From: Acidobacteriota bacterium
GTDB lineage: Bacteria; Acidobacteriota; JAAYUB01
NCBI GenBank assembly: GCA_016935015.1
Contig: JAFGRT010000030.1
Span: 1-53,801, forward strand
Length of the DNA: 53,801 nt
Direction of reading: 5' to 3'
Part shown: positions 1-53,801 of the stretch, one piece after another
How the letters are laid out: each line of letters starts with the position of its first letter
How positions within the stretch are numbered: the first letter of the stretch is position 1
Notes under the pieces: generated by a model
Seen by the model: only the letters and a program-made list of their open reading frames with translations
The model's database searches: none
Told to the model about the DNA's origin: nothing
Made by a program: the position numbers and the translations under genes

Positions 1-586
1 GGATTTTTTCTGCGAGAGGGAGACCGGTGGTGGCGAGTCGGAGGTTCTTGCCCCGGACGTATTGCATGGCAATAAACAGTTGGCCGTTCAGCTCGCCGGC
101 ATCATACACCCGACAGACGTTCTCGTGGGACACCCGGGCCTGGGCGCTGGCTTCACGCAGGAAAATCCGTCGTTCCTTTTCATCCGGATCCTGGATGATT
201 TTAACGGCGACGTCCCGCTTAAGGAGGCGGTCATAGGCAAGGTACACGATACCCATCCCGCCGCGGCCCAATATCTTCATGATTTCGTAGCGACGGGAAA
301 ACGCGGAATCCGCGCCGAACACCGGCAATGGGCTGGCCGGGTTTTCTGCAACCGAGGAGTCCCCTCCCGAGACGGAGCGGCGCAGGGTAGCGGTCAGCTG
401 GTCGTCGGACGTTCTCTTTTCCTTTTGAGTAGGCACGATGTCGGTCTCTTCAAGGAGAGCCAACAGCCGGTCGTCGCTGGCGGGATCGTCCGGATCGGCG
501 TCGGCGGACAGAATGGCCTGCCGGATTTGCTCCGGCGAAACCTCGCCGCGCCGTAGAAGTGCGTTAAGTACTTTTCGTTCAATCAT
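1..586 (-). CDS. Serine/threonine protein kinase, N-terminal part (cut by window edge)
   Basis: The first 195 codons of a bacterial Hanks-type kinase read leftward off the window edge. Residues 1 to about 98 are a non-catalytic leader of two short helical stretches, unrecognised. The kinase N-lobe then starts: a glycine-rich loop GRGGMGIVY, the VAVK lysine (K129), the alpha-C glutamate in REASAQARVSHENV, and a hinge segment IAMQYVRGKNL. The HRD and DFG motifs lie outside the window, so activity cannot be judged. The ATG at 586-584 is chosen because the frame is open from there and a good promoter (TTGCCT-17-TACAAT) lies about 54 bases upstream; the ribosome binding site is weak. It is probably a signalling kinase; its output domain is unknown. 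Confidence 0.88.
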   Translation of the reverse strand, partial: MIERKVLNALLRRGEVSPEQIRQAILSADADPDDPASDDRLLALLEETDIVPTQKEKRTSDDQLTATLRRSVSGGDSSVAENPASPLPVFGADSAFSRRYEIMKILGRGGMGIVYLAYDRLLKRDVAVKIIQDPDEKERRIFLREASAQARVSHENVCRVYDAGELNGQLFIAMQYVRGKNLRLATTGLPLAEKI

Positions 587-639
587 ATCAGGATTTGAGC
601 GGATAAAGAACACTCTCTTTTGTCATTTTGTATCCGTTA

Positions 640-668
640 ATTGTAACAGTCTTAGGGGTGGGAGGCAA
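640..668 (-). promoter_or_regulatory. Putative sigma-70 promoter of the Ser/Thr kinase gene
   Basis: On the minus strand the -35 TTGCCT (668-663) is separated by 17 bases from the -10 TACAAT (645-640). TGT directly before the -10 makes it an extended -10. The expected start site is about 45 bases upstream of the kinase ATG. Confidence 0.55.
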
Positions 669-784
669 GAATGGAAACCACCGGCATCCACGCCGCGAAG
701 GCGGTGCGACGTCGAGCAGCGGATTTCTTGGGCACCAGGGGTATTCCCGGCTCTCTTTCGTCAGCCGGCAGGCATGATGCGACA

Positions 785-1564
785 TCAGATATCCATCAGG
801 TCCTGGATTTCGGACAGATCCTCCCGCAGCTTTTTCAGCTGGCGCAAGGTCCGGCGAAAGGTGGAGACCCGGTTGAACGCTTCCGGCAGAAGAATTTTAC
901 GGTCCGCCTGCAGATATCTCGATGCGGGAGTAAGCAGGGCGGTTTTTTGCCGGAAAAAACCGAGCAGCAGATAAATGAGCAGGCCGGGCGCGTCTGATTT
1001 TTCCGGCAGCATGACATGAATCCGATCCAGCCCTTCCTTGCTGAAGAATTGCAGGGGGAACGCCGGATCGGGCACGTCCTGCTGCCAATCCTTCTGCAAC
1101 TGCACCTGCAGCACCCGGTCAAACGCCTTTTCCCGTAGGTTCAGGATGCTGGGCCGGCAGGCAAACACGCCGCCCCGGCCGATTTCCTGGCTCAGGCGGG
1201 CCATCTCCCAGAAAACCTCGAGGGAAAGGTTGCAGAAGGGCTCGCGGTGGAGGATGAACCGACCCCGCACCTCGCGGAAGCCTCGCAAGCTGCACTCACC
1301 GCAGGTGCCGGCGTGCTGCAGCCGGAAGATCTTGAGTTCGTCGAAGTTGTTGCGGAGTTCGCGCAGGACGGCCCAGGTATGATCGTGGCTGCCGCCGTCG
1401 ATGGCCAGGATCTCCGCATCCGGTACGCGCGAGGTGATGACCTGGTGAATTTCGTCGATGATGCCCAGGACATCCTGTTCGCAATCACGAAAAGGGACCA
1501 CCACCGACAGGGACGGCAGTTGCTGTTTTCGGGCCACGCGGTAATCTCCCGTGCGAATCTTCAC
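785..1564 (-). CDS. Family 2 glycosyltransferase-like protein, DxD not evident
   Basis: A 259-residue protein with the GT-A nucleotide-binding start of GT2 enzymes: SVVVPFRDCE near residue 20, then AIDGGSHDHTW near residue 55 in place of the usual VDDGSxDxT. Where GT2 enzymes carry a metal-binding DxD after GRFI, this protein reads LHREPFCN, with no acidic pair. It is either a divergent metal-independent transferase or a non-catalytic relative. No membrane segment is seen. It starts at a GTG (1564-1562) with only a weak Shine-Dalgarno sequence. It is divergent from the NUDIX gene, and the neighbouring kinase gene has its own promoter. Substrate unknown. Confidence 0.7.
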   Translation of the reverse strand: MKIRTGDYRVARKQQLPSLSVVVPFRDCEQDVLGIIDEIHQVITSRVPDAEILAIDGGSHDHTWAVLRELRNNFDELKIFRLQHAGTCGECSLRGFREVRGRFILHREPFCNLSLEVFWEMARLSQEIGRGGVFACRPSILNLREKAFDRVLQVQLQKDWQQDVPDPAFPLQFFSKEGLDRIHVMLPEKSDAPGLLIYLLLGFFRQKTALLTPASRYLQADRKILLPEAFNRVSTFRRTLRQLKKLREDLSEIQDLMDI

Positions 1565-1739
1565 TTCGTTCCGGGGGACGGATCTCGCGCAGCCACTCCG
1601 CGCCGGAAAGAAAGCGGCGCGACCTCGGGCGAGGAACCGACCGGCGGTGTAATCTGTCTCCGCGGAATGCCATATGACGGTGTCGACTCCTATGTAGCAG
1701 ATCTCACGGCGGCAATCAAGTGCCTCGTTGGATCCGCGG

Positions 1740-1768
1740 TTGGAATCGTAGGGTCAGGCGGTTACAAT
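1740..1768 (+). promoter_or_regulatory. Putative sigma-70 promoter of the NUDIX gene
   Basis: TTGGAA (1740-1745) and TACAAT (1763-1768) are separated by 17 bases. The start site would fall near 1775, giving a leader of about 20 bases that contains AAGGAGG (1780-1786). Confidence 0.6.
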
Positions 1769-1794
1769 GTCCTTGTTTGAAAGGAGGCACAGCC

Positions 1795-2223
1795 ATGACC
1801 ATCCGCACACCGCTGTTGACCGTGGACATTATCATCCGGGGCGGTTCCACCGCCGAGATTTTCCTGATCCGTCGCAAAAATCCGCCGCCCGGATGGGCCC
1901 TGCCCGGCGGTTTTGTGGATGTCGGCGAGACGGTGGAGGCAGCGGCGGTGCGGGAAGCACGGGAGGAAACCAGCCTCCATGTCCACCTGAAAACGCTGCT
2001 GGGGGTATATTCCGACCCCGCGCGCGATCCGCGCGGGCATACGGTCAGTGTGGTCTTCGTGGCCGATGCCGTGAGCGGGAAGCCCCGGGCCGACGACGAC
2101 GCCGGGGATATCCGGGCCTTCCGTCTGGATGCGTTGCCGTCGACGATCGCCTTTGATCACCGCCGGATCCTCGATGATTACCGCCATCGTTTCCTGAAAC
2201 CGTCACCCCCGACTGCGCAGTGA
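1795..2223 (+). CDS. NUDIX hydrolase (ADP-ribose pyrophosphatase-like)
   Basis: This 142-residue single-domain NUDIX enzyme should cleave a nucleoside diphosphate linked to another moiety, using divalent metal bound by the NUDIX box. The box covers residues 39-61: GFVDVGETVEAAAV followed by REAREETSL, matching GX5EX7REUXEE with Ser where Gly is common. LIRRKNPPPGWALPGG just before it is typical of ADP-ribose and similar pyrophosphatases, but the substrate cannot be fixed from sequence. The ATG at 1795 is preferred over in-frame upstream codons because AAGGAGG lies 8 bases before it and a good promoter lies just upstream. It appears monocistronic. Confidence 0.9.
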   Translation: MTIRTPLLTVDIIIRGGSTAEIFLIRRKNPPPGWALPGGFVDVGETVEAAAVREAREETSLHVHLKTLLGVYSDPARDPRGHTVSVVFVADAVSGKPRADDDAGDIRAFRLDALPSTIAFDHRRILDDYRHRFLKPSPPTAQ

Positions 2224-2273
2224 AATGGTCATCCCTGCGGCGACCGCCCGTCGGCCGGCCCGGGAAAATCATA

Positions 2274-2302
2274 TTGCATTCCCCGCCGATTCCGTCTATA
2301 GT
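2274..2302 (+). promoter_or_regulatory. Putative sigma-70 promoter of the lipM-like gene
   Basis: TTGCAT (2274-2279) and TATAGT (2297-2302) have a 17-base spacer. Initiation near 2309 leaves a short leader holding GGAGAGG before the ATG at 2333, and it excludes in-frame starts further upstream. Confidence 0.6.
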
Positions 2303-2332
2303 GCACTCTTGTTTTGGAGAGGTGTCTGCTCA

Positions 2333-3130
2333 ATGGCCGATGCATGGCGAGTGATCATCGACGAATCCCTGCCGGGAATCGAAAACATGGCGCGAGATGC
2401 GCTGCTGCTGGAGTCCGCCGCCCACGATCATGAACCGCAGACTACACTCCGTTTTTATCGTTGGATCATTCCCACCCTGAGCCTGGGCAACAAGCAGGAT
2501 CCGGAAATAACCGCGGATCTCGATTTCTGCCGCGACAACGGAGTGGATATCGTGCGCCGCCCCACCGGTGGCGGGGCCGTGCTGCATCACCTGGAACTCA
2601 CTTACAGTATCGTCAGCAACGACCGGATATTTTTCCCGAGCCACTCCATTCTGGACATCTACCGGCTGGTGGCCGACGCCTTGTGCCGGGGATTGGGCAA
2701 TCTCAAAATCACGGCCCAGGCGGTGAAGAACGAGGTGACCGCCCGGGAAAACCGCCGCAATTACATCCAGTCCCCCCTCCCCTGCTTTTCGGCGCCGTCC
2801 CAGTTCGAAATCTGCGTCAAGGACAAAAAAATCATTGGTAGCGCGCAAAAGCGTTCCCGCGAGGCGTTTTTGCAACATGGCTCCATCCCCTACAACTACG
2901 AGTGGCCGCTCCAAGCCGGTGCCATGCGATCCACCGCCGAAGAGCTGCAAAAAAGCATGACCGCCATCGGTGAACATACATCCTCCCTGCCCAGCTATCG
3001 GGAGATGGTGGAAGCATTTTTGCAGGGTTTTGCCACTTCCTTCCGCACCAAGATGAACATCGAACCCTTCTCTGAAGATGAAATCCGCCGTGCCGGCGCA
3101 CATGGCCCGCTGTTCAAAGTGGATTACTAG
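2333..3130 (+). CDS. lipM: LipM-type octanoyltransferase / lipoate-protein ligase family protein
   Basis: A 265-residue member of the biotin/lipoate protein ligase (LplA-LipB-LipM) fold, which attaches octanoyl or lipoyl groups to lipoyl domains of enzymes such as the glycine cleavage H protein. Visible features are RRPTGGGAVLHH (the RRxxGGGxVxH signature, near residues 76-87), a cysteine in SPLPCFSAPSQFEI (C151, matching the catalytic Cys of Bacillus LipM), and KKIIGSAQKR, the lysine-containing acyl-binding loop. The Cys and lack of a C-terminal LplA accessory domain favour octanoyl transfer over ATP-dependent ligation. The ATG at 2333 follows GGAGAGG by about 10 bases. No lipoate synthase gene is adjacent, so the assignment rests on the motifs. 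Confidence 0.85.
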   Translation: MADAWRVIIDESLPGIENMARDALLLESAAHDHEPQTTLRFYRWIIPTLSLGNKQDPEITADLDFCRDNGVDIVRRPTGGGAVLHHLELTYSIVSNDRIFFPSHSILDIYRLVADALCRGLGNLKITAQAVKNEVTARENRRNYIQSPLPCFSAPSQFEICVKDKKIIGSAQKRSREAFLQHGSIPYNYEWPLQAGAMRSTAEELQKSMTAIGEHTSSLPSYREMVEAFLQGFATSFRTKMNIEPFSEDEIRRAGAHGPLFKVDY

Positions 3131-3239
3131 ATCACCTTCCTTCCGCCCGTTGCGATCTGCTGAATTGACAGATGAGGGATCTCAGAACGGATCCACCGGC
3201 GGGGAGTAGTATCTTTTCGGTCACACTCCGCCAAGGCGT

Positions 3240-3755
3240 TCACGAAATCGTGCGGAGACCGAGATGCCCGGCGATTAAGTCCGCCACGGCATGGATATCC
3301 GATAGGGGAACACGGGGCAGACCGTGTGGGGCGGGCACGGTGTCCGACACCAGCGCTACAAAGTCCTGCGGCCGGGCCTGGCACAGCAAACCCTCGGCGG
3401 GCATGGTGTGGGCCACCTCCAATCGGGCCAGACCGGATTCACTCTTGAAGCCTTCCACAATCAGCAGATCTGGATGGAGAGGCGCCAACATCCGCCGGTA
3501 ATCGGCCAGGCCGAAATGCGGCGGTACATCGGCCGTCAGGTTCAGGCTTTCGCTGGAAAGAACCCCGGCGGCGAGGGCGCCGGCCGCCTGGTGGCGCCGG
3601 CTGTCCGTACCGGAGGGATCCAGCCGGTATCCATGGGGCGCGTGTTTGAGAGTGGCGGGGCACAGCCCGCGGCGGCGAAATTCGGCCACCAGCTTCTCCA
3701 CCAGGGTGGTTTTGCCGCTGTTGGCGCGACCGACAATGGCAATGACAGGAATCAT
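3240..3755 (-). CDS. mobB: Molybdopterin-guanine dinucleotide biosynthesis adaptor MobB
   Basis: A 171-residue P-loop GTPase of the MobB family, which helps MobA convert molybdenum cofactor to its guanine dinucleotide form. The Walker A motif GRANSGKT covers residues 9-16. TLKHAPHGYRLDPSGTDSRRHQAAGA is the family segment following strand 2 (quoted here as the region at residues 36-61), and LLIVEGFKSE is the Walker B region. Length is normal for the family. It starts five bases after the stop of the upstream TonB gene, so the two are probably cotranscribed. No mobA, moaA or molybdoenzyme gene is in the window; the organism presumably has them elsewhere. Confidence 0.9.
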   Translation of the reverse strand: MIPVIAIVGRANSGKTTLVEKLVAEFRRRGLCPATLKHAPHGYRLDPSGTDSRRHQAAGALAAGVLSSESLNLTADVPPHFGLADYRRMLAPLHPDLLIVEGFKSESGLARLEVAHTMPAEGLLCQARPQDFVALVSDTVPAPHGLPRVPLSDIHAVADLIAGHLGLRTIS

Positions 3756-3760
3756 CAGAT

Positions 3761-4522
3761 TTAGTATAGGGTGAATTTTACTTCGATGGTCACGTAGCAG
3801 TCCACGGGCCGACCGTCCTTAACGGCCGGCTTGAAACGCCATTTGGTGGCCACCGTTTCCAGGGCTTCCTCGTCCAGGCCGTACCCAAGGCCGCGGATGA
3901 CCTTGAGGCTGTCCACCCGGCCGTTTTTGCGGACGATGCCGTACAGCAGCACCACGCCGGAAATACGGTTGCGGATGGCGTCGTTGGTGTATTGGGGAAT
4001 GGGTGCCTGAATGGCCTCGGGGCCGATGACACCGGCGCCGACGGTGTACACGCCGTCACCACCCGTACCGCCGCCGGTTCCGTCCAGCGGGCCGGAGCCG
4101 CCACCGCTGGCGCTGGGCGGGCCGTAAATGTCCCCCAGGCTCAGCTGGGTGGAAAGCTGCCCCTTGAGATCGGGGAGGATCTCTTCCTGTTCTTCGTAAA
4201 CGGGCTCCGGATCATTGGGTGTCAGGTCGGGGACGGGGACGAACACCGGCTTGGGCTTGGGAATGGATGTCTGTGGTGGCGCCTGCTTCGGCTTGGGCTG
4301 ACCGCCCCGCCGGGCCGCCGGGCGGGCCAGCTGACGGATTTCCACCACCGTGTCCTGAATGGTGATGACGTTGGACATCAACTGGGGAAAACGGACGATG
4401 AACAACAACAGGTGGAACAGAACCGCCACCAGAATGGCCACCTTGATGGGGCGCTTCTCCTCCTGGATCATGAGGTCGTACAAGCTTTCCTTGCGTGGCA
4501 TGTTGGCGATGTCTTCTGTCAT
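3761..4522 (-). CDS. TonB-family energy transducer
   Basis: A 253-residue protein with the TonB layout: a short cytoplasmic N-terminus, one membrane helix at about residues 27-45 (VAILVAVLFHLLLFIV), a Lys/Pro-rich periplasmic spacer (PKPKQAPP, PKPKPVFVPVP), a Gly-rich stretch near residues 145-165, and a C-terminal TonB domain. That domain contains GVVLLYGIVRKNGRVDSLKVIRGLG, the AVxxVxxW-like ALETVATKWRFKPAVKDGRPV, and ends in a VTIEVKFTL strand. TonB transmits proton-motive force from ExbBD to outer-membrane receptors; no exbBD is nearby. A receptor it could serve lies at 44639-46933. TAGAAT and TTGACC promoter elements lie 30-60 bases upstream. Confidence 0.88.
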   Translation of the reverse strand: MTEDIANMPRKESLYDLMIQEEKRPIKVAILVAVLFHLLLFIVRFPQLMSNVITIQDTVVEIRQLARPAARRGGQPKPKQAPPQTSIPKPKPVFVPVPDLTPNDPEPVYEEQEEILPDLKGQLSTQLSLGDIYGPPSASGGGSGPLDGTGGGTGGDGVYTVGAGVIGPEAIQAPIPQYTNDAIRNRISGVVLLYGIVRKNGRVDSLKVIRGLGYGLDEEALETVATKWRFKPAVKDGRPVDCYVTIEVKFTLY

Positions 4523-4552
4523 CAGTCAGCCCTGTCGGCAGTCGAATTCGTC

Positions 4553-4582
4553 ATTCTATACAGATAACCCGGATCGGGTCAA
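4553..4582 (-). promoter_or_regulatory. Putative promoter of the tonB-mobB pair
   Basis: On the minus strand TTGACC (4582-4577) and TAGAAT (4558-4553) are 18 bases apart. TATAGA, two bases upstream, gives an alternative 16-base spacing. It lies 30 bases before the TonB start. Confidence 0.55.
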
Positions 4583-4697
4583 CGGTTCATTTCCATTTCC
4601 GATTATTAGAGAAACCGGCCAAACCAAACGGTCGATTTCGGATGCAGGCATGGAAAAATGACGCTCACCTGACCGGAAAAATGCGCACCGGCCTGGT

Positions 4698-6098
4698 TTA
4701 CCGGAGTGTTGCCTTCTCCCGGTCCAGGCTGAACGAGGTAAGAGGCGGTGTAATGGTGTCGCGCAAGCTGTCACGGGTGTTGACCACGTTCAGTTTCTGA
4801 AAAATGAACACAAACTTCTGACGCAAATCGTCCTGAATCGCCGTCCGGACATGATCCGGCAAATCCCACAGGCGCTTCTTGAACGGTCCGAAAATCTTTT
4901 TACGGGTTTTGTACAAGAATTGTTCGAATGTCTGGCCTTCCTTGCGTTCAGCGCCGTGTTTGTCACAGATGTGATCGTACATCTCCGCCTTGAGCTCGGC
5001 CGGGAACTGCGGATGATCCAGGATGATGTTCTGGAAGGCGGTGGCCAGGTGAATCTCGGCCGTGCCGGATTGCGGAAAATGATGAAACATCTCGTCGGGC
5101 AATGTCGAGGCCCCATGCTGGACAGCCCCGGCCATGCCAAAGCGTTGACGGGCCAGACGGGAGAGGGATTCGAGGGTGGCGAAATCCAGCTTCACTTCTG
5201 CAATGCTGCCGTCGGGCATGGGTATCCCGCCGTGGGTAGTGCCGGTCTGGATGCTGATTTTGCTCAGGCCGACGGCATAGGGGTCATATTTCTTCAGGGA
5301 CAGGAGGAAACCCTCCATGAAAGCCGTCAGTTCTTCCAGGGTGCTGTTTTTTCCGCCGACTTCGCCGATTTCTCCGCCCACGCTCACGGAAATATTGTTG
5401 GGTTCCAGGCGCCGGATATAATCGGTGAACATGGCGCATAATTCGTAGTTGCGCCGCTGTTGCTCGTCGATGGTCTCCTTGGTGAGATCCACCAGCGTCG
5501 AGGTGTCGATGTCAATGTTGTAGAAGCCGGAGCCCAGCGAGTCCCGGATGAGCAGCTTGATGGCCTCGATTTCCATATCTGGATCATCTTCATAAAGCGC
5601 CGCCTTGACCTGAAAATGGTCACCCTGCAAAAAAACGGGCCCCGTGTAACCGGTCTTGATGGCGGCGGCCGTCACCACCACCGAGTACTCGGACGGCCAT
5701 TGCTGCGAATAGTTGATTTCGGAGCGGGCGATTTCGAAAATCAGCGGGCCGATCTTGTGCTCGTTGATGATGTCGAAAACCGTTCGGGCGACGTCATAGG
5801 TCAGTCCCCGGATATTGATGGCCGGCACGGTGAAGTGGTTGAAATGGCCCTTGCCCTTCTGCATATAGAATTCGTGGATGGACGCCGGGTAGATCCCCAG
5901 ACGGTCGGCGGCGCTGCGAATGGCCAGCCGGCAGTGGCATTTAATGTCCTCGTCGGGATTGAAGACGGCATTGTACGTCAGCCGGTCGATGAGATCCCCG
6001 CGCAGCACACGGGGGGCCACCACCCGTCGAACCCCTTTGGCGGTAAAATCCAGCACTCCGGAGACGGCGTTGAAAAACTCGTTGATATGAAGAAACAT
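4698..6098 (-). CDS. Class II (zinc) fructose-bisphosphate aldolase-like protein, long form
   Basis: A 466-residue relative of class II aldolases, longer than the usual 280-360. The TIM-barrel metal sites are recognisable: FLQGDHFQVK (first zinc His), GGEIGEVGGKNST (the GGExG turn with a nearby Glu), QTGTTHGGIPMPDGS (second metal His), and QHGASTLPDEMFHHFP followed by EIHLATAFQN (third His and phosphate-binding loop). These are aligned motifs, so the fold and metal chemistry are well supported, while the exact ketose-bisphosphate substrate is not. The ATG at 6098 is chosen over one 25 codons upstream because AAGGAGAG lies 7 bases before it. A long C-terminal helical tail (last about 90 residues) is specific to this long subgroup. 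It is divergent from the unknown gene at 6317. Confidence 0.82.
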   Translation of the reverse strand: MFLHINEFFNAVSGVLDFTAKGVRRVVAPRVLRGDLIDRLTYNAVFNPDEDIKCHCRLAIRSAADRLGIYPASIHEFYMQKGKGHFNHFTVPAINIRGLTYDVARTVFDIINEHKIGPLIFEIARSEINYSQQWPSEYSVVVTAAAIKTGYTGPVFLQGDHFQVKAALYEDDPDMEIEAIKLLIRDSLGSGFYNIDIDTSTLVDLTKETIDEQQRRNYELCAMFTDYIRRLEPNNISVSVGGEIGEVGGKNSTLEELTAFMEGFLLSLKKYDPYAVGLSKISIQTGTTHGGIPMPDGSIAEVKLDFATLESLSRLARQRFGMAGAVQHGASTLPDEMFHHFPQSGTAEIHLATAFQNIILDHPQFPAELKAEMYDHICDKHGAERKEGQTFEQFLYKTRKKIFGPFKKRLWDLPDHVRTAIQDDLRQKFVFIFQKLNVVNTRDSLRDTITPPLTSFSLDREKATLR

Positions 6099-6145
6099 GG
6101 TCGGGCTCTCCTTGGATGAATGGTATCTGCCCTTGCGCCCCACAG

Positions 6146-6173
6146 TGTATTGCAACAATCGCTGAAAATTCAA
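6146..6173 (-). promoter_or_regulatory. Possible promoter of the aldolase gene
   Basis: On the minus strand TTGAAT (6173-6168) and AATACA (6151-6146) are 16 bases apart, about 48 bases before the aldolase ATG. The spacing is slightly short and the -10 is only fair. Confidence 0.35.
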
Positions 6174-6316
6174 TCCCTTTTTGCCGCTCCCCCCCTACCG
6201 GAGATTGTATTCGGCGCGGGATTTGGTTACCATGCTGGCGGATGGTGCGTCGTGACCTTGCCGGGCGACGGATTTCCGAAGGTCCTCGCCGACGAAACAA
6301 TCAGGAGGGATGGATC

Positions 6317-6853
6317 ATGCATGCGGACGAACCGATGCCCAGAGGCCGGGTCCGGGACTTTCTCCACCGGCTGGATCTGGAACTGGGAGCGCTGGACGAA
6401 AAAGCAGTGGAGTCCCTGTTCGATACCTTTGCCCGCAAGGCGCAGCCGCGGGTGATGGAACTTCTCAGGGCGATCGCCGAACAGAACCGGATCGCCGAAG
6501 AATTCCTGGCGGAATCGTTGTTCCATTTATACAGTGTGCAGCGTTTTTATGAAGAGACAGAGCAGGTCCCGCCTCCCCGCTTCGGGCGCCGTCGCCTGCT
6601 GGCCGGGCTGGATGACGTCGAGCGGATCATTGACGGACTTTCGCCGGAAGTCGACCTGATGAGTGATCCTCTCACTGCCGCGGAAATTCCGTTTTTCGCC
6701 GATGATATCCCACGCCTGTTTTTTCACCGCTGGCGCGCCGAGCTCCAGGACATGCTCGACTTCGGGGAGGTCAGCGAGGACCTTTACTGGGACCTGCTCC
6801 GTTTTTATCTGGTTGTCCTCAGGCTCTACCACGACGAATTTTCCGATTTCTGA
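6317..6853 (+). CDS. Hypothetical protein, helical, acidic
   Basis: A 178-residue protein that I do not recognise. It is predicted soluble and mainly alpha-helical, with no signal peptide and no cysteine. It has several aromatic and charged helices (LDLELGALDEKAVESLFDTF; FFHRWRAELQDMLDF) and ends YHDEFSDF. The ATG at 6317 follows AGGAGG (6303-6308) by 8 bases. An overlapping ATG at 6310 is in another frame and runs only 80 codons. It is divergent from the aldolase gene and converges with the acyltransferase gene. No function can be inferred. Confidence 0.72.
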   Translation: MHADEPMPRGRVRDFLHRLDLELGALDEKAVESLFDTFARKAQPRVMELLRAIAEQNRIAEEFLAESLFHLYSVQRFYEETEQVPPPRFGRRRLLAGLDDVERIIDGLSPEVDLMSDPLTAAEIPFFADDIPRLFFHRWRAELQDMLDFGEVSEDLYWDLLRFYLVVLRLYHDEFSDF

Positions 6854-6925
6854 ACTCATGGGTACGGTGGGGAATGATCCCGGCGGAGAACTCGAGCGGT
6901 CCCCCCGGACAGCACTCCACCCGCT

Positions 6926-7870
6926 CTATACACCGGCGTAGGGATTTTCCGGATCGTCAACCGGCCGGGTGCGCCAGCGGCGGTGACCCCATAGCCAATG
7001 CTCCGGCCAGCGCCGAACGGCCTCCTCCAGCGTACGAGCGAAACGCTGGGTATTGCGCCGGATATCCGTTTCCAGATCACCGGTCTTCTCCAGCGGCATT
7101 TCCGGCAGGTAATGAAACGTGTAGCGCGCCTGACCTCGCGGGTTATGTACCATAAACGAAGGCAGGATCACGGCGTCGCTTTTCAGGGCCACCAAGGCAA
7201 AGCCGGGTGTGAAGGAGGCGGCCTTGCCGAAAAAATCCACGAAAATTCCCTCTTTGGCCTGGACATTCTGATCGATGAGGATTCCGACATCCTCACCGCG
7301 GCCCAGTGTCCGCAACACCTGACGCAAGGCGTTCTGTTTGGGGATAGCCACGTTGCCGGTCAGGCTGCGGTAGCGGCACAACAACTCATCCAGCCCCGGC
7401 TGGTTGAGGTTCCGGACGATAAAATGCACCCGCCGGGCCACCACACCATGACAGAACGCCATGAGCTCCCAGAAGCCGAGATGGGCCGTCAGAAACAAGA
7501 CCGGGCGGTTCTGTTCCTTGGCCTGTTGGAAATGTTCCGCTCCGGCGAAATGGATCAGGCGATGGAGCTGATTTTCCTTCCGCAGCGATGGGAAACGGGC
7601 CACCAGCACCAGGTGTTCGCCCAGGTTCTGGAAAGACCGGCGGGCGATGCGGCGCTTCTCCGCCGTGGATTTGTCCGGAAAGGCGATATCCAGATTGATG
7701 CGGGCGATGCGGCGGTGTTTGCCGCTCGCCAGGTAAACGCCCCACGCCGCCGAACGGCCGGCGGCGACGGCCGCCCGGAAGGGGAGCCGGCGTAAAGCCA
7801 GGAACAGGGCTTTGATGAACCATGTCAGGATGTTGTCCGACCAGAGGGGAAGTCTCATACGAGAATCCAT
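6926..7870 (-). CDS. LpxL/HtrB-family lysophospholipid acyltransferase
   Basis: A 314-residue inner-membrane acyltransferase of the LpxL/LpxM/HtrB family, which adds secondary acyl chains to lipid A or a related glycolipid. It has an N-terminal hydrophobic segment near residues 13-45, the catalytic HX4E motif in TAHLGFWELM, a GILIDQNVQAKEGIFVDFFG segment matching the family's DQ...FFG motif, and a C-terminal RWPEHWLWGHRRWRTRP motif typical of the family (W-x-HRRW). Two ATGs are possible (7870 and 7858); GGAG stands too close to the first and 13 bases from the second. It supports a lipid A-type outer membrane together with the Lpt genes at 35-38 kb. Confidence 0.88.
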   Translation of the reverse strand: MDSRMRLPLWSDNILTWFIKALFLALRRLPFRAAVAAGRSAAWGVYLASGKHRRIARINLDIAFPDKSTAEKRRIARRSFQNLGEHLVLVARFPSLRKENQLHRLIHFAGAEHFQQAKEQNRPVLFLTAHLGFWELMAFCHGVVARRVHFIVRNLNQPGLDELLCRYRSLTGNVAIPKQNALRQVLRTLGRGEDVGILIDQNVQAKEGIFVDFFGKAASFTPGFALVALKSDAVILPSFMVHNPRGQARYTFHYLPEMPLEKTGDLETDIRRNTQRFARTLEEAVRRWPEHWLWGHRRWRTRPVDDPENPYAGV

Positions 7871-7999
7871 ACTCCAGGGTGTTCGCGGTGTCCAAAACCG
7901 GTGAAATGACTTCGAAGGCCCGACCGCAGGGGCCCTTTCAGCCCTGGACGGGGGTTCATTTTGCCCGAGGGAATTCTTTTTTGCAACGAGAAAAAACCC

Positions 8000-8030
8000 T
8001 TGTCATAGCGAACCATTTTATATAAAGTAT
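8000..8030 (+). promoter_or_regulatory. Putative promoter of rpsA
   Basis: TTGTCA (8000-8005) is followed by an AT-rich segment TATAAAGTAT (8021-8030). TAAAGT at 8023 gives a 17-base spacer; TATAAA at 8021 gives 15. It lies about 40 bases before the rpsA ATG. Confidence 0.5.
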
Positions 8031-8069
8031 ACACTCTTTATTTTTTGTCCGATCTAGAGGTACGTGTAG

Positions 8070-10088
8070 ATGAAAGAGAATCAACCCTTCCCCGAGAATC
8101 ATCCCGAGCACGAAACGCCGGAAACGGACATCGTGCCCGAGGAGAGTGAACAGGCCGAACGAGAGACGGCCGAAGCCCAACAAGAAAAGGAAGCATCTGC
8201 TTCGCCGGTGCCGACCGAGACCCCAGTGGAAGAGACGATGGAGGCCGACACTGTCCCTGCCGATGAACCGGCGGAGACGCAGGGTGAAGGCGAACCTCCG
8301 CCGGAACCGGCGGTTTCGCCCGAGCCGGTGACGACGGCGGCGGAATTTGAGGCCCCGGTCGTCCGCTTTGCCGAAAGTGAACCAGAACCCATGGCGGAGA
8401 CCCCGCCGCCGAGCGAGCCGGAAGCAGCGGCTGAAGTCGCCGTCGATGACGATAAGGGCGCCCTGGAAGCCAAGGCGGAACCGTCGGCCGTTGCCGCCGG
8501 GGAGGCCTCGCCCTCGGAAGATATGGCCGAAGAGACACTATCGCCGGCCATGGAAAAGCTGACGGCCGACCAGGATGCCGCACCCACGGAATTCGAGAAG
8601 ATGATGGAGGCCTACGAGCAGAAGATCGCCGACGTGCGCAAGGGATCTTTTGTTGAAGGCAAGATTGTCAAGATACAGGAAGACAATGTTCTGGTGGATA
8701 TCGGCACTCGGTGCGAAGGCATTTTCCCGGTGGACGAGATCAAGGACAAGAACGGGAACCTGAAATATTCCGAAGGCGATCCCATTATCGTCCAGGTGCT
8801 GTCGTCCGCTATCACTGATTTCAGCATCCGGCTGTCCCATAAAAATGCCCGAAACTATGAACTGCTGGAAGAACTCCGCAAGAGTTACCAGGAGGGTACG
8901 CCCGTCGAAGGCACCATCGTCGAAGCCATCAAGGGCGGAATGCGGGTGGATATCCATGGGCTGGAAGCCTTTTTGCCGGCCTCCCAGGTGGAACCTCGTT
9001 ATGTGGAAAACCTGGAGCAGTATGTTGGGCTGGCCGATCGGTTCCGCATCGTGAAATTCAACATCCGCCAGAAAAAGATCGTCGTCTCCCGCCGGGCCGT
9101 TATGGAAGACGAGATGGAAGAGCGCAAGGCAGAACTGTGGAATACGCTGCAGTTGGGCGATAAGGTTAAAGGCAAGGTATCCCGGCTGACCGGCTATGGT
9201 GTGTTTGTGGACCTGGGCGGGGTGGACGGCCTGATCCATATCTCGAACCTCTCCTGGGACAAGGTTAAAAAACCGTCGGAATTGGTGCGGGTGGGCCAGG
9301 AGATCGAAACCCAGATCATCGAGCTCGATCGGGAACGGGAGCGCATCGGCCTGGGCCTGAAGCAGATGGTGGAAGATCCCTGGCTGACGGTGAGCGATCG
9401 CTACTTCGTGGACCAGCGTGTCACCGGCGTGGTGGAGAAACTGGAGAGTTTCGGAGCCTTCGTGAAACTGGAGCCCGGGATTACGGCCTTGATTCCCATT
9501 TCGGAGATGAGCTGGATCAAGCGGATCAACCATCCGTCAGAGGTCCTATCCAAGGGGGATCAGGTGGAAGCCATGGTCCTGCGGGTGGATCAGAACGAAC
9601 GGAAAATTTCCCTGTCCCTGAAGCAGGTAACGCCTTCACCTTTCCAGCATTTTGTGGATCAGCACCAGATCGGCGAAATCCTGGACGGCGAGGTCACCAA
9701 CGTGGTCGGCTACGGCGCCTTCGTCAAACTGGATGAAGGCGTGGAAGGGCTGCTGCACATCTCGGAGCTCTCCTGGCTGCCGGTGCGTAATATCGATGAA
9801 TTCGTCAAGGCGGGTGAAAAAATCCAGGTCAAGATCATCGGTGTGAACCGGGAAGACGAGCGGATTTCACTTAGCGCCAAGCTGAGCGAACCGCCCGAGG
9901 ATGAACAAGACAACGTGAAGAGCGACACGCGCGGGGTCCGGGACGACCGGCGGCCGCCCCGCAAGGGAGCACGGAAGGACAAAGGCGAAGATCAGCACTA
10001 TATCCTGAAAAAGGTGCCTTCCTCTTCCACCAAACTGGGCGAGATGTTCCCGCAGGATTTATTGGACAAGATGAAATCCAAGAAATAA
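8070..10088 (+). CDS. rpsA: 30S ribosomal protein S1 with long acidic N-terminal extension
   Basis: A 672-residue S1 protein, which helps the 30S subunit bind and unfold mRNA. Residues 1 to about 185 are low complexity and rich in Glu, Pro, Ala and Val, with no recognisable domain. Five S1 OB-fold repeats follow, starting near residues 192, 278, 365, 450 and 536 (GSFVEGKIVKI, GTPVEGTIVEA, GDKVKGKVSRL, DQRVTGVVEKL, GEILDGEVTNV). Repeats 3 and 5 carry the RNA-binding GYGVFVDL/GYGAFVKL and GLxHISxLSW patterns. The tail (residues 610-672) is basic. The ATG at 8070 has AGAGG 9 bases upstream and no in-frame alternative before the domains except within the extension. The extension is unusual for S1, which normally starts at the first repeat. 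Confidence 0.93.
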   Translation: MKENQPFPENHPEHETPETDIVPEESEQAERETAEAQQEKEASASPVPTETPVEETMEADTVPADEPAETQGEGEPPPEPAVSPEPVTTAAEFEAPVVRFAESEPEPMAETPPPSEPEAAAEVAVDDDKGALEAKAEPSAVAAGEASPSEDMAEETLSPAMEKLTADQDAAPTEFEKMMEAYEQKIADVRKGSFVEGKIVKIQEDNVLVDIGTRCEGIFPVDEIKDKNGNLKYSEGDPIIVQVLSSAITDFSIRLSHKNARNYELLEELRKSYQEGTPVEGTIVEAIKGGMRVDIHGLEAFLPASQVEPRYVENLEQYVGLADRFRIVKFNIRQKKIVVSRRAVMEDEMEERKAELWNTLQLGDKVKGKVSRLTGYGVFVDLGGVDGLIHISNLSWDKVKKPSELVRVGQEIETQIIELDRERERIGLGLKQMVEDPWLTVSDRYFVDQRVTGVVEKLESFGAFVKLEPGITALIPISEMSWIKRINHPSEVLSKGDQVEAMVLRVDQNERKISLSLKQVTPSPFQHFVDQHQIGEILDGEVTNVVGYGAFVKLDEGVEGLLHISELSWLPVRNIDEFVKAGEKIQVKIIGVNREDERISLSAKLSEPPEDEQDNVKSDTRGVRDDRRPPRKGARKDKGEDQHYILKKVPSSSTKLGEMFPQDLLDKMKSKK

Positions 10089-10125
10089 CTGCGTCGACGG
10101 CGCAGTCGGGCGAAAACCGCGATGA

Positions 10126-10959
10126 GTGGCCCCGGTCAAACAGCCGGCACCGCTCAATGGATATCCCGTCGCTGCAGTCGCGTCCATGGGAAAAAAAGCC
10201 TACTCAAAACCGACCCGATCCGCCCCCCAGAACCAAACGGTCCCTTCCTTGTGCTGTGTGTATCTGAATCTCGGCGACGATGAATTCGTCATCGCGGAAG
10301 AAGGGTTGACCCTGCAGCCGATGGCATCCGCACGGGATGTTCTTGCCTATATCGAGACCTGCGGGCAGCCGGAAGAATGTCTTCTGGTGGCTGTCTCCCG
10401 CAACCTGATGAAAAACTACCTGGCACTGTCCACGCTGTTTTTCAACGAGCGAACCCACGATGTGACATTCCTGCCGGTCATTCACGCCCGGCATCGCATC
10501 CCGCCGTTCAAGGATTTCCTCTTTGGCCGTGCACCCCGCACCCTCGCGCGGCTGGATGCGGCGACCCTGGACGAACTGGTGATCCAGCGGGTCATGGATC
10601 GGCGCCGGTTTCAGCGGATACCGGTGGAATTCGTCGCCTTCGCGGCTCCGCCGGGTGCGGATGAGCCGGTCCCGGTGGTCTGCCGGAATATCAGCTGGGA
10701 TGGAACCTATTTTGAAACCAAGCGGGACCTGAAATTCGAAAAATTCATGATGGTGTTGCGTTCCCGCCTGCATAAAATCGAGTTGCCGGCCCGCATGGTC
10801 CGCAAAATCTACATCGATACGCCGCCGCGCCGCTTCGGCTACGGTGTGCGGTTCGGGATGCCGCTGCCACTGACCCTGATTCAGTATATGTTTATGAAGT
10901 ATATGAAAGATACGGTGGTCCCAGTCGGGGAAAACACCGATGAACTCGCCGGTTCCTGA
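10126..10959 (+). CDS. PilZ-domain protein (probable cyclic-di-GMP receptor)
   Basis: A 277-residue cytoplasmic protein. Residues about 40-150 form a domain I do not recognise (starting LCCVYLNLGDDEFVIAEEG). A C-terminal PilZ domain then shows both cyclic-di-GMP-binding signatures: RxxxR at R160-R164 (RRFQR) and NxSxxG at N188-G193 (NISWDG). Both motifs are intact, so ligand binding is likely. The domain ends with a hydrophobic segment IQYMFMKYMKDTV. The start is uncertain: a GTG at 10126 with no clear Shine-Dalgarno sequence, or an ATG at 10186. The next gene encodes an HD-GYP phosphodiesterase, so the pair may sense and degrade the same second messenger. Confidence 0.78.
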   Translation: MAPVKQPAPLNGYPVAAVASMGKKAYSKPTRSAPQNQTVPSLCCVYLNLGDDEFVIAEEGLTLQPMASARDVLAYIETCGQPEECLLVAVSRNLMKNYLALSTLFFNERTHDVTFLPVIHARHRIPPFKDFLFGRAPRTLARLDAATLDELVIQRVMDRRRFQRIPVEFVAFAAPPGADEPVPVVCRNISWDGTYFETKRDLKFEKFMMVLRSRLHKIELPARMVRKIYIDTPPRRFGYGVRFGMPLPLTLIQYMFMKYMKDTVVPVGENTDELAGS

Positions 10960-11018
10960 TGATCCGCCGCCCCGGGGTGGGCCCGCCTTTTTATCCCTGG
11001 TTTACGATTTGTCAACTG

Positions 11019-11027
11019 TGCTATACT
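11019..11027 (+). promoter_or_regulatory. Extended -10 element before the HD-GYP gene
   Basis: TGC-TATACT forms a TGn extended -10. No convincing -35 is seen at 17 bases (GGTTTA). The GTG start of the HD-GYP gene lies 50 bases downstream. Confidence 0.45.
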
Positions 11028-11076
11028 TGGTTGAAATTGCGCGCCTCGCGCCTATTTTACCCGCAAGGTCAGGCCG

Positions 11077-12849
11077 GTGTCCAAGATCAAGTCCATCATT
11101 CAGGATCAGAAAAAGGGAAAGATTTTCAATCTGCTGCTGATCTTCATGCTGATCGTGGGGACCATTCCGCTGGTGATCAGCGGCTACAACCTGATTTCCT
11201 ACAACAAGAACATTCTGGCCCGTGATCAGCAGGTGCTGCACCAGCAGATCTGCAAGGCCGTTGCCAGTGAAATCCGGCTGTTCCTGCAGTCCTGCTTCAA
11301 CATGATCATCACTTTACAAAAAGGCCTGGAGCTCAATTTTGCCGAGGGCGCATCGGAAGAAATCTTCACTTCGGCGAAGACCCAAAATATTCTCGAATCC
11401 CTTTTCGACGCCCACGACCGGATCATCTATATCAATGCCATTTACCGCAACGGAAAGGGTGTCCAGAGCGGTATTCTGATGAATGAAGAAGAGCTCCAGG
11501 GCGACATCCAGCGTGCCTTTCACCATTGTCTGGAAGTCAGTGAAACCTTTGTATCCCGGCCGCGCTATTCGCCAAAATCCAACCAGGTCTATATCACCAT
11601 CGGCAAGCGTGTATCTTCGGGGGACGAGGCCGGCGGTGTCCTGATCTTTGTCTACAACATGACGGATGTCTACGTCAACATGCGCCGCATTGACTCGGGC
11701 AACACCGTCTTCGTGTTGGACGACACGGGGAGCCTGATCCTGCACCCCAATATCCAGCTGTTCTCCAAAGAAGTCAATATGGCGCAGCACCCCATATTCC
11801 AGGAGATGAAAAAGCTCCGCACCCATGCCATTTCCACCTTCCCTTTTGAGGAAAAGTCGGGCGAAACCATGGTGGGAATGGTTGGCTCTGTTTACATGAT
11901 TCCTGAAAACCACGTCAACTGGGGGGTCGCCGTGCAGACGCCCGAGGATGTTGCCAATCTGGATATCGTGAAAATGCAGCTACAGACCATCACCTGGATC
12001 GTCCTGTCCATCATTCTGGCCCTCATCATGAGTTTTATCTTCTCGCAACGCCTCAGTATTCCCATTCAAAAACTGACGGCCAAGACGCTGTCCATCACCG
12101 ATGGCAATTTCAGCGAGCGGGTGGACATCCAGTCGCGGAACGAAATCGGTATTCTGGCGGACAACTTCAATCTCATGTCCGAGAAGATCGAAAACTATAT
12201 CGAGCGCCTGAAGAAGGCCGCCGAACAGAATCGCCAGCTGTTTATCGGGGCCATCCGCACACTGACGGCGGCCATCGATGCCAAGGACCCGTACACGCGC
12301 GGTCACTCGGAACGCGTGACGCAGTACGCCCTTCTCATCGCCCGGGAAATGAACCTGCCGGCCAAGGACATCGAACGCATCTACCTGGCCGGACTATTGC
12401 ACGATGTGGGAAAAATCGGTATCAGCGATTCGATTCTGCAGAAACCGGGCCTGCTGACGGAAGAGGAATATTCCCTGATGAAGCTGCATCCTCAGCTCGG
12501 TGCCGATATCATGAACCAAATCCCCCAGCTCAAGGAGGTCTTACCGGGAATCCGCCATCATCATGAGTGGCTGGACGGATCCGGTTACCCGGATGGTTTG
12601 TGCGGCGATCAGATCCCGCAGGATGCCCTCATCATCGGCGTGGCCGATTGTTTCGATGCCATGACCACCGAGCGGCCGTACCAGAAACCATTCACCGTGG
12701 AGGCGGCGCTTTCCCGAATCAAATCATTTATCGGCAAGCGGTTCGCCGCCGGGCCGGTGGAGGCGCTCTGGCGGGCGTATGAGAAGGGGAAGATCGCTCA
12801 GCCGGATCAGACTGAAATCAAGAAGTACAGATACATCACGAGTAACTGA
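11077..12849 (+). CDS. Membrane HD-GYP cyclic-di-GMP phosphodiesterase with Cache sensor and HAMP
   Basis: A 590-residue sensor-effector. A first membrane helix (about residues 18-38) is followed by an extracytoplasmic sensor of about 270 residues with Cache-like features (VFVLDDTGSLILHPN, NWGVAVQTP), a second helix near residues 307-328, a HAMP linker (residues 330-385, IPIQKLTAKTLSITDGNFSERV), and an HD-GYP domain. The latter has H442-D443 in HDVGKIGI, HHHEWLDGSGYPDG with intact GYP, and ADCFDAMTTERPY. All catalytic metal ligands appear present, so hydrolysis of cyclic-di-GMP is expected. The start is a GTG at 11077. It is followed after 2 bases by the small roadblock-like gene. Confidence 0.9.
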   Translation: MSKIKSIIQDQKKGKIFNLLLIFMLIVGTIPLVISGYNLISYNKNILARDQQVLHQQICKAVASEIRLFLQSCFNMIITLQKGLELNFAEGASEEIFTSAKTQNILESLFDAHDRIIYINAIYRNGKGVQSGILMNEEELQGDIQRAFHHCLEVSETFVSRPRYSPKSNQVYITIGKRVSSGDEAGGVLIFVYNMTDVYVNMRRIDSGNTVFVLDDTGSLILHPNIQLFSKEVNMAQHPIFQEMKKLRTHAISTFPFEEKSGETMVGMVGSVYMIPENHVNWGVAVQTPEDVANLDIVKMQLQTITWIVLSIILALIMSFIFSQRLSIPIQKLTAKTLSITDGNFSERVDIQSRNEIGILADNFNLMSEKIENYIERLKKAAEQNRQLFIGAIRTLTAAIDAKDPYTRGHSERVTQYALLIAREMNLPAKDIERIYLAGLLHDVGKIGISDSILQKPGLLTEEEYSLMKLHPQLGADIMNQIPQLKEVLPGIRHHHEWLDGSGYPDGLCGDQIPQDALIIGVADCFDAMTTERPYQKPFTVEAALSRIKSFIGKRFAAGPVEALWRAYEKGKIAQPDQTEIKKYRYITSN

Positions 12850-12851
12850 TC

Positions 12852-13211
12852 ATGCCGTTCACGAAAATTCTGTCGGATCTTGTGGACGAGGTTGATGGAT
12901 CTTTGGGGGCAATATTCCTTGACGATGAATGCGAATATGTGCAGTACTTCGGCCATATCGATTCCTTCCGCCACAAACTGCTGGGGGCCTATCAGGGGAT
13001 TCTGTTCGGACAGGTGAAGAAACGAATCGATCATCTGTCGAAGGTGGCTCCCCTGAAAATCGTGTCGGAATACGAGAACGCCCAGTTCATCACCATCCAA
13101 CTCAAATCGGGCTATTTTCTGGTATTGGCCATGGACCGGCAGGCCAATATCGGTAAGGCCATGAAAGAGATCGAGCGGGTGGCCGAAATTATCAACCGCG
13201 AAATCATCTGA
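12852..13211 (+). CDS. Roadblock/LC7-like small protein (MglB-type candidate)
   Basis: A 119-residue protein with the sequence pattern of the roadblock/LC7 fold: an N-terminal amphipathic helix (FTKILSDLVDEVDG), a strand pair (LGAIFLDDECEYVQYFG), a long central helix (SFRHKLLGAYQGILFGQVKKRIDHL), then strands (LKIVSEYENAQFITIQL, YFLVLAMDR) and a C-terminal helix (GKAMKEIERVAEIINREI). Roadblock proteins such as MglB act as GTPase-activating partners of MglA-type GTPases. An MglA fusion lies at 33200-35443, so it is a candidate partner, though not adjacent. The family call rests on pattern, not on a definitive motif. It begins 2 bases after the HD-GYP stop and is likely cotranscribed. Confidence 0.65.
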   Translation: MPFTKILSDLVDEVDGSLGAIFLDDECEYVQYFGHIDSFRHKLLGAYQGILFGQVKKRIDHLSKVAPLKIVSEYENAQFITIQLKSGYFLVLAMDRQANIGKAMKEIERVAEIINREII

Positions 13212-13262
13212 CAACCGGGCCGCCACCGATGGCCGGTGTGGGGTGCGGAAAAGGAGACAGAT

Positions 13263-14027
13263 ATGTTGCTGGCGGTGGATATCGGAAATACCGACATACA
13301 TTTCGGGATTTTTGATGAGAAGGGACTGCAGGTCGAGTGGCGCCTGCGGACGCGTCCGGAGCAAACCGCCGATGAATACGGTCTCGACTGTGTCAATGTG
13401 CTGCGGCATTTCGGCCTCAACAAGGATCAACTCTCCCGGGTGCTGATCGCCTCGGTGGTTCCTGTGCTGGACACCACCATCACCGCCATGTGCCGCAAAT
13501 ATATCGGCCATGAACCCGAATTTATCGACGCCACCCGGCAGCAGTTTCTTGCCATCGACTATGTACCGCCCACCGACGTGGGCGCCGACCGCGTGGCCAG
13601 CGCCGTGGCGGCGTATCTCCGCTTCGGCGCGCCCCTCATCATCATCGATTTCGGCACAGCCACCACCTTCGACGCGGTGGACCGGCACGGCGTCTACCTA
13701 GGCGGAGCCATCGTGCCCGGCGTGCTGCTGTCCGCAGAAACCCTCAGCCGGCACGCCGCCCGGCTGCCCGATGCCGCTGTGGCGAAACCGTCGCAGGTTA
13801 TTGGTCGGAATACGGTGGAAAGCGTCCAGTCCGGGCTCTACTACGGTAGTCTGCTGATGGTCGAGGGAATGGTGGCCCGGTTCAGGGAACAGCTGGGCCG
13901 GGACGCCAAAGTGGTGGTCACCGGTGCCTTGCTGGACGTCTTCCGTGACGACCTGACGGGGGTGACCGCCTACGAGCGGGATCTGACCCTGACAGGGTTG
14001 TACTATATACATAGTAAAAAAAGTTGA
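13263..14027 (+). CDS. coaX: Type III pantothenate kinase
   Basis: A 254-residue CoaX that phosphorylates pantothenate in the first step of coenzyme A synthesis, in the ASKHA fold. Visible motifs are LLAVDIGNTDIHFGIFD (phosphate 1 loop), PPTDVGADRVASAVAA (pantothenate/dimer site), LIIIDFGTATTFDAVD (phosphate 2 loop) and GGAIVPGVLLSAETL. Length is typical. The ATG at 13263 follows AAGGAGAC by about 6 bases. The last nine codons lie in an unusually AT-rich spot that contains the 16-bp palindrome at 14001-14016. It is followed by an unknown gene four bases away, an rRNA methyltransferase gene and comEC, all tightly packed. Confidence 0.94.
   Translation: MLLAVDIGNTDIHFGIFDEKGLQVEWRLRTRPEQTADEYGLDCVNVLRHFGLNKDQLSRVLIASVVPVLDTTITAMCRKYIGHEPEFIDATRQQFLAIDYVPPTDVGADRVASAVAAYLRFGAPLIIIDFGTATTFDAVDRHGVYLGGAIVPGVLLSAETLSRHAARLPDAAVAKPSQVIGRNTVESVQSGLYYGSLLMVEGMVARFREQLGRDAKVVVTGALLDVFRDDLTGVTAYERDLTLTGLYYIHSKKS
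14001..14016. repeat. 16-bp palindrome copy 1 (inside coaX 3' end)
   Basis: TACTAT-ATAC-ATAGTA is a perfect 6-bp inverted repeat with a 4-base centre, in an AT-rich island at the end of coaX. Three more copies follow at 15182, 16576 and 16986. Confidence 0.8.
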
Positions 14028-14031
14028 TGAC

Positions 14032-14760
14032 GTGACCCGATTGAACTACTTCAATTATTACACGGAGATTGAGGAATTCTTCATCCAGAAGCGGGGGAAA
14101 CACATCCTGCTCTCGCCCCTGGACTGGATGCTTATCGAAACCTGGCGGGAGATGGAGATCCCCCTGACGGTAGTATTGCGCGGCATCGATCGGGCGGTGG
14201 CGCTTTTTCAGGAAAAGGAGAGCCGCTACCGGTTCGTCAATTCCCTGTATTACTGCAATCAGGCGGTGCTGGAAGAGCAGGAAAAATACCTGCTGAGCAA
14301 AACCGGGGGCGCCGCCGGGGTGGGAGCCGGCGACGCCGAAAGCGAAGGCGCGGCGGTAGCGGATGACACGGCGGCCGTGCAGATGGAGGAGCATGTGCGC
14401 AGTTTCCGCCAGGCGCTGCTGGCCTTCGTGGAATCACAGCCGACGGAACGGGTCAGGGAGACAGCGGACCGTCTGGAGAAGCGGCTGGAGGAAATTCTGG
14501 CGGCTCACCAGTCCGGCTGTGATGCAGAAGGGTTAGAGCGTTATCTGATGATTCTCAACGATCTGCTGAATCCCTGCCTGGAGGAATGCCTGACGCCGGA
14601 GGAGAAGAAAGAATTGCTGCGCGAGTGCCGGGCGGAACTGCGGCATCATCGCCGGAACCTGCCACCGGAGATGTATGAACGAATATTGCGCAATCTCTAT
14701 CTGAAAAAGCTCAAAGAGCATTTCCGGATTCCAGACCTTTCACTGTTGAATATCCCATGA
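14032..14760 (+). CDS. Conserved-looking hypothetical protein between coaX and rlmD
   Basis: A 242-residue protein that I do not recognise. The N-terminal 80 residues look compact and folded (LNYFNYYTEIEEFFIQKRG, LSPLDWMLIETWREMEIPLTVVLRGIDRAV). Next comes a low-complexity Gly/Ala linker near residues 85-115, then a helical C-terminal half with many Glu, Arg and Leu. The middle (RETADRLEKRLEEILAAH) could form a coiled coil. Four cysteines do not form an obvious metal site. It starts at a GTG four bases after the coaX stop and overlaps the methyltransferase start by 4 bases (ATGA), so translation of the three genes is probably coupled. The neighbours suggest a housekeeping role, but no function can be named. 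Confidence 0.75.
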   Translation: MTRLNYFNYYTEIEEFFIQKRGKHILLSPLDWMLIETWREMEIPLTVVLRGIDRAVALFQEKESRYRFVNSLYYCNQAVLEEQEKYLLSKTGGAAGVGAGDAESEGAAVADDTAAVQMEEHVRSFRQALLAFVESQPTERVRETADRLEKRLEEILAAHQSGCDAEGLERYLMILNDLLNPCLEECLTPEEKKELLRECRAELRHHRRNLPPEMYERILRNLYLKKLKEHFRIPDLSLLNIP

Positions 14761-16016
14761 CGGTACGTGAAACCGCTGAAGTTACCATTGAGAAGCTGGT
14801 CCATCGGGGGGCAGGCCTGGGCCGCCTGCCGGACGGCAAGGCGGTTTTCGTGCCGTATTCGGTTCCCGGAGAGCGGCTGCGGGTGCACGTGACGGAAGAG
14901 CGCGCCTCGTTCGCCCGCGGCGTCATCGAGGAAATACTGACGTCGGCGCCGGGTCGGCGGGAACCGCCGTGTCCGTATTTCGGGGAGTGCGGCGGGTGTC
15001 AGCTGATGCATCTGGAGTATGCCCGGCAGTTGGAATGGAAGCAGAAGATCCTGGCCGAGATATGGCGCCATCAGCAGCCGGCGGATTGTGGCACCTCCCG
15101 GCACCGAGAGTTCGGGTACCGGCAGCGGATTCGGCTGCATGTACGTCCGGAGGCGGATCGGCTGGGATTCATGCACCAAAATACTAAAAGTATAGTAAAT
15201 ATTGAGGACTGCCTCTTATGTCACCCGGCCATCCGCGAAACATTTCCCTGGCTGCGCCGGCAACTGTTGCCGAAATTGCTGGAGCTGGCCCTGCCGGTGC
15301 GGGAGATCCTGCTGGCGGCGGGCGATGACCCGCCGGCCGCAGTCTGGCTGCAATCCTCCAGCCCGCTGGACGGCCGGCAGCTGGCGCGGTTGCGGCGGTG
15401 GAGCCCCTATCCGCTCAGCGGATCCGGTGCCGGCAAGGATGCGCCCCGGGTCCGGCTGGACATCGGTGGTGTTTGTTTCGAGGTAAGTCCGGATACGTTT
15501 TTCCAGGCGAACTCGGGCGCCGTTGCGGAATTGTGGCAACACCCCGCCCTGGAGGTGCCGCCGGAGAGCCGGGTACTGGAATTGTACGCCGGCCTCGGCC
15601 TGTTCACGCTGTTCCTGGCTCGACGGGTCCGCGAGGTTTGCGCCGTAGAGGGCAACCCTGAGGCCCGGCGACTGTTCGACCGGAATCTGGCCCTGAATCC
15701 GGCGGCCCATGTGACCTTCCACCAGCATAGTGTCGAACGCTGGCTGGAAGAATGGCGCGGTGATCGTCCCACAGTGGATACCCTGTTTCTGGACCCGCCG
15801 CGCACCGGGTTGAGCCGCCCGGTCCGTCAGCGGCTGCCGGAGCTTTCCTTCCGGCGCATTCTGTATCTGTCCTGCGATGCCACCACCCAACACCGGGACC
15901 TGCAGGCATGGCTGAATGGCGGGGAGTACGGGCTGAAGTCCCTCACGATGTTCGATTTCTTTCCCAATACCTTTCATTTTGAATGTCTGGCAAGGCTGTA
16001 TGAACACGGTTCCTGA
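14757..16016 (+). CDS. rlmD: RlmD/RumA-type 23S rRNA (uracil-C5) methyltransferase
   Basis: A 419-residue SAM-dependent RNA methyltransferase. An N-terminal TRAM domain (residues 1-60) is followed by a [4Fe-4S] site, C72-X5-C78-X2-C81 (CPYFGECGGC), with a fourth ligand in DCLLCHP. The catalytic domain has the SAM loop VLELYAGLGLFTLFLA, LDPPRTGLSRP, and the catalytic Cys373 in YLSCDATTQHRDL. It probably methylates U1939 or U747 of 23S rRNA (E. coli numbering); the exact target cannot be fixed. It overlaps the preceding gene by 4 bases and the comEC start by 17. One copy of the TACTAT-N4-ATAGTA palindrome lies at codons 142-147 in a locally AT-rich stretch. Confidence 0.9.
   Translation: MTVRETAEVTIEKLVHRGAGLGRLPDGKAVFVPYSVPGERLRVHVTEERASFARGVIEEILTSAPGRREPPCPYFGECGGCQLMHLEYARQLEWKQKILAEIWRHQQPADCGTSRHREFGYRQRIRLHVRPEADRLGFMHQNTKSIVNIEDCLLCHPAIRETFPWLRRQLLPKLLELALPVREILLAAGDDPPAAVWLQSSSPLDGRQLARLRRWSPYPLSGSGAGKDAPRVRLDIGGVCFEVSPDTFFQANSGAVAELWQHPALEVPPESRVLELYAGLGLFTLFLARRVREVCAVEGNPEARRLFDRNLALNPAAHVTFHQHSVERWLEEWRGDRPTVDTLFLDPPRTGLSRPVRQRLPELSFRRILYLSCDATTQHRDLQAWLNGGEYGLKSLTMFDFFPNTFHFECLARLYEHGS
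15182..15197. repeat. 16-bp palindrome copy 2 (inside rlmD)
   Basis: TACTAA-AAGT-ATAGTA has one mismatch in the 6-bp arms. It sits in an AT-rich island within a G+C-rich reading frame, where AAT ACT AAA AGT ATA GTA codons are used. Confidence 0.75.
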
Positions 16017-18669
16017 GCCGACCTCTGTCCTTTCCGTTCGGGCGGTGCCTATTTTCTGGCTGTTCCTGGTGTTCACGGGAGGGATTCTCGCCGGCGGCAG
16101 TCTGCCGGTGCTGTACCTGCCGGCCGCGGCTGCCGGACTGCCGGCCCTGCTGGTCATGGGGCTGATCTGCCGGCGCCGCGGCCAGAAACGGTCGGCGTTG
16201 CTTTGCGTCGGCCTGGCCGTAGGAGTGGCCGGCATGATCCTGGAAAAATGGGAGGTGAGTCGCTATTCGGCCGCCGTGAACACCCTTGCCCCTCTGCACG
16301 GAGTGATGGAACGGGGGGATGCGGTTCGTATCGAAGGGCGCACCATTGAGATCCCGTACCACGGTTACGAGCGCGAGGCCCTGCAGGCAAGGGTCAGGGT
16401 GGAAAATGTCTGGATCGGCGGCCGCCCGCAGCCATTGTCTTTCACCACGCTGCTGCGGGTGTATCAGCCCGCGCAGTTCACCTTCACCTGGAGCGAAGGG
16501 GATCGTATTCAGTTCCTGGCCCGTTTGACCCGGCCGCGCTGGCTGCGCAACCAGGGGCAGAATCAGGCGGCTATATACTATTGGAATAGTAATATTGTTT
16601 GCCTATGCGCCTGTAAAACCCCGCAGCTGGTCTCGGTGGTGGAAGATCACCCGCCCGGGCTCAGACACCGCTTGCGGGCGACGGTGGACAACGCCGTCGA
16701 GGGCGCGGTAAGCGAATCCGGCGCCCGGAAAGTGGTGCGGGCCCTGCTGCTGGGAATCAGTATGGATGATGCGACGCTGCGCAGTGCGTATGTCGATGCC
16801 GGACTGTACCATCTCCTGGTGATCAGCGGCTTGCACGTAACCCTGGTCATCGGTCTGGTCGGAGCCGTTCTGTGGTTGCTGCGACTGCCGCGAACAGCGG
16901 GGCTGGTGATTCTGTTCGTGTGTCTGGCAGGCTATGCCGAATTTGTCCAGCCCCGGATCTCCATCCTGCGGGCCGTCATTATTATTACTATAATTTTAGT
17001 ATCTAAAGGAATTGATCGCCCGGTCCATTTGCTTAATGTCACGGCCCTGGCCGCCTGGCTGCTGTTATTGTCCCAGCCCTGGTACGTGCATGATCCCGGC
17101 TTTCAGCTGACATTCGCAGCGGTGTTCGCTCTGGCCATCGTTTACCCGGTATGGCAGCATAGCGTGATCGCGCCACTGCACCGGGCGGCGGTGACGGTCT
17201 GCACCACGCAGGTGGATCTGGCTGCGGAGCCGGAACATGTGCGGGCGCGCACCATCCGGTTTACTCTGGAAAGGATCTGGTTTGAATGGTTTCCGCGCCG
17301 GAAGCGCCGGCGGGTACGGCTGGGCTATCTCCTGGGCCTGCGCCTGGCCGCAGCGGTTTTGGCGCCGCTCCTGGCGGGCGTGGCGGTTCTTGCCTTCACC
17401 GCACCCATCCTGGCACACATCCATGCCCCGCTGGCCCCGGCCAGCGTCATCCTGATGCTGCCGGCGCTGCTCATTCTGTGGCCGATACTGATCGTGGTGC
17501 TGTTGGCGATGCCGGCGACGCTGATCTGGGAAGCAGCGGCCGGCTGGCTGCTCCAGCTGGGCGGTGGACTGGCCGCGGCCCTCAACGAGCTGGTGCAGGC
17601 CGCGCCGCTGGCGCCGCGCTGGCTGTATGCCTGGCCCCCGGCGGTCGTCGGAGTGCACCTGGTGCTCCTGCTGTTGCTCGTCCGTTACGGACGCGGCCGA
17701 GCCTTGACGTTACTGGCCCTGATACTGGCCGGTCTGTGGTGCTGGATTACCCCCGTCCCTCAGTCGGAAGGCGCTGTCGGGCTGTCCATGCTGGATGTGG
17801 GGGAAGGGGAAGCCATCCTCATCCGTGGCCGGCGGGGGGAAAGTCTGCTGGTGGATACGGGCGGCTGGCCTGTTTTCGGGGACGAGGCATCAGTCGCCGG
17901 CAGTCGCGGTGACCTGTCCCGGCGTGTCATCATACCGGCACTGCTGAACCAGGGAGTAACGATCCTGGACGCTGTCGTCATCACCCATTTCGATTTCGAC
18001 CACTGCGGGTCGTTACCGGGCCTGATCCGCTCGTTCCCCATCCGCCGCGTCTACTGTTCGGCCAGTGACTGGCGGCGCCAGCCGCTGCTGGCACAGGAAC
18101 TGGCCCGCCAGTTGCAAACAGCGGCCATTCCGCTGATCCCGTTGTCGATGCCGGATCGAATCGACCTGCCGGGGGTGGATCTTGACATCCTGCACCCTGC
18201 CGGAATCACGGCCGCCGCCGAGGGCAACGCCAATTCACTGGTGATCCACGGCCGGTCCGGCGGGTGCTCGTTTCTACTGACCGGCGACATCGACGCCCGG
18301 ACGGAAGGCCTGCTGGCGGCGGCGAACCGACTCCAGCCGGTGGATCTGCTCAAATGCCCCCACCACGGGAGCCGCACCTCCTCGTCCGAGACGTTGCTGC
18401 AGACCACTCGCCCGGCCCTGGCCCTGATCTCCGCCGGACCGCCGTGGCGCTTCAGTCATCCTTCACCCGTGGTCGTGGACCGCCTGAACCGGTGGGGAGT
18501 GCGTTGGTGGTCCACTTACCGTGACGGGCAGATCAGCGTTCGCTTCCGGGACAACCGGCTGGAAGTGGAATGCCCCGTGCCGGATACCCCGCTGGACTTC
18601 CCGCCCCCTCCGCTGGTAATCCCTCGTACTTCGAACGCGTCGCCGCGTGAAATTTCATTCGCGAATTAA
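16000..18669 (+). CDS. comEC: ComEC/Rec2 DNA-uptake channel protein
   Basis: An 889-residue membrane protein of the ComEC family, which carries single-stranded DNA across the inner membrane during natural transformation. The N-terminal 190 residues carry membrane helices and an OB-like DUF4131 domain (RIEGRTIEIP, DRIQFLARLTRPRWLRN). A multi-helix competence domain follows (GLYHLLVISGLHVTLV; HDPGFQLTFAAVFALA). The C-terminal metallo-beta-lactamase domain (from about residue 595) has H663 in THFDFDHCG, FLLTGDID and LKCPHHGSRTS, so its metal site looks intact. The ATG at 16000 overlaps the methyltransferase stop; an ATG at 15979 is the alternative. Two copies of the 16-bp palindrome lie inside the gene. 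A ComEA-like gene follows. Confidence 0.92.
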   Translation: MNTVPEPTSVLSVRAVPIFWLFLVFTGGILAGGSLPVLYLPAAAAGLPALLVMGLICRRRGQKRSALLCVGLAVGVAGMILEKWEVSRYSAAVNTLAPLHGVMERGDAVRIEGRTIEIPYHGYEREALQARVRVENVWIGGRPQPLSFTTLLRVYQPAQFTFTWSEGDRIQFLARLTRPRWLRNQGQNQAAIYYWNSNIVCLCACKTPQLVSVVEDHPPGLRHRLRATVDNAVEGAVSESGARKVVRALLLGISMDDATLRSAYVDAGLYHLLVISGLHVTLVIGLVGAVLWLLRLPRTAGLVILFVCLAGYAEFVQPRISILRAVIIITIILVSKGIDRPVHLLNVTALAAWLLLLSQPWYVHDPGFQLTFAAVFALAIVYPVWQHSVIAPLHRAAVTVCTTQVDLAAEPEHVRARTIRFTLERIWFEWFPRRKRRRVRLGYLLGLRLAAAVLAPLLAGVAVLAFTAPILAHIHAPLAPASVILMLPALLILWPILIVVLLAMPATLIWEAAAGWLLQLGGGLAAALNELVQAAPLAPRWLYAWPPAVVGVHLVLLLLLVRYGRGRALTLLALILAGLWCWITPVPQSEGAVGLSMLDVGEGEAILIRGRRGESLLVDTGGWPVFGDEASVAGSRGDLSRRVIIPALLNQGVTILDAVVITHFDFDHCGSLPGLIRSFPIRRVYCSASDWRRQPLLAQELARQLQTAAIPLIPLSMPDRIDLPGVDLDILHPAGITAAAEGNANSLVIHGRSGGCSFLLTGDIDARTEGLLAAANRLQPVDLLKCPHHGSRTSSSETLLQTTRPALALISAGPPWRFSHPSPVVVDRLNRWGVRWWSTYRDGQISVRFRDNRLEVECPVPDTPLDFPPPPLVIPRTSNASPREISFAN
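16576..16591. repeat. 16-bp palindrome copy 3 (inside comEC)
   Basis: TACTAT-TGGA-ATAGTA is a perfect 6-bp inverted repeat. Flanking bases are AT-rich (CTATA before, ATATTG after) in an otherwise G+C-rich gene. Confidence 0.8.
16986..17001. repeat. 16-bp palindrome copy 4 (inside comEC)
   Basis: TACTAT-AATT-TTAGTA has one mismatch in the arms. The surrounding 35 bases (about 16975-17010) are almost entirely A and T. Confidence 0.75.
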
Positions 18670-18696
18670 TTGAATTTATCGTATTTTAACTTACTG

Positions 18697-18720
18697 TATA
18701 AAAGAGAATAATTGTTCTCT
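18697..18720. promoter_or_regulatory. Possible -10 with overlapping dyad upstream of comEA
   Basis: TATAAA (18697-18702) is followed directly by AGAGAATAATTGTTCTCT (18703-18720), an 18-bp dyad with one mismatched pair. It lies in the AT-rich 171-base gap between comEC and the ComEA-like gene. Such a site next to a -10 could be an operator; no good -35 was found. Confidence 0.35.
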
Positions 18721-18840
18721 GATTCAGGACCTCCATATTTTTTCCGCATATTTTCATTTCGGTGCGTTTATTACGTTGGAAGTGCAAGACAACCAGCGCG
18801 CAGGATGTCTGACGATTTTCAAATCAACAATTGGAGGTTC

Positions 18841-19161
18841 ATGATGAAAAGAAATGTCTACCTGATGGCCACGATGGTGTGCTGTCTTTGCCTGACAATG
18901 GCGGCCCTGGCCGGAGCGGTTGCCCGCAGTGAGGGAGCCACGGTCCAGCCGACCAAGGAAGAGGTGGGCAAGGTGAACATCAACACCGCCTCGGCTGAAC
19001 AACTGGAGTCCCTGCCTGGAATCGGTCCCAAAATTGCCCAGCGTATCATCATCTGGCGCAAGGAAAACGGGAAATTCCAGAAAATAGAAGACATTTTGGC
19101 CGTCAAGGGTATCGGTGAGAAGAAATATGCCCGCCTGAAAGAACTGATCACAGTGGAATGA
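18841..19161 (+). CDS. Secreted ComEA-like helix-hairpin-helix DNA-binding protein
   Basis: A 106-residue protein with a signal peptide or anchor at residues 1-27 (hydrophobic YLMATMVCCLCLTMAALAGAVA) and a C-terminal pair of helix-hairpin-helix motifs: VNINTASAEQLESLPGIGPKIAQRI and IEDILAVKGIGEKKYARL (both hairpins GIGxK). ComEA proteins bind double-stranded DNA in the periplasm and pass it to ComEC, whose gene lies just upstream. The ATG at 18841 follows TTGGAGG by 3-4 bases and starts a convincing signal peptide, unlike upstream in-frame starts. It is followed by a strong terminator. Short HhH proteins of this kind also occur outside competence, so the role is probable rather than proven. 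Confidence 0.82.
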   Translation: MMKRNVYLMATMVCCLCLTMAALAGAVARSEGATVQPTKEEVGKVNINTASAEQLESLPGIGPKIAQRIIIWRKENGKFQKIEDILAVKGIGEKKYARLKELITVE

Positions 19162-19189
19162 CCGGCGTGACGGCGTTCCGGGGAATCGA

Positions 19190-19217
19190 CCGCCCGCTTT
19201 GCGCGGGCGGTTTTTTT
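19190..19217 (+). terminator. Rho-independent terminator after the comEA-like gene
   Basis: CCGCCCGC (19190-19197) pairs with GCGGGCGG (19203-19210) around a 5-base loop, followed by seven T residues. It is the clearest terminator in the window. Confidence 0.9.
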
Positions 19218-19227
19218 CTAAATAGTT

Positions 19228-19245
19228 GTAAAATTGTATGTTTAC
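19228..19245. promoter_or_regulatory. Inverted repeat upstream of the redox-operon promoter
   Basis: GTAAA (19228-19232) and TTTAC (19241-19245) form an 18-bp dyad with an 8-base centre. It is centred about 55 bases before the predicted start site, where an activator could sit. The arms are short and the region is AT-rich, so chance is possible. Confidence 0.25.
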
Positions 19246-19256
19246 TGAATTTTTAC

Positions 19257-19285
19257 TTGACTTTTCCCTCCTTTCTAGGTAATAC
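19257..19285 (+). promoter_or_regulatory. Strong sigma-70 promoter of the hydrogenase-type subunit operon
   Basis: TTGACT (19257-19262) and TAATAC (19280-19285) are exactly 17 bases apart. Transcription would begin near 19292, giving a leader of about 60 bases that ends in AAAAAGGAGG before the ATG at 19354. Confidence 0.75.
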
Positions 19286-19353
19286 CGAAGTAGCAAAGAA
19301 CCGTTCGCTGTCAAGCCTCATTCCGCGCATCAAGCGGAGAAAAAGGAGGACGG

Positions 19354-20406
19354 ATGTCTCATCGGGTCATGCAGAAAGAACATATCTGGACTTTCGTGGA
19401 AAATCTGGCCCGTAGCCACCGGCTGGTGGGTCCGGTGGCCCGCCCCGGCAACCAAATTTCCTTCGAATATCTGGATGACCACTGGCGGGATATGGTCCTC
19501 GATTATCCCCCCAGCCAGTACCCACCCAAATCCATCCTGTTCCCCCGCCGGGAGACGCTGCTGACATTTACTATCAATGGCGAGCCTCCCCAAGTCAGCG
19601 CCACGGTCACGGCCGAGCCGACGGCCATCTTCGGCATTCATGCCTGTGATCTGCATGGTATCCGTTGTCTGGACATGGTGTTTGCCGATGGCGTCCCGGA
19701 CCCTTACTATCACGCCCGCCGTGCGGCGGCTCTGCTCATCGGTGTGTCGTGCCGGCCTGATGCCGAGTGCTTTTGTGCCAGCATGGGCACGTTATTTCCG
19801 CCGGAAGGCGGCTTTGATCTCTTTCTTACGGATCTGGACACGGCCTGGCTGGTGCAGGTCGGCAGCGAAAAAGGTGCGGCCGCCCTGGCGGATAACGTCG
19901 AATGCCGGGAGGCCACCGCCGAGCAGATCCGGCAGGGACAGGAGCGCTTGGCTGCCCGGGCGCTGCAACAGAAAGGGATCCATATCCGGGTGGAGCATCT
20001 GCCCCTCTTGTTCGGGGGCGAATATCATGATCCCATCTGGGACGAGCTGGGGGAACGCTGTATTTCCTGCGGCGAATGCAATTTCGTTTGCCCGACCTGC
20101 TATTGTTTCGATGTGGCCGACGAAATGGATCCGCACGATTCAACTTCCGGCCGGCGCGTCCGAACCTGGGACGCCTGCCAGTTGCCGGATTTCGCGGTCG
20201 TGGCGGGTGGCAAGAACTATCGGGATACCGCTGCGCAGCGGAACCGTCACCGCTTCTATCGAAAATTCCTGTATCCGGTGCTGAAATACAAGAAATCCTT
20301 CTGTGTCGGCTGTGGTCGCTGTGTGCGCAGCTGCCCGGTGGATATCCAAATCGTGGACACGGTGAATCATTTTGTAGAACAGAACCTGCCGGGAGGGAAA
20401 TCATGA
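19354..20406 (+). CDS. Hydrogenase/sulfur reductase beta-type iron-sulfur subunit (HydB/AsrA family)
   Basis: A 350-residue electron-transfer protein of the family that includes the sulfhydrogenase beta subunit and anaerobic sulfite reductase subunit A. The N-terminal two thirds contain family segments such as FGIHACDLHGIRCLDMVF and SCRPDAECFC. The C-terminus has two ferredoxin-like [4Fe-4S] motifs, CISCGECNFVCPTC from C236 and CVGCGRCVRSCPVD from C317. It would pass electrons between the FAD subunit encoded next and a catalytic partner. It overlaps that gene by 4 bases (ATGA). The alpha and delta hydrogenase subunits, or sulfite reductase AsrC, are not in the window. Confidence 0.87.
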   Translation: MSHRVMQKEHIWTFVENLARSHRLVGPVARPGNQISFEYLDDHWRDMVLDYPPSQYPPKSILFPRRETLLTFTINGEPPQVSATVTAEPTAIFGIHACDLHGIRCLDMVFADGVPDPYYHARRAAALLIGVSCRPDAECFCASMGTLFPPEGGFDLFLTDLDTAWLVQVGSEKGAAALADNVECREATAEQIRQGQERLAARALQQKGIHIRVEHLPLLFGGEYHDPIWDELGERCISCGECNFVCPTCYCFDVADEMDPHDSTSGRRVRTWDACQLPDFAVVAGGKNYRDTAAQRNRHRFYRKFLYPVLKYKKSFCVGCGRCVRSCPVDIQIVDTVNHFVEQNLPGGKS

Positions 20407-21230
20407 CGGACTCACCCTATGTGCCCCGCTGGGCCACCATCCGGCATATCCGCCGCGAAACGCCTTCGGTGAAGCGACTGGAACTGGAACTTGACAATGG
20501 ACAAGCGCTGGGGCATCAGTCCGGGCAATTTGTTGAGGCCGGTATCTTGGGGCTGGGCGAAGCGCCTTTCTCCGTCAGTTCCTCGCCGCGGCGCACGGAT
20601 AGTTTCGATCTGGTGATCCGGTCAGTAGGAACGGTATCGGAAAAACTGCACGGATTAAAAACAGGCGACCGGATCGGCATCCGGGGTCCTTTCGGCCATG
20701 GCTTTGAACTCGCCCGATTCCGCAACCGGGATGTGCTGGTCGTCGCCAGTGAAATGGGTCTGGCCACCCTGCGATCGCTGGTGCATGAACTGCTGGAAGA
20801 ACGCCTTCTTTACGGCCGGCTGATGGTCCTGGTGAGCGCGCCCACACCGGAGCAGCTCCTCTTCAAGGATGAGCTGGCGGAGTGGACCAATCGTCGGGAT
20901 ATCGATTTTTATGTGACGGTCGACCGCGCACTTGACCGGGAATGGAGCGGCCATATCGGGGTTGTCACCACCCTGTTTCAACAACTGCAGTTCGATCCCA
21001 AACAGACGGTGACGGCCATCTCCGGGCCTCCGGTCATGTACAAGTATGCGTTGCTGGAATTGCTGGGGAGGGGTGTAGCGCCGGCCAGCATATTCCTGAC
21101 CATGGAGCGGCGGATGCGATGCGGCGTAGGCAAATGCGGGCATTGTCAGATCAACAACGTCTACGTCTGCCAGAGAGGACCGGTACTGTCCTACGCCGAT
21201 GCCGGCAAGCTGGAAGAAGCGTTTGTCTGA
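20403..21230 (+). CDS. FAD/NAD(P)-binding [2Fe-2S] oxidoreductase subunit (HydG/AsrB family)
   Basis: A 275-residue flavoprotein of the ferredoxin-NADP reductase fold, homologous to hydrogenase gamma subunits and AsrB. It has the FAD-binding GEAPFSVSSSP (Arg-Tyr-Ser-like motif), GIRGPFGHGF, an NAD(P)-binding region (VLVVASEMGLATLRSLV; SGPPVMYKYAL), and a C-terminal [2Fe-2S] site C240-X4-C245-X2-C248-X7-C256 (RCGVGKCGHC...VC). It exchanges electrons between NAD(P)H and the partner iron-sulfur subunit. The ATG at 20403 overlaps the upstream stop and follows GGGAGGG. The nucleotide preference (NADH or NADPH) cannot be read from the sequence. Confidence 0.87.
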   Translation: MTDSPYVPRWATIRHIRRETPSVKRLELELDNGQALGHQSGQFVEAGILGLGEAPFSVSSSPRRTDSFDLVIRSVGTVSEKLHGLKTGDRIGIRGPFGHGFELARFRNRDVLVVASEMGLATLRSLVHELLEERLLYGRLMVLVSAPTPEQLLFKDELAEWTNRRDIDFYVTVDRALDREWSGHIGVVTTLFQQLQFDPKQTVTAISGPPVMYKYALLELLGRGVAPASIFLTMERRMRCGVGKCGHCQINNVYVCQRGPVLSYADAGKLEEAFV

Positions 21231-21330
21231 CTTGAACTGAATGGCGGCATTCCGGAATCGCTGTCCGAGAGGTCGGACCGGGGGTTGATCGGCCCCGGCC
21301 GGGGCAGCGGATTCCGATGCGGGGCTGAAC

Positions 21331-21768
21331 ATGAGTAAACGGGATACTGCGGAGGTTGCCGTGCCGAAGAGGATACTGATCATCGATGATGACGCCGACA
21401 TTGTGGAAGCCATGCGAATGGTCCTGGAAGCGAACGATTTTGAGATATCCACTGCTTTCACCGGGGCCGAGGGACTGGAAAAAGTCAAGCAGGTGCGACC
21501 GGACCTCATCATTCTCGATGTGATGATGGAAGACGACACCGCCGGCTTCCGGGTGTCGTGGTCGTTACGCAACCGGGACCCCCACTCCGAATATGCCGAG
21601 TACCGCGACATCCCCCTGCTCATGATCTCCGCCGTGTCGGAAATGAAGGGTTTTCGCTTCGATCCCCGCCGGGACGGGGATTATCTGCCAGTGAACGAGT
21701 TTTTGTCGAAACCGGTAATGCCGCTGGACCTGATCGAAAAAGTCGATGCCCTGTTATCTCGCGAGTAA
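21331..21768 (+). CDS. Stand-alone response regulator receiver protein
   Basis: A 145-residue CheY-like receiver with no output domain. Seen are the acidic pair in LIIDDDADI, the phospho-accepting D63 in LIILDVMMED, a Ser/Ala in MISAVSE at the switch position, and the KP pair in FLSKPVMP. An insertion between strand 3 and helix 4 (NRDPHSEYAEY and a segment near residue 110) makes it longer than CheY. The start may be the ATG at 21331 or the GTG at 21361, which has GGAGG before it. The histidine kinase gene follows after 12 bases, so the two form a two-component pair. Confidence 0.9.
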   Translation: MSKRDTAEVAVPKRILIIDDDADIVEAMRMVLEANDFEISTAFTGAEGLEKVKQVRPDLIILDVMMEDDTAGFRVSWSLRNRDPHSEYAEYRDIPLLMISAVSEMKGFRFDPRRDGDYLPVNEFLSKPVMPLDLIEKVDALLSRE

Positions 21769-21780
21769 GGTAAACAGACA

Positions 21781-23148
21781 GTGGATTTGAGATTTATTCC
21801 GCTGGAACGGGAACTGTCGGATCGACTCCATTGGTTTATCCGATTGCGCTGGTTCGCCATCGCCGGTCTGACGATGTTCAGCGTGGTGGGGCCGCTGTTG
21901 ATCCAGGGTCTATCGACGGTTCTGCTGCTGTCCATCGCCGGAGTGATCCTGCTCTACAATTTGCTGTTCCTGGTTCTGGAAAAGCGGTGGAACGTCACCT
22001 ACCTGATCCATTGTCAGGTGCTGCTGGACTGGCTGGCCCTGACGGTGCTCTGCCACCAGACGGGGGGCATCGACAGTCCGTTCGTGCTGTTTTTTGTTTT
22101 CCATGTCATCCTGATATCCATGCTGACCAACCGCCGGGGATGTTTCGCCCAGGGTTTCATGTCCATCGTGCTGATCTGTATCATGATCGTCGTCGAAAAA
22201 ACGGGATTGTTTCCCATACCGGAAATCCCCGGTTTCAACATTGCCGCCCATTATGAACGGACGGATTACCTGCTGCTGTACATCCTCTCCTTTGCTGGCG
22301 TGGTCATGTTCACCATCTACCTGACCACGTCCATCGTCCAGCAGCTGCGACAGCGTGAGGAAAAACTCATCACCCTCCAGCAGAATCTCAGCCGGTCGTA
22401 CCAGGAGCTGGTGGAACTGGATGCAGCCAAATCGCGGTTCGTCCGGACGGTGGCCCATGAGATCCGCAGTCCCATGGCGGCGACTCAGAGTTTGCTGCGG
22501 GTGGCCCTGGACGGTTTCGCCGGAGATATCAACGAAAAGGTCCGCGACCTGCTCGTGCGCTCGGAACGACGTATCATTCAGCTGCTGGATCTGGTCAACG
22601 AACTGCTGGACCTGGTCCGTGGCGGGCAGACCCTGCCCGAAGAGGACAAGTCCGACATCAATGTCTATGAGGCGATTTCGCGTATCCTCAGTCACATGGA
22701 GGGCCGGGCCGAGGAAAAAAATATCCATCTGAAGTTCAGAATGCCGGACACCCAAGTCATTTTTCGGGGCGACGAGCAGGATCTGGAGCGGATCTTTCAG
22801 AATCTGGTGGGTAACGCCATCAAGTACACTCCGCCAAAGGGGTATGTCAAAGTGATCGGCCGGCTGCGGCGCGACAATTTCCTGCTGTTCAAGGTGTGTG
22901 ATACCGGTATCGGGATTCCTGAGAAGGAAGTCCCACGCGTTTTCGATGAATTCTTCCGGGCTTCCAACGCCAAGCGCAGCCAGAGAAACGGTACGGGCCT
23001 CGGATTGTCCATCGTTAAAAAAACCATTGAAAAGTATGGCGGACAAATCAAATTACACAGCAAGGAAGGCAAGGGCAGCTGCTTTTCCGTGTACCTGCCG
23101 GTCATTGTTCTGAAAGACGAACCACCGCTAAAGGGATATAGAAGTTGA
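21781..23148 (+). CDS. Membrane sensor histidine kinase
   Basis: A 455-residue kinase with an N-terminal block of about five or six membrane helices (residues 20-195) and little extracytoplasmic sequence, so it probably senses a membrane or redox state rather than a periplasmic ligand. A short coiled coil leads to the HisKA domain with phospho-accepting H226 in VAHEIRSPM. The HATPase domain has the N box FQNLVGNAIKYTPP, the G1 box DTGIGIPE, the F box FDEFFRASN and the G2 box GTGLGLSIV. All catalytic motifs are intact. The gene starts with a GTG and is paired with the receiver gene just upstream, between two redox gene pairs, which suggests redox control. Confidence 0.92.
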   Translation: MDLRFIPLERELSDRLHWFIRLRWFAIAGLTMFSVVGPLLIQGLSTVLLLSIAGVILLYNLLFLVLEKRWNVTYLIHCQVLLDWLALTVLCHQTGGIDSPFVLFFVFHVILISMLTNRRGCFAQGFMSIVLICIMIVVEKTGLFPIPEIPGFNIAAHYERTDYLLLYILSFAGVVMFTIYLTTSIVQQLRQREEKLITLQQNLSRSYQELVELDAAKSRFVRTVAHEIRSPMAATQSLLRVALDGFAGDINEKVRDLLVRSERRIIQLLDLVNELLDLVRGGQTLPEEDKSDINVYEAISRILSHMEGRAEEKNIHLKFRMPDTQVIFRGDEQDLERIFQNLVGNAIKYTPPKGYVKVIGRLRRDNFLLFKVCDTGIGIPEKEVPRVFDEFFRASNAKRSQRNGTGLGLSIVKKTIEKYGGQIKLHSKEGKGSCFSVYLPVIVLKDEPPLKGYRS

Positions 23149-23201
23149 TTCCTCCCTTCAATATATGTAAAGTGATGAAATAATATGGCAAGGAGTCTGC
23201 C

Positions 23202-24077
23202 TTGAAAAAAGACAAAAAGAACAGCGAGCCGCTGATTCAGGACTTCACCAGCTCCTTTACAGTCGTCTACAAAGAGGAAATGGCCAAGCGCACCATCTGC
23301 CGGATGGATATCGAGGCGCCTCTTATCGCCCGTAAGGCCAGGGCCGGGCAGTTCATCGTGTTGCGGGTGCGGGAGGGTGGTGAGCGCATTCCCATGACCA
23401 TCACGGACAAGGATCCGGAAAAAGGGACCATCACCATCTTCTATCAGGTCATCGGCAAGACCACCGCCCTCATGCGCACCTTGAAGGTCGGTGAGTCCTT
23501 CGCCGATGTGGTGGGTCCACTGGGCGTCCCGGACGAAATCGAGAGCGTCGGGAAGATCGTGATGGTCGGCGGCGGCACGGGTACGGCGGTTCTGTACCAT
23601 ATCACCAAGGCCTATCGGGAAAAAGACAATTACATCGTCGGGATCATCGGTGGTCGTGAAAAGGAACTCATCATCCTTGAAAAAGAGATGGGCGTCCTGT
23701 GTGACGAACTGATCATCACCACAGACGACGGCAGCTACGGCGAACGCGGCCTGGTCACCGATGCCTTGACCCGAGTTCTCAAGGACTCGCCGGATATCCG
23801 CCTGGTGTGGGGTATCGGTCCGCTGGCCATGATGAAGGCCGTGGCCAATCTGACGCGTCCGTATCGCATCAAAACCATGGTGAGCCTCAACCCCATCATG
23901 GTGGACGGCACGGGCATGTGTGGTTGCTGCCGCGTGACCGTCGCGACACAGACCAAATTCTGCTGTGTGGACGGGCCGAGTTTTGACGGCCATGAAGTTG
24001 ATTTCGATGAACTGCTGAAGCGTAAAGGCATGTACTTCCCGCAGGAGCGGGAATCCCTGCTCTTCTCTGTGCGCTAG
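23202..24077 (+). CDS. nfnA: NfnA: ferredoxin-NADP reductase-like subunit of the Nfn transhydrogenase
   Basis: A 291-residue sulfide/dihydroorotate dehydrogenase-type FAD protein. With NfnB it should form NADH-dependent reduced ferredoxin:NADP oxidoreductase, which bifurcates electrons from NADPH to NAD and ferredoxin. Seen are GQFIVLRVREGGERIPMTI (FAD binding), VMVGGGTGTAVLYHI (NAD binding), and a [2Fe-2S] region with D235, C240, C242, C243 and C256 or C257 (DGTGMCGCC, then KFCCVDGP). Asp and Cys ligands of this kind are known in NfnA. It starts with TTG at 23202, supported by AAGGAG seven bases upstream. NfnB follows 42 bases later. Confidence 0.88.
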   Translation: MKKDKKNSEPLIQDFTSSFTVVYKEEMAKRTICRMDIEAPLIARKARAGQFIVLRVREGGERIPMTITDKDPEKGTITIFYQVIGKTTALMRTLKVGESFADVVGPLGVPDEIESVGKIVMVGGGTGTAVLYHITKAYREKDNYIVGIIGGREKELIILEKEMGVLCDELIITTDDGSYGERGLVTDALTRVLKDSPDIRLVWGIGPLAMMKAVANLTRPYRIKTMVSLNPIMVDGTGMCGCCRVTVATQTKFCCVDGPSFDGHEVDFDELLKRKGMYFPQERESLLFSVR

Positions 24078-24119
24078 CCGGCGAGTGTAGCCATAAAAAT
24101 CCAGGAAAAGGGCCACGCA

Positions 24120-25550
24120 ATGGAAGAAAATCCGCAAGCGGAAAAACCGAAGAAGGAAAAAATACCGCGTCAGAAAATGCCGGAACAGAATGTCTCGGCA
24201 CGCATCCGGAACTTCAATGAAGTGCCGCTGGGTTATGATCCGGAGACCGCACAGCGGGAAGCCAGACGTTGCCTCCAGTGCAAGAATCCCCAATGTGTGG
24301 ACGGTTGCCCCGTGGAAATCGACATCCCCGCCTTCCTGCAACTGGTGGTGGATGGAAAATTTGTGGAAGCTGCGCATAAGATCAAGGAAAAGAACGTTCT
24401 GCCGGCAGTCTGCGGCCGGGTTTGTCCGCAGGAGGACCAGTGTGAAAAGCAGTGCATTCTGGGCATCCGCGGCGAACCGTGCGCCATCGGCTCGCTGGAG
24501 CGCTTCGTGGCCGACTGGGAAGCCGATCAGGGAGAAACGATCCTGCCGTCGCTTCTCCCGCCCACGGGTCACAAGGTTGCGGTAGTCGGCGCCGGCCCGT
24601 CTGGCTTGACGGTGGCCTTCGACCTGGCACTGCTGGGTCACGATGTCACTATTTTCGAGGCGTTGCATGAGCCCGGCGGTGTACTGATGTACGGCATCCC
24701 CGAATTCCGGCTGCCCAAGGCCATCGTCAAGCGGGAGGTGGAGTTCTTGCGGCGGCTGGGCGTCAAGTTATACACCAGCGTGGTGATCGGCCGGACCATC
24801 GAGGTGGACGACCTGCTGAAAAGCGGCTTTGAAGCCGTGTTCCTGGCCGTCGGCGCCGGTCTCCCCATGTTCATGAAGATCCCCGGCGAGAATCTGAACG
24901 GTGTGTTCTCTGCCAATGAATTCCTGACGCGGGTCAACCTGATGAAGGCGTATGATTTTCCCGATGTGGACACACCGGTATGGGTCGGCAAGAATGTGGC
25001 CGTCATCGGCGGCGGCAATGTGGCCATGGACTGCGCCCGGACAGCCCTGCGCCTAGGTGCCAAGCGGGTGTCGGTGATCTACCGGCGCTCGCGCAGCGAG
25101 ATGCCGGCGCGACACGAGGAAATCGTTCGGGCCGAGGAGGAAGGGATCATTTTCTTCTTTTTGACCAATCCCATCCGCTATCTGTCCGACGAAAAGTTTT
25201 GGGTCCGGGGCATGGAATGCGTGCGTATGGAACTGGGGCAGCCCGATTCTTCGGGGCGGCGTTCCGTCAAACCCATTCCCGATTCAGAACAGATCATCGA
25301 TTTCGATACTATCATCGTGGCCATCGGGGCCGGAGCGAATCCCATCATCGCCTCCACGACACCCGATCTGAAGACCAACCGCTGGGGGTACTACATCGCC
25401 GATGAAGAGACGGGCTTGACCTCCAAACCGCGGGTCTTCGCCGGCGGGGATATCGTCACGGGTTCCGCCACGGTCATTTCGGCCATGGGTGCCGGCCGGC
25501 GGTCCGCCCGGGCGATTCACAAGTTGCTGATGGAATCCAAAAAAGTGTGA
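24120..25550 (+). CDS. nfnB: NfnB: glutamate synthase small subunit-type NADPH oxidoreductase
   Basis: A 476-residue member of the GltD-like flavoproteins. An N-terminal domain binds two [4Fe-4S] clusters (CLQCKNPQCVDGCP; CGRVCPQEDQCEKQC). The FAD domain starts KVAVVGAGPSGLTVAFDLA, and the NADPH domain has VAVIGGGNVAMDCARTALRLGA with arginines in YRRSRSEMPAR for the NADPH phosphate. It ends VFAGGDIVTGSATVISAMGAG, the second FAD site. It could be a stand-alone GltD, but it sits directly behind NfnA and no gltB is present, so an Nfn complex is more likely. It links NADPH, NADH and ferredoxin pools in an anaerobe. Confidence 0.9.
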   Translation: MEENPQAEKPKKEKIPRQKMPEQNVSARIRNFNEVPLGYDPETAQREARRCLQCKNPQCVDGCPVEIDIPAFLQLVVDGKFVEAAHKIKEKNVLPAVCGRVCPQEDQCEKQCILGIRGEPCAIGSLERFVADWEADQGETILPSLLPPTGHKVAVVGAGPSGLTVAFDLALLGHDVTIFEALHEPGGVLMYGIPEFRLPKAIVKREVEFLRRLGVKLYTSVVIGRTIEVDDLLKSGFEAVFLAVGAGLPMFMKIPGENLNGVFSANEFLTRVNLMKAYDFPDVDTPVWVGKNVAVIGGGNVAMDCARTALRLGAKRVSVIYRRSRSEMPARHEEIVRAEEEGIIFFFLTNPIRYLSDEKFWVRGMECVRMELGQPDSSGRRSVKPIPDSEQIIDFDTIIVAIGAGANPIIASTTPDLKTNRWGYYIADEETGLTSKPRVFAGGDIVTGSATVISAMGAGRRSARAIHKLLMESKKV

Positions 25551-25628
25551 CGGCCGGCTGGTGCCCCGCGATGGGGACATCCATGTAACGTCCGTCGTTA
25601 AACAGGTAACATATCAAGGAGTTTTTCC

Positions 25629-25847
25629 ATGGAAGTATTACCGTTTGATGAACGAAAAAAACTGCTGATGGAGATCATCGACAAACATGCGCCGGCCTTT
25701 AAATACGAGTTGACGCGACAGCATCTGACCGAGGATCAGATCGAAGCCCTGTATCCCGTTTTTATCAGATTCCTGGAAAAAGCACTGCACGAATTGTCGG
25801 TCGTGCTTCGGAGTCACAAGTACACCACACCCAAGGATGAGGAATAG
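25629..25847 (+). CDS. Small hypothetical protein
   Basis: A 72-residue protein that I do not recognise. It is mostly helical (ERKKLLMEIIDKHAP; DQIEALYPVFIRFLEKALHELSVVL), soluble and without cysteine. AAGGAG lies 7 bases before the ATG, which supports expression. It stands between nfnB and a ferritin-like gene, 46 bases from the latter, and may belong to the redox operon. No function can be named. Confidence 0.65.
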   Translation: MEVLPFDERKKLLMEIIDKHAPAFKYELTRQHLTEDQIEALYPVFIRFLEKALHELSVVLRSHKYTTPKDEE

Positions 25848-25893
25848 CGGCGCCGATATCCACCATGCCTGAATCAACAACAGGAAGGGACCG

Positions 25894-26349
25894 ATGAATT
25901 TTCAATCTGTGGGCGAGATATTGGACTTTGCCGTTGCCAAGGAGGAACAGTCCGCCCAGTTTTATGATTCCCTCGCCGCCCAGGTCCGACAGGAATCCAT
26001 GGCCGAAGTGTTCAGGGAATTAGCCCGTGAAGAACTGCAACACAAGGCGAAGTTGCTGGAAGTCAAGCAGGGCGGGACCTTTCAGCCGGCGCCGGAAGAG
26101 GTCGCTGATTTGAAAATCGCCGAATATGTCGTGGATGTGGAACCAGGTCCGGAAATGAGCTACCCGGACGCCCTGATTCTGGCCATGAAAATGGAGAAGG
26201 CGGCGTTCAAACTGTACAATGATTTGGCCGTCAGCACGAAGGATGCCGTATTGCGCGGCACGTTCCTGGCTCTGGCCCAGGAAGAAGCCCGCCACAAACT
26301 TCGGTTCGAACTGGAATACGACCGGAATGTCCATCAAGATGATTACTGA
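25894..26349 (+). CDS. Ferritin-like diiron protein (rubrerythrin-type, no rubredoxin domain)
   Basis: A 151-residue four-helix protein. Two half-repeats each give a helix Glu and an EExxH motif: AKEEQSAQFYDSLA with LAREELQHK, and AMKMEKAAFKLYNDLA with LAQEEARHK. These supply the expected diiron ligands. Unlike full rubrerythrins it has no C-terminal rubredoxin-like CxxC pair, so it needs an external electron donor or acts in iron or peroxide handling. The ATG has GGAAGGGA upstream. It follows the Nfn genes and the small 72-residue protein, fitting an oxidative-stress role in an anaerobe. Physiological substrate is inferred only. Confidence 0.85.
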   Translation: MNFQSVGEILDFAVAKEEQSAQFYDSLAAQVRQESMAEVFRELAREELQHKAKLLEVKQGGTFQPAPEEVADLKIAEYVVDVEPGPEMSYPDALILAMKMEKAAFKLYNDLAVSTKDAVLRGTFLALAQEEARHKLRFELEYDRNVHQDDY

Positions 26350-26543
26350 TCCATCAGCGCCGCTGGAAAGCGAATCCGGGTCTTCATCCATCTCCAATCT
26401 GTAACCTGCCCGGCCGGAAAACCGGTCGCCGCGCCAGCGGCGTGGTCACTGAATCCGCCTATATGCCGGTGAAAAACGAGAGTACAGCCTGTCACAAGCC
26501 ATTGAGATGTGAGGTGAGCGGTCTGCTGCGCCAAGGATGGCGG

Positions 26544-26573
26544 TTGACAACATCGGAGGCCATGCCGGATAAT
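26544..26573 (+). promoter_or_regulatory. Putative sigma-70 promoter of the GT-C membrane protein gene
   Basis: TTGACA (26544-26549) and GATAAT (26568-26573) are 18 bases apart, ending 30 bases before the ATG at 26604. Confidence 0.6.
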
Positions 26574-26603
26574 GAGGCACCACGCCTGCTGGAGACTTGT
26601 TGA

Positions 26604-28571
26604 ATGGAAATTCTGACCGGTCTGGGCTGCATCCTGGCCCTTTGGTTGTGCATCCTTGGCAGCGCCTTTATCGGTGAGCAGCTGATGCCGCGCGGGATGC
26701 CGGTGGATGAGCTGGGGGGAGGCCATTCGCTGATGAGTTTCTCGGCGGCCATGGGCCTCGCGCTGCTTTCTACAACACTATTGATCCTGTCCCATCTTCA
26801 GCTTCTATCCTCCTACACCTTGACTACCCTGCTGGTTGTCGTCGCCCTGGCCGGCGGGGTCCGGTTACGTATCCTGATCTGGTCCAAGAGCGATGAGACG
26901 CTGCGAAAGTGCTTGCGCACCGCCGCCCTGCCTTTGCTGGGGGTCACTCTGCTGGCCTTGCCCTTCCTGATGGCACCACCCCTGGGCCGGGACGCCCTGG
27001 TTTACCACCTCGAAGTCCCCAGCCAATATCTGGCCGGCGGTGGCTTGATGGACTTGCCGACCAATGTCTACAGCTATTTTCCCATGGGAATCGAAATGCT
27101 GTATCTGCCCGCCATGTCGACCTTTTCGGCCGGTGCCGCGCGACTGGTACATTTCGGATTTCTGCTCCTGACCATCCTCGGCGTGGTGGAATACAGCCGG
27201 CTGGCCCAACCCGTGCGCACGGGGGTGATGGTTCTGCCGTTGCTGCTGCTGGCGCTCGCCACTGTGCCCACCCTGCTGCTGAACGCCACGTCGGCCTACA
27301 TCGATACCGGCTGGATGTTTTTCGCGTTTGTCACCATCGCCGGCCTGGATGACTATTTCCGCTCCAACCGGCGGGCCCTGCTGCTGCCGGCGGGGATCGC
27401 CGCTGCGTTCCTTCTGGCAGTGAAATACACCTCCGTCTACCTGATTCTCGTGATCGCCCTCGCAATCTTACTGCTGCGGCTGATATGGCGTATCCCGCTG
27501 CCGTTCAACCGCCGCTGGCTGATCGTCACTGCCCTGGCGCTGGTGGTCTCGGCCGTGCCGTACTATTTCCGGAACCTGGTGACGACCGGGGATCCGGTTT
27601 TTCCATTCCTGACCGGCACGGTGCCCGTTCACACTCCGTTCTGGTCGGCGGACCAGCAGGCGGCTTTCTGGGGATTCCTGGACCGTTACGGACCCGAATG
27701 GCTCAGCCCCTGGCTGTACCCTTTCAATTACGTGGTGGCGGGCATCAATTGGCGCCTGCATGACCCGCACCTTTTTGACGGAGTATTGGGGCCGTTCCTG
27801 TTTTTGCCCTTGCTGGCCTGGCGCGGCGGCAAGACCGGCGCCCTCCGCCGGGGGCTGTTTCCGGTGCTGGTGACCGTCGGCTACGCCCTGGTGTGGGGTG
27901 TTTCCATCCGGCAGGCCCGTTTCCTGCTGCCGATTCTGCCGGCGGTGGCGCTGACGGCCGTCTTTGGTGCCGCTTGGTTGCAGGAGAATACCCGGCGCCT
28001 CTGGACATGGCTCTTGGCCCTGTTCCTCGGCGGCGTACTGCTGTTCAACCTGCTGGCTCTCATTCCGGAAACACGCCGCCATCCTTACTGGGACCTGCTG
28101 GCCGGCAGTATCGACCGGACGGAGTTTCTCGAAGCCAGTCTGCCGGTATATCGCAGCCTGCAGTTCATCAACATGTCTCTGCCGGTCAAGGCTTCGGTCT
28201 GGTTGCTGTTGACCGGGAACGAGAACCTCTTTCTGGACCGCGATTACCAATCGGATTACGTGGTGGAGGACTATCGCTTTCACCGTTGGCTGATCGAGGC
28301 CGATTCTCCCGCGGAGTTGACCCGGCACTTCCAGGAAATGCGGGCTGATTTCCTTCTGGTGAGGCAAAGTCTGGTGTTCGATCCCCGGTTGTATGACGAC
28401 TTCCCGGAAAAACTGACGCTGGTCCACCGGTTTTTCCGTGAACATGTCAGCCTGTTATTTGCGGCCAATGATTACGGGGTTTACGCCCTGCCGTCGCCGC
28501 CCGAACGACCGTCACCGTTCGCCCTGCCGTTGCCGGTGATGACGGTTCCCGCGTTGGAACCCCGAGACTAG
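26604..28571 (+). CDS. GT-C-fold membrane glycosyltransferase-like protein
   Basis: A 655-residue integral membrane protein with about ten to twelve helices in residues 1-490 and a soluble C-terminal region of about 150 residues. The first large loop holds PPLGRDALVYHLEVPSQYLAGGG (around residues 125-148), where GT-C enzymes of the PMT/ArnT type place a catalytic Asp before a His/Pro motif. The protein probably transfers sugar from a polyprenyl-phosphate donor to lipid, glycan or protein outside the membrane. No donor synthesis gene is adjacent. It has its own promoter and stands alone between the redox block and the phosphoesterase gene. The exact family is uncertain. Confidence 0.72.
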   Translation: MEILTGLGCILALWLCILGSAFIGEQLMPRGMPVDELGGGHSLMSFSAAMGLALLSTTLLILSHLQLLSSYTLTTLLVVVALAGGVRLRILIWSKSDETLRKCLRTAALPLLGVTLLALPFLMAPPLGRDALVYHLEVPSQYLAGGGLMDLPTNVYSYFPMGIEMLYLPAMSTFSAGAARLVHFGFLLLTILGVVEYSRLAQPVRTGVMVLPLLLLALATVPTLLLNATSAYIDTGWMFFAFVTIAGLDDYFRSNRRALLLPAGIAAAFLLAVKYTSVYLILVIALAILLLRLIWRIPLPFNRRWLIVTALALVVSAVPYYFRNLVTTGDPVFPFLTGTVPVHTPFWSADQQAAFWGFLDRYGPEWLSPWLYPFNYVVAGINWRLHDPHLFDGVLGPFLFLPLLAWRGGKTGALRRGLFPVLVTVGYALVWGVSIRQARFLLPILPAVALTAVFGAAWLQENTRRLWTWLLALFLGGVLLFNLLALIPETRRHPYWDLLAGSIDRTEFLEASLPVYRSLQFINMSLPVKASVWLLLTGNENLFLDRDYQSDYVVEDYRFHRWLIEADSPAELTRHFQEMRADFLLVRQSLVFDPRLYDDFPEKLTLVHRFFREHVSLLFAANDYGVYALPSPPERPSPFALPLPVMTVPALEPRD

Positions 28572-28632
28572 ACGGTATTCACTCTCTTTACATGTGTTTG
28601 GCCGGACAACTGGCGAGGCCTGCCCGGGGCGT

Positions 28633-29298
28633 TTAAATCTGCCGGAGTTCCGCCCCGATGCCATCCTTGCCGGCCTCGATCCGGATGAAACCGCCGTTCG
28701 CAAAGGGACCGGGATTCAATATCCGGGTGTGGCCGATGACATCCTCGCCCCGCGCCTCGTGGATATGCCCGCACAAGAGCAGATGGGGCTTGAATTCCTC
28801 CACGATGCGTCGCACCGATTGACTGCCCACATGCCCGCCCGAACGGATCCGATCCACCGCCGTGTCGCGGGGTGGTGCATGGCTGATCACGATCCGCCAG
28901 CGTGCGGCGGCAATGGCGCGCACCTGGGGGGCGAGAGCCTCGTAAATTTCAGATTCCGACAGTTCCATGGGCGTCCCGAAGGGGGTCCGGTTGGATGCGC
29001 CCAGTCCGGCCAGGCCGATGTCGCCGATGACCCGCCAGCAGCGGTGCAGACTGACGTCCTCTTCCTCCAGATAAGCCGCCACGTCGGGATAATCCAGGTT
29101 GCCCGGCACCGCCAGAATTTGCGGGTTTTCGGCCCGAAAGGCTTCGAGCACCCGGGCGGCTTCGGTGCGATGGCCGAATTGGGTCAGATCACCCAGGAGC
29201 AATACCCAATCGGCCGCCTGCAGTTCAGGTTGCAGGGCGGAGAGGTGTTGCAGATGTTCGTGAATATCGCTCAGAGCCAACATGCGGATGGTGTCCAT
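28633..29298 (-). CDS. Calcineurin-like metallophosphoesterase
   Basis: A 221-residue phosphoesterase with all five family motifs: LALSDIHEH (DxH), LLLGDLTQFG (GDx), VPGNLDYP (GNxD), VISHAPP and LCGHIHEARG (GHxH). This is a complete dinuclear metal site. The substrate is unknown; close relatives act on nucleic acids, cyclic nucleotides or phospholipids. It starts at ATG 29298 with GGAGAAAAGGA upstream. It converges with the GT-C gene, with only about 60 bases between the stops, and diverges from ogt. Confidence 0.88.
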   Translation of the reverse strand: MDTIRMLALSDIHEHLQHLSALQPELQAADWVLLLGDLTQFGHRTEAARVLEAFRAENPQILAVPGNLDYPDVAAYLEEEDVSLHRCWRVIGDIGLAGLGASNRTPFGTPMELSESEIYEALAPQVRAIAAARWRIVISHAPPRDTAVDRIRSGGHVGSQSVRRIVEEFKPHLLLCGHIHEARGEDVIGHTRILNPGPFANGGFIRIEAGKDGIGAELRQI

Positions 29299-29489
29299 TC
29301 CTTTTCTCCGGCAGGATCGTTAACAGCCATTTTACCGGCAGAAGGCGGGGTGATGCAAGTCGCCGGTACGGCGATGCGGTTTCGGTGGATGAGGCGAACA
29401 CCGCTGCTCCAGTGGCTGGATCATGCTATCATGGGCCTGACGGAGAGAGGCGCCGGTCACCCGGACGGCCTTTCCCGGAGGAGGTGAGT

Positions 29490-30047
29490 GTGGAACAATG
29501 TGTCCATACGTGGTACCAAAGCCCTATCGGCCGGCTGGTTTTGGGCGCTACCGGGCAGGGTATCTGTTGGCTCGGGTTTTCGGGAGATAACCAGTGGGCC
29601 GCCTTGCAGGATTTCCTGAACCGGCAGGGCATGTCCGGTGTTTCAGGCCAGCAAGTGTTTCTGAAACAGGCTGTTGCGGAAATTAGTGACTACCTGACCG
29701 GCGGACGCCGGGAGTTCAGCGTACCCCTTGACTTGCGGGGAACCCGTTTTCAGCGGGAGGTCTGGACCGCTCTTGGCCGCATTCCTTTCGGCCGGACCAC
29801 CAGTTACTCCCGCCTGGCTGCCGCCGTCGGCCGGCCGCGGGCCGCACGAGCCGTGGGTCTGGCGGCCCACCGCAATCCGGTCCCGATCATTGTCCCCTGT
29901 CACCGTTTGATCGGCGCGGCCGGGGCCCTGACAGGTTTCGGCGGCGGGTTGGATCTCAAGCGGAAATTGCTGCGGCATGAAGGAGTGGCCCTGGAGCGGG
30001 CTCCTGAACCAGGCACAAGCCGTGGAGGAAACGTTCCGGCGGGGTGA
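29490..30047 (+). CDS. ogt: Methylated-DNA-protein cysteine methyltransferase
   Basis: A 185-residue Ogt/Ada-type suicide protein that removes O6-methyl groups from guanine. The active-site motif is IIVPCHRLIG with C137. RGTRFQREVWTALGRIPFGRTTSYSRLA forms the helix-turn-helix region, with the Arg finger in RAARAVGLAAHRNP; both are read as positions 88-130. Length is normal apart from a C-terminal tail of about 15 residues. The GTG at 29490 is preferred since GGAGGAGG lies 6 bases before it; a possible extended -10 TGC-TATCAT is found at 29424-29432. Confidence 0.93.
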   Translation: MEQCVHTWYQSPIGRLVLGATGQGICWLGFSGDNQWAALQDFLNRQGMSGVSGQQVFLKQAVAEISDYLTGGRREFSVPLDLRGTRFQREVWTALGRIPFGRTTSYSRLAAAVGRPRAARAVGLAAHRNPVPIIVPCHRLIGAAGALTGFGGGLDLKRKLLRHEGVALERAPEPGTSRGGNVPAG

Positions 30048-30081
30048 CACCAACGAGAGGGCAAGCGTTTCGAAATAGCGA

Positions 30082-30462
30082 TCAGGGTTGCTCCAACCAG
30101 AGGCTGTAGTCTCCGTCGGGCACCTGCTCACCCGTTTCCTCATCCGCGAAATACAGCCACGCCATGATCTCCCGGCCGGTGGCCGTAACCACCGGCACCT
30201 GGCGCCGCCGGTACCAGACGGGATGACGTTCCAGACGGTCCAGGAGGTCCAGTTTTTCGTCATCGACGCGGTACATTTCTCCCTGAATGGGGCTGACCGG
30301 CGGGGAAGAGCGAACAAAGGGAATGCCGTCCACGACCATGCAATAGGCATGGCGAGTTCGGGCTGGACCCAGGCCGGGGCAGCCGGCGAGGAGATGATGG
30401 TGCTCGCCGCCGCGGCGGAGGGTACCGTAAACGAAGACCAGGTGCGAGATGGATGCAGCCAT
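30082..30462 (-). CDS. Gamma-glutamylcyclotransferase family (AIG2-like) protein
   Basis: A 126-residue protein with the family's FVYGTLRRGG at residues 9-18, and GEMYRVDDEKLDLLDRLERHP, which includes the conserved catalytic Glu following the YGTL loop. Members form 5-oxoproline from gamma-glutamyl peptides or amines; the substrate here is unknown. It starts 36 bases after the stop of the CBS-like enzyme gene on the same strand, so the two may share a transcript, which would fit sulfur amino acid or glutathione-type metabolism. It converges with ogt. Confidence 0.83.
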   Translation of the reverse strand: MAASISHLVFVYGTLRRGGEHHHLLAGCPGLGPARTRHAYCMVVDGIPFVRSSPPVSPIQGEMYRVDDEKLDLLDRLERHPVWYRRRQVPVVTATGREIMAWLYFADEETGEQVPDGDYSLWLEQP

Positions 30463-30498
30463 GGATTGTCCCGGAGCGCGCCGGGGCGAAGCCGGATC

Positions 30499-31545
30499 TC
30501 AGAGAAGGTTTTTTTCTGCCATCCAGCGGTCGTTGAAAATGGTGCTCAGGTAGCGCGAGGTGCCATCCGGAAAAATGGTGACGATGCGGGCCGGTTCCTC
30601 CAGCCGATCGAGCAGGCTGAACACTCCGCACATGGCCGCCCCGCTGGAGCCGCCGGCCATGACGCCTTCCTCCCGCACCAGGCGGCGAGCCATATGAAAG
30701 GAATCCCGGTCGCCGATCTGGATGATATCGTCGATGAGACTGAAGTCCACACATCCGATCAGGAATTCATCACCCAGACCTTCGATGAGGTAAGGGGCGG
30801 ATTTTTCGCACCGACCCGTCCGGAAGTAAGACGTAAAAACGGAGCCGACCGGATCGACGGCGATGACCCGGATGGAAGGATCCTGCTCCTTGAGATAGCG
30901 GGCCGCGCCGCATAGAGTGCCGCCGGTGCCGATACCGGCGATGAAATAGTCGATCCGGCCGTCCATCTGCTCCCAGATTTCCGGTCCCGTCGTATAATAA
31001 TGGGCCTCGTTGTTCTCACGGTTGTTGTGCTGGTCGGGGAAAAAACAGCCGGGAGTCTGTTCCACGATCAACGGCGTAATATTGTTGTAGCTGTATGGGG
31101 ATTCCGGGGGGAGAGTGGCGTCCACGGTATGGATCTCGACGCCTAGCGCTCTGAGCTGGTCGGTTTTTTCGCGGCTGATGCTGTCGCGCACCACGACTTT
31201 CAGCTTGTAGCCCTTTTGGATGGCGACAAGGGCCAGCCCCAGGGCCGTGTTGCCCGAAGAATTTTCGATAATCAGTTGGCCATCCCGGATGCGGCCCTCT
31301 CGTTCGGCTTTTTCCACCATGTATTTGGCGATGCGGTCCTTGACGCTGCCCATGGGATTGAGAAATTCCAGCTTGGCGAATACTTCGGTGTTCGGAACGC
31401 GGATGATCCGATTCAGCTTGACCATGGGGGTCTGACCGACCAGATCCAGAATGCTTTGCGCGACAACCGGACGGCGGCCGGGGGAGGCGGCAGCCGAAGC
31501 GGGCCGGGAACCCGGGGCAGTCGTGGGGGGTGGTTCGATGCTCAT
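30499..31545 (-). CDS. PLP-dependent cysteine synthase / cystathionine beta-synthase-like enzyme
   Basis: A 348-residue fold-type II PLP enzyme. A Pro/Ala-rich leader (residues 1-28) precedes VGQTPMVKLNR, the PLP lysine K69 in NPMGSVKDR, the substrate loop ENSSGNTALGLA, the phosphate loop GIGTGGTLCG, and MAGGSSGAAMCG, which holds the pyridine-nitrogen Ser. The GGSSG loop resembles cystathionine beta-synthase, but there are no CBS regulatory domains. ENSSGN replaces the usual EPTSGN of cysteine synthases, so the amino-acid substrate may differ. ATG 31545 has CGGAG eight bases upstream. A gamma-glutamylcyclotransferase gene follows. Confidence 0.85.
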   Translation of the reverse strand: MSIEPPPTTAPGSRPASAAASPGRRPVVAQSILDLVGQTPMVKLNRIIRVPNTEVFAKLEFLNPMGSVKDRIAKYMVEKAEREGRIRDGQLIIENSSGNTALGLALVAIQKGYKLKVVVRDSISREKTDQLRALGVEIHTVDATLPPESPYSYNNITPLIVEQTPGCFFPDQHNNRENNEAHYYTTGPEIWEQMDGRIDYFIAGIGTGGTLCGAARYLKEQDPSIRVIAVDPVGSVFTSYFRTGRCEKSAPYLIEGLGDEFLIGCVDFSLIDDIIQIGDRDSFHMARRLVREEGVMAGGSSGAAMCGVFSLLDRLEEPARIVTIFPDGTSRYLSTIFNDRWMAEKNLL

Positions 31546-31672
31546 CGTTTTTTTCTCCGGGGACGGGTGTCCTGGTAACGGACCATCTTCGTATGCCGTT
31601 GCGGAAATGTCAAGACGGAATCAGAGTCCCGCCGGGTGTCTGGAGAATGGAATGTTTTTATAATCAGACGGT

Positions 31673-33196
31673 TTATTCCTGGATTTTACCGGTTTCCTCG
31701 TCGATGATCCGTAAGGCCTCCAGGACAATCTGGGTGTTCGAACCGGTGATGGTCGGTGTGAGATCGGACGGCAGTTCCGGTTTCAGCATGAAATCACCTC
31801 TCTGCTGACGGAGAATGTCGAGAATGGCCGCCCGTCCCTCCTGCTGGTTGTAGCAGGCGTGCACGATCTTCCCCTGTTGAAAGTAGATGTGACCCGACTC
31901 CTCGCCGAAGCGGACCGTCAGATCCCCTGTTTTTCTGGCCGACTCCATCATCTGGATCACATCCGCCAGTCCGATCTCTTCGAGTTTGCCCCGGAAAGGA
32001 TCGGCGGATTCCCGTGATTGACTTTCCAGAATATTCCGGACACGCTGCAATTCCCGGCGCACCCATTCGTTTTCTTCGTCGACGGTTAGCCATTTCTCCA
32101 GCAGCTGCCGCGCCTCGGCGTACTGCTCGTTTTTCAGATACAATTTGGCCATGCGCGAAAAAATGGCCACGGCCCCGGAAATATCGCCGACATAGACCTT
32201 GTACTCCACCAGTTTCTGCATGGCGGGCAGATACTGCTCATCGTCGGCCAGGATCCGGTTGAGGGCCTGGCTGAGGCGCTCACCGTAGGTGAAGTACTGG
32301 GTCACGTCCACATGGTCCAGTAGTCTGACCGCCAGCTCGAAATGCTGACCATCCAGCGCCCGGTCGACGTAAGGGAAGAGGACGGACAACCCATCCGGCA
32401 GCAGCATCACCAGTTTGTGCATGAGCGCCTGAACTTCCTCGTGCTTGCCGAGTTCGAAGAGCAGATCCGCCCGTAGCAGGTGGAGTTTCGGTTCGCCCTC
32501 CTGGTCCGGAGAAAACACAGAGTTCAGATGAATGAGGGCCTCCTTGAAGTGGCGCATTTTCATGAGGGCTTCGATGAGTTGCAGGTTCACCTCGCGGTTG
32601 TCGGAATCGTGCTGGACATACTGGTAAAAATGAAGGTAGCTGTTTTCAAAATCCCCATTTTCATAATACTTCCGGCCGGCGGACAGGTGACATTCCATGG
32701 ACTTTTTCACGAGTTCCTGCCGTCCGTACAACAGGGCCAATGATGAGAGGGCCTTGATGTTGCCCTCATCCATCTTGCGTACACGTTCATAGAAAAAGAT
32801 GGCCTTGCTCACGTCTGAATTTCGGGCCAGCTCGCCCGCTTTGAGATACACGTCGATGGCGGCGGTTTGCTGGTCCATTTGCAGGAGGAGGTCACCCAAC
32901 AGGCCGTAAATTTCCAGATTCTGGGGATCGGTCTTGAGATATTTCCGGAAAACGGTGACGGCTTTTTGCCGCTCGCTGTCCGCCGCGTAGAGACTGCCGG
33001 CTTTCTTTAGCAAAATCAGTCCGCTGACTTTATCTCCCTGTGTGATCTTGAGATCGCCCAGCATGAAGAGAATGTCCTTGTCGTTCGGCTCCCGGTTGAG
33101 AATACGCTGGTAGATTTCGATGGCCTTGTCTCGCTGGCCGGCGGCAATTCTCTTCTCGGCGGTTTTTCTCAGTCGATCCTTGTCGTAGAATATCAT
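31673..33196 (-). CDS. TPR-repeat protein with C-terminal DUF4388 (PATAN) domain
   Basis: A 507-residue cytoplasmic protein. Residues about 1-390 are a string of TPR-like helical hairpins (for example AIEIYQRILNREPNDKDILFMLG, AVTVFRKYLKTDPQNLEIYGLLG, AIFFYERVRKMDEGNIKALSSLA). The last 100 residues match DUF4388: GLADVIQMMESARKTGDLTV, GHIYFQQGKIVHACYN, and a GRAAILDILRQQRGDF segment. DUF4388 proteins are common near MglA/roadblock and two-component genes. Its ATG is 3 bases after the stop of the MglA-kinase fusion, and its GAGG ribosome site lies in that gene, so the two are translationally coupled and likely work together. Confidence 0.85.
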   Translation of the reverse strand: MIFYDKDRLRKTAEKRIAAGQRDKAIEIYQRILNREPNDKDILFMLGDLKITQGDKVSGLILLKKAGSLYAADSERQKAVTVFRKYLKTDPQNLEIYGLLGDLLLQMDQQTAAIDVYLKAGELARNSDVSKAIFFYERVRKMDEGNIKALSSLALLYGRQELVKKSMECHLSAGRKYYENGDFENSYLHFYQYVQHDSDNREVNLQLIEALMKMRHFKEALIHLNSVFSPDQEGEPKLHLLRADLLFELGKHEEVQALMHKLVMLLPDGLSVLFPYVDRALDGQHFELAVRLLDHVDVTQYFTYGERLSQALNRILADDEQYLPAMQKLVEYKVYVGDISGAVAIFSRMAKLYLKNEQYAEARQLLEKWLTVDEENEWVRRELQRVRNILESQSRESADPFRGKLEEIGLADVIQMMESARKTGDLTVRFGEESGHIYFQQGKIVHACYNQQEGRAAILDILRQQRGDFMLKPELPSDLTPTITGSNTQIVLEALRIIDEETGKIQE

Positions 33197-33199
33197 TTC

Positions 33200-35443
33200 T
33201 TACCTCGTTACGGGTTGGGCCACGGGGATTTCGGCATAGATGGTGGTGCTGACACCTTCCTCACTCTTGATCCAGATCCGCCCCCGATGGAACTCGATGA
33301 TTTCCTTGCAGAAAGCCAAGCCGAGACCAAAACGGTTCGCCGATCCTTCCGTGTCCCGGACTCCCTTGAAAAAGCGGTCGAACACCTTGGGCAGGTCGGC
33401 CTTGGGGATGCCGACGCCGCTGTCGGCCACGGACAGGACCAGGAAGCGGTCGTTATACACCGGATTGTACTGAAGCTTCAGCTCGATGTGACCGGTGGAG
33501 GTGAATTGCAGGGCATTATCAACGAACTGTCCGAGAACGAACTGGAATTTTTCCTTGTCACCGCGGATGCGGGGCAGATCGTCCGGGATGTCCTGACGCC
33601 AAAGAAGCCTTTTCTGTTCGATTTTGGGCAGATAGACCCCCTGCACCGGTTGCAGCAAATCGTCCACCGCAAACACCTCGGTGTTGAAATCGGCGGCATC
33701 AAAATACTTGTCGGTCCCGCCCTCGAATTTTTCCAGAATATGGTTCAGCCGGGCCGATTCGTCGCGACTGACCTGCAGAAAGCGGCTCAGGTTTTCTTCG
33801 CTGTGGATGCCGAATTTTTCCAAAACTTTTCCGGCCATCAGAATGGACGATATGGGCTTGCTGATCTCCGACATGAAATTGCCCAGCAGCAGATCACGAC
33901 GCACATCCATCCGCAGCACCGGCTCGAAGAAAGTCTCCAGTTTGGCCAACCGGCGCTGGCAATCCCGGTTCTGGGCAGTGAGCGCTTCCAGCCGGCGCCT
34001 GATCTGGCGGGCATCCCCGTTTTCCGTATCCACCGACGGAGCCGCCGGGGCGTGACGGGGCAAGGATGTTCTCTCCAGAGCCAGAGTCAGGGTGGCGCCC
34101 AGGCGGGTGGCGAAGTGAAGGTGCTCCTGATTCCATGCTTGCAACACGCTCGACTCATCGACCAGCTGGTAAATGTTGAGCAGTCCGAAGCGGATTTTAC
34201 CGGCGGCGATGGGCAGGCTCATGAAGGCCATGATCTTGAACTTGCGCAGTTGCGCCGCCAGCTGGTCCACCGGTTTGCCGGGAATCACCACGTCTTCGTA
34301 ATCGAAGGCGTTGAACATCAGGGGCTGTCCCAGGGCAAAGAGCTGGCTGGCCACGGAATCCCCATACAGTGTCAGAATATTGTGCAAGGGATCATGATTG
34401 AAACCGGACAAATATTTTTCAGTCAGCTCCTTGGCGCCGGTTTTGGCGGCCAGGAAAACACCGTTGGCCGTTTCGAAGGACATCAGGATGGATCTGAAAA
34501 TCATGTGGGGCAGCTTTTCGGGGGCGAAGTCCCCGGTAAGGGCCTGGTTGATTTCCCCCAGGATGGTGAGCTCGCGGTTTTTTTGCTGGAGTTGTACCGA
34601 CGTGTCATTGAGCTGGTGGTACAGCTCGGCCAGCTTGATGTTGGTTTCGACGGCCTTGTCCAGGAAATGCTCCTGGTCGAGGTCGGAGCGGCTCTCCATC
34701 ACCTGGATGTTGTGGGCGTGGTTTTTCAGCGTCTGGGCGAAGGCCGTCTCCGCGTCGGGAATTTTCTCAACGACCTGAGAGCGCTTTTGATACGCGTCGA
34801 GTACCGCATCGAAACTGCGGTCGATCTTGTTCTCGATCTCGGTCATGCTGAGTTCGGGGAATTCCTTGTTGAAATTTTCCAGAACCCGGGTGATGGCCTG
34901 CTTGAGGGTTTGCAAGACGCCCACTCCGGCCAATGCGTTCGCGCCGAAGGAGGGTAGTTTATCCTTGTTGAAACGACGATCCATTTCGGCGACGGAATGG
35001 ATTTCCTTCAGATCCTGCTTGTTGTATTGCAGGATGACAGGGGTGGTGTCGAAATCGATGGCGTTGACAGCCAGATTGATCTTCAGATTATCGAAACTCT
35101 CCTGATTGGCGTCGTCCTGGTCGATGTTGGAGTCGGCGACGAAAACCACTCCATCCGCTCCGTTCAGGACCGCCCGACGCGTCTGGTCATAGCGAACCTG
35201 GCCCGGGACAGTAAACAATTGGAGCGTCAAGTTATACCCGCTGACCCGGCCCAGTTCCAGCGGCAGCAGGTCGAAAAAAAGTGTTCGGTCATCCCCGGTG
35301 TTGATGGAGAACAGCTTCACTTTCTGACTGGGAAACAGCACCTGGTGGATGTAGATCAGATTGGTCGTCTTGCCGCTCAGTGCCGGGCCATAATAGACGA
35401 TTTTCAGTTTGATTTCTTTGTCGGCATGCAGGATCTGGGCCAT
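33200..35443 (-). CDS. MglA-type GTPase fused to GAF-like and histidine-kinase-like domains (His replaced by Ser)
   Basis: A 747-residue fusion. Residues 1-195 are a complete MglA GTPase: P-loop GPALSGKTT with K25, switch region VPGQVRYDQTRR, and guanine site NKQD. A helical linker (200-300) leads to a GAF-like domain (about 300-465), a coiled coil, then a kinase-like core. In the dimerisation helix the H-box position reads FMSEISKPI, with S525 where kinases have His. The ATPase domain keeps the N box FVDNALQFT (N643), the G1 box DSGVGIP (D674) and the G2 box RFGLGLAFCKEII, so it should bind ATP. The module may signal without autophosphorylation on His. A strong promoter lies just upstream; a TPR-DUF4388 gene follows 3 bases after the stop. 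Confidence 0.88.
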   Translation of the reverse strand: MAQILHADKEIKLKIVYYGPALSGKTTNLIYIHQVLFPSQKVKLFSINTGDDRTLFFDLLPLELGRVSGYNLTLQLFTVPGQVRYDQTRRAVLNGADGVVFVADSNIDQDDANQESFDNLKINLAVNAIDFDTTPVILQYNKQDLKEIHSVAEMDRRFNKDKLPSFGANALAGVGVLQTLKQAITRVLENFNKEFPELSMTEIENKIDRSFDAVLDAYQKRSQVVEKIPDAETAFAQTLKNHAHNIQVMESRSDLDQEHFLDKAVETNIKLAELYHQLNDTSVQLQQKNRELTILGEINQALTGDFAPEKLPHMIFRSILMSFETANGVFLAAKTGAKELTEKYLSGFNHDPLHNILTLYGDSVASQLFALGQPLMFNAFDYEDVVIPGKPVDQLAAQLRKFKIMAFMSLPIAAGKIRFGLLNIYQLVDESSVLQAWNQEHLHFATRLGATLTLALERTSLPRHAPAAPSVDTENGDARQIRRRLEALTAQNRDCQRRLAKLETFFEPVLRMDVRRDLLLGNFMSEISKPISSILMAGKVLEKFGIHSEENLSRFLQVSRDESARLNHILEKFEGGTDKYFDAADFNTEVFAVDDLLQPVQGVYLPKIEQKRLLWRQDIPDDLPRIRGDKEKFQFVLGQFVDNALQFTSTGHIELKLQYNPVYNDRFLVLSVADSGVGIPKADLPKVFDRFFKGVRDTEGSANRFGLGLAFCKEIIEFHRGRIWIKSEEGVSTTIYAEIPVAQPVTR

Positions 35444-35486
35444 GGATTCCCCTTATTTGAACGATTTGCCGCAATTGGTGATTCAA

Positions 35487-35515
35487 ATTATAGGGAGGGA
35501 GGGAATGAGTGACAA
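35487..35515 (-). promoter_or_regulatory. Strong sigma-70 promoter of the MglA-kinase operon
   Basis: On the minus strand TTGTCA (35515-35510) and a perfect TATAAT (35492-35487) have a 17-base spacer. The start ATG lies about 45 bases downstream. Confidence 0.75.
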
Positions 35516-35598
35516 GTAGATTTTCGTTCAAATTCGGCTTAAAATGGACAAGCCGGGCATTTCAGAGCGGAGTTCTGCAACGAGGCGGACGGGGAATG

Positions 35599-35607
35599 TG
35601 CTAGAAT
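35599..35607 (+). promoter_or_regulatory. Extended -10 element before the lpt genes
   Basis: TGC-TAGAAT is an extended -10, about 88 bases before the TTG start of the LptC/LptA-like gene. No clear -35 is present. Confidence 0.4.
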
Positions 35608-35694
35608 GTTCGATCCCGGGGATCACCCCCGGAATCCGGTTGGACGGATCCTGCGACATACCAGCGCCGCCGAGGATCCGGAGGATAGTCGATA

Positions 35695-38094
35695 TTGCAT
35701 AAATCCCTGATCACGTGGTTACGGCGATTGTCCGTTCTGATGAGCTGCACGGTGATTCTGGTGGTGGGCTACTATTTTTTCTCCCGCAACGGGTCCGTGC
35801 CGGATGAGGAGAGTCAACGCGAGCCCCTGACCAGTGATGTGACCAGCGCCACCCGCGAAATTGAGTACCTCCAGACCCGGGACGGAGCGCCTTTATTCCG
35901 GCTAAAGGCCAGTCGCAACATCGCCACGGTCCAGGGCGTCAACCATTTGCAGGATGTCGAAGTCGTCTACTATGGGCCCACCGGTGAGCGCCGCGACACC
36001 ATCCACGCGGACGAATGCTTTTATTCCGTTTCCGAAAACCAGGTTCGTTTCCAGGAAAATATCATCATTCGGCTGGCAGCCGGCTATCAGATCCGCACTC
36101 GCGAACTCCTCTACGAAAAAAGCACGGACATGGCCGTGAGTGATGGGCCGTTCACCTTCGCCAGTGACGGCATTACCGGTAGCGGGAACGGCTTCGCGTT
36201 GAACCTGAAGGACCGCGAGATGGCGATCCGTGAGGAAGTGAGGTTCCGGTACACGACTCCGGCCGGCCGGGGAAGGGCCGGTCTTGCCGGAGAGCAGTCT
36301 TTGGAACTGGAGGCCGGAGCCGCGTTGTTGCAGGAGAACGCAGGCGTCATCCACCTCGGACCGGAGGCGGTCATCCGCAGTGACCGTTCCCGGCTGTCGG
36401 CCCGCAACATGGATGTTTTTTTGACCGAGGAGCGCACGTTGAGACGGCTGCTCTGCCAGGGCGAGGCCCGGTACAATTCCCGTCAAGCGGAGCGGACCAT
36501 TTCATTGACGGGCGCGGAGCTGGAATTTCGGATGGCCGAGGCACCGGTGTATCCGGAAGAGATTGTTGCCCGAGATCAGGCCCGACTTCAGCTGGCTGAA
36601 GCGGAACTGGCGGCGCAACACATTGCCATCCGGCTGGATGCAGGAGCTGGAATCACGGCGGTCGAGGCCGACGAACGAGTCCTCTTTGCCTGGGTGGCCG
36701 CCCAGCGGACCATTGCCGGAGAATCCCTGGTCCTCCGTTTCAGTGACGGCGGCCTCATCGAAGAGGTGCGGGTCACTGGGAACGCCCAGCTGCGCCAGCA
36801 AGGTGAGCAGGCCACCTATCAGCTGAGCGCCGGGCAGCTTCTCTTTTTTCTGGAGGCGGATGCCACCGGCGCAACCCGCCTGGACCGGGTGCAGGCGCTG
36901 GAGAAATCGCTGCTAAATGCGGAGACAGGCGCTGGTGATGTTCTGTCGGGACGGGCGGATGCGCTGCAGATCGATTACGATGAAGCAGGAGCGTTCCCCA
37001 CGGCTGTCCTCGCCACCGGCAATTCCCGGTGGTCTTACATGCGGAAGGAACCCCGCGAGGATCTTTTCCTGGAATGCCGCCGGTTGGCCGTCAAGTTTGT
37101 CCCGGGGACCAGTGAACCCGAATCCTTCGAAGCCGAGGAAGACATATACATTCGTCGTTCCTGGTCCGACGACCAGTGGCTGGAGAGCTGGTGCCGGCGT
37201 ATGTCAGGCCGGAATGCCGGAACGGTCGCCGCGCCGGCCTGGCTGATTACCCAGCGCCAGGATGTTCGGTTCAGGTCCGCGCAGCTGGATGCCCAGGCCG
37301 AAAAAGCCACCCTGCAAAAAGATGTCATCACCCTGACCGAAAACCCGGTGATCCGGACACCGGAGGCGGAAACGCATGCCGAAACGTTCACCCTCGCCAT
37401 GCCGGCGAACGAGGTGACGGGTGAAGGCTCCATCCAGACAATCTTTCGTAAACAGAACAACGGCCATTCGCCACGATTGCTGCCGTGGGGCGGGGACACC
37501 GCAGGCAACGAGCCAGTTTATGTTCATGCCCGCCGGATGATCATGAAAAACAGTCAGGGGATGGCAGTCTATCGCGACAACTGCCGCATGGTGCAGGGGA
37601 ACAACACCTTGACCGCGGCGGAGTTCACTCTGGATCAGCGCCAGAATACGTTCCGGGCCACGGGAGGAGTGGTGGTGCTATATTCGCTGAAAACAAAGGA
37701 GCAAGGGCAACCGGAGAAACAGACTCCGGTGGAAATCCGCGCCCGGGACCTGACCTACACTGCCGCTGACCGGCAGATCGTTCTCGAAGGAACCGTGCGG
37801 GCCCGCACCAACCGGGGCGACCTGGTGGCGGAGCGGATGTGGGGCTTCTTCGAGCCGGAACAGGGCCTGCGCTCTCTCTATGCCGCCGTCGATATCCGCA
37901 TCACGCAGGCCACCCGGGAGGCGGAGGGTGACCGGGCCAAATTGCATCTCCCCCAGGGGGATATCATTCTGGTGGGCAATCCGGCCCGGGTCATCGATAA
38001 ACAGGAGGGACGGACGACGCAAGGGCTACGATTGACTTTGTTCGCCGAAAATGATAGAATTTTGATCGAAAATGAAGATAAACCACTGAAATAA
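35695..38094 (+). CDS. LptC/LptA-like lipopolysaccharide transport fusion protein
   Basis: A 799-residue protein with one N-terminal membrane anchor (residues 14-30, LMSCTVILVVGYYFF) and an otherwise periplasmic body. Residues 40-160 resemble LptC (ATREIEYLQTRDGAPLFRLKA; HADECFYSVSENQVRFQENI). The rest is OstA/LptA-type beta-jellyroll repeats, recognisable from patterns such as DLTYTAADRQIVLEGTVRARTNRGDLVAERM and YRDNCRMVQGNNTLTAAEFTL. Such a protein could form much of the bridge that carries LPS from the LptBFG complex to LptD. It starts with TTG at 35695 (GGAGGA 9 bases upstream). lptB follows after 18 bases; lptFG and lptD are not in the window. LptC proteins are usually about 190 residues, so this is a large fusion. 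Confidence 0.82.
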   Translation: MHKSLITWLRRLSVLMSCTVILVVGYYFFSRNGSVPDEESQREPLTSDVTSATREIEYLQTRDGAPLFRLKASRNIATVQGVNHLQDVEVVYYGPTGERRDTIHADECFYSVSENQVRFQENIIIRLAAGYQIRTRELLYEKSTDMAVSDGPFTFASDGITGSGNGFALNLKDREMAIREEVRFRYTTPAGRGRAGLAGEQSLELEAGAALLQENAGVIHLGPEAVIRSDRSRLSARNMDVFLTEERTLRRLLCQGEARYNSRQAERTISLTGAELEFRMAEAPVYPEEIVARDQARLQLAEAELAAQHIAIRLDAGAGITAVEADERVLFAWVAAQRTIAGESLVLRFSDGGLIEEVRVTGNAQLRQQGEQATYQLSAGQLLFFLEADATGATRLDRVQALEKSLLNAETGAGDVLSGRADALQIDYDEAGAFPTAVLATGNSRWSYMRKEPREDLFLECRRLAVKFVPGTSEPESFEAEEDIYIRRSWSDDQWLESWCRRMSGRNAGTVAAPAWLITQRQDVRFRSAQLDAQAEKATLQKDVITLTENPVIRTPEAETHAETFTLAMPANEVTGEGSIQTIFRKQNNGHSPRLLPWGGDTAGNEPVYVHARRMIMKNSQGMAVYRDNCRMVQGNNTLTAAEFTLDQRQNTFRATGGVVVLYSLKTKEQGQPEKQTPVEIRARDLTYTAADRQIVLEGTVRARTNRGDLVAERMWGFFEPEQGLRSLYAAVDIRITQATREAEGDRAKLHLPQGDIILVGNPARVIDKQEGRTTQGLRLTLFAENDRILIENEDKPLK

Positions 38095-38112
38095 AGCATA
38101 TTAAGGACAGCA

Positions 38113-38838
38113 ATGACAACGCTCAGATGTGTTCAGATCACCAAATCGTACCGGGGTCGGGAAGTGCTCAAGGGCATCGATCTGGAGATCCACGACCGGG
38201 AAGTGGTGGGGCTGCTCGGGCCCAACGGCGCGGGCAAGACAACCACGTTTTACATCGTGGTGGGGCTGACGGTTCCGGACAGTGGCCAGGTCTATTACAA
38301 CGACGAGGATATCGCCGACATGCCCATGTATATCCGGGCCAAGAAAGGAATCAGCTACCTGCCCCAGGAACCGTCGGTGTTTCGCAAACTTACCGTGGAG
38401 GAAAACCTGCTGGCGATCGCTGAGACCCTGCCGTTGTCCCACGGGGAGAAGGACAAACTCGTCACTGACTTGCTCTACGAGTTCGGCATTTACCATCTGA
38501 AGAACAACAAGGCCTACAATCTGTCCGGGGGGGAGCGCCGGCGACTGGAGATCGCGCGTTCCCTGGTGCTGAGCCCGTCGTTCATTTTGCTGGACGAACC
38601 CTTCGCCGGCATCGATCCGTTGGCCGTCATCGATATTCAAAACCTGATCATGCATCTCAAATCCAGGGGCATCGGCGTCATCATCACCGATCACAATGTA
38701 CGTGAAACGCTGCGGATCACCGACCGGGCCTACATCATTCACGAGGGGCGTATCTTCCGCAAGGGCACACCCGACGAACTGGCCCGGGATGCGGAAGTCA
38801 AAAAGGTGTATCTCGGCGAGAATTTCCAATTAATCTAG
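38113..38838 (+). CDS. lptB: LPS export ABC transporter ATP-binding protein LptB
   Basis: A 241-residue ATPase that powers extraction of LPS from the inner membrane with LptFG. It has Walker [12 protein letters not shown], the Q-loop in [16 protein letters not shown] (characteristic of LptB), the signature [15 protein letters not shown], Walker [14 protein letters not shown], and the H-loop [10 protein letters not shown]. Length and motifs match LptB closely. It follows the LptC/LptA-like gene by 18 bases and precedes rpoN, a conserved order in many proteobacteria and acidobacteria. Confidence 0.95.
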
Positions 38839-38858
38839 GGGTTACGAAAAAAATTCAT

Positions 38859-38884
38859 CAATTATAGTCTTTTTGCTATAATTG
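38859..38884. promoter_or_regulatory. Perfect 9-bp dyad overlapping the TATAAT before rpoN
   Basis: CAATTATAG (38859-38867) and CTATAATTG (38876-38884) form a perfect inverted repeat with an 8-base centre TCTTTTTG. The right arm contains a perfect -10 TATAAT (38877-38882); 17 bases upstream is TTCATC, a poor -35. It could be an operator or an activator site for rpoN, or an AT-rich hairpin. Confidence 0.5.
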
Positions 38885-38913
38885 AGGTCAGGAGAAGAAA
38901 GAGTTGCTCTAAC

Positions 38914-40389
38914 ATGGTCAATAAGAACCCCTTGCTACGGCAAAACCTGCAAGTCGGACTTGTTCAGAAACTTGCTCTTACACCGGCCCTGCTTCAAAAA
39001 ATCGAGCTTCTGAAGCTGTCCCATCTGGAACTCAGTGATTTCGTCAAAAACGAGTTGATGCAGAATCCTGTGCTGGAGGAAGATCCCAGTACCAGAGGAT
39101 CGGAGAGCGCGGCCGCGACGGAGATCTCGCTGGAAGAGGCGGCGGGGAAGAGTGACGCCACCCAGGATCGCTCCTTCGAGGATATCGATTATCAGGCGTT
39201 CTTCGGCGAGTATCTGGACTCCGGCCAACGGGGCCTGGGCTATGAGGACTACGAACGTCCGGGATTCGAAACATTTGCCGTCAAGCCCACGTCCCTGTAT
39301 GAACATCTGTCGTGGCAGCTCGGTCTGGAAACCACGACCCCGGTGGTGGATCTGGCCGCCCAGGAGATTGTGGGCAACCTCAATTCGGAGGGTTACCTGG
39401 AGATGGAGCTGGACGAGATCCAGGCCTCCCTGCAGGAACGGATCATTCGGGAGGGGCTCAATCTGAGCGTCGGTTCGGCGGATGTGGAAGAAGCCTTGCG
39501 GGTTGTGCAGCGGCTGGATCCGCCTGGAATCGGCGCCCGCGATCTCCGCGAATGCCTGATGCTGCAGCTGCAGCACTGGGAATTGTCCAATACGCCGGAA
39601 TACCGGATTCTGCGCGATCATGCCGAACTGCTGGAGCAGGGGAACCTGGAAGCCATCGCCGAACTGGAGGATTGCTCCATCGAGGACGTGCGCGTGGTGC
39701 TGGCCCGGATTCGCCATCTCAATCCCAAACCAGGCCTGCAGTATGAATCTGATGCCACGATTTATATTCAGCCGGATGTATACATTTACAAAATGGGCCA
39801 GGATTATGTCATCTCCCTCAATGAGGACGGCCTGCCCAAATTGCATTTGAGCTCCTTTTACCGCCGGATTCTCAAGTCCGGCCAAATGATGAAGGAGGAA
39901 AAGAAATTCCTGCGGGAAAAGTTCCGCAATGCCGTCGAGCTGATCCGCAATCTGGATCATCGCAAACGAACCATTTACCGCGTCTGCGAAATCATTGTCC
40001 AGGAGCAGCGTGATTTTCTCGACAAGGGCATCGCCCATCTCAAGCCGATGCTGCTGAAGGATGTGGCCGATCGCCTGGACCTGCACACCTCCACCGTGAG
40101 CCGGGCCGTCACCAACAAATGGGTTCATTGCCCGCAAGGCATTATCGAATTACGGAATTTTTTCACCCTGGGTTTCAAGCGCGACGGAGGTGAGGATATT
40201 TCCGTGTATATCCTCAAGAAGACAATTTCCGACCTCATCGAAAAAGAGGAGAAACGAAGACCCCTTTCCGACAGCGACATCACCCAAAAGCTCAACAACG
40301 AGGGGATCGAGATCAAGCGTCGCACCGTCGCCAAATACCGGGAGGAGATGGAAATCCCCAATTCACGGGAGCGACGTGTAAAAACCTAA
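38914..40389 (+). CDS. rpoN: RNA polymerase sigma-54 factor
   Basis: A 491-residue sigma-54. Region I at the N-terminus is rich in Gln and Leu (LRQNLQVGLVQKLALTPALLQKIELLKLS, then LMQNPVLEE), which binds activators and the -12 site. An acidic region II spans residues 52-120, the core-binding domain follows, and a DNA-binding region contains KDVADRLDLHTSTVSRAVTNKW. The RpoN box appears near residue 470 as IKRRTVAKYREEM, with RRTVAKYRE matching the usual ARRTVAKYR. It requires AAA+ activators, none of which is encoded here. The ATG is taken because in-frame upstream codons are blocked; the AGGAG is rather far (about 19 bases). Confidence 0.95.
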   Translation: MVNKNPLLRQNLQVGLVQKLALTPALLQKIELLKLSHLELSDFVKNELMQNPVLEEDPSTRGSESAAATEISLEEAAGKSDATQDRSFEDIDYQAFFGEYLDSGQRGLGYEDYERPGFETFAVKPTSLYEHLSWQLGLETTTPVVDLAAQEIVGNLNSEGYLEMELDEIQASLQERIIREGLNLSVGSADVEEALRVVQRLDPPGIGARDLRECLMLQLQHWELSNTPEYRILRDHAELLEQGNLEAIAELEDCSIEDVRVVLARIRHLNPKPGLQYESDATIYIQPDVYIYKMGQDYVISLNEDGLPKLHLSSFYRRILKSGQMMKEEKKFLREKFRNAVELIRNLDHRKRTIYRVCEIIVQEQRDFLDKGIAHLKPMLLKDVADRLDLHTSTVSRAVTNKWVHCPQGIIELRNFFTLGFKRDGGEDISVYILKKTISDLIEKEEKRRPLSDSDITQKLNNEGIEIKRRTVAKYREEMEIPNSRERRVKT

Positions 40390-40405
40390 ACAAGTTGGAG
40401 GAAAG

Positions 40406-40948
40406 ATGAATGTTGAAATCACCGGCCGCCACATCGAGATTACGGATGCCATCAAGGATTATATTCAGAAGAGGGTGGCCAAGTTTCCGAAACTGGTGGG
40501 TGGCTTGTGCGACTTTCATTTTGTGCTGACTGTCGAGAAACATCGTCAGATCGCTGAAGTGAATCTGACCTCCAAGCTGGGCAATTTCACCGCCACGGAT
40601 GAATCCAAGGACCTTTACGGTTCCGTGGGCACGGTGCTGGATAAGGTGGAGAAGCAAGTCCGGCGCTCCAAGGACCGACGCAAAGGGAAGTCCCGCACCA
40701 ACGAGAAGCAGGAACTGGTGGAGCTAATGCGTTCCAGCATTACCGATGTCGGTCGGGCCGAAGACTTGTCCGCCAATCCGGCCATCATCGAGATGCAGAT
40801 GAACGCCAGGCCCATGGCGCTGGAAGAAGCCCTCCATGAACTCAACACATCAGGGGGGAGTTTCGTGGTGTTCATCAATGCCGATTCGGAACTCACCAAC
40901 GTGCTCTACCGGCGAAATGACGGCAATTTTGGGCTGATTCACCCGTGA
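40406..40948 (+). CDS. hpf: Ribosome hibernation-promoting factor, long form
   Basis: A 180-residue long HPF. The N-terminal domain (MNVEITGRHIEITDAIKDYIQKRVAKF; SVGTVLDKVEKQVRRSKDRRKGK; read at residues 1-100) binds the decoding centre of idle 30S subunits. The C-terminal domain (EMQMNARPMALEEALHEL, FVVFINADSELTNVLYRRNDGNFGLIHP; residues 125-180) mediates 100S dimer formation. GGAGG lies 6 bases before the ATG. It follows rpoN by 16 bases and overlaps hprK by 4 bases (GTGA), consistent with the widespread rpoN-hpf-PTS gene order. Confidence 0.95.
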   Translation: MNVEITGRHIEITDAIKDYIQKRVAKFPKLVGGLCDFHFVLTVEKHRQIAEVNLTSKLGNFTATDESKDLYGSVGTVLDKVEKQVRRSKDRRKGKSRTNEKQELVELMRSSITDVGRAEDLSANPAIIEMQMNARPMALEEALHELNTSGGSFVVFINADSELTNVLYRRNDGNFGLIHP

Positions 40949-41958
40949 ACAAAGATCCTTTCTCCAGCAAGGCGGTGGTTGCTGATGAAATCCGTAAACC
41001 CTCCCTGAGTGTCGGGGAATTTTACGAAAAGAATGGCCACCATCTGACTCTGGGCGCGCCCTATTCGCCCACGGCCATGGGCCGCCTGGTGGACAAGAAG
41101 CGGCTCCAGAAACTGGGGATGGCCCTGGCCGGTTTCATGGATTACCTGCAACCGGGGCGCATTTATGTGTTCGGCAACACCGAAACCCGTTTCTTCCAGA
41201 AACAACACCCGCAGATCAAGGCCGACATTCTGGCCAGCCTGCGTTCCAAAAGACTTTCCTGCCTGCTGGTGACCCAGCACCGTGAACCGCCGGTCGAACT
41301 GGTGGATTTTGCCCGGGCCAACGAGATCGCCCTCCTGCGCACAAACCTGGACAGCTCTTCGGCCATGTACCTGTTCACCGAGTTCCTGGAGCGTGAACTC
41401 TCCCCGCGGCTGGCCATTCACGGCGTGCTGATGGATGTTTACGGAGTCGGTGTACTGCTGGTGGGCGAAAGCGGGGTGGGCAAAAGCGAATGCGCCCTCG
41501 AACTGGTGCTCAAGGGTCACCGGATTGTAGCCGATGACACGGTGGAAATCCGCAGCATCGGCAAGAAGCAACTGGCCGGCAGTGCACCGGCAGAACTGCA
41601 GGACGTCCTGGAATTGCGGGGGATCGGCATTGTCAATATCCGTGAACTTTTCGGTATCTCGGCCATTCGCCGGACGAAGGACGTCAATTTCATCATCGAA
41701 CTGGAACGCTGGACCCCGGAAAAGCACTTCGACCGGCTGGGCCTGGACATCAACACCCAACCCCTGATGGGTTTTGAGGTGCCCTACATTGTGATCCCGG
41801 TGGCACCCGGACGCAACCTGGCCACCCTGGTGGAAGTTGCCTGCCGGGTGTACCTGATGAGATATCATGGCCTGCATCCCATGGGCAGCTTCATCAATTT
41901 CCTGAAACACGATGAGTCTCCCGGGGGAGATCCGGGAGACGGGGAGGACGAGGAATGA
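40945..41958 (+). CDS. hprK: HPr kinase/phosphorylase
   Basis: A 337-residue HprK that phosphorylates and dephosphorylates the regulatory Ser of HPr. The P-loop GESGVGKSECA contains K180. The HprK signature HRIVADDTVEI and the region VLELRGIGIVNIRELFG follow, then INTQPLMGFEVPYIVIPVAPGRNL, which holds the phosphorylase-associated residues. The N-terminal 145 residues form the usual HprK N-domain. It starts with GTG overlapping hpf and overlaps the EIIA start by 4 bases (ATGA). Target HPr is encoded two genes downstream with a conserved Ser, so the switch is complete. Confidence 0.95.
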   Translation: MNKDPFSSKAVVADEIRKPSLSVGEFYEKNGHHLTLGAPYSPTAMGRLVDKKRLQKLGMALAGFMDYLQPGRIYVFGNTETRFFQKQHPQIKADILASLRSKRLSCLLVTQHREPPVELVDFARANEIALLRTNLDSSSAMYLFTEFLERELSPRLAIHGVLMDVYGVGVLLVGESGVGKSECALELVLKGHRIVADDTVEIRSIGKKQLAGSAPAELQDVLELRGIGIVNIRELFGISAIRRTKDVNFIIELERWTPEKHFDRLGLDINTQPLMGFEVPYIVIPVAPGRNLATLVEVACRVYLMRYHGLHPMGSFINFLKHDESPGGDPGDGEDEE

Positions 41959-42353
41959 TTCCCTGTGTGGTCATTACCCATGGCCAGCTGGCCAACGAAT
42001 TGGTGGCTTCGGCGGAGATGATCGTCGGTGAGATTTTGCACATCACCCCGCTGTGCCTGGGCTGGAAGGATGACGTCAACGAGTCCCGGGAGGAAATCAC
42101 CCGGGTGCTGGAGGGACTGAATCTCGAGCGGGGCGCCATCATCATGACCGACATGTTCGGCGGCACACCGTCCAACCTGGCCATTTCATTCCTGGGCGAA
42201 AGCCAGGTGGAAGTGCTGACTGGTGTCAATCTGCCCATGATCATCAAGGCCGCCAATCAGGCGAGGGACGAGACCGTGACCTCACTGGCGGAAAAAATCT
42301 GCGAGAAGGGGAAATCCAGTATCACCATCGCCTCGCGTTTTCTGGAGGAATAG
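41955..42353 (+). CDS. PTS mannose-family EIIA component (stand-alone)
   Basis: A 132-residue EIIA-Man domain protein. The phospho-accepting His is H9 in VVITHGQLANELV. IIMTDMFGGTPSNLA is the family's second signature. No EIIB, EIIC or EIID domain is fused or adjacent, so it is probably a regulatory phospho-acceptor rather than part of a sugar transporter. It overlaps hprK by 4 bases and precedes HPr by 80 bases. Confidence 0.92.
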   Translation: MIPCVVITHGQLANELVASAEMIVGEILHITPLCLGWKDDVNESREEITRVLEGLNLERGAIIMTDMFGGTPSNLAISFLGESQVEVLTGVNLPMIIKAANQARDETVTSLAEKICEKGKSSITIASRFLEE

Positions 42354-42433
42354 CCCCGGCATCGGCCGCCGGACCCGCGGGCCGGGCAGACGGCTCCCGG
42401 CGTTGTAACGGCTGCACCAGGCAAGGAAAGGGT

Positions 42434-42700
42434 ATGCTGAAACGAGAGCTGGAGGTCCGGAATCCCCTGGGATTGCATGCCCGGGCCGCGGCGCGGCTGG
42501 TGGATCTGACCAGTGGTTTCCGTTCACGCATCGTGTTTGCCCGCCCCGGGCGCAATGAGCAGGTGGACGGGAAATCCATCCTGGGAATTCTCATGATGGC
42601 CGCTTCGCAAGGGGCCCGCTTGTGGGTGCGGGTGGAAGGTCCGGATGAGGAGCAGGCACTCGCCGCCATCGAGGCCATGTTCGCCAGCGATTTCAAGTAA
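42434..42700 (+). CDS. ptsH: Phosphocarrier protein HPr
   Basis: An 88-residue HPr with both phosphorylation sites: H15 in NPLGLHARAAARLV (from EI) and S48 in VDGKSILGILMMAAS (the site equivalent to Ser46 for HprK). The protein accepts phosphate from EI and gives it to EIIA. EI begins one base after the HPr stop codon. Confidence 0.95.
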   Translation: MLKRELEVRNPLGLHARAAARLVDLTSGFRSRIVFARPGRNEQVDGKSILGILMMAASQGARLWVRVEGPDEEQALAAIEAMFASDFK

Positions 42701-42701
42701 A

Positions 42702-44507
42702 ATGACAATGAAGACGCTGAAAGGTTACGGAGTATCGCCCGGTCTCACGATGGGACAGGTCCTGAAGGTCGAACAGGGACTGCCGCCCGTCTACAAGTTC
42801 CGCATCGCCGATGACGCGGTGCTGCAGCGGGAACTGCTGCGTTTTGACGAAGCCATCGCCCGGACCACCCGTGAACTCCGTGCCTTCCAGCACAAGCTCG
42901 AGGAAAAACTGGGCCGGGACCATTCCCTGATGATCCAGGCCCATATCATGATCCTCCAGGATCACCATTTTTCCGGCGCCATCCGGGACTATATCCACAG
43001 CGAGCGGGTCAATGCCGAATGGGCGGTCACCGTCATTAACGAGCGGATCCGTGAAGCCTACCAAAAACTGCAGGATCCCTATCTGCAGGACAAGATTTTC
43101 GATATCCAGGACATCGCCGCCCGCTTGCTGAACAACATCGCCGGCTGGCAGGAAAATCATGCGCCGGAACACTATGAGAATATCATCCTCGTTAGTTCCG
43201 AAGTGAACCTTTCGCTGCTCGGGCTGATGGATTTCAGTCACCTGAAGGGTTTCGCCGTGGATTCCGGCGGCTGGACCTCCCATACCAGCATCATTGCCCG
43301 GTCGCTGGAAATTCCGGCGGTCATTCACCTGAAAAACATCACCGCCCTGGTACATACGGGCGATCTGGTGTTGCTGGACGGCACCAGCGGCACGGTGCAT
43401 ATCGATCCGGATGAGGCGATGGTGGCCGAATTCCACCAGCAGTCCCAGGCCGAGGTTTCCGCGGTGACGGAGTCGGGACCCTACTGCCTGCTCCGCGAAG
43501 TCGAGTCGGAACCGGCGGCCAAGGTGGACAAGGCCTTGCGGGATTTACGGATTTATCTGAACTCGGAGATGCCCCTCGAGCTGCGCCAATACCAGCGTTT
43601 CGGTGTATCGGGCATTGGTTTGTTCCGGTCGGAGTTCGTCTTTCTACGTAAGCCCACGGAGAAGATGGCCCTGGAAGATCATCTGGAGGTCTACCGCCAG
43701 CTGGCCGAGGCGGCCTATCCGGGGACCGTCAATATCCGCACGTTGGACCTGGGTGCCGACAAATTTCCGGAATCCTTGGGCCGGCATCCGGAGGTGAATC
43801 CCGCCCTGGGTCTGCGGGGCATCCGTCTGAGCCTGGAGTTGCGCGGGCTGTTTCGCGAGCAGCTCAAGGCCATCGTGCTGGCCAATACCCGGAACAATCT
43901 CCAGGTCACCATCCCTTTCGTCTCCAGCCTGGATGAAATTCTGGCCGTCAAGGCTCTTCTGCGGGAAGTCAGCCGGGAAGTGACCGGCCGGGATGAGATC
44001 GCGCTGCCTCTGGGCGCGATGCTGGAAATCCCGAGTACGTTTTTTCTGGTCGACTTGCTGGCGCGGGAGGTGGATTTTTTTGCCTTGGGATCCAACGATC
44101 TGGTCCAGTATACCCTGGCCCGGGACCGCAACAACATGCCCCACTGGTCACCGTTCGATTCAGCCCAGCCGGGAGTACTCGGCGGGCTGGAGCTGTTGCG
44201 CCGCAAGACGGCCGAGCACAAGAAGGAGATCATCTGTTGCGGCGAGATGGCGTCGCATCCTTTTTTTGTGCTGATCTTGCTGGCGCTGGGCTACCGAAGT
44301 CTGAGCATCAATCCGGCCATGTTGCCTCTCATCCGCTATATCACCCGGGCCGTGGACGGCAAGAGCCTGCGCCGCTTTTACCAGCAGCTGTCGGCGCTGC
44401 ACACCTTGCCGGAAATCGAGGATTTCTTTCTGCATCAGCTGGGGAATTGTTTCCCGGAGCCCCTCGTCAAAACCCTCCTGCATGTCTACCGCGCTGAAAT
44501 GGACTGA
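42702..44507 (+). CDS. ptsI: PTS enzyme I
   Basis: A 601-residue PEP-protein phosphotransferase. The swivelling domain has phospho-His H194 in SGGWTSHTSIIARSLEIPA. The PEP-binding barrel has GIGLFRSEFVFL, NIRTLDLGADKFPE, LGLRGIRLSL, FALGSNDLVQYTLARDRNN and the acid Cys C513 in IICCGEMASHP. Everything needed for catalysis is present. The ATG at 42702 starts 1 base after HPr; a second ATG lies two codons on. Lacking sugar permeases nearby, the set EI-HPr-EIIA-HprK looks like a regulatory cascade next to rpoN, as in PTS-Ntr systems. Confidence 0.95.
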   Translation: MTMKTLKGYGVSPGLTMGQVLKVEQGLPPVYKFRIADDAVLQRELLRFDEAIARTTRELRAFQHKLEEKLGRDHSLMIQAHIMILQDHHFSGAIRDYIHSERVNAEWAVTVINERIREAYQKLQDPYLQDKIFDIQDIAARLLNNIAGWQENHAPEHYENIILVSSEVNLSLLGLMDFSHLKGFAVDSGGWTSHTSIIARSLEIPAVIHLKNITALVHTGDLVLLDGTSGTVHIDPDEAMVAEFHQQSQAEVSAVTESGPYCLLREVESEPAAKVDKALRDLRIYLNSEMPLELRQYQRFGVSGIGLFRSEFVFLRKPTEKMALEDHLEVYRQLAEAAYPGTVNIRTLDLGADKFPESLGRHPEVNPALGLRGIRLSLELRGLFREQLKAIVLANTRNNLQVTIPFVSSLDEILAVKALLREVSREVTGRDEIALPLGAMLEIPSTFFLVDLLAREVDFFALGSNDLVQYTLARDRNNMPHWSPFDSAQPGVLGGLELLRRKTAEHKKEIICCGEMASHPFFVLILLALGYRSLSINPAMLPLIRYITRAVDGKSLRRFYQQLSALHTLPEIEDFFLHQLGNCFPEPLVKTLLHVYRAEMD

Positions 44508-44638
44508 TCTTCCCCTCGGTCGGGCGTCGGACTCCACACCGAAAGGCATCTGCCGATGGTGAATCGGGCCTAAACTTGACTGCATCCAACAACTATCGTT
44601 CTCTTCAAGAGCAGAATACCTATATGGAGTGTGCCCAA

Positions 44639-46933
44639 ATGTTACATAAACATGCGGTGGCCGCGGCGCTGATCGCCATGGCTATGAGTTTCATCGGCCT
44701 GGCCCAGGCGCCCACCGGCGGCCTCACCGGCACGGTGGTAACGCCTGATGGGCTGGGACTGCCTGGCGTAACCATCCGGGTGACCGGCGTCGATGGTGAC
44801 ATTCGCCAGCAGTATGTCAGCGGAGAACAGGGTGTGTTCCGAGTGACGAGACTGCCGGCCGGTTATTACCAGCTGACACTGGAACTGGCCGGTTACCAGC
44901 GCACGGTGCAGGAGAACGTGCTGGTCCAGCCTGACCGGGTCCAGACGGTGGAGCTTACCCTCGACTGGCTGGCCTTCACCCACACGGTCGAGGTCATTGG
45001 CACGGTGCCGCGGGCCGAGCTGACCGGTTCGCAGTTGCGGGAGACAGCCGCCCGGGACGTGGGTGAAGCCGTTACCCGCCTGGCCGGTCTGAGTATGGTC
45101 CGCAAGGGTGGGATCGCCGCCGACATCGTCCTGCGCGGCTACCAGGGCGACAATCTGAACGTGCTCATCGACGGCGTGCGTGTCCAGGGCGCCTGCCCCA
45201 ACAACATGGATCCCTGCGCCTTTCATGTGGACCTGGCCGAAGTGGAACGGGTGGAGGTGGCCGCCGGTCCCTTTGACCTCAAAAACGCCGGCAGTCTGGG
45301 TGGTGCGGTGAACATCGTCACCCGGCGACCTGACGAAGGATTCCATGCCGGGCTCAACATGGCCGTGGGCTCGTTCGGCTACGTCAATCCATCGGCCAAC
45401 GTCGCTTACGGTAGTGAGCGAATTTCCACCCATGCCGGTTTTTCTTACCGCCGCTCCGACCCTTACGAGGACGGCGACGGACGGCGGTTTACCGACGATG
45501 CCGGTTACCGGGACGACCGGAAAGACAGTGACGCCTTCCGCGTGACCACAGGTTGGTTTGGCCTTTCGGTCCGACCGGCGGCCGGCCACCGGGCCTGGCT
45601 GACCTACTCCCGGCAGGAGGCCGACCATGTCCTCTATCCCTATCTGCAGATGGACGGCATCTACGACAACACCCACCGGTTGCAGTTCGGATACGAGCAC
45701 GATGGTTTGGGTCAGGGCTGGCAAGGCCTGCGATTCAGCGGTTTCTTCACCGAAGTGGATCACTGGATGACCAACGAATTCCGCACTTCGGCCGCGGGCG
45801 CGCCGCGGGAGTACTCCATGGGCTCGGCCGCCGACACCCGCTATTTCGGCGGCCGGGGCGAGCTGGAACTGGCGCACTACACCTTCGGCCTGGAGGCCAC
45901 CCGTCGCAACTGGAACATGGAGACCATAATGTCCGGCATGATGTACATGCCCCAGTACGCCATTCCCGACGTGGACAATATCGGTGTGGGCGTGTATGTT
46001 TCCGGGCGTCGGGCCTTGACGGACCGTCTCCTGCTGGAATTCGGCGCCCGGCTGGATCACAGCCGGAGCGACGCCGATCCGGAGAGGGCCAACACCGATC
46101 TGTACTACGCCTACCAGGATACACGGCGAACGGAAACGGACGCCACCTATCCCACCGGAAACGTTCATCTGATATTCCAGCTGACGCCGGAACTGGAGCT
46201 CGAGGGCGGGATCGGAACCACGGCGCGATACCCGGATCCACGTGAGCTCTATTTCGGACTGCGCCGCATGGGCGGCGACTGGGTGGGCAATCCTGAACTC
46301 GATCCCAGCCGCAACCTGGGCGTCACGGCCGGCGTCCACTGGCAGCGCTCGGGTTTTTCCCTGAAGGCGGATGTCTATCGCGATGAAGTCTACGGTTACA
46401 TCACGCCCTACAATCAGCTTCGGCAAAGCATGGTGCCCGGCGTCATGAACACCCGGGCCCGCAGCTACACCAACGTGGACGCCCGCCTGTGGGGCGGCGA
46501 GGCCGAGGCCTCTCTTGTGCTGGGCAGCCGCTGGTATCTTACGGGGAGTCTGACTGCCGTGTATGGCGCCAAGGATCCCATCGCTGCGCTGGGCATCCAG
46601 TCCGTTTACCTGGCCGAAATTCCTCCCCTGTCGTCCCGCTTGGCGGCGCGATATGACACCGGCCGTTTCTTCGGTGAACTGGAAGGCCGCTTCTACGGCC
46701 GCCAGGACCGGGTGGATACGGACCTGCAGGAAGAGCCGACCCCCGGCTACGGCCTGGCCAATGCCCGTTTCGGGTTCAACTACCATTCTTTCCAGGCCTC
46801 CGTCAGCGTGAACAATTTGTTTGACCGCTACTTTATTAGTCACCTGTCCTATCAGCGGGATCCATTCCGGAGCGGCGCCCGTGTCGCCGAACCGGGCCGC
46901 AATCTGACCCTCAACCTGGCGTACCGGTTCTGA
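44639..46933 (+). CDS. TonB-dependent outer-membrane receptor, OprC/NosA-like (possible copper uptake)
   Basis: A 764-residue outer-membrane receptor. It has a signal peptide (residues 1-24), a carboxypeptidase-regulatory-like beta-sandwich (GGLTGTVVTPDGLGLPGVTI to about residue 105), a plug domain (VEVIGTVPRAE to about residue 240; NIVTRRP at its end) and a 22-strand barrel ending in YRF. The plug has CPNNM (C186-x-x-x-M190), and a barrel loop has HWM (H375-x-M377). This pair matches the CxxxM-HxM copper site described for Pseudomonas OprC. DPC, just after, adds a second Cys. The ATG at 44639 is chosen over upstream in-frame codons since GGAG lies 10 bases before it and the signal peptide begins there. 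TonB is encoded at 3761-4522. Confidence 0.87.
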   Translation: MLHKHAVAAALIAMAMSFIGLAQAPTGGLTGTVVTPDGLGLPGVTIRVTGVDGDIRQQYVSGEQGVFRVTRLPAGYYQLTLELAGYQRTVQENVLVQPDRVQTVELTLDWLAFTHTVEVIGTVPRAELTGSQLRETAARDVGEAVTRLAGLSMVRKGGIAADIVLRGYQGDNLNVLIDGVRVQGACPNNMDPCAFHVDLAEVERVEVAAGPFDLKNAGSLGGAVNIVTRRPDEGFHAGLNMAVGSFGYVNPSANVAYGSERISTHAGFSYRRSDPYEDGDGRRFTDDAGYRDDRKDSDAFRVTTGWFGLSVRPAAGHRAWLTYSRQEADHVLYPYLQMDGIYDNTHRLQFGYEHDGLGQGWQGLRFSGFFTEVDHWMTNEFRTSAAGAPREYSMGSAADTRYFGGRGELELAHYTFGLEATRRNWNMETIMSGMMYMPQYAIPDVDNIGVGVYVSGRRALTDRLLLEFGARLDHSRSDADPERANTDLYYAYQDTRRTETDATYPTGNVHLIFQLTPELELEGGIGTTARYPDPRELYFGLRRMGGDWVGNPELDPSRNLGVTAGVHWQRSGFSLKADVYRDEVYGYITPYNQLRQSMVPGVMNTRARSYTNVDARLWGGEAEASLVLGSRWYLTGSLTAVYGAKDPIAALGIQSVYLAEIPPLSSRLAARYDTGRFFGELEGRFYGRQDRVDTDLQEEPTPGYGLANARFGFNYHSFQASVSVNNLFDRYFISHLSYQRDPFRSGARVAEPGRNLTLNLAYRF

Positions 46934-47214
46934 GATCCTCCCGTACCGACGCCGGGCAGTGATTTTTCCTGATGGCCATATCTCCGGCCGATGACCAGCC
47001 TCATGAGGTGTTCGAAATCCGCCATTTCCGGGATGCGTCCTGCTGCGTCGTCTCCCCGTCGGTGTGAAAAACCGGAGGCGTGTCGTGCCCATGAGGAGCG
47101 AGACACGACGGCAGTGGCCATCTGAGCGGCTGATGATACGGGGGCTCCGGCAATGCCTGAAACCGGGTCTGATTTCAGCCGTACAATTTGAGTATCCGAA
47201 CTGTCTTGAGGGGC

Positions 47215-48042
47215 ATGGTGAAAAAAGTCGGCTGGTTTTGGCTGTTGTTCGCCGCGGGGATGCTGGTCTTTTTCGTGGGCGGTTACTGGACGGGATTGCC
47301 CGCCGGCCCCCGCCTGGCCGTAAAGGTCGGCATGCCGGCGGTCCTGCTCGTCAGCACGCTGATCCTGCGGCGGAGGGAAACCTTGCGACCAAGGTATCGG
47401 GTGTCCCTGGCGTTCCTGGCGGCATCGGGCGCCCTGTTGGCCGGCTGGCTGGTCAGTGATCCCCTGCTCCGGCTCACCGGCCTGTCGGCCAACTCGGTGC
47501 CAGGCGTGGCCGTGGCCAAGTGCGCCGACGCCCTGCCCATCGTTGTGGCGGCTTTTTTAATCGCCCGCTGGGGCGGATTGACCCGCCGGGATATGTATCT
47601 GCAGCGGGGCAATCTATGGGTGTGGCTGACGGTGGGCCTGATTTCGTTCGCCGGCTTCACGGTCTTCTTCCTGGTCCAGGCCCAAGACCAGAACATCGGT
47701 ACGGATCGGTTGCTGGCCCTGGCCCCTTGGACGCTCCTCTTCATCTTCGCCAACGCCTTCATGGAGGAATTCCATTTCCGCGGCCTGCTGCTGCGGCCGT
47801 TTGCCGATCTCATCGGCCGTTTCCCGGCCAACCTCTGTATCGCCCTTTTCTTCACCCTGGGGCACGCGCCGGTGCAATACACCCCCGATATCGTTCCGTT
47901 TTTAGCCGTCCTTTTTCTGCTGGCCCTGGCCTGGGGCTATCTCATCCAGAAAACCGAGGCGCTGTGGGGCGCCGTTCTGTTCCACGCCGGCGCCGATTTG
48001 CTAATCATTATCGGCATTTACCAGACCTATGGCGTAAACTGA
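47215..48042 (+). CDS. CPBP-family intramembrane metalloprotease
   Basis: A 275-residue membrane protein with about eight helices and the CPBP (CAAX protease / bacteriocin-processing) signatures: EEFHFRG with E184, E185 and R189, then FFTLGHAP, and VLFHAGAD near the C-terminus. These supply the Glu and His residues of the glutamic-type active site. Bacterial members process peptides or act in protein quality control; no substrate is evident. The ATG at 47215 is preferred to a TTG at 47188, which overlaps a possible -10 TACAAT (47182-47187). It follows the receptor gene by 281 bases in which I saw nothing else. Confidence 0.83.
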   Translation: MVKKVGWFWLLFAAGMLVFFVGGYWTGLPAGPRLAVKVGMPAVLLVSTLILRRRETLRPRYRVSLAFLAASGALLAGWLVSDPLLRLTGLSANSVPGVAVAKCADALPIVVAAFLIARWGGLTRRDMYLQRGNLWVWLTVGLISFAGFTVFFLVQAQDQNIGTDRLLALAPWTLLFIFANAFMEEFHFRGLLLRPFADLIGRFPANLCIALFFTLGHAPVQYTPDIVPFLAVLFLLALAWGYLIQKTEALWGAVLFHAGADLLIIIGIYQTYGVN

Positions 48043-48140
48043 TCCGGAACCCCCATGCCCGTCTGTTTGTCTCTGTGAAGAGTCAGGATAATCCAATTAA
48101 TTAAAGGCTGTTCACTCTCGGTGAAATAGTAAAACAGCAG

Positions 48141-48170
48141 TTGACATTGCCGGGCGGAAAGGTGTAACCT
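48141..48170 (+). promoter_or_regulatory. Possible promoter of the flotillin-like gene
   Basis: TTGACA (48141-48146) is a perfect -35. TAACCT (48165-48170) at 18 bases is a modest -10. A small dyad TTCAC-N5-GTGAA sits just upstream at 48111-48125. Confidence 0.45.
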
Positions 48171-48238
48171 TCCAGTTTCAAATCAGTTTTGGCGGCTGGA
48201 AGGCCAGCCATGACAACATCGTGAAGGAGAGTGTCACC

Positions 48239-49612
48239 GTGGATCCCATTCTGATCATCATTATTGTTGCCGTGGTGCTCATCGCGGCGTTTTTCGTTCT
48301 CCTGCTTCGAAATTACAAGAGCTGCGGCCCCAATGAGGCCCTTATCATCTCGGGCGGCCGCAAGCGTCCCATCACCCTGCCTGACGGCACGGTGCGGGAG
48401 ATCGGCTACCGGTATCGCATCGGCGGCGGCACCCTGGTCCGGCCGTTCATGGAAAGCACCCAGATCCTGCCGCTGGAAATCATTCCCATGGATTTCAACA
48501 TCGAGGACGCCATCTCTACCAACGGGATCCGTTGCACGGTGCGCGGCACGGCCGAGGTCAAGATCGCCGGCGATGAGCCGGCCATCTACCTGGCGGCGGA
48601 GCAGTTCCTGGGCAAATCCCTGACGGACATCCGCGACGTGGCCCTGCGCTCGCTGGAAGGTTCCTGCCGGGCCCTCATCGGTACCATGAACCTCGAGTCC
48701 CTCAACAAAAACCGCAAACAGTTCACCGCCAAAGTGTTCGAGGATGTGGAGTCCTATTTCACCAACATGGGCGTTCGGCTGCTTTCGTTCAACCTGAAGG
48801 AGATCACCGATCCGTCCGGCTACCTGGCGGCGTTGGGAAAACCGCGCATTGTGGAAGCCCAGCGGGACGCCGAGGTGGCCGAAGCCGAGGCGGCGCGCGA
48901 CGCCATCATCAAGTCGGCCCAGGCCAAAAAAGAGGGCGACATCGCCAAGTTGTCCGCCGAGACCGAAGTCGCCCAGGCCACCCATTCTCTGCAGATGCGG
49001 AAAGCCGAACTGCAGGCGGAACTCAGCATCAAGAAGGCTGACGCTGATTTCTCCTACGAGCTGGAACGGCATAAGATCAACCAGATCCTCAAGGCCGAGG
49101 AAGCCAAGGTCAAGCTCATCGAGAAGGATTCCTCCATCGCTCTGGAAACGAAAGAAATCGAGCGAGCCGAGCAGGAGCTGATGGCCAAGGTCCGCAAGCC
49201 GGCCGATGCCGAAAAGTATCGGTTGCAAGCCGAGGCCGAGGGTATGGCCGCCGCCAAGCGGGCCCAGGCCGTGGCCGAGGCCGATGCCCTGACCAAGGTC
49301 GGGCAGGCCGAAGCCGACGCTCTCAAGAAAAAGGCCGAGGCCTGGAACGCTTTCTCCGAACCGGCGCTGCTGCAGCTGGTGTTCGAGAAGCTGCCCGATC
49401 TGGCCAGGGAGATGGCCGCGCCGCTGGCCAAGGTGGACAAGATCGTCATGGTCTCCAGCGACGGCAAGATGGGCTCCGCCAAAATCACCGGCGAGGTAGC
49501 CTCCATGCTGAGCCAGCTGCCGGCGGTGGTCAAGGATCTGTCGGGTTTCGATATGCAGGCCTGGCTCCAGAAACTGGCGGATAAATCCAGCCCGGGAACC
49601 GAATCGAAGTGA
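48239..49612 (+). CDS. Flotillin-like SPFH/band 7 membrane protein
   Basis: A 457-residue protein with one N-terminal membrane helix (ILIIIIVAVVLIAAFFVLLL), an SPFH domain (residues about 25-210: CGPNEALIISGGRKRP, MDFNIEDAISTNGIRCTVRGTAEVKI), and a long Ala/Glu/Lys-rich coiled coil (residues 210-375) typical of flotillins. The C-terminal 80 residues are helical. Flotillins oligomerise at membrane microdomains and affect fluidity and signalling complexes. The GTG at 48239 is favoured because AAGGAG stands 9 bases before it; an upstream in-frame GTG at 48221 overlaps that ribosome site. The aminotransferase fusion gene follows after 30 bases. Confidence 0.9.
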   Translation: MDPILIIIIVAVVLIAAFFVLLLRNYKSCGPNEALIISGGRKRPITLPDGTVREIGYRYRIGGGTLVRPFMESTQILPLEIIPMDFNIEDAISTNGIRCTVRGTAEVKIAGDEPAIYLAAEQFLGKSLTDIRDVALRSLEGSCRALIGTMNLESLNKNRKQFTAKVFEDVESYFTNMGVRLLSFNLKEITDPSGYLAALGKPRIVEAQRDAEVAEAEAARDAIIKSAQAKKEGDIAKLSAETEVAQATHSLQMRKAELQAELSIKKADADFSYELERHKINQILKAEEAKVKLIEKDSSIALETKEIERAEQELMAKVRKPADAEKYRLQAEAEGMAAAKRAQAVAEADALTKVGQAEADALKKKAEAWNAFSEPALLQLVFEKLPDLAREMAAPLAKVDKIVMVSSDGKMGSAKITGEVASMLSQLPAVVKDLSGFDMQAWLQKLADKSSPGTESK

Positions 49613-49642
49613 GCCGGCGCGGCGCTCCTAGAGGAATAAACC

Positions 49643-51988
49643 ATGATTGCGAATCGAATTGGTCGACTGGAACTGTCACCGACACTGCGCATCAACGCCA
49701 AGGCCAAGGTGATGAAGGCGGCCGGCGTGGATATCATCGATTTCTCCGTCGGCGAACCCGATTTCCCCACTCCCGAGGAAATAAAGGAATCCGCCAAGGC
49801 GGCCATTGACGCGAATTTTACCAAATACACCGCCAACGACGGGATTCCCGAGTTGAAGGCGGCCATCCGCGCCCGTTTCCGCGAGGATCACGGCCTGGAG
49901 TATGACGCCAAGGAGATCATCGTCTCGGCCGGCGCCAAGCACAGCCTGTACAATTTGTTCATGGCCATCCTGAACCGGGACGAGGAAGTGATCATCCCCG
50001 CCCCGTACTGGGTCTCCTATCCCCAGCAAGTCCTCATGGTGAAGGGCAAGCCGGTCATTGTCTCCACCCGCGAGGAAAACGGTTTCCGCCTGACACCCGA
50101 GGAACTGAAAGCCCATCTCAATTTCAACACCAAGGCCCTGGTTATCAACAATCCGAGCAATCCCACGGGCTCGGCCTACACCCGGGAGCAGCTGCTGGAG
50201 ATCTGCGAGATCGCCGTCAAGGAAGGACTGCTCATCATCGCCGACGAGATTTACGAGAAGGTGGTTTACGACGGATTCCGGATGACCTCCATCGCCGCCC
50301 TTGGCGATCGTATCAAGGAGCGGACCGTCATCATCAACGGCGTGTCCAAGGCCTACTCCATGACCGGCTGGCGGTTAGGCTATGCCGCCGGGCCACGGGA
50401 AATCATTACGGCCATGGACATCATTCAGTCCCACTCCACTTCCAGCGTCAATTCCATCGCCCAGAAAGCGGCCGTGGAGGCACTGGCAGGCGACCAGGCC
50501 AAGATCAGCCAGATGGTGGCCCAGTTCCAGGCCCGCCGAAATTACATGCTCAGCAAGCTGCGACGGATCGACGGGGTATCATGCTACGAGCCGCAAGGGG
50601 CGTTCTATCTGTTTCCCAACGTCTCCTCATACTACAACACGGAATACGGCGGCATGAGAATCCGCAACTCCTACGGCCTGTCCTATTATCTGCTCAAGGA
50701 GGCGGCGGTGGCAGTGGTGCCGGGGAGTGCCTTCGGCGCCGACGAGAATATCCGGCTGTCCTACGCCACGTCCATGGACAACATCGAGGAGGGGCTGGAC
50801 CGGATTGTCGACGCCATGGCCCGTCTCAAGGAGTCGCCCAAGTTCAAGCAAATTGCTTTGCAGAACGTCATGACCCATCCCCGCCAGAACACCGAGAGCA
50901 AGCTGGATCTCTCCACCGAGGAGCGCGACGCCCTGGTCATGGAAGCGGAGGCGGCACTGCCTTACGACCGCTATTTCGAATGGAACGCCAATATCAACGG
51001 CATCATCGTCCAGTTGCGCACCAACGTGCCGCATCTGTATGATTTCTGGCTGGAGAACTGGTATCCGGCCCAGCTGGAGTCGGATTTGGAGCCGCACGGC
51101 ATCATCTACGCCGTGGACGGCGTTGCCGGCCGCACTCCCTACGCCTACTACTGCCCGTCCATGAAAACGGCTGTCCTGTTCAACACCAGCTACTACGGCC
51201 AGGTCCGCCAGTGGGGCCTGGGCATGGTGGCCCACATCAGCGAGCGGATGCTCGACATTCATGGCCTCCGGGCCGCCTGCCTCGATTACAACGGCCACGG
51301 CGTGGCCCTTATCGGGCCCAAAGGAATGGGCCGGGGCACAGCTTTCTTCCGGCTTTTGGAAGAGGACAAGGCGCGATTCGTGAGCAATGACTGGGTTTTT
51401 GTCCGTTATCGGGGGTCCGAGGCCATCGCCGATGCCCCGGAACGGAAATACTATCTGAAAACGGATATCGCCGAGCAATTCCCACACTATGCCCGTATCT
51501 TCGACCGCAGCAAATGCGAGAACGTCGTCACCAAGCGCTCCGACTGGACCAACATGGCCGCCCTGGGGGACGAGTGCCCGCTGGATCTCGGGGAACCTTA
51601 CTGCTACTGGGGTTCCACCAATTCACGGGCGATGGTGGATGCGGCATGGATCGGCGGACCGCAGAAAGTGCTCCGCCGCACGCGCCTGAATACGGTCATC
51701 TTCCTGGTGTATGAACCCAACGCGCCGTCGGTACAGAAGCTCTCGGCCGAGGAGGCGCTGGAGTACGTCACGGAGGGGCGGTATCAAACCCGCGGCGAGG
51801 GCGGGCTGCGGGAAGTGAAGAATCAGCCCTTTTTCAATCCGTATTTGCTGGACACTTCCGTCGATCAACAGGATCTGCAGCGTCGGAATTTCTACCAGCT
51901 GTTCCGCGTGGCGCGTGCCTTCAAGCTCAATACGGCGGCTATCCCGCCGGAGGCCCTCAAGGCGCGGCTGCGTGACGTCATCGGTTAG
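49643..51988 (+). CDS. Aspartate aminotransferase-like enzyme fused to a PEPCK/HprK-like P-loop domain
   Basis: A 781-residue fusion. Residues 1 to about 400 form a class I aminotransferase of the AspB type, with the PLP lysine K236 in NGVSKAYSMTGWRLGY, NNPSNPTGSAY and IRLSYATSMDNIEEGL. It should transfer the amino group of aspartate or a similar amino acid to 2-oxoglutarate. Residues about 430-781 are a second domain whose core resembles the PEP carboxykinase/HPr kinase fold: a P-loop-like GPKGMGRGT (558-566), then FVSNDWVFV as a possible Walker B, ERKYYLKTD, and NTVIFLVYEPNAP. The P-loop Lys is Arg (R564) and the following Ser is Gly, so nucleotide binding may be altered. AGAGGA precedes the ATG. 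ndk and pckA follow directly. Confidence 0.78.
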   Translation: MIANRIGRLELSPTLRINAKAKVMKAAGVDIIDFSVGEPDFPTPEEIKESAKAAIDANFTKYTANDGIPELKAAIRARFREDHGLEYDAKEIIVSAGAKHSLYNLFMAILNRDEEVIIPAPYWVSYPQQVLMVKGKPVIVSTREENGFRLTPEELKAHLNFNTKALVINNPSNPTGSAYTREQLLEICEIAVKEGLLIIADEIYEKVVYDGFRMTSIAALGDRIKERTVIINGVSKAYSMTGWRLGYAAGPREIITAMDIIQSHSTSSVNSIAQKAAVEALAGDQAKISQMVAQFQARRNYMLSKLRRIDGVSCYEPQGAFYLFPNVSSYYNTEYGGMRIRNSYGLSYYLLKEAAVAVVPGSAFGADENIRLSYATSMDNIEEGLDRIVDAMARLKESPKFKQIALQNVMTHPRQNTESKLDLSTEERDALVMEAEAALPYDRYFEWNANINGIIVQLRTNVPHLYDFWLENWYPAQLESDLEPHGIIYAVDGVAGRTPYAYYCPSMKTAVLFNTSYYGQVRQWGLGMVAHISERMLDIHGLRAACLDYNGHGVALIGPKGMGRGTAFFRLLEEDKARFVSNDWVFVRYRGSEAIADAPERKYYLKTDIAEQFPHYARIFDRSKCENVVTKRSDWTNMAALGDECPLDLGEPYCYWGSTNSRAMVDAAWIGGPQKVLRRTRLNTVIFLVYEPNAPSVQKLSAEEALEYVTEGRYQTRGEGGLREVKNQPFFNPYLLDTSVDQQDLQRRNFYQLFRVARAFKLNTAAIPPEALKARLRDVIG

Positions 51989-52003
51989 GAGAGGAGGACC
52001 TAC

Positions 52004-52426
52004 ATGGCCAACACACTGGGGATCATCAAACCCGACGCCGTCCGCCGCCGCCTGGTGGGACGGATTATCCAGCGCATCGAGCAGGAAGGTTTGATTCTGC
52101 GGGGTATGAAAGTGCAGCGTCTCAGCCCGGAACAGGCGCGCCGGTTTTACGCCGTGCATGAGAATAAGCCGTTTTACAAGAGCCTCGTGGATTTCATGAC
52201 GTCCGGGCCTGTGGTGCTGATGGTCATCGGTGGCCACCGCTCCATCGAGCGCTGGCGTGATCTCATGGGTGCGACGGATCCGGCCAAGGCCAAATACAAC
52301 ACCATCCGCCGGGAATTCGGCACATCCATCGAGCGGAACGTGGTGCATGGCTCGGACAGTCCGGAAACGGCCCGCTTTGAGGTGGGTTTCTTTTTCCGAG
52401 ACGATGAAATTCTGCCCAAGGAATAA
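52004..52426 (+). CDS. ndk: Nucleoside diphosphate kinase
   Basis: A 140-residue NDK that transfers the gamma-phosphate among nucleoside triphosphates. The phospho-histidine is H115 in NVVHGSDS, with the N-terminal LGIIKPDAVRR and the Arg/Thr nucleotide-contact residues in REFGTSIERN. Length is normal. AGGAGAGGAGG lies just before the ATG. It sits between the aminotransferase fusion and pckA, 15 and 5 bases away respectively, so the three are probably one operon. Confidence 0.95.
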   Translation: MANTLGIIKPDAVRRRLVGRIIQRIEQEGLILRGMKVQRLSPEQARRFYAVHENKPFYKSLVDFMTSGPVVLMVIGGHRSIERWRDLMGATDPAKAKYNTIRREFGTSIERNVVHGSDSPETARFEVGFFFRDDEILPKE

Positions 52427-52431
52427 ATGCC

Positions 52432-53801
52432 ATGTCGGAATCTTTATATGACACCCAATTTTATGCCCGCTTTTACCGGGATCTGCAGCGCCGGCTGAAC
52501 GGCTCCAATATCAAGGAGGCCAATCATAAGGAGTTGCGGGAGCCGTCCATTGCGACGGGAACACGAACCAAATACGGCTCTTACGGCTGGAGGTCCATGG
52601 TTTCCAGTCGTATCGCCGAGAAGACGGTGGTACTGGGTTCGGAAAAGGTGCGCGAGTTTCATCTGACGGATACCAAGCGGAATTTGATCGCCAAGGCCCC
52701 CGAGGAACTGGACAAGGTGCTGCACCTGATGGAAACCATGCCCTTCGTCAAGCTGCGGCGGCAGATGGGCGACAATCCCGAATACAATCCCAAATGCAAT
52801 ATGTACATGTCGGTGGCCGATCAGAAAAATTTCCGGCTGGCCTACATGTGGGGCCATACCATGGGACCGGAAACCAAGGCCCCCGGTCCCGAATTTACCC
52901 TGATCCATATTCCCGAGGAACATTCCATCCGCCAACAAGCACTGGTGCTGCCCGACTACAACCTGACCATCGTGCTGGGCTCCGATTACATGGGCGAGGA
53001 CAAGAAAGGCTTTTTGCGCAACGGCATGTATGCCGCCGATACGCTGGGCATGCTGGGTCTCCACGCCGGCACCAAGGTCGTCATCACGCGAGATCCGAAA
53101 ACCGGCAAGCTGAAAAAATTCGGCGTATTTCTGTTCGGCCTGTCGGCCACCGGCAAGAGTACCTGGTCTTGCCACCAGCTGGGGCTGGACTGGTCTCGCG
53201 GCGAGCGAACCCTCGTCTGCCAGGATGATATCTGTTTCCTGAAACGGGACGGCTCCGCCTATGGCTCGGAATTTAACTATTTCGTCAAGACGGACGTGGA
53301 TAAAAAACTCCAGGAGGCCATGTACAACTCCCTGATCCACAAAAGCGCCCTATACGAAAACGTGATGATTGCCGCCGACGGCCGTCCCGATTTTCTGGAC
53401 GAGAGCCTGTGCGGCAACGGCCGCGCGGTCATCGCCCGCAAGCAGCTCAAGATCAAGGTGGGGCGCGGCCCCTTTTCCATGAAAAGCATCTGGTACCCTT
53501 CCCTCAACCTGCCGTCCCTGGACGAGCTGGATGGTCTGGTGTTCGCCTTCATTACCCGCCGCAACACCATCATGACCTTCTCCCAACGGCTGACGCCCAT
53601 GCAGGCCGTGCTGGCCTATCTGTGGGGCGAGTCGAGCCATAGCTACGCCTCCAATCCGGCCAAGGCGGGGGAATCGGTCCGGACAGTGGGCACCGATCCG
53701 TTCATCGTCGGCTCACGGGCCCACAAGGTCAATCTCTTCTACCGAATCATCATGGATCTTGTCAGCAACTATCCCGACAAGGTCTTCTTCTATCAGTACA
53801 A
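52432..53801 (+). CDS. pckA: ATP-type phosphoenolpyruvate carboxykinase, N-terminal part (cut by window edge)
   Basis: The first 456 codons of a PEP carboxykinase, which converts oxaloacetate and ATP to PEP, CO2 and ADP. The nucleotide P-loop is FGLSATGKST with K242. TLVCQDDICFL is the metal-binding aspartate region. Earlier segments EHSIRQQALVLPDYNLTIVLGSDYMGEDKKG and NGMYAADTLGMLGLHAG (residues 163-220) are family-typical for divergent ATP-dependent enzymes. The remaining C-terminus lies beyond the window. ATG 52432 is 5 bases after ndk. Together with the upstream aminotransferase fusion, the cluster links oxaloacetate and nucleotide use. Confidence 0.88.
   Translation, partial: MSESLYDTQFYARFYRDLQRRLNGSNIKEANHKELREPSIATGTRTKYGSYGWRSMVSSRIAEKTVVLGSEKVREFHLTDTKRNLIAKAPEELDKVLHLMETMPFVKLRRQMGDNPEYNPKCNMYMSVADQKNFRLAYMWGHTMGPETKAPGPEFTLIHIPEEHSIRQQALVLPDYNLTIVLGSDYMGEDKKGFLRNGMYAADTLGMLGLHAGTKVVITRDPKTGKLKKFGVFLFGLSATGKSTWSCHQLGLDWSRGERTLVCQDDICFLKRDGSAYGSEFNYFVKTDVDKKLQEAMYNSLIHKSALYENVMIAADGRPDFLDESLCGNGRAVIARKQLKIKVGRGPFSMKSIWYPSLNLPSLDELDGLVFAFITRRNTIMTFSQRLTPMQAVLAYLWGESSHSYASNPAKAGESVRTVGTDPFIVGSRAHKVNLFYRIIMDLVSNYPDKVFFYQY

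Follow-up and report, generated by a model that had tools for sequence, protein, structure and literature searches.

The four copies of a 16-bp palindrome that lie within a single string of genes raise the question of what a DNA word of this kind is doing inside protein-coding sequence. The window, a 53,801-nucleotide stretch of DNA from an uncultured Acidobacteriota bacterium, carries them in three plus-strand genes, and the assignment of these genes as coaX, rlmD, and comEC was borne out by Pfam matches. The first, coaX (13263..14027), encodes a type III pantothenate kinase (PF03309; E value, 1.9e-63) and holds site 1 (TACTATATACATAGTA, 14001..14016) in its last codons at the 3' end. It is followed by a gene on the same strand (14032..14760) for a 242-aa protein with no Pfam family and no confident NCBIfam family. 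Site 2 (TACTAAAAGTATAGTA, 15182..15197) lies in the middle of the rlmD-like gene (14757..16016), which encodes a 23S rRNA (uracil-5-)methyltransferase with TRAM and tRNA_U5-meth_tr domains. Sites 3 (TACTATTGGAATAGTA, 16576..16591) and 4 (TACTATAATTTTAGTA, 16986..17001) both lie within comEC (15979..18669; Pfam Competence, Lactamase_B, and DUF4131), for which the coordinates are those of the open reading frame, with the start codon unsettled. The first-pass annotation had placed all four palindromes exactly. Sites 1 and 3 have perfect 6-bp arms, the other two carry one arm mismatch each, and all four fit TACTA-N6-TAGTA. The carrier genes are of unrelated function, every site is intragenic, and none is known to lie at a promoter. 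Elsewhere in the window, a 799-aa open reading frame (35695-38091) with an LptC match at its start and LptA/LptD_N matches near its end is an apparent fusion of LPS-transport proteins.

The cluster is real and strongly selected. In the whole genome of the bacterium (G000; 4,746,816 bases in 237 contigs, 96.8% complete), the only four copies of TACTA-N6-TAGTA are those inside 14001-17001, which extends to 4.75 Mb the earlier impression that there were no copies elsewhere; the reversed-pattern control occurs 11 times. When up to two mismatches to TACTAT-N4-ATAGTA were allowed, 17 off-locus matches were found in this genome versus 106 for the backwards control, so outside the locus the palindrome word is, if anything, scarce. 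Only one off-locus match has a single mismatch (C12:22534). Rarity by chance had also been claimed, and dinucleotide shuffles of the window gave an expectation of 0.06 copies, with a largest count of 1 in 100 shuffles. The genome-wide count is not near expectation; by our own arithmetic from that count, the probability that four independent sites share a 3-kb segment of this genome is about 1e-9. A literature search for the palindrome motif found no report of it.

The palindromes also bend the coding sequence around them. Synonymous resampling of the window genes, in which the coaX site was dropped by the open reading frame filter and three sites lay in the genes used, yielded a mean of 0.034 sites and a maximum of 2 in 2000 resamplings, compared with the 3 observed; per-site synonymous probabilities were 2.8e-4, 0.023, and 1.1e-4. 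The codons ATA, GTA, and ACT are 7-10% codons in the window genome. Each site sits in an AT island roughly 28-46 bp long (13998-14028, 15175-15206, 16572-16600, and 16974-17016 for sites 1 to 4, respectively), as had been noticed at first, and the other AT islands of the window lie mostly between genes.

Three further genomes of the same family, all from another genus, were recovered (G001 to G003). G001 and G002 each carry two near-identical sites, 126 bp apart and both within rlmD, which makes rlmD, rather than comEC, the conserved anchor of the sites among relatives. The RlmD proteins of these two genomes share only 45-46% identity with the RlmD of the window, and one of their sites falls at exactly the codons of the window site at 15182 (AAT ACT xxx xxx ATA GTA). 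At this shared site, all five comparable codons are identical across the three genomes, versus 65 of 169 (38%) elsewhere in rlmD; the synonymous divergence that would have spoken against a selected site is thus not seen here. At the position of the other site of G001 and G002, the window genome has no palindrome and encodes ILLAAGDD, compared with ITIIIVDN in the relatives. The window has the coaX and comEC sites instead, which indicates a turnover of individual sites inside the region. No sites are present in G003, but rlmD was not found in its assembly, so this genome is uninformative. In the approximately 20 kb around rlmD in G001 and in G002, the site islands are the only AT islands of this type. 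Such islands are rare inside genes, with 13 others within open reading frames in ~1.45 Mb of G002, none of which contains the motif.

No palindrome was found at the rlmD loci of other acidobacterial families, and the cluster is restricted to one Acidobacteriota family as far as could be searched. Other matches to TACTA-N6-TAGTA in the phylum, of which there are 35 copies in G025 and 41 in G030, are mostly of the form TACTAC-N4-GTAGTA or are scattered singles. In other Acidobacteriota, the TACTAC-N4-GTAGTA form appears either alone or as two closely spaced copies (L024:1501-2977, L025:1501-1538, and L026:1501-1540). It is extremely improbable that chance and codon bias in AT-rich patches produced the cluster. 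The shortness of the word and the fragmentation of the assembly speak for such an origin; however, the shuffles, the genome-wide count, and the codon-preserving null rule it out, and the same-codon site in another genus and the rarity of AT islands also stand against it.

Across the eight sites now available, ACTA is invariant in 16 of 16 half-sites, the first T is present in 15 of 16, and position 6 is A or T in all, giving the form TACTAW-N4-WTAGTA. The half-sites are spaced 11 bp apart, A/T makes up 88-94% of the four bases bordering each side, and the center is loose. The dyad symmetry, the invariant half-sites, the helical-turn spacing, the presence of two to four copies at one locus, and the conservation irrespective of gene function together suggest that a protein dimer binds these sites as double-stranded DNA, a reading that, from sequence, is very probably correct. 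A single dimeric, site-specific protein would recognize all four palindromes, each dimer reading two inverted TACTAw half-sites separated by one helical turn and flanked by AT-rich sequence, and within a single Acidobacteriota family selection would hold the sites in one small region of the chromosome. Of the interpretations offered by the first-pass annotation, the binding site for a dimeric nucleoid or segregation protein is thus the part that stands, with indirect support from the unique cluster, the dyad with its invariant half-sites, the conservation of codons between genera, and the turnover of sites; a DNA-uptake mark and an mRNA hairpin are the parts that do not. A regulatory mark near comEC is possible, but it is in rlmD that the window and its relatives have sites in common.

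An RNA-level signal, in which the transcripts would form hairpins or AU-rich stretches for processing, pausing, or RNA binding, is improbable. All of the sites are transcribed as part of coding sequence and could form A-U-rich stems of 5-7 bp. The predicted stems have little stability, however (-2.1 to -5.1 kcal/mol), and most do not outperform shuffled sequences, a clear advantage being seen for only one of the eight. Several sites carry an arm mismatch at positions 6 and 11, no Rfam match was obtained, and a stable, conserved stem was not found. Furthermore, the invariance of ACTA means that no compensatory change is seen in those pairs. A DNA-uptake sequence, expected in hundreds or more copies per genome, was rejected because there are four copies in the window genome and two to four per site-bearing genome, and internal promoters were rejected because sigma-70 patterns do not exceed the shuffle expectation.

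Short inverted repeats around a variable center are typical of recombinase and integrase targets, and the sites share this form. That they serve a site-specific recombinase, an integrase, or another enzyme of a mobile element is nonetheless very unlikely: up to four copies are kept within housekeeping genes, the genes of the window identified by Pfam include no transposase or integrase, and the RlmD alignment contains no indel at the rlmD site. The lack of indels likewise excludes the insertion of a short element there.

A more serious alternative is repression from within the coaX-rlmD-comEC string: a repressor acting as a dimer, perhaps one of the BlaI/MecI/CopY type (Penicillinase_R), would bind there to block transcription or loop it, so that comEC and comEA are tuned independently of the housekeeping genes upstream. 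We consider such intragenic operators possible but doubtful, and they rank second after the parS-like anchor discussed below. All of the sites lie within a single co-directional gene string. TACTAC-N4-GTAGTA has the same geometry as the sites, and in G006, another genome of the phylum, a BlaI-type gene has one copy ~20 bp upstream, so the palindrome geometry also fits the BlaI family. BlaI-type genes are present in all four family genomes, with one orphan type common to the four, and related 16-bp dyads occur at the BlaI promoters of G001 to G003 (for example, TATTAAGAAATTAGTT in G002). The sites thus resemble the operators of BlaI, MecI, and CopY (RNYKACANNTGTMRNY; PMC7253601) in being 16-bp dyads; however, the published BlaI/CopY core TACANNTGTA (PMC7253601) is absent from them, positions 4-13 reading TATATACATA, TAAAAGTATA, TATTGGAATA, and TATAATTTTA. 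Nor are they located at promoters, where operators of this family sit, most often at that of the repressor's own gene: in the window genome they lie within genes, 0.4-1.4 kb apart, and none of its three Penicillinase_R genes has TACTA-N6-TAGTA upstream. The carrier genes also differ between genomes, with both sites of G001 and G002 in rlmD.

The best-fitting reading, which we hold tentatively, is that the cluster is a parS-like anchor. It would act like a parS-type anchor or centromere and seed a nucleoprotein complex that could then be tethered, positioned, or used for loading other proteins; the sites would be intragenic because their position on the chromosome, and not their position relative to promoters, is what counts. 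Short, often intragenic palindromes that mark a chromosome region are also known from MatP-matS, Noc-NBS, and SlmA-SBS. Those systems are spread over hundreds of kilobases in tens of copies, whereas the palindromes described here number two to four within 0.1-3 kb. Closer in arrangement are the chromosomal parS sites, for example, the cluster of four in Pseudomonas aeruginosa (PMC4368675), which are likewise ~16-bp palindromes in few, clustered copies, mostly in coding sequences. Nine of the 10 parS sites of P. aeruginosa are predicted to lie within coding sequence (PMC4368675), and the number of chromosomal parS sites varies between species, from 1 to more than 20 (PMC7333895). In line with this, there are four sites in 3.0 kb of the window and two in the rlmD gene of both G001 and G002.

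The sites nevertheless differ from parS in several respects. They do not read TGTTTCACGTGAAACA or close to it, they have no adjoining parAB, they are AT-rich, and their center is loose. Canonical parS is bound by a ParB-CTPase that works with a ParA partner and lies close to the replication origin; the assemblies compared here are fragmented, at 180-250 contigs. Moreover, canonical parS and ParB occur separately within the same family. At up to two mismatches, two canonical parS sites were found in each of G002 and G003, elsewhere than the palindromes; in G002 they lie just upstream of parA and parB, and in G003 they lie on the same contig as these genes. The only ParB_N proteins above the cut-off in the family are the canonical ones, on the parS-bearing contigs of these two genomes. 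Since G002 has both canonical parS and the palindromes, the latter are not simply drifted parS and do not belong to a standard ParABS system, and an anchor made of them would be a system separate from the one already present in the family. In the window genome, neither canonical parS at up to two mismatches, which was therefore rejected as an explanation for the sites, nor a ParB_N protein above the cut-off was found; this may reflect an assembly gap or a real loss. That the palindromes form a family-specific centromere or anchor separate from canonical parS, read by a protein that has so far had no link to chromosome organization, for example, a divergent orphan ParB-like protein, is possible but on balance doubtful.

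Several proteins are candidates, and no more than candidates, for the reader of the sites: an orphan ParB-like protein, an orphan ParA, the BlaI-type repressors, and a ParA operon. The divergent orphan ParB-like protein (C184; L227:4701-5675) is 324 aa long, is encoded directly behind trpS with no parA neighbor, and matches PF02195 (E value, 3.7e-4), TIGR00180 (E value, 2e-6), and ParB structures (E value, 0.002). A protein of this type, with its neighbors trpS and flhA, is absent from the ~36% of G002 bases examined. The orphan ParA is found in all four family genomes (G000, C143, L100:6256-7047; G001, C152:14193; G002, C26:48705; G003, C1:45948), with no partner gene adjoining in the genomes looked at. 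The 242-aa protein encoded between coaX and rlmD, although a possible reader, was set aside. Its homologues adjoin rlmD in G001 and G002 and also in L107, which has no sites, and its predicted all-helical model has no PDB match at an E value of ≤0.001.

The ParA operon lies on contig C12 (C12:22684-23761; L061:8685-9762), behind rsmF, and consists of parA followed by a gene for a 106-aa putative ribbon-helix-helix protein. If it supplied the reader, the small protein would bind both its own promoter and the rlmD cluster in a partition system resembling type Ib. Type Ib centromeres, such as those bound by the ribbon-helix-helix proteins ParG and omega, are usually arrays upstream of the par genes; their short half-sites and ParA partner recall the arrangement proposed here. 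TTCTATA repeats occur in the promoter region of the C12 operon, together with a close approximation of the palindrome: the sole off-locus one-mismatch match, TAATATTTCTATAGTA, lies upstream of parA, with a two-mismatch match 48 bp beyond it, and the pattern of helices in the 106-aa protein is compatible, at low confidence, with a ribbon-helix-helix fold. However, chance alone would supply about one match of this kind (our own estimate from the two-mismatch count), and this match overlaps a TATAAT -10 box. A homologue of the small protein was not found in G001 or G002, which carry the sites; the ParA proteins of these genomes are other paralogues, and no parA lies behind rsmF in G002. The only operon of type Ib character seen here was not found in the site-bearing relatives, and a weak match in the phylum (G283) looks spurious. 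The operon was rejected as the reader, and this explanation of the sites is improbable.

Collectively, the palindrome appears to be a DNA word that has been kept within housekeeping genes across two genera at a cost in codon choice and probably in some amino acids, a pattern that suggests a role belonging to the chromosome itself. A parS-like anchor beside canonical parS would, if it proves correct, give this poorly known phylum a second system of chromosomal sites; if the sites are instead an intragenic operator cluster, they would represent an unusual control of competence genes. The 16-mer provides a direct bait for finding the protein that reads it.

Follow-up and report, generated by a model that had tools for sequence, protein, structure and literature searches.

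An aspartate aminotransferase fused to a PEPCK-fold domain with an altered P-loop and encoded next to a flotillin in an Acidobacteriota bacterium

Introduction

The stretch of Acidobacteriota DNA analyzed here (53,801 nucleotides, referred to as the window) contains a gene for a protein of 781 amino acids (49643..51988, + strand) in which an aminotransferase is followed by a PEPCK-like domain with an unusual P-loop, and this raises the question of what such a domain might do as part of an aminotransferase. An earlier note on this DNA had described the protein as an AspB-type aminotransferase continuing in one unbroken frame into a PEPCK/HprK-type domain with a degenerate P-loop, and had suggested that it forms a metabolic unit with the adjacent ndk and pckA genes. 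For the second half it had considered a regulatory nucleotide sensor, a kinase that uses the altered loop, or a partner in substrate channeling. With the help of profile searches, structure prediction and comparison of homologous loci we aimed to (i) identify the two halves of the protein, (ii) determine the distribution of the fusion and the state of its catalytic motifs, and (iii) weigh its putative function against its genomic context.

The Aminotransferase Half

The reading frame has an ATG start and is open throughout, in agreement with the earlier note. The aminotransferase half comprises residues 1-396 (49643..50830, + strand), of which residues 30-388 match the full length of the Aminotran_1_2 model in Pfam (PF00155, E-value 9.8e-78), and its closest matches in the PDB are aspartate aminotransferases, e.g., aspartate aminotransferase B (6f35, E-value 5.9e-108). 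K99, K236 and R371 are invariant across 49 aligned homologues. K236 (50348..50350, + strand), located in GVSKAYSMTGWR, is the predicted PLP-binding lysine. The half thus combines a full-length Aminotran_1_2 domain with the PLP lysine and the substrate arginine of class I aminotransferases. It shares all catalytic motifs with aspartate aminotransferases of the AspB/PRK06107 type (6f35, 1j32, 1bjw), from which the fusion differs by the added domain of 380 residues, and it scores 443 bits against the NCBIfam equivalog model, which is below the cut-off of 617. Judging from these features it is probably an active aspartate aminotransferase (AspAT).

Fold of the Second Half

The approximately 380 residues that follow (residues 402-781; 50846..51985, + strand) are not covered by any Pfam or NCBIfam model. 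Matches in Pfam all stayed below cut-off, and the NCBIfam matches were weak (PEPCK, 3e-4; HprK-related kinase B, 0.0018; HprK, 0.017). The earlier note had proposed a profile search of the domain. PF01293 gave no match at its gathering score, at which the neighboring PEPCK has one, and PF07475 reached just 12.3 bits vs. a cut-off of 33.3. The N-terminal domain of HPr kinase/phosphorylase (PF02603) was absent as well. Searched against the PDB by sequence, the second half returned noise only, and a profile built from it returned weak HprK matches only. Structure comparison was therefore needed.

An AlphaFold2 model of the second half, based on an alignment of 23 rows, was predicted with a pLDDT of 88.6 and a pTM of 0.87. 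Foldseek ranked ATP-PEPCKs on top when searched with this model (1oen, E-value 6.0e-19), and VIA-align superimposed it on 340 residues of 1yvy (Z 29.2, rmsd 2.7), with the Thermus PEPCK tied. The structural alignment spans the domain from end to end and therefore includes both PEPCK lobes rather than an HprK-like core alone. In a profile comparison hhalign aligned the second half to the family of the neighboring PEPCK with E-values of 9.9e-10 (23 rows) and 3e-12 (69 rows). The model of the full-length fusion had a similar pLDDT (88.4) but a pTM of 0.62, i.e., each half folds and their relative placement is uncertain. Both the fusion and the predicted fold of the second half, a whole two-lobe ATP-PEPCK, are well supported, so that the PEPCK/HprK-type domain of the earlier note can be specified as PEPCK-like by structure.

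The second half shares its entire two-lobe fold with ATP-PEPCKs (PF01293; 1oen from E. coli, 1j3b and 1xkv from Thermus), and their ENV and E-x-x-x-Y-x-K-T motifs align with it. It is only 14-18% identical to them, however, and is attached to an aminotransferase. The resemblance to HprK and the HprK-related kinases A and B (PF07475, TIGR04352, TIGR04355) is limited to the kinase core, with weak profile matches near the P-loop, whereas the match to PEPCK covers both lobes.

The window also contains, in a row (38914-44507), canonical rpoN, a ribosome hibernation factor, a canonical hprK (40945-41958), HPr (42440-42685) and PTS enzyme I (42645-44507). We therefore rejected the possibility that the second half is the HPr kinase of this organism.

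Taxonomic Distribution of the Fusion

The fusion was present in named genomes of Zixibacteria, Calditrichota and Aminicenantes. Profile searches recovered fused homologues in 40/132 genomes of the Zixibacteria group, some of them cut by contig ends, and in 9/40 of the Calditrichota group, six of which were full-length; the window's own phylum yielded 41/396 full-length fusions. Every full-length copy found in these four groups was fused, and the recurrence of the arrangement in so many genomes shows that it is neither due to chance nor an assembly artefact. The PEPCK-like domain is under constraint, with 69-78% identity within the Zixibacteria clade. A seemingly unfused copy of 436 amino acids in one genome (G543) was dismissed, because it is cut by the contig edge and begins inside the aminotransferase.

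The only unfused relatives found were two remote proteins of 581-600 amino acids (L077:3423-5222 and L078:3645-5387, - strand). They have intact GTGKST and DD motifs and weak family matches (HprK-related kinase A, approximately 3e-5), and are candidate kinases.

Altered Catalytic Motifs of the PEPCK-Like Domain

The P-loop of the domain reads GPKGMGRGT (residues 558-566; 51314..51340, + strand), and hhalign confirmed that it aligns with GLSATGKST of the downstream PEPCK, as had been noted before. Lys is replaced by Arg and Ser/Thr by Gly, so that the kinase-1a motif GK[ST] expected of a PEPCK is missing. As a second lesion, ND (residues 582-583; 51386..51391, + strand) replaces the aligned DD of PEPCK and HprK; here the first Asp is changed and the second is retained. 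The position equivalent to the metal ligand K213 of E. coli PEPCK is Gln in the window, and it is Lys neither in any of the 69 aligned fusions nor in the unfused relatives. The domain in the window thus has neither the metal-binding Lys nor the DD pair of PEPCK. As none of the rows has the metal-ligand Lys, the domain cannot be classed with ordinary PEPCKs and probably represents a pseudo-PEPCK.

AspAT and PEPCK catalyze consecutive steps, and with a whole PEPCK fold in its second half the fusion might be thought of as a bifunctional enzyme that converts aspartate to PEP via channeled oxaloacetate, both halves being catalytic. The loss of the equivalents of the metal Lys, the P-loop Lys and the first Asp in the window, the lack of the metal Lys in all relatives, and the PEPCK with intact motifs encoded next door make this very improbable.

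GK[ST] was kept in 11 of the 69 aligned fusions and lost in the other 58. In the clade of the window Arg-Gly stands in place of Lys-Ser/Thr, with Arg fixed in 15/15 rows; a second Arg clade (15 rows, mostly GRT) consists of proteins from the window's own phylum; 25 rows, including Aminicenantes and Calditrichota, have mostly KKT or RKT; and three have GKA. Among the fused relatives L132, L133 and L083 keep GTGK[ST] together with DD. The earlier note had proposed to examine whether the fusion and its Arg are conserved, and this holds for the fusion, but for the Arg only within clades. It had also considered that its reading would fail if homologues had separate halves and a normal loop; normal-loop homologues do exist, yet they are mostly still fused, the two remote relatives being the unfused ones. 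Their existence identifies the altered loop as a derived trait within the aligned family rather than a defining one.

A maximum likelihood tree of the 69 rows was constructed without the loop and DD columns, and its supported branches force two independent changes from Lys to Arg. The intact state is scattered over this unrooted tree and is therefore probably ancestral. True PEPCKs never vary in the G, T, G, K and final T of the loop, whereas the loop of the fusions shows only average conservation. Other positions of the domain are nearly fixed (W447, N448, R459, T460, N461, H464, D467, E471, N472, E600, R601, K602, E626, N627, D666, W669, R679).

These data bear on the alternative that the second half is still a nucleotide-dependent kinase, HprK-like and with a protein or small-molecule substrate, whose loop is altered in the window and normal elsewhere. 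The fusions that kept GK[ST], several of them with DD, are in line with such an activity, as are the second Asp retained in the window and the intact motifs of the two unfused relatives, and the fixation of Arg throughout the window's clade argues that the loop is maintained there and not drifting. On the other hand, the loop Lys is lost in 30/69 rows and the loop Gly in 25 more, the first Asp is also changed in most of those, PEPCK conserves its P-loop far more strictly, and the separate HPr kinase and HPr make HPr a less than obvious substrate. On balance we regard a kinase as unlikely.

In most members the ENV motif is followed by a C-x4-C-x5-C-x8-C motif, whose cysteines are present in 54, 48, 66 and 66 of the 69 rows, respectively. 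This pattern suggests a metal site, more likely for zinc because the second Cys is replaced by His in one group. The first two cysteines are lost in the clade of the window, and the remnant in the window itself (51533..51607, + strand) retains only C645 and C654.

Genomic Context

Directly upstream of the fusion lies a gene for a flotillin-type SPFH membrane protein (48221..49612, + strand), which matches both the SPFH/Band 7 model (Band_7, 69 bits) and the flotillin C-terminal model (Flot, 43.4 bits) over their cut-offs. It belongs to the same unit as the fusion, and of the 71 loci with enough flanking sequence 70 have a flotillin gene in this position and orientation. The genes further upstream vary between loci; the flotillin of the window is preceded by a CPBP-type protease. 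Flotillin (SPFH2) operons with NfeD (PMC2636767) share with our loci a conserved two-gene arrangement, but the partner here is the aminotransferase-PEPCK fusion. No NfeD was found among the upstream genes checked at six loci, which were unrelated to NfeD and differed between loci, and aminotransferases are absent from the text of the 2009 flotillin survey (PMC2636767).

Downstream of the fusion follow the gene for nucleoside diphosphate kinase (ndk; 52004..52426, + strand; PF00334, 1.3e-53) and that for an ATP-type PEPCK with intact KK, GKST and DD motifs, which is cut by the contig end (pckA; 52432..53801, + strand; PF01293, 5.8e-26; NF006821, 1e-75). This PEPCK is itself divergent and represents a subfamily of its own (it scores 91.7 bits against PF01293 and, in the form truncated by the contig end, stays below the NCBIfam cut-off), and its relatives have a C-terminal extension.

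A PEPCK gene was located near the fusion in 36/69 rows, and ndk adjoins it only in the clade of the window. The unit of fusion, ndk and pckA, as earlier described, is thus real in the window without being the core association; the constant partner is flotillin. Fourteen fusion-bearing genomes from four families of the window's phylum lacked a match to the profile of the neighboring PEPCK, 12 of them carrying a GTP-PEPCK instead, and we therefore rejected PEPCK adjacency as a universal defining partnership. A connection between loop loss and a nearby PEPCK (34/58 altered vs. 2/11 intact loops) is not claimed, because kinship and uneven flanks act as confounders.

With flotillin as the only near-invariant neighbor, the second half could also be a structural adaptor without ligand, whose only role is to attach the aminotransferase to flotillin (or PEPCK) and whose pocket is free to decay. 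The repeated loss of nucleotide features and the partly lost cysteine motif in the window's clade would agree with this. R522, E600, K602, E626 and N627, placed in the PEPCK cleft by alignment only, are however nearly fixed, beyond what a docking surface would need, and we consider a ligand-free adaptor rather unlikely.

Origin of the Cassette

The flotillin, fusion, ndk and PEPCK genes are approximately 69-83% identical to those of Zixibacteria, whereas rpoN in the window is 63% identical to genomes of the same family and 32-35% to Zixibacteria. Three genomes of the same family have neither the fusion nor the neighboring kind of PEPCK. Identities of 75-78% to Zixibacteria had raised the suspicion of a mis-binned contig, which we rejected because the window agrees with the remainder of the genome in tetranucleotide usage and its rpoN is like that of the same family. 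A Zixibacteria-like cassette (48221-53801) next to an rpoN that is not fits better with lateral transfer, by which the cassette was probably acquired; we infer the direction of transfer from the distribution and not from a tree.

Putative Function

Taking these observations together, we tentatively favor, at somewhat less than even confidence, the reading of the fusion as an AspAT with a pseudo-PEPCK domain for ligand binding or docking on a flotillin platform. It builds on the fusion itself, the predicted fold, the lesions, the recurrent loss of the loop in different lineages and the linkage to flotillin. The active AspAT would carry a permanently attached pseudoenzyme domain descended from an ATP-binding kinase of the PEPCK/HprK type, which in the lineage of the window would have lost the features for ATP-dependent chemistry and kept conserved polar and aromatic residues. 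The retained cleft may bind a ligand that resembles PEP or oxaloacetate (or another C4-acid), or may dock a partner such as PEPCK, and the binding of either would tune the aspartate/oxaloacetate reaction, with flotillin holding the assembly at the membrane. The conserved residues were mapped to the PEPCK substrate site by alignment only, and docking to the neighboring kind of PEPCK could not be universal, since 14 genomes with the fusion lack it. The fused relatives with intact loops (L132, L133, L083) speak against a pseudo-PEPCK, as they could still be kinases.

Conclusions

Both folds are known, and the libraries and open-licence papers searched contain no description of their widespread combination; our searches of such papers found neither the fusion nor a pseudo-PEPCK nor a link between flotillin and an aminotransferase. 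Within one fused architecture the members of the family form a natural gradation, with an intact kinase-type P-loop at one end and its repeated loss at the other, which makes it possible to test directly how the fold of a central metabolic enzyme turned into a probable regulator. Given its near-invariant neighbor, the fusion is also a specific candidate for a client of bacterial flotillins, and the linkage may reflect an undescribed point of control, tied to the membrane, between the metabolism of amino acids and that of sugars. More speculatively, and in our estimation doubtfully, the fusion and flotillin could constitute a widespread membrane module in which the pseudo-PEPCK attached to AspAT reads oxaloacetate or PEP and controls the flow between amino acids and gluconeogenesis. 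If true, this would provide a pseudo-PEPCK with a regulatory role, and a conserved operon that links a metabolic enzyme to a bacterial flotillin.
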